Both the position numbers and the translations under genes were made by a program. Of a stretch of DNA of 11,441 nt, positions 1 to 11,441 are shown piece by piece. The notes beneath the pieces were generated by a model. It worked only from the letters and a program-made list of their open reading frames with translations. It did no database searches and was not told the origin of the DNA. Source of the DNA: a bacterium (GTDB taxonomy: Bacteria; BMS3Abin14); NCBI GenBank assembly GCA_029210545.1, contig JARGFV010000084.1:1-11441 (forward strand), in the 5' to 3' direction. The first letter of the stretch is position 1. Each line of letters starts with the position of its first letter.

Positions 1-65
1 GCGCCTCTCCCAGGCGCGGCTGCTTTCATCGGTCATCGATCCGGGCGCCCTTCCCAGGCGCGGCT
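1..65. repeat. Tandem GC-rich hairpin units, cut by the window edge
   Basis: Two successive units each consist of a GCGCC...GGCGC palindrome (arms 1-6 and 12-17, with a CTCCC loop; then about 47-51 and 59-63) followed by a linker related to TCATYGATYYGG. A third palindrome at 80-97 continues the series and belongs to the hairpin element at 67-122. The first unit begins at base 1, so the array may extend to the left. There is no coding signal. It resembles REP/BIME-type extragenic palindromes, but that is analogy; no family is recognised. Confidence 0.5.
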
Positions 66-66
66 T

Positions 67-122
67 GTCATTGATTTGGGCGCCCCGCGCGGGGCGCATT
101 GATGGCTTTTTGCGAAGTCATC
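67..122 (+). repeat. Partial copy (A) of the five-hairpin element
   Basis: Read on the plus strand, this matches the minus-strand reading of 8263-8341. It has the arm GTCATTGATTT (67-77), the 18-nt perfect palindrome GCGCCCCGCGCGGGGCGC (80-97), and a hairpin with arms 101-108 and 115-122 closed by one G-T wobble. The other copy has A and T where this one has G and C in the palindrome, so pairing is kept. Hairpins H4 and H5 of the full element are absent. It lies about 90 nt downstream of the uvrB stop. Confidence 0.7.
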
Positions 123-212
123 ACATTTAAAACTTCAAATTTCAGGGTCAATCCAAGAGGTCATGTATCCCCCGGCAAAGGCGGGGGGTTTCCCTAAGTA
201 CTAAAAAAATGG

Positions 213-2276
213 CTACAACGGATTCATTCGACGCCCCGTCTTTTTATTCTTGCCCTTCTTCTTTGGACTTTGAACCTTGGACTTTGGCCTCGCCACTCCC
301 CCTATACCCACCATCATCTGTCTTTCACGAAGCTCATGGATCCTGTCCCTGATCTGGGCCGCCCGTTCGAACTCGAGCTGACCGGCAGCTTCCATCATCT
401 CGGTCCCGAGTCTGGCGACGGTCGATTCCAGGTCAGATGGTTCGACTCCCTGATTCTCGTCAAGGCTCACATAATCAGCCTCTTCGACGGAGGACAGGAT
501 GTCGTGGATCCGGCTTTTCACACTTTCCGGCGTCAATCCGTGCTTTTCGTTGTATTCTTGTTGAATTTTACGCCGCCTGCCGGTTTCCGCGACAGCGTTC
601 CTGATCGACCTGGTCATCACGTCGGCGTACAGGATGGCGCGGCCCTCAAGGTTCCTTGCCGTCCGGCCCATGGTCTGTATGAGAGATGTCTCCGATCGCA
701 GAAACCCCTCCCTGTCGGCGTCCATCACGGCCACAAGGGCCACCTCCGGAAGGTCAAGCCCCTCTCTCAGCAGGTTGATACCCACCAGAACATCGAAAAC
801 GCCCAGCCTGAGGTCCCGGATGATCTGTACCCTCTCCAGTGTGGCGATATCGGAGTGGAGGTATCGTACCCGGACCTTGAGTTCCCCCAGATAGTCGGTC
901 AGGTCCTCGGCCATCCGCTTGGTCAGGGTTGTGACCATGACGCGGTGGCCTTTTTCGACGACATCACGGATCTCAGCCACAAGATCGTCCACCTGGTGGG
1001 TAGCCGGCCTCACCGTGACTTCCGGGTCGATGAGCCCTGTGGGCCGGATCACCTGTTCGATCACTTCCCCCCCGGTCCGCGTCAGTTCGTAGGGGCCTGG
1101 AGTCGCGGAGGCGTAAACCCTCTGAAAAGCCATTTTTTCGAACTCCTGGAAGGTCAAGGGCCTGTTGTCAAAGGCTGAGGGGAGCCGGAATCCGAAATCG
1201 ACGAGATTTTCCTTTCGCGAACGATCGCCGTTGTACATGGCCCTGATCTGGGGGATCGTCTGGTGGCTTTCATCGATGATGATCAGGGCGTCCTCCGGAA
1301 GGTAGTCGAGGAGTGTCGGCGGCGGTTCGCCCGGCGCCCGCCCGGTCAGGTGTCTCGAATAGTTCTCGATACCTTTACAGTAACCGACGACCTGCATCAT
1401 CTCCATGTCGAAAGCGGTGCGCTCCGCGATACGCTGGGCCTCGATTAGACGGCCGCTGTTTTTAAACCAGGCAACCCGTTCTTCGAGCTCCGATTCGATC
1501 CCTTCGAGAGCCTGTTTCATGATCTGTGCTGTGACCACGTAATGGCTGGCGGGAAAAACGGAAACCTCCCGCACGTCTCCCGTGGAACGCATGGTCAGGG
1601 GATCGAGAACCGTGATCCGTTCGATCCGGTCATCTAACATCTCAAACCTTAGAGCTGTTTCCTCATAGGCGGGAAAGAGGTCGACAACCTCCCCACGGAC
1701 CCGGAATGTGCCCCGTGAAAAGTCGATATCGTTCCTCTCGTATCTCATGTCCACCAGGCGCGCAAGGATCTCCCTGCGCCCGATCTTCTGCCCGGCTTTA
1801 AAGGTCACAAGCATGTCACGGTAGATGTCCGGAGATCCCAGGCCGAATATGCAGGACACTGAAGCGACCACCACGGTGTCCCTGCGGGTGAGAAGTGACC
1901 GGGTGGCCGAGTGTCTCAGGCGGTCGATGACCTCGTTGATGGAGCTGTCCTTTTCGATATAGGTGTCGGATTGGGGGATGTACGCTTCCGGCTGATAGTA
2001 GTCGTAGTAGGAAACAAAATATTCAACCGCGTTATCGGGGAAGAAACTCCTGAACTCCTGGTACAGCTGCGCGGCCAGTGTCTTGTTGTGGGCGATGACA
2101 ATGGTAGGACGATCGGTCCTGGCGATCACGTTGGCCAGGCTGAACGTTTTTCCTGAACCCGTGACCCCAAGCAGGACCTGGTCGGATACCCCCGCCTCAA
2201 CCCCCCTGGTGAGGGCCTCAATGGCTTCAGGCTGGTCGCCGCGAGGCGTGTACTGGGAAGTCAGATTGAAGGGCAT
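213..2276 (-). CDS. uvrB: UvrABC excision nuclease subunit B (UvrB)
   Basis: DNA-damage verification subunit of cytoplasmic nucleotide excision repair; it is loaded by UvrA, clamps the strand at a lesion and recruits UvrC. The 687 residues start [19 protein letters not shown], as usual for the family. Visible are Walker A GVTGSGKT (37-44), the aromatic beta-hairpin region with [10 protein letters not shown] (about 86-108), the DESH helicase motif II (335-338), helicase motif [11 protein letters not shown] (534-542) and a C-terminal UVR domain (about 615-650) that would contact UvrC. The ATG is preceded by only a weak GGA ribosome site. No LexA-type operator was recognised. Oddity: after the UVR domain a Lys/Arg-rich tail (about 659-687) is partly encoded by a heptamer repeat (262-289), making the protein slightly longer than the 673-residue E. 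coli protein. The gene stands alone, 220 nt after the FG-GAP gene. Identification is certain. Confidence 0.98.
262..289 (-). repeat. Four-unit heptamer array inside the 3' end of uvrB
   Basis: Four consecutive 7-mers read TTTGGAC, TTTGAAC, CTTGGAC and TTTGGCC on the plus strand. This is the reverse complement of the GTCCAAA array at 11266-11293. It is translated here as part of the UvrB tail (PKSKVQSPK region). Confidence 0.7.
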
Positions 2277-2285
2277 TTAAGTTCC

Positions 2286-2313
2286 GTGAACCGTGAAAGG
2301 TGAAACGTGGGAT
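2286..2313 (+). repeat. Period-7 repeat array, GTGAAAC type
   Basis: Tandem 7-mers GTGAACC, GTGAAAG, GTGAAAC and GTGGGAT. The array ends 9 nt upstream of the uvrB start codon and so makes up most of the sequence just ahead of its ribosome-binding region. Confidence 0.6.
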
Positions 2314-2354
2314 CGCCACGTCGCTCTCATCGCACTCGATGCTTCCCGCAATGA
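2311..2354 (-). repeat. Extragenic repeat of the GTCATTGCG...GGCGATC type
   Basis: The minus strand begins GTCATTGCGGGAAGC and ends GACGTGGCGATC. From memory this matches a dispersed extragenic repeat seen in many deltaproteobacterial and other environmental genomes (GTCATTGCGAG...AGCGACG...GCAATC). Only one copy is in this window, so the assignment rests on recognition rather than on an internal match. Confidence 0.5.
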
Positions 2355-2383
2355 CTCTGTTGAACATCGTTTATTGCTCCGCC

Positions 2384-2453
2384 ACGCCTTACGTTTCATG
2401 CTTGACGTCTGATGTCACGGTTTTTAACAAAAACATCAGACATCAAACCCGCT
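2384..2453 (+). repeat. Period-7 repeat arrays, ACGTCTG and ACATCAG types
   Basis: Five 7-mers follow an A(C/T)G-NNNN pattern: ACGCCTT, ACGTTTC, ATGCTTG, ACGTCTG, ATGTCAC (2384-2418). After a short AT-rich spacer come ACATCAG, ACATCAA and ACCCGCT (2433-2453). The two halves also contain a 9-nt inverted repeat (GTCTGATGT / ACATCAGAC) that could fold as a hairpin around TTTTTAACAAAAA. No coding signal. Confidence 0.55.
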
Positions 2454-2462
2454 CTTTCCCCT

Positions 2463-2490
2463 CCGGACTCTGGCCGCTGCACTCTGGACT
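2463..2490 (+). repeat. Period-7 repeat array, CTGGACT type
   Basis: Four 7-mers: CCGGACT, CTGGCCG, CTGCACT and CTGGACT. The array ends 6 nt before the stop codon of the FG-GAP protein gene (read on the minus strand). Confidence 0.6.
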
Positions 2491-2496
2491 CCGTCG

Positions 2497-3897
2497 TTAT
2501 TCTCCCTGGAGAATTACTACGGTCCCGTCGTCCAGGCCGAACATGATGTCCAAGTTGCCGTCGCCATCGTAGTCGCCGGGACAAAAGTTGGTGGAGATAC
2601 GACCACTGGCGTTGAAGATCTCCCTGGCCTTGAGCCGGCTGCCTTCAAGGGTAATGATCCTGACGCTCTTCATTCCCGGACCGGGCACGAGCAGGTCGAT
2701 CCGGCCGTCCCTGTTGAAATCGCCGACGAGTGATGTCTCCATGAGCCTGGAGCCTGTCTGTTGTGATCTCACGGCTCCCCTCAGCGTCAGCCTCGTCTGG
2801 GCAAGGTCCACGCGGTAAAGCTCCAGATCGCCGTCGCCTTCCTCGGGAAGTACCGCGGCGGCGAGGGAAACCCTGTCGCTGTCACCGAAAATTGCGCCGC
2901 CGAGGGGGTGGATCCACATCCCGTCCCCGATAACCGGCCCCTTTCTCCTTTGCCGGAGCCTTCCCGTGTCGAAGGTGTAGCTCCTGACCCCCGTCCTGCC
3001 GTCCTTACCGGAAACGGTGAACATGAGTTGGGGTCTTTCATCCTCAGGGTCGGTCACAGCCACGGGCAATATCATCTCGAAGAGTTCCCCCTCGTCCAGC
3101 AGGTATTGGTCCTCGAGTTTCACGGACCGGCCATCCCAGCTGAAAACGGCAAAACCTTTCGCTTCAAGATCGTCTCCCAGACGACCTGGAGCTTTTTCAT
3201 CCGTGGGGCTTGTAAATGCGGCCATCTCGAGGCCCGGTTTTCCGTCAAGGTCAAGGGCGATTATCCTCGTGTCTGGAAGCAGTTCAGTGGAACTTTCCGA
3301 GCGGGTAAGGGTGGGTCCGCGAACGACGGTGAGCTTGCCTTTGTCGTTTACCGCCGCGATATCATAACTTCCGTCGCCGTCAAGATCGGCTCCTGTCGGG
3401 TACGTCAGGGGTGAAAACCCGCCGGCCAGCCTTCTCGTTCGGCCCGTTTGGTAATCGATGGTGACGAGATCTCCCCGGTCATCGACGCCTGCAAGCCCGC
3501 CGTTGCTGTCACTGCCGAGGTCTGGAAGAACGATGGGAGGAGATGCCGGGGCCAGCTTCCTTACAGAGGAGATCGTTCTCAGGCGGTCGTTTTCCAGGGA
3601 CAGGATACGCAAGGTGCCATCGTTGAATAAAATCCCCGGTTCGCTTTTTCCGTTTCCGTCAAAATCCTTCGAGACGATCCAGGCAGGGATGTCCGGGAAC
3701 TTCTCCCGTCGCGCCTTCCCGCCTGAAAGGTCCACGGTTCCGGAAACGGTGAGGGTTCCTGTACTGTTTCCCTGGACGCTCGGCCAGGAGATCGTTCCCT
3801 CCCCCTCCATTGTCGGCTCGAGGGCCGATGCGTCCGTGTTGCACAGCACAACCGCTGATAAAAAACAGACTGCTATAGTCGCGAACCATTTCATCAT
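2497..3897 (-). CDS. Exported FG-GAP/VCBS repeat protein, function unknown
   Basis: 466 residues. An N-terminal Sec signal (MMKWFATIAVCFLSAVVLC..., likely cleaved near SALEP at about 25) points to export to the periplasm or cell surface. The rest carries spaced Asp-rich loops typical of FG-GAP/VCBS beta-propeller blades, which bind Ca: DFDGNGKSE (78-86), DLDGDGSYD (171-179), DLDGKPGLE (216-224), DFNRDGRID (393-401) and DYDGDGNLD (442-450). No catalytic domain or transmembrane helix follows the signal. Such propellers serve binding or scaffolding roles, but the partner cannot be told from sequence. A GGGAGG ribosome site lies 4 nt before the first ATG and 7 nt before the second (3894), so either Met could be used. 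It stands 197 nt after livG and 220 nt before uvrB, so operon membership is doubtful. Fold confidence is good, function unknown. Confidence 0.85.
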   Translation of the reverse strand: MMKWFATIAVCFLSAVVLCNTDASALEPTMEGEGTISWPSVQGNSTGTLTVSGTVDLSGGKARREKFPDIPAWIVSKDFDGNGKSEPGILFNDGTLRILSLENDRLRTISSVRKLAPASPPIVLPDLGSDSNGGLAGVDDRGDLVTIDYQTGRTRRLAGGFSPLTYPTGADLDGDGSYDIAAVNDKGKLTVVRGPTLTRSESSTELLPDTRIIALDLDGKPGLEMAAFTSPTDEKAPGRLGDDLEAKGFAVFSWDGRSVKLEDQYLLDEGELFEMILPVAVTDPEDERPQLMFTVSGKDGRTGVRSYTFDTGRLRQRRKGPVIGDGMWIHPLGGAIFGDSDRVSLAAAVLPEEGDGDLELYRVDLAQTRLTLRGAVRSQQTGSRLMETSLVGDFNRDGRIDLLVPGPGMKSVRIITLEGSRLKAREIFNASGRISTNFCPGDYDGDGNLDIMFGLDDGTVVILQGE

Positions 3898-3963
3898 TCA
3901 GCCTCCCGGCAAGGTGTTGGAGCAAGTTCGGGATCCCATGACACCTACTACGGGTACAGGGTT

Positions 3964-3975
3964 AATGATAGTACC
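3964..3975. repeat. 12-nt sequence shared with the livH upstream region
   Basis: AATGATAGTACC occurs here, upstream of the FG-GAP gene, and again at 7015-7026, upstream of livH. On the minus strand both read GGTACTATCATT, with a TTGAAT- or TTCAAA-like hexamer 15-16 nt further upstream, so a promoter-like role is possible. Chance or a repeat remnant is also possible. Confidence 0.3.
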
Positions 3976-4008
3976 AGTGCGGCCGGTAATTCAAGGGGAG
4001 ACGGCAGG

Positions 4009-4030
4009 CCCGAAATCCGCGATTGTTTTG
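4009..4030. repeat. 22-nt repeat downstream of livG (copy 1)
   Basis: Matches 8559-8580 at 21 of 22 positions; the shared core is CCCGAAATCCGCGATTG. It lies about 65 nt past the livG stop codon, while the other copy lies about 95 nt past the livF stop codon. No function recognised. Confidence 0.55.
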
Positions 4031-4064
4031 CGTCAGCAGGCAGCTGATCGTCGGGATGCCAAAG

Positions 4065-4091
4065 TTGATGGACTCGCAAAAAGTCCATCAA
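4065..4091 (-). repeat. Solo hairpin of the repeat family, just past livG
   Basis: A perfect 10-bp stem TTGATGGACT / AGTCCATCAA (4065-4074, 4082-4091) around the 7-nt loop CGCAAAA. It starts 3 nt downstream of the livG stop. The GGACTTTTTGCGA core (minus strand) recurs in hairpins H1 and H5 of the element at 8263-8419. It could act as a transcript-end hairpin, but only CTTT follows it, so it is not a classical U-tract terminator. Confidence 0.6.
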
Positions 4092-4094
4092 AGT

Positions 4095-4883
4095 TTAACC
4101 GGCGTAGGAGGAACCCAGGTAGGCTTCGATAACCTTCTTGTCCGTGCGGATCTCCTGGGGTCTGCCCTCGGCGATCTTAACCCCGTGGTCCAGGACAATG
4201 ATCCGGTCGGAAATACGCATGATAAGTTTCATGTCATGTTCGATCAGGAGGATGGAAACACCGCTCCTGCGGATCGTCTCGATGAGTTCCATGAGACGCT
4301 CGGTCTCCTGGGGGTTCATACCCGCAGCCGGTTCGTCAAGGAGCAGAAGGAACGGATCGGTGGCGAGGGCCCGGGCGATCTCGAGACGCCGCTGTGCCCC
4401 GTAGGGAAGGTTCTTGGCGTGTTCGTTGACAAAATTACCCAGCCCGACGTTGTGGAGAAGGGTGTAGCTGTCAGATACGATCCCTTTTTCTTCAGCCCTG
4501 GTCCTGGGGCCCCTGAAAATGGCGCCCAGGACACCGGCCTTTGTCCTGCAGTGACGTCCCACCATGACGTTTTCGAGGGCGGTCATATTCTGGAACAGGC
4601 GGATGTTCTGGAAAGTCCGCGCCATCCCCTTCGAGGTGATCTTATTCGGCTTGAGACCGTTGATCCTGTCAGCTTTTTTCCCGGGGGGGATAAGGTTTAT
4701 GTCACCGCCCACAGGTGGATAGATCCCGGTAATACAGTTGAAAAAGGTGGTTTTTCCGGCCCCGTTGGGCCCTATGAGCCCGACGATCTCACCCTGCCTG
4801 ACGGAAAGGTCCACCTGGTCCACAGCCTTGAGACCCCCGAAGGTCATGGTCAGCGCTTTTATGTCGATCACTTTTTCGGACAT
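4095..4883 (-). CDS. livG: Branched-chain amino acid ABC transporter ATPase LivG
   Basis: One of two cytoplasmic ATPases powering the LIV-type importer; it pairs with LivF beneath the LivH/LivM channel. In 262 residues one sees Walker A GPNGAGKT (38-45), Q-loop FQN (91-93), the LivG-style signature LPYGAQRR (159-166) in place of LSGGQ, Walker B LLLLDEP (179-185), the H-loop His in IEHDMK (about 216) and a C-terminal EAYLG typical of the family. The length is near the usual 255. The ATG follows AGGGAG by about 11 nt. It begins 18 nt after livM, so it is co-transcribed. In many genomes livF follows directly; here it does not and is found at 8676-9383 instead. Confidence 0.96.
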   Translation of the reverse strand: MSEKVIDIKALTMTFGGLKAVDQVDLSVRQGEIVGLIGPNGAGKTTFFNCITGIYPPVGGDINLIPPGKKADRINGLKPNKITSKGMARTFQNIRLFQNMTALENVMVGRHCRTKAGVLGAIFRGPRTRAEEKGIVSDSYTLLHNVGLGNFVNEHAKNLPYGAQRRLEIARALATDPFLLLLDEPAAGMNPQETERLMELIETIRRSGVSILLIEHDMKLIMRISDRIIVLDHGVKIAEGRPQEIRTDKKVIEAYLGSSYAG

Positions 4884-4901
4884 ATCAAATCATGCTCCCT
4901 A

Positions 4902-6104
4902 TCAGGGGCTTTCGTGGTACTCGTAGCTGCGGCGGACGTTGGAAATGATCCCCTGGGGACGGAAGACCATCATAAGCACCATGGAGGCTCCGAAGATGAG
5001 CATCCTGTACTGTGAAAAAGCCCGTAGCTCTTCAGGGAGCAGTATGAAAATGAAAGCCCCGAGAATAACGCCTAGGATGGAGCCCATCCCTCCCAGGACG
5101 ACGATGGAGAGTATGATCGCCGATTCCAGGAATGTGAAGCTCATGGGGTTAATGAACTGGGTCTTGGCGGCGAAGATAACGCCCATCATCCCTGCCCACG
5201 TCGCACCAAGGGCGAACGCTGCCAGCTTGGTTTTCATCTTGTCTATACCCATGGCCTGGCACGCGACCTCATCCTCTCTCAGGGCTAGCCATGAGCGTCC
5301 CAGCCGGGAATCCTGCAGCCTGTTGACGACGAAAATGGTGAAAATGGCAAGGGCGATCATGAGGTAATACATGAACAGGGTCGACTGAGTGCGTGTCATC
5401 TCGATGCCGATGATGCCGGGGCGGTCGATATTGGCGATACCGCTGGGGCCAAAGGAGAATGCGTTCCAGTTCTCCATAATGAGACGAAGGATCTCACCGA
5501 ACCCGAGGGTAACGATGGCCAGGTAATCTCCACGCAGCCTCAGGACCGGGATCCCCAGGAGGATACCTGCGACAGCTCCAAGTAAAGCACCAAGGGGCAA
5601 GGCCAGCCAGAAGTTCAACCCGTAGTGGTGGTTTAACAGGGCGTATGAATAGGCTCCCACGAGGTAAAAAGCCACGTACCCCAGATCCAGAAGACCGGCA
5701 AGTCCAACGACGATGTTAAGGCCCAGACCCAGGACCACGTAGATCATGGCAGTGATGAGAATATTCACCCGGTAATCGGAAACGAAGAACGGCAGCGCTG
5801 AAGTCAGGACAAGGACTGTAGCGGCAAAAGGCAGATAATACCGCTTCTCTGACATCAGTTTCTGGTTCCAGGTGACCTTCACACTGGCAACTTTTGTCTC
5901 CTTGCGAAGCATCAGGAATCGCCAGAGGTAGGAAAGGATGAACGCACCGAATCCCACCGTGAGGAGGTTCATCCATCGCCACTGCACGACCTTCTCGATT
6001 GTGTTCACGCGAATCACCATTATCGGGAAAGTGAGGAGCATAAACCAGAACGCGATAAAGGCGGATTGCTTGAGATCCTGAATGGCAGTTGACCGGTTCA
6101 TCAT
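4902..6104 (-). CDS. livM: Branched-chain amino acid ABC permease LivM
   Basis: Inner-membrane channel subunit of the leucine/isoleucine/valine importer. Its 400 residues include an N-terminal extension with two hydrophobic helices (about 13-33 and 46-66) like the LivHM N-terminal domain (formerly DUF3382) of E. coli LivM, then the permease core: GLNIVVGLAGLLDLGYVAFY (128-147), RGDYLAIVTLGFGEILRL (191-208) and the coupling loop WLALREDEVACQAMGID (272-288) that would dock on LivG/LivF. The end FRPQGI is also typical. The start overlaps the livH stop by one base (TAATGATG). AGAAGG lies 4 nt before the first ATG and 7 nt before the second (6101), so either may be used. Translational coupling to livH is likely. 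Confidence 0.96.
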   Translation of the reverse strand: MMNRSTAIQDLKQSAFIAFWFMLLTFPIMVIRVNTIEKVVQWRWMNLLTVGFGAFILSYLWRFLMLRKETKVASVKVTWNQKLMSEKRYYLPFAATVLVLTSALPFFVSDYRVNILITAMIYVVLGLGLNIVVGLAGLLDLGYVAFYLVGAYSYALLNHHYGLNFWLALPLGALLGAVAGILLGIPVLRLRGDYLAIVTLGFGEILRLIMENWNAFSFGPSGIANIDRPGIIGIEMTRTQSTLFMYYLMIALAIFTIFVVNRLQDSRLGRSWLALREDEVACQAMGIDKMKTKLAAFALGATWAGMMGVIFAAKTQFINPMSFTFLESAIILSIVVLGGMGSILGVILGAFIFILLPEELRAFSQYRMLIFGASMVLMMVFRPQGIISNVRRSYEYHESP

Positions 6105-7006
6105 TAAACCTTCTGTGCCCTGGATTTGCCCAGGATCCCCTCAGGCCTGAAAATGAGGATGAGGACAAGCAGGAGGAAGGCGAAAACATCTTCATAGTCG
6201 CTCGATATATATCCCGTGACAAAACTCTCCGTCCAGCCGAGAACAAGGGAGCCAAGGACCGCGCCTGGAACCGATCCGATCCCTCCCAGTACCGCCGCTG
6301 TGAACGCCTTGATCCCGGCGATAAACCCTATGTAAAAGTTGATCTGTCCAATGTGTGAGGCGATGAGAACACCACCGACGGCTGCAAGACACGAACCGAT
6401 GACAAAGGTGGTGGAGATCACCCGGTTGATGTTGATCCCGGCCAGCATGGCCATTTTCCTGTCCTGTGCGGTGGCCCGCATGGCTTTTCCCATCCTGGTG
6501 AACTTGATGAGACATGTGAGAAGGACCATGACCGTGGCCGTGACAGAGACGATGACCAGTTCGGAGGAGCTGAAGATGGGCTCGTAAGGCGCCATGAACC
6601 CGAACTTGGGGATCAGGGAAGGAAAGGGCAGAAAATCTGAAGTCTGCGCCAGGAGGACGTAGTTCTGCAGAAAGATGGACATCCCGATAGCGCTGATGAG
6701 GGGGCTCAGGCGAGACGCCTGACGCAGAGGCTTGTATGCGATCTTCTCGACGGTAAAGCCGTAGGCCCCGGCGTAGATGACAGCCACCACCATGGAAAGC
6801 GCCAGGACCGCGAGGCCTTTGAACCCGGCCATGGTGAGCAGGCTCGCCACGATGAGGGCAGTGAAAGCCCCGATCATGTAGATCTCACCGTGGGCGAAAT
6901 TGATGAGCTCGATGATCCCGTAGACCATCGTGTAACCAAGGGCGATGAGAGCGTAAATAGAGCCCCGTGTAAGTCCGCCGAGAAACAGTTCGAAGAAGTA
7001 ATCCAT
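6104..7006 (-). CDS. livH: Branched-chain amino acid ABC permease LivH
   Basis: Second inner-membrane channel subunit of the LIV importer, 300 residues, near the usual 290-308. The N-terminus carries the family hallmark GSIYALIALGYTMVYGIIELINFAHGE (about 15-41). The coupling loop GKAMRATAQDRKMAMLAGIN (173-192) and the end with LGGIGSVPGAVLG (240-252) and FRPEG (286-290) also fit. About eight hydrophobic segments are visible. Its ribosome site is weak (TTGGACC), which fits a lower translation level than the binding protein. It lies 103 nt after livK, behind an intrinsic terminator, and overlaps livM by one base. Confidence 0.96.
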   Translation of the reverse strand: MDYFFELFLGGLTRGSIYALIALGYTMVYGIIELINFAHGEIYMIGAFTALIVASLLTMAGFKGLAVLALSMVVAVIYAGAYGFTVEKIAYKPLRQASRLSPLISAIGMSIFLQNYVLLAQTSDFLPFPSLIPKFGFMAPYEPIFSSSELVIVSVTATVMVLLTCLIKFTRMGKAMRATAQDRKMAMLAGININRVISTTFVIGSCLAAVGGVLIASHIGQINFYIGFIAGIKAFTAAVLGGIGSVPGAVLGSLVLGWTESFVTGYISSDYEDVFAFLLLVLILIFRPEGILGKSRAQKV

Positions 7007-7014
7007 AAGGGTCC

Positions 7015-7026
7015 AATGATAGTACC
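7015..7026. repeat. 12-nt sequence shared with the FG-GAP upstream region
   Basis: AATGATAGTACC, identical to 3964-3975. If the minus-strand TACTAT (7019-7024) were a -10 box, the livH leader would be only about 5-6 nt, which argues against a normal promoter here. Confidence 0.25.
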
Positions 7027-7051
7027 GGCTCAGGTACCGGTTTGAACAGGC

Positions 7052-7088
7052 AAAAAACAGGGGAGAGGTACCGTTCCCTCTCCCCTGT
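7052..7088 (-). terminator. Intrinsic terminator/attenuator between livK and livH
   Basis: A perfect 12-bp stem (ACAGGGGAGAGG at 7057-7068, complementary arm 7077-7088) with an 8-nt loop. In the minus-strand transcript a run of U (from the A tract at 7052-7057) follows it. It starts about 22 nt past the livK stop codon. Because livH, livM and livG lie immediately downstream and lack a convincing promoter, it probably acts as a partial terminator, keeping the binding protein more abundant than the membrane subunits. Confidence 0.85.
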
Positions 7089-7109
7089 CTACCGGATCAG
7101 GACTTCGAT

Positions 7110-8240
7110 CTACTTCTGCTCAACATATTCGCCGTTAACGACCTTGTACATGGAGAAGCCGACACCGATGGCATCGCCCTTCGCGTCGAAGGAGATGGAG
7201 CCCACGGGAGTATCCACGTACTCGCTGCGCAGGACCTTCTCGACGGCCGTATACTCTGTGGAGCCGGCCTTCTGGATGGCGTTTAGCAGGGCCAGTGTCG
7301 CGGCGTAACCCTCCTTGAAGAAAGCGCCGGGATCCTCACCGTACTGGGCCTTGTGGGCCTCGACCGCGCTCTTGTACATGGGCAGGTCGGAAACGTCCAT
7401 GGGGCCGGAAGCGTAAACGCCCTCTGCGAACTCGCCGGCCACCTTGATGAAGGTCACGTCCTTGACCCCGTCGTCAGACACGAAGAAGGTGTTCATCTGT
7501 TTCTTCCTCATCTGTGTGACGATCTTGGAGGCCTCGGGGTGGTACCCGCCGTAGATGACGGCCTCGGCGCCTGATTTCGCGATCTTCTGAACGATGGCGC
7601 TGTAGTCAACGGCGCCGGGGGTAATTCCCTCGAACAGGACGGCTTCCGCGCCCTCCATCTCGTCCAGGTACTTCTTGGCGAACTCGGCGTAGCCCTTCCC
7701 GTAGTCACCTTTGTCGTGAATGACGGCGACCTTTTTGGCGCCCAGCTTGTTAACGGTGAATTTCACGCCGAGCATGGCCTGCATGTCATCGGAGGCGATG
7801 GTTCGGAAGAAGTTCGGGTAGTCACCGCTCTGGGTCAGGTCCGGGTTGGTGGCCGAGGGGGACATGACGATGATCCTGGCGTCGTTGTAGATGCCGAGAG
7901 CCGCCTTTGTGGCCCCTGAGCAGATGTGGCCCAGGACGACGACGGCACCATCGGACACCAGCTTGGTTGCCGTGTTGGTGGCAACTTCAGGCTTGCAGAC
8001 GTCGTCCTCGACGAGAAGCTCCACTGGCCTTCCAAGGATGCCGCCCGTGGCGTTGATCTCCTTGACCGCCAGTTCGGCCGCGCGAACGGTCGGTATGCCG
8101 TAAGAAGCCAGGTCACCGCTGTGCGGACCCGCAACACCCAGTTTGACGGGCTCTTTAGCCGCTTCCTTTTTCGCGCACCCGGTGATCATGAGGGCCATGG
8201 TCATCATGGCAACGACAGTGATACAGAAAAACCTTCTCAT
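7110..8240 (-). CDS. livK: Branched-chain amino acid binding lipoprotein (LivJ/LivK type)
   Basis: Captures branched-chain amino acids and delivers them to LivH/LivM. 376 residues from the ATG at 8240, which has an excellent AAGGAGGTG site 5 nt upstream; an in-frame extension to 8315 would translate the hairpin element and is rejected. The signal MRRFFCITVVAMMTMALMITGC has a lipobox ITGC, with Cys22 as the predicted lipidated residue, so it is membrane-anchored, unlike the free periplasmic E. coli protein. The mature part resembles LivJ: KLGVAGPHSG (33-42), a Cys pair C82/C107 in the positions of the E. coli disulfide, SPSATNPDLT (127-136), YGGYHPEA (230-237) and SDDGVKD (255-261). The ligand range is inferred from these motifs; a related amino acid or amide is possible. 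Its leader carries a five-hairpin element. Confidence 0.94.
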   Translation of the reverse strand: MRRFFCITVVAMMTMALMITGCAKKEAAKEPVKLGVAGPHSGDLASYGIPTVRAAELAVKEINATGGILGRPVELLVEDDVCKPEVATNTATKLVSDGAVVVLGHICSGATKAALGIYNDARIIVMSPSATNPDLTQSGDYPNFFRTIASDDMQAMLGVKFTVNKLGAKKVAVIHDKGDYGKGYAEFAKKYLDEMEGAEAVLFEGITPGAVDYSAIVQKIAKSGAEAVIYGGYHPEASKIVTQMRKKQMNTFFVSDDGVKDVTFIKVAGEFAEGVYASGPMDVSDLPMYKSAVEAHKAQYGEDPGAFFKEGYAATLALLNAIQKAGSTEYTAVEKVLRSEYVDTPVGSISFDAKGDAIGVGFSMYKVVNGEYVEQK

Positions 8241-8245
8241 CAAAA

Positions 8246-8254
8246 CACCTCCTT
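8246..8254 (-). promoter_or_regulatory. Strong ribosome binding site of livK
   Basis: Minus strand AAGGAGGTG, 5 nt before the ATG at 8240. It fixes the start against the longer in-frame reading. Hairpin H1 of the repeat element ends 8 nt upstream of it, so the site itself stays unpaired. Confidence 0.85.
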
Positions 8255-8262
8255 GAATAATT

Positions 8263-8419
8263 GATGGCTTCGCAAGAAGTCCATCACCGCACCCCGCGCG
8301 GGGTGCCCAAATCAATGACCCGCATCATAAGTCATTGATTTGTAAGGAAAGGGAAAACGACGCTTTTCCCTTTCCGTGGAGCGAAAAGTCCCGGATTGGA
8401 CTTTTTGCGACTCTATCAA
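8263..8419 (-). repeat. Five-hairpin modular element (copy B, complete) in the livK leader
   Basis: Five consecutive inverted repeats cover most of 157 nt. H1 8263-8285 has arms GATGGCTTC and GAAGTCCATC with one bulged base. H2 8289-8306 is the perfect palindrome GCACCCCGCGCGGGGTGC. H3 8309-8341 has 11-bp arms AAATCAATGAC / GTCATTGATTT. H4 8346-8375 has 12-bp arms GGAAAGGGAAAA / TTTTCCCTTTCC. H5 8381-8408 has 11-bp arms with one G-T pair. Part 8345-8419 recurs inverted at 11367-11441 with 74 of 75 identities, and 8263-8341 recurs partly at 67-122. No coding capacity. The element lies between livF and livK and is probably transcribed as the livK leader. The family is unrecognised; it is REP/MITE-like by appearance only. 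Confidence 0.8.
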
Positions 8420-8558
8420 TAATGGAACCCCCAGTTTGCGGGCTGGCAGATCTCCCCTGCTGAAGGAAACCAGAATGAGTATTCGTCTGAATCAGCTACT
8501 TTGCAGATGAGCCTATTAACTATCCTGTACTTTTGGTGCAGTCAATATAAACCGTACA
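8420..8558. other. Intergenic stretch with no recognisable feature
   Basis: Between the hairpin element and the 22-nt repeat. An 11-codon plus-strand reading frame starts at 8474 (MSIRLNQLLCR) behind an AAGGA-like site, but it is too short to support as a gene. No convincing promoter for livK or for a rightward RNA was found. Confidence 0.4.
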
Positions 8559-8580
8559 CCCGAAATCCGCGATTGGTTTG
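8559..8580. repeat. 22-nt repeat downstream of livF (copy 2)
   Basis: 21 of 22 positions match 4009-4030. It sits directly in front of the GC-rich hairpin at 8584-8613. Confidence 0.55.
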
Positions 8581-8583
8581 GGC

Positions 8584-8619
8584 CGGCCTCCGGTCGGGGC
8601 ATCGGAGAGGCCGTTTTTT
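8584..8619 (+). terminator. Rightward terminator-like hairpin with T6
   Basis: The arms CGGCCTCCG (8584-8592) and CGGAGAGGCCG (8603-8613), with a 2-nt bulge, are followed by TTTTTT (8614-8619). The polarity suits a plus-strand transcript, yet no plus-strand gene is present. On the minus strand (livF direction) no U tract follows the hairpin. It could end an unannotated small RNA, block antisense transcription into livF, or be a repeat remnant. Confidence 0.4.
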
Positions 8620-8675
8620 CGGTCCGGGTCCGAAGAACGTGTCCGGGCAGTGTGTTGCGGTTTCCCGACAGGCTC

Positions 8676-9383
8676 CTAGATTCCCAGATACGCGTTCTTC
8701 ACATCTTCGTTAACCGCCAGGTTCGAGGCGGAATCCACCAGGGTGATCATCCCCGTTTCCATGACGTACCCCCGGTGGGCGACTTGAAGGGCCATATTGG
8801 CGTTCTGTTCAACGAGGAAGATGGTGGTGCCGTTTTCCTGGTTGATCTTGGCGATGATGTCGAAGATCCGCTCCACGATGATGGGCGCAAGGCCCAGGGA
8901 CGGTTCGTCAAGGAGGAGCAGGCTGGGACGGGCCATGAGGGCCCTGGAGATGGCCAGCATCTGTTGCTCTCCGCCGCTAAGGGTTCCACCTGCCTGGTGG
9001 CGTCTTTCGGCGAGGATGGGAAAGAGCCCCATCACGTAATCGAGATCCTCCTTGATGCCGTCCTTGTCCTTCCTCAGGAAAGCCCCGATGTCCAGGTTTT
9101 CCATGACGGTAAGACCCGGAAAGATATGACGGCCTTCGGGCACCTGGCAGACGCCCAGGGCAACGATCTCGTCCGGCTGCTTGCGATGGATCGGTTCATC
9201 CTTGAAAAGGATCTCACCCTCGGAGATCGGGACGACTCCCGAAATGGACATGAGGGTGGTGGTCTTTCCGGCGCCGTTGGCACCGATGAGGGTGATGATC
9301 TCCCCCTCCTCAACGGCCAGGGAAACCCCCTTGAGGGCCTGGATGCTTCCGTAGTAGGTGTGAATGTTGTTGATTCGGAGCAT
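8676..9383 (-). CDS. livF: Branched-chain amino acid ABC transporter ATPase LivF
   Basis: Second cytoplasmic ATPase of the LIV importer. 235 residues from the ATG at 9383 (MLRINNIHTYYGSIQALKG), matching the usual length of about 235; GAAAGGA lies about 12 nt upstream. A longer frame to 9506 would run through the promoter and an 11-bp tandem repeat and is rejected. Motifs: Walker A GANGAGKTT (34-42), Q-loop Q80 in CQVPEGR, signature LSGGEQQ (135-141), Walker B SLLLLDEP (154-161) and VEQNA (191-195), where LivF proteins normally have Gln instead of the H-loop His. It ends with AYLGI. Placement is odd: it is upstream of livK on the same strand, separated by a repeat-rich 435-nt gap, instead of following livG. 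It probably has its own promoter (9441-9469). Confidence 0.95.
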   Translation of the reverse strand: MLRINNIHTYYGSIQALKGVSLAVEEGEIITLIGANGAGKTTTLMSISGVVPISEGEILFKDEPIHRKQPDEIVALGVCQVPEGRHIFPGLTVMENLDIGAFLRKDKDGIKEDLDYVMGLFPILAERRHQAGGTLSGGEQQMLAISRALMARPSLLLLDEPSLGLAPIIVERIFDIIAKINQENGTTIFLVEQNANMALQVAHRGYVMETGMITLVDSASNLAVNEDVKNAYLGI

Positions 9384-9440
9384 GCGGGTTGGTTTTCCTT
9401 TCATCCCCTGGATTGCGAATTTGCTCCAGTTGAGATTTGG

Positions 9441-9469
9441 AGTGTAGATGAGTAGCCTGGTAGGGTCAA
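9441..9469 (-). promoter_or_regulatory. Candidate sigma-70 promoter for livF
   Basis: The minus strand reads TTGACC (rc of 9464-9469), a 17-nt spacer, then TACACT (rc of 9441-9446). That is 5/6 and 4/6 of the consensus with ideal spacing. The predicted leader to the ATG at 9383 is about 50 nt. Judged by eye only. Confidence 0.4.
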
Positions 9470-9493
9470 GCTGCCAACCAGCTGCCAACCAGC
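9469..9493. repeat. 11-bp tandem repeat, 2.3 copies
   Basis: AGCTGCCAACC occurs twice in direct succession (9469-9479, 9480-9490) plus a partial AGC. It overlaps the upstream edge of the candidate livF promoter. It could bind a regulator or be a replication-slippage product; neither can be shown. Confidence 0.6.
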
Positions 9494-9503
9494 GGCTCAT
9501 TAC

Positions 9504-9531
9504 CAATCCCAGATTTCAAATCTCATATTTC
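9504..9531 (+). repeat. Period-7 repeat array, AGATTTC type
   Basis: 7-mers CAATCCC, AGATTTC, AAATCTC, ATATTTC in the gap between truA and livF. A comparable AT-rich stretch near 124-151 (CATTTAA, AACTTCA, AATTTCA, GGGTCAA) is weaker. Confidence 0.45.
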
Positions 9532-9644
9532 AGGATAGTATTCAAAGCTTCGCATGGGAGGAGGGTTGGTGATTTTGCTTTTTCGTTAGGTCGCTCAGTC
9601 GCCAGGTCTGTGAAAGTTCTTCTCCTGGATTCTAATTTCTGTTC

Positions 9645-10391
9645 TTAATAATATACCTCCATCAGGGTCAGCCCCTGGGGCGGCGCTTTTGGGGGTGCGT
9701 TGTCCCGGGACAGATTTTCCAGAACGGTTTTGACCTTGTCAGGCGCCATCCGGCCAAGGCCCACCTGCACCAGTGTACCAGTGATGTTTCGAACCATGTG
9801 TTTGAGAAAACCGTTGGCTTCGAACATTAGCGAGATGCGGTCACCATCCTTTTCGATATCCAGTCTTCTGAGGTTCCGGACGGTGGTGGTCTCGTCTCCG
9901 GCGGATTTGAAGGACGTGAAATCGTGTTCCCCGCGCAGGAACGAGGCACCCGAGTTCATCTTCACCAGGTCCAGCGGGGACCGGATATGCCACACCCGGA
10001 ACCTGTCGAGGGCTGTGGGTGTCGGGCTGTTGAGGATGGCGTACCGGTACAGTTTACCCCTGGCGCTGCGCTGGGCGTGGAAGGTGGGCGGGACATCCCC
10101 GCAGTCCAGGATCCTGATGTCTCTCGACAGAGAGCTGTTGAGCCCCATGGCGATGTTGACGGCCGGGATCTCCTTGGGAACCTCCGCGTGGGCAACCTGT
10201 CCGATGGCGTGGACGCCGGCATCTGTCCGTCCGGAACCGATGAGCTTCACAGGCGCTTCCATCATCCTGGCAAGGGCTTCCTGTACCTCACCCTGAACAG
10301 TCCGCATTCCCGGCTGGACCTGCCATCCCGAAAAACCGGTTCCGTCGTACTCGAGGAGGAGCCTGATCCTCCTCACCTTTGAATCCCCCAT
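9645..10391 (-). CDS. truA: tRNA pseudouridine(38-40) synthase TruA
   Basis: Cytoplasmic enzyme that isomerises uridines 38, 39 and 40 in the anticodon stem of many tRNAs. 248 residues from the ATG at 10391; IRLLLEYDGTGFSGWQ begins at residue 9, as is usual. The catalytic Asp57 lies in GSGRTDAGVHA (52-62). The family also shows Tyr115 in KLYRY, HDFTSF (156-161), FLKHMVRN (195-202) and a C-terminal ALTL-like PQGLTLMEV. A GTG at 10457 would add 22 residues and overlap the ecfT stop by 8 nt. That arrangement would couple translation, but the extra N-terminus is unlike the family and neither start has a good ribosome site. It follows ecfT by 58 nt. Confidence 0.96.
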   Translation of the reverse strand: MGDSKVRRIRLLLEYDGTGFSGWQVQPGMRTVQGEVQEALARMMEAPVKLIGSGRTDAGVHAIGQVAHAEVPKEIPAVNIAMGLNSSLSRDIRILDCGDVPPTFHAQRSARGKLYRYAILNSPTPTALDRFRVWHIRSPLDLVKMNSGASFLRGEHDFTSFKSAGDETTTVRNLRRLDIEKDGDRISLMFEANGFLKHMVRNITGTLVQVGLGRMAPDKVKTVLENLSRDNAPPKAPPQGLTLMEVYY

Positions 10392-10415
10392 GAAAAGTGA
10401 TGATCGGGATTCAAA

Positions 10416-10444
10416 GATATATTTAATATTCGATCCAAACTCAA
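10416..10444 (-). promoter_or_regulatory. Possible promoter for truA
   Basis: In an AT-rich patch between ecfT and truA the minus strand reads TTGAGT (rc of 10439-10444), a 17-nt spacer, then TATATC (rc of 10416-10421), each 4/6 of consensus. It would give a leader of about 18 nt before the ATG at 10391 and supports that start over the GTG. Weak evidence. Confidence 0.25.
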
Positions 10445-10449
10445 ACCTG

Positions 10450-11259
10450 TCACCCACGTGTCAGCAGCAGGACTCCGGCTGCCCAGAGCACAATAATTAC
10501 CGTGGCCGCAAAGTCTCTGCCCCTCCAGGAAAGGGGATACATCGCGGTCCTTTCCATCCCCGGCCGGTATCCCCTGGCTTCCAGGGCCAGGGCGAGTTCA
10601 TCGGCCCGACGGAAAAGTCCGATGAATACGGGGAGAATAACCGACATCAGGACCCTGGACCTGGCCCTCAACCCTCCCCTCCCCGGATCGGCGCCCCGGG
10701 ACCGCTGGGCTTTCCAGACCCGTTCCGTTTCGCCTGTCAGGACGGGGATGAACCGGATGGCTATCATCATCATGAGGGAGAAATCCTGGACAGGGAACTT
10801 GACCCGCTTCAGTGGTGTAAGCATGGCTTCGAGTCCGCGTGTGATGGACAGGGGCGTCGTCGTGTAGGTCAGGAGGGAGGAAAGGGCGATCACGGTGATG
10901 AGCCGCCACGAGATGAGAAGACCCCGTGTGATCCCCTCACTCGTAATGGATATCGTCACTGGAGCCGTGATCTCGAGAACCGGCGTGCCGGGGGTGAAGA
11001 AGAGGTGGAGAACCGCTGTGAACAGGAACAGGATCGCGAAGACCCTGAGCCCCCTGAGGAAAACCGGGACGGGCACACCGGAAAGCACGATGGCAGCCGC
11101 GATGGCGGCACTGTGCAATCCGACGCCGCCAGGGGAATCGATGAGAAAGGTGGCCATCATCAGGCCGGCCAGGGCAACGATCTTGAACCTCGGGTCCAGG
11201 CTGTGTATGGGCGATCGGGCCGGGTAGTAGTTGCCGAGGGCGATGTTGGAAAAGGACAT
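10450..11259 (-). CDS. ecfT: Energy-coupling factor transporter transmembrane protein EcfT
   Basis: Membrane scaffold of an ECF vitamin/metal importer, linking an ATPase pair (EcfA/A') to a substrate-binding S component. 269 residues with the start motif HSLDPRFKI (19-27) typical of EcfT/CbiQ/BioN, several hydrophobic helices (about 27-42, 47-62, 72-89, 115-132, 161-176, 203-216, 250-266) and the two Ala-Arg-Gly coupling motifs AQRSRGA (184-190) and ALEARGY (225-231). No ecfA or S-component gene is inside the window, so the substrate is unknown; upstream genes may lie beyond 11441. The ribosome site is poor: a heptamer array ends 6 nt before the ATG. truA follows, as in the Firmicutes ecfA-ecfA'-ecfT-truA order. 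Confidence 0.92.
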   Translation of the reverse strand: MSFSNIALGNYYPARSPIHSLDPRFKIVALAGLMMATFLIDSPGGVGLHSAAIAAAIVLSGVPVPVFLRGLRVFAILFLFTAVLHLFFTPGTPVLEITAPVTISITSEGITRGLLISWRLITVIALSSLLTYTTTPLSITRGLEAMLTPLKRVKFPVQDFSLMMMIAIRFIPVLTGETERVWKAQRSRGADPGRGGLRARSRVLMSVILPVFIGLFRRADELALALEARGYRPGMERTAMYPLSWRGRDFAATVIIVLWAAGVLLLTRG

Positions 11260-11265
11260 GGGTCA

Positions 11266-11293
11266 GTCCAAGGTCCAAAGTCCAAAGCCCAAA
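11266..11293 (+). repeat. Four-unit heptamer array, GTCCAAA type, upstream of ecfT
   Basis: Consecutive 7-mers GTCCAAG, GTCCAAA, GTCCAAA and GCCCAAA. It is the inverted counterpart of the array inside uvrB at 262-289. It occupies positions where the ecfT Shine-Dalgarno would be expected. Confidence 0.75.
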
Positions 11294-11366
11294 GAAAGAT
11301 CCTGATTTTTCATCTAAGGTCCTTTCTCTGGGCTCTGATACGATCTGTAAGTTCTTGTCATCAACC

Positions 11367-11441
11367 TTGATAGGGTCGCAAAAAGTCCAATCCGGGACTT
11401 TTCGCTCCACGGAAAGGGAAAAGCGTCGTTTTCCCTTTCCT
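11367..11441 (+). repeat. Inverted copy (C) of the hairpin element, cut by the window end
   Basis: The reverse complement of 8345-8419 over all 75 available bases, with one difference (TAGGG for TAGAG). It contains complete H5 and H4 hairpins. The remaining modules should lie beyond the window. With copy B it forms an inverted pair around livF-truA-ecfT. Confidence 0.8.

Follow-up and report, generated by a model that had tools for sequence, protein, structure and literature searches.

A five-hairpin MITE inserted in a livK leader, its probable IS1182-like partner and signs of selection on its fold

Introduction

Bacterial MITEs are usually seen as deletion derivatives, with nothing to keep their interior from decaying. 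Correia/NEMIS, ERIC and RUP are bacterial MITEs with structured transcripts, and RUP has been tied to an insertion sequence (IS) via its ends (PMC2229807). The element that we describe here, in the 5' leader of a livK gene, resembles them in its length (100-200 bp), its lack of coding sequence, its terminal inverted repeats, its target duplication and its mostly intergenic location, and transcripts of all of them would make stable stem-loops. However, those elements are for the most part A+T-rich, with TA at their ends, whereas ours targets AAnnTT and has a probable IS1182-like partner. It also differs from them in its five covarying hairpins, in an apparent preference for one strand and in its presence in several genera, with covariation having been measured for this element alone.

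IS1272, which belongs to the IS1182 family, is reported to replace stem-loops and to make no duplication (PMC5678879). Our element shares with it a related partner transposase (DUF772 plus DDE) and a near-palindromic target, but the IS clade in question duplicates 6 bp and scores under the NCBIfam cut-off. REP/BIME sequences, which are linked to RAYT transposases, are likewise short palindromic units of high copy number found between genes; our element differs from them in having target duplications and DDE-type ends and no RAYT association. In the open-licence literature, we found no description of the end sequence of the element and nothing on MITEs in Desulfobacterota.

The element in the livK leader

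We analyzed an 11,441-nt stretch of DNA (hereafter the window) from a 2.72 Mb metagenome-assembled genome of 241 contigs. A sequence-only reading had placed five consecutive hairpins on the plus strand upstream of livK, and reading the sequence again gave exactly the same coordinates for all of them: H1 8263-8285, H2 8289-8306, H3 8309-8341, H4 8346-8375 and H5 8381-8408. The extent first given for the whole, 8263-8419, holds at its start but not at its end, which lies at 8417. The element is thus 155 nt long (8263-8417, plus strand in the orientation of the covarying strand), with limits defined by terminal repeats, target duplication and empty sites. H1 is the left terminal inverted repeat, and its first 18 nt match the ends of IS1182-like elements. 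The right terminal inverted repeat occupies 8398-8417 and reads inward on the minus strand as GATAGAGTCGCAAAAAGTCC. Terminal inverted repeats of the form GATGGACTCGCAAAAAGTC... are present, and the commonest left end in the host, GATGGACTCGCAAAAAGT, is identical to the right end, GATAGAGTCGCAAAAAGT, at 16 of 18 positions. Immediately outside these ends, the 6-mer AATAAT stands at 8256-8261, with a seventh base, T, at 8262, and is repeated at 8418-8423 as the right target-site duplication.

As had been noted, the element is non-coding: it sits between livF and livK, upstream of the latter (7110-8240, minus strand; branched-chain amino acid binding protein). Its covarying plus strand is antisense to livK. 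The livF-livK region is collinear, element-free and provided with the same ribosome site in two relatives, L031 (isolate PFL40) and L032 (isolate SZUA-204), and this comparison indicates that the window copy is an insertion within the livK 5' leader. On the far side of the insertion, a promoter-like site, TTGACT-17 nt-TAGTTA (8517-8545, minus strand), was recognized by eye and is conserved in L031 and L032; a consensus scan did not list it, and the same scan gave the element no sigma-70-like promoter or terminator of its own. The element had not been recognized as a known riboswitch, and a search of Rfam agrees with this, with 0 matches at gathering score in the window and the best weak hits far under the cut-off.

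The fold energy of the element is well past chance expectation, with z about -8. Specifically, the minus strand folds as RNA at -77.5 kcal/mol against a mean of -45.9 for dinucleotide-preserving shuffles (z = -7.9, 0/200), and the plus strand folded as DNA gives z = -8.1 against shuffles.

Copy number, distribution and target sites

Element copy numbers in the host are lower bounds. Using a 171-nt region as query, we found at least 40 full-length places with 90-100% identity among 360 host candidates, and the terminal-repeat core occurs 307 times in the host, compared with 0 for a reversed control. A covariance model, the search that the sequence-only reading had proposed together with a copy count, finds 152 or more in the host; 150 candidates were scored in each genome, which makes the highest counts floors. 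Ten relatives in the same family carry the element as well, with 11 to at least 152 copies each (G003, at least 152; G004, at least 150; G006, 133; G005, 123; G010, 90; G011, 66; G009, 40; G007, 30; G008, 25; G002, 11), while G001, also a family relative, has no covariance-model match. Neither of the outcomes that had been named as speaking against a mobile repeat, a single copy or a known Rfam or IS family, was found. The exact H4 pattern occurs 152 times in the host and is present in 10 of 12 family genomes and in 0 of 278 genomes of other families, and searches of plasmids and of viral contigs returned no element copy. Several host contigs, like the window itself, terminate in or beside an element copy, showing that the assembly breaks at the repeat.

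Copies are uniform in size, 126 of 138 aligned copies being 150-156 nt long. An exact 6-bp duplication flanks 20 of 41 host copies and a 7-bp duplication a further 3, compared with 3.5% when right flanks are shuffled; duplications of 5 bp or 8 bp were seen in 0 of the 41. The duplicated target has the form AAnn(n)TT, that is AAnnTT or sometimes AAnnnTT, and a G often comes directly after it. Sufficient flank was available for 66 copies, and 64 of these lie between genes. In G000:C154 (L175 about 2061-2207), a copy breaks the reading frame of another transposase, possibly of IS4/IS1634 type.

These properties are those of a MITE: terminal inverted repeats, a duplication of fixed length, orthologous empty sites, and a short sequence (155 nt) without transposase at many loci (at least 152 copies). 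Its ends are also common to an autonomous element, agreeing with IS relics at 13-17 of 18 positions and with an intact IS of Desulfosarcina widdelii at 13-14 of 18. Copies, ends, duplications and empty sites all bear out the earlier suggestion of a repeated, non-autonomous, mobile palindromic element.

An IS1182-like transposase as the probable partner

A DDE_Tnp_1 family search uncovered in the host an IS1182-like gene of 520 aa (L151 2776-4338), with GATGGACCCGCAATTAGTC on one side and GACGGCATCGCAAAAAGT on the other, so that the earlier idea of looking for another transposase with similar ends yielded an IS1182-like DDE element whose ends nearly match. Relics in G009 and G007 have the ends GACGGACTCGCAAAAAGT and GATGGCTTCGCAAAAAGT, adjoining AATAAT and AAGGTT. 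Compared with the MITE end, the best relic ends agree at 17/18 (G009), 16/18 (G007) and 15/18 (host) bases; overall, four of five relic ends agree at 15-17 of 18 and the fifth at 13. The host gene lacks about 73 residues that the decayed G007 copy retains, and this stretch in G007 holds the motif RAGVEATMSYLNRKTGVKRLRVRG at the expected place of the catalytic Glu. The assembled host genome contains no intact transposase of this clade, and G003, with its large complement of copies, has no detectable relative of the transposase. Other PF01609 transposases of the family were considered as partners, and none is bracketed by element ends; one of them, in L175, has the element inserted within it. 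A stretch in G004 (L138 5129-6030, G004:C6) was considered as an autonomous transposon and rejected, its inverted end motifs 2 kb apart being those of two element copies. There, an HD-GYP-like ORF lies between two partial or full copies of the same orientation and may be a passenger or a chance neighbor.

An intact related IS is present in the complete genome of D. widdelii, in three identical copies. It encodes a 582-aa protein with 48% identity to the host protein over 439 aligned columns. Its ends are GATGAACGCGTAAAAACTCAC and GATGGTCCTGTAAAAACTCAC, and the three copies are flanked by the duplications ATAATT, AATTTT and AAATTT. The D. widdelii copies establish the ends of the clade and its 6-bp rule independently of the MITE. 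The partner proteins contain DUF772 plus a DDE domain. For the D. widdelii protein, the IS1182 model is the best match and nearly full-length (NF033551, E = 2.4e-41); the IS1182-like proteins score 116 and 142 bits against an NCBIfam cut-off of 270, and we therefore call them IS1182-like. Together these data add to the known transposases an IS1182-like clade with a clear 6-bp duplication rule.

Two Desulfobacterota loci, L041 6441-6607 (167 nt) and L093 19162-19338 (177 nt), hold related MITEs with the matching end type GATG..TCGTAAAAAGTC and AAnnTT-like duplications, and with structured cores unrelated to ours. As the end type is common and the cores differ, the five-hairpin core is lineage-specific and the end type wider.

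We infer from these matches that the element is mobilized by the IS1182-like transposase, and consider it very probable that it is a MITE moved in trans in this way. The transposase would recognize the terminal repeat starting GATgGACTCGCAAAAAGTC and insert the element at AAnnTT, sometimes AAnnnTT, duplicating 6 (7) bp. The sequence-only reading had instead compared the element to REP/BIME, whose hairpins would be what a Y1 (RAYT) transposase recognizes in single-stranded DNA. The element is indeed hairpin-rich, intergenic and of high copy number, a strand-specific structure would fit a single-stranded DNA intermediate, and the host has two Y1 genes. To our knowledge, however, Y1 transposition makes no target duplications, and it is the IS1182-like DDE transposase that is indicated by the element's ends, by its duplications of 6-7 bp and by the related IS copies. 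Y1/RAYT genes are few overall, and none of 14 Y1 loci, taken with as much as about 1.5 kb of flanking sequence, is bracketed by element ends, as the earlier comparison would have it, with the element core nearby in 2. Nor does the presence of Y1 genes follow that of the element, since they are absent from the element-rich G006 and G007 and present in the element-free G001. The comparison is already mostly refuted, and we regard a Y1 mechanism as extremely improbable. That insertions replace pre-existing stem-loops, as for IS1272, rather than duplicating a short target, is only marginally more credible and still very improbable: the transposase family is shared with IS1272, the AAnnTT targets are near-palindromic and solo hairpins exist, but exact 6-7 bp duplications flank half of the host copies and 3/3 of the D. 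widdelii IS copies, and no obvious stem-loop has been lost at the empty livK site.

Covariation and strand asymmetry of the core

We aligned 85 copies, taken from L031 and eleven genomes of the family, on the five named helices, which comprise 45 pairs. The helices are paired in 95.1% of cells. Double changes that keep pairing are found at 20 of the 45 pairs, in 123 cells, compared with 10.0 pairs and 29.7 cells after shuffling (0/500); when the partner is slid as a control, double changes never exceed 10 pairs and 25 cells. By helix, compensatory changes affect 4 of 7 pairs in H2, 6 of 11 in H3, 4 of 12 in H4 and 5 of 11 in H5. H4 has in addition an extra pair inside its loop, outside the named structure, which is T-A in 42 of the 85 copies and C-G in 41. 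For a parasite of this kind, it is unusual that mutations in both arms preserve the hairpins from one related genus to another.

Changes within pairs also differ between the strands. Tree parsimony on 119 copies, with counts resting on a single tree, gives 76 events from Watson-Crick to G-U and 34 to A-C, about 2:1, whereas composition-corrected transition rates in the loops predict 1.03:1 (p = 7e-5). In the 85-copy tree, counting internal branches only, the ratio is 19:4. Without the loop-composition correction the test is weaker (p = 0.15 with 85 copies, 0.035 with 119), and among the host's own 34 copies alone the asymmetry is absent (G-U 2, A-C 4) and the minus strand has a slightly better fold. 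Since a G-U pair becomes A-C when read on the opposite strand, it is apparently the folding of the window plus strand that counts. Internal branches represent ancestors of copies that were still spreading afterwards, and on them changes that keep pairs outnumber those that break them by 35:8. Terminal branches have 68:61, a difference with p = 0.001, or 0.009 when the 119 copies are used. Double changes, strand asymmetry and the contrast between internal and terminal branches support the view that the fold is under selection.

Two explanations do without a role of the fold in the spread of the element. Template-switch correction of imperfect palindromes is a mutational process that preserves perfect palindromes without selection, and it would also yield double changes. 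It is, however, strand-symmetric and would not favor G-U over A-C as counted above, and it would not gather breaking changes on terminal branches, and we therefore hold it to be unlikely as the source of the paired changes. The element could alternatively be a cis-regulatory RNA that benefits the host as a leader, terminator or mRNA-stability element and has spread by transposition; the sequence-only reading had proposed reuse as a structured 5' leader. Its location in the livK leader stands, with the ribosome site on one side and the conserved promoter-like site on the other, and strong covariation and strand asymmetry would suit such a role. A regulatory use is less secure. Using gene calls from a simple codon model, we found no preference in orientation relative to the flanking genes: of the 66 copies, 15 run with both neighbors, 23 run against both and 19 are mixed, with the remainder unassigned. 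A leader or terminator acting in cis would be expected to prefer one orientation, so this counts against a cis role. Moreover, the covarying strand is antisense at livK, relatives retain livK without the element, and breaking changes accumulate on terminal branches. A cis role that benefits the host is less likely than a role of the fold in its own amplification, and we consider it more doubtful even than template switching.

We favor the reading in which a single strand of the element, most likely as RNA, needs its fold for the element's amplification, and from the substitution patterns we put this somewhat short of an even chance. The plus strand would fold while single-stranded, and selection would favor copies that keep amplifying rather than a per-copy job for a neighboring gene; at livK, the copy was inserted into the 5' leader, where it would affect the gene incidentally if at all. 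Stated in full, that the MITE encodes a one-strand RNA whose five-hairpin fold is needed for multiplication, a selfish RNA under compensatory evolution across the genera of the family, the proposal is more tentative still. The interior of the element changes like an RNA gene in hundreds of copies, with little sign of use by neighboring genes. If confirmed, this would mean that a non-coding transposon can bear its own functional folded strand, and it would provide a tractable system for asking what part a fold of this kind plays in transposition.

Other copies and repeats in the window

The element had also been noted in other gaps of the window, and we find it in three. A second copy (11369-11441, minus strand; flank AACCTT at 11363-11368) is cut by the contig end; the arms of the 75-nt pair are 99% complementary. 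A longer variant with an extra hairpin (1-122, minus strand; flank ACATTT at 123-128) is cut by the contig start. This longer subtype is also assembled in L151 at about 10180-10370, and in both places an additional GCGCC...GGCGC hairpin splits H3; the variant at the window start has more repeats of this unit before the contig ends. The third is a solo H1 (4067-4089, plus strand), a 23-nt remnant flanked by AAAGTT at 4061-4066 and 4090-4095. Solo H1 remnants with duplications are also found in L150, and there are four candidate sites in the host; they look like products of deletion between short ATCAA repeats, those following H1 and the right end.

Two further repeats were observed. Degenerate CTTTGGACTTTGAACC / TTGAACC-type repeats lie near gene ends, in the window at 261-283 and 11265-11287 and in the flanks of L006, L116 and L193; several element insertions fall inside them, probably because AAnnTT sites occur there. 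A 29-nt direct repeat, CCCGAAATCCGCGATTG.TTTG (86%), lies outside the element in the intergenic gaps 4009-4037 and 8559-8587.
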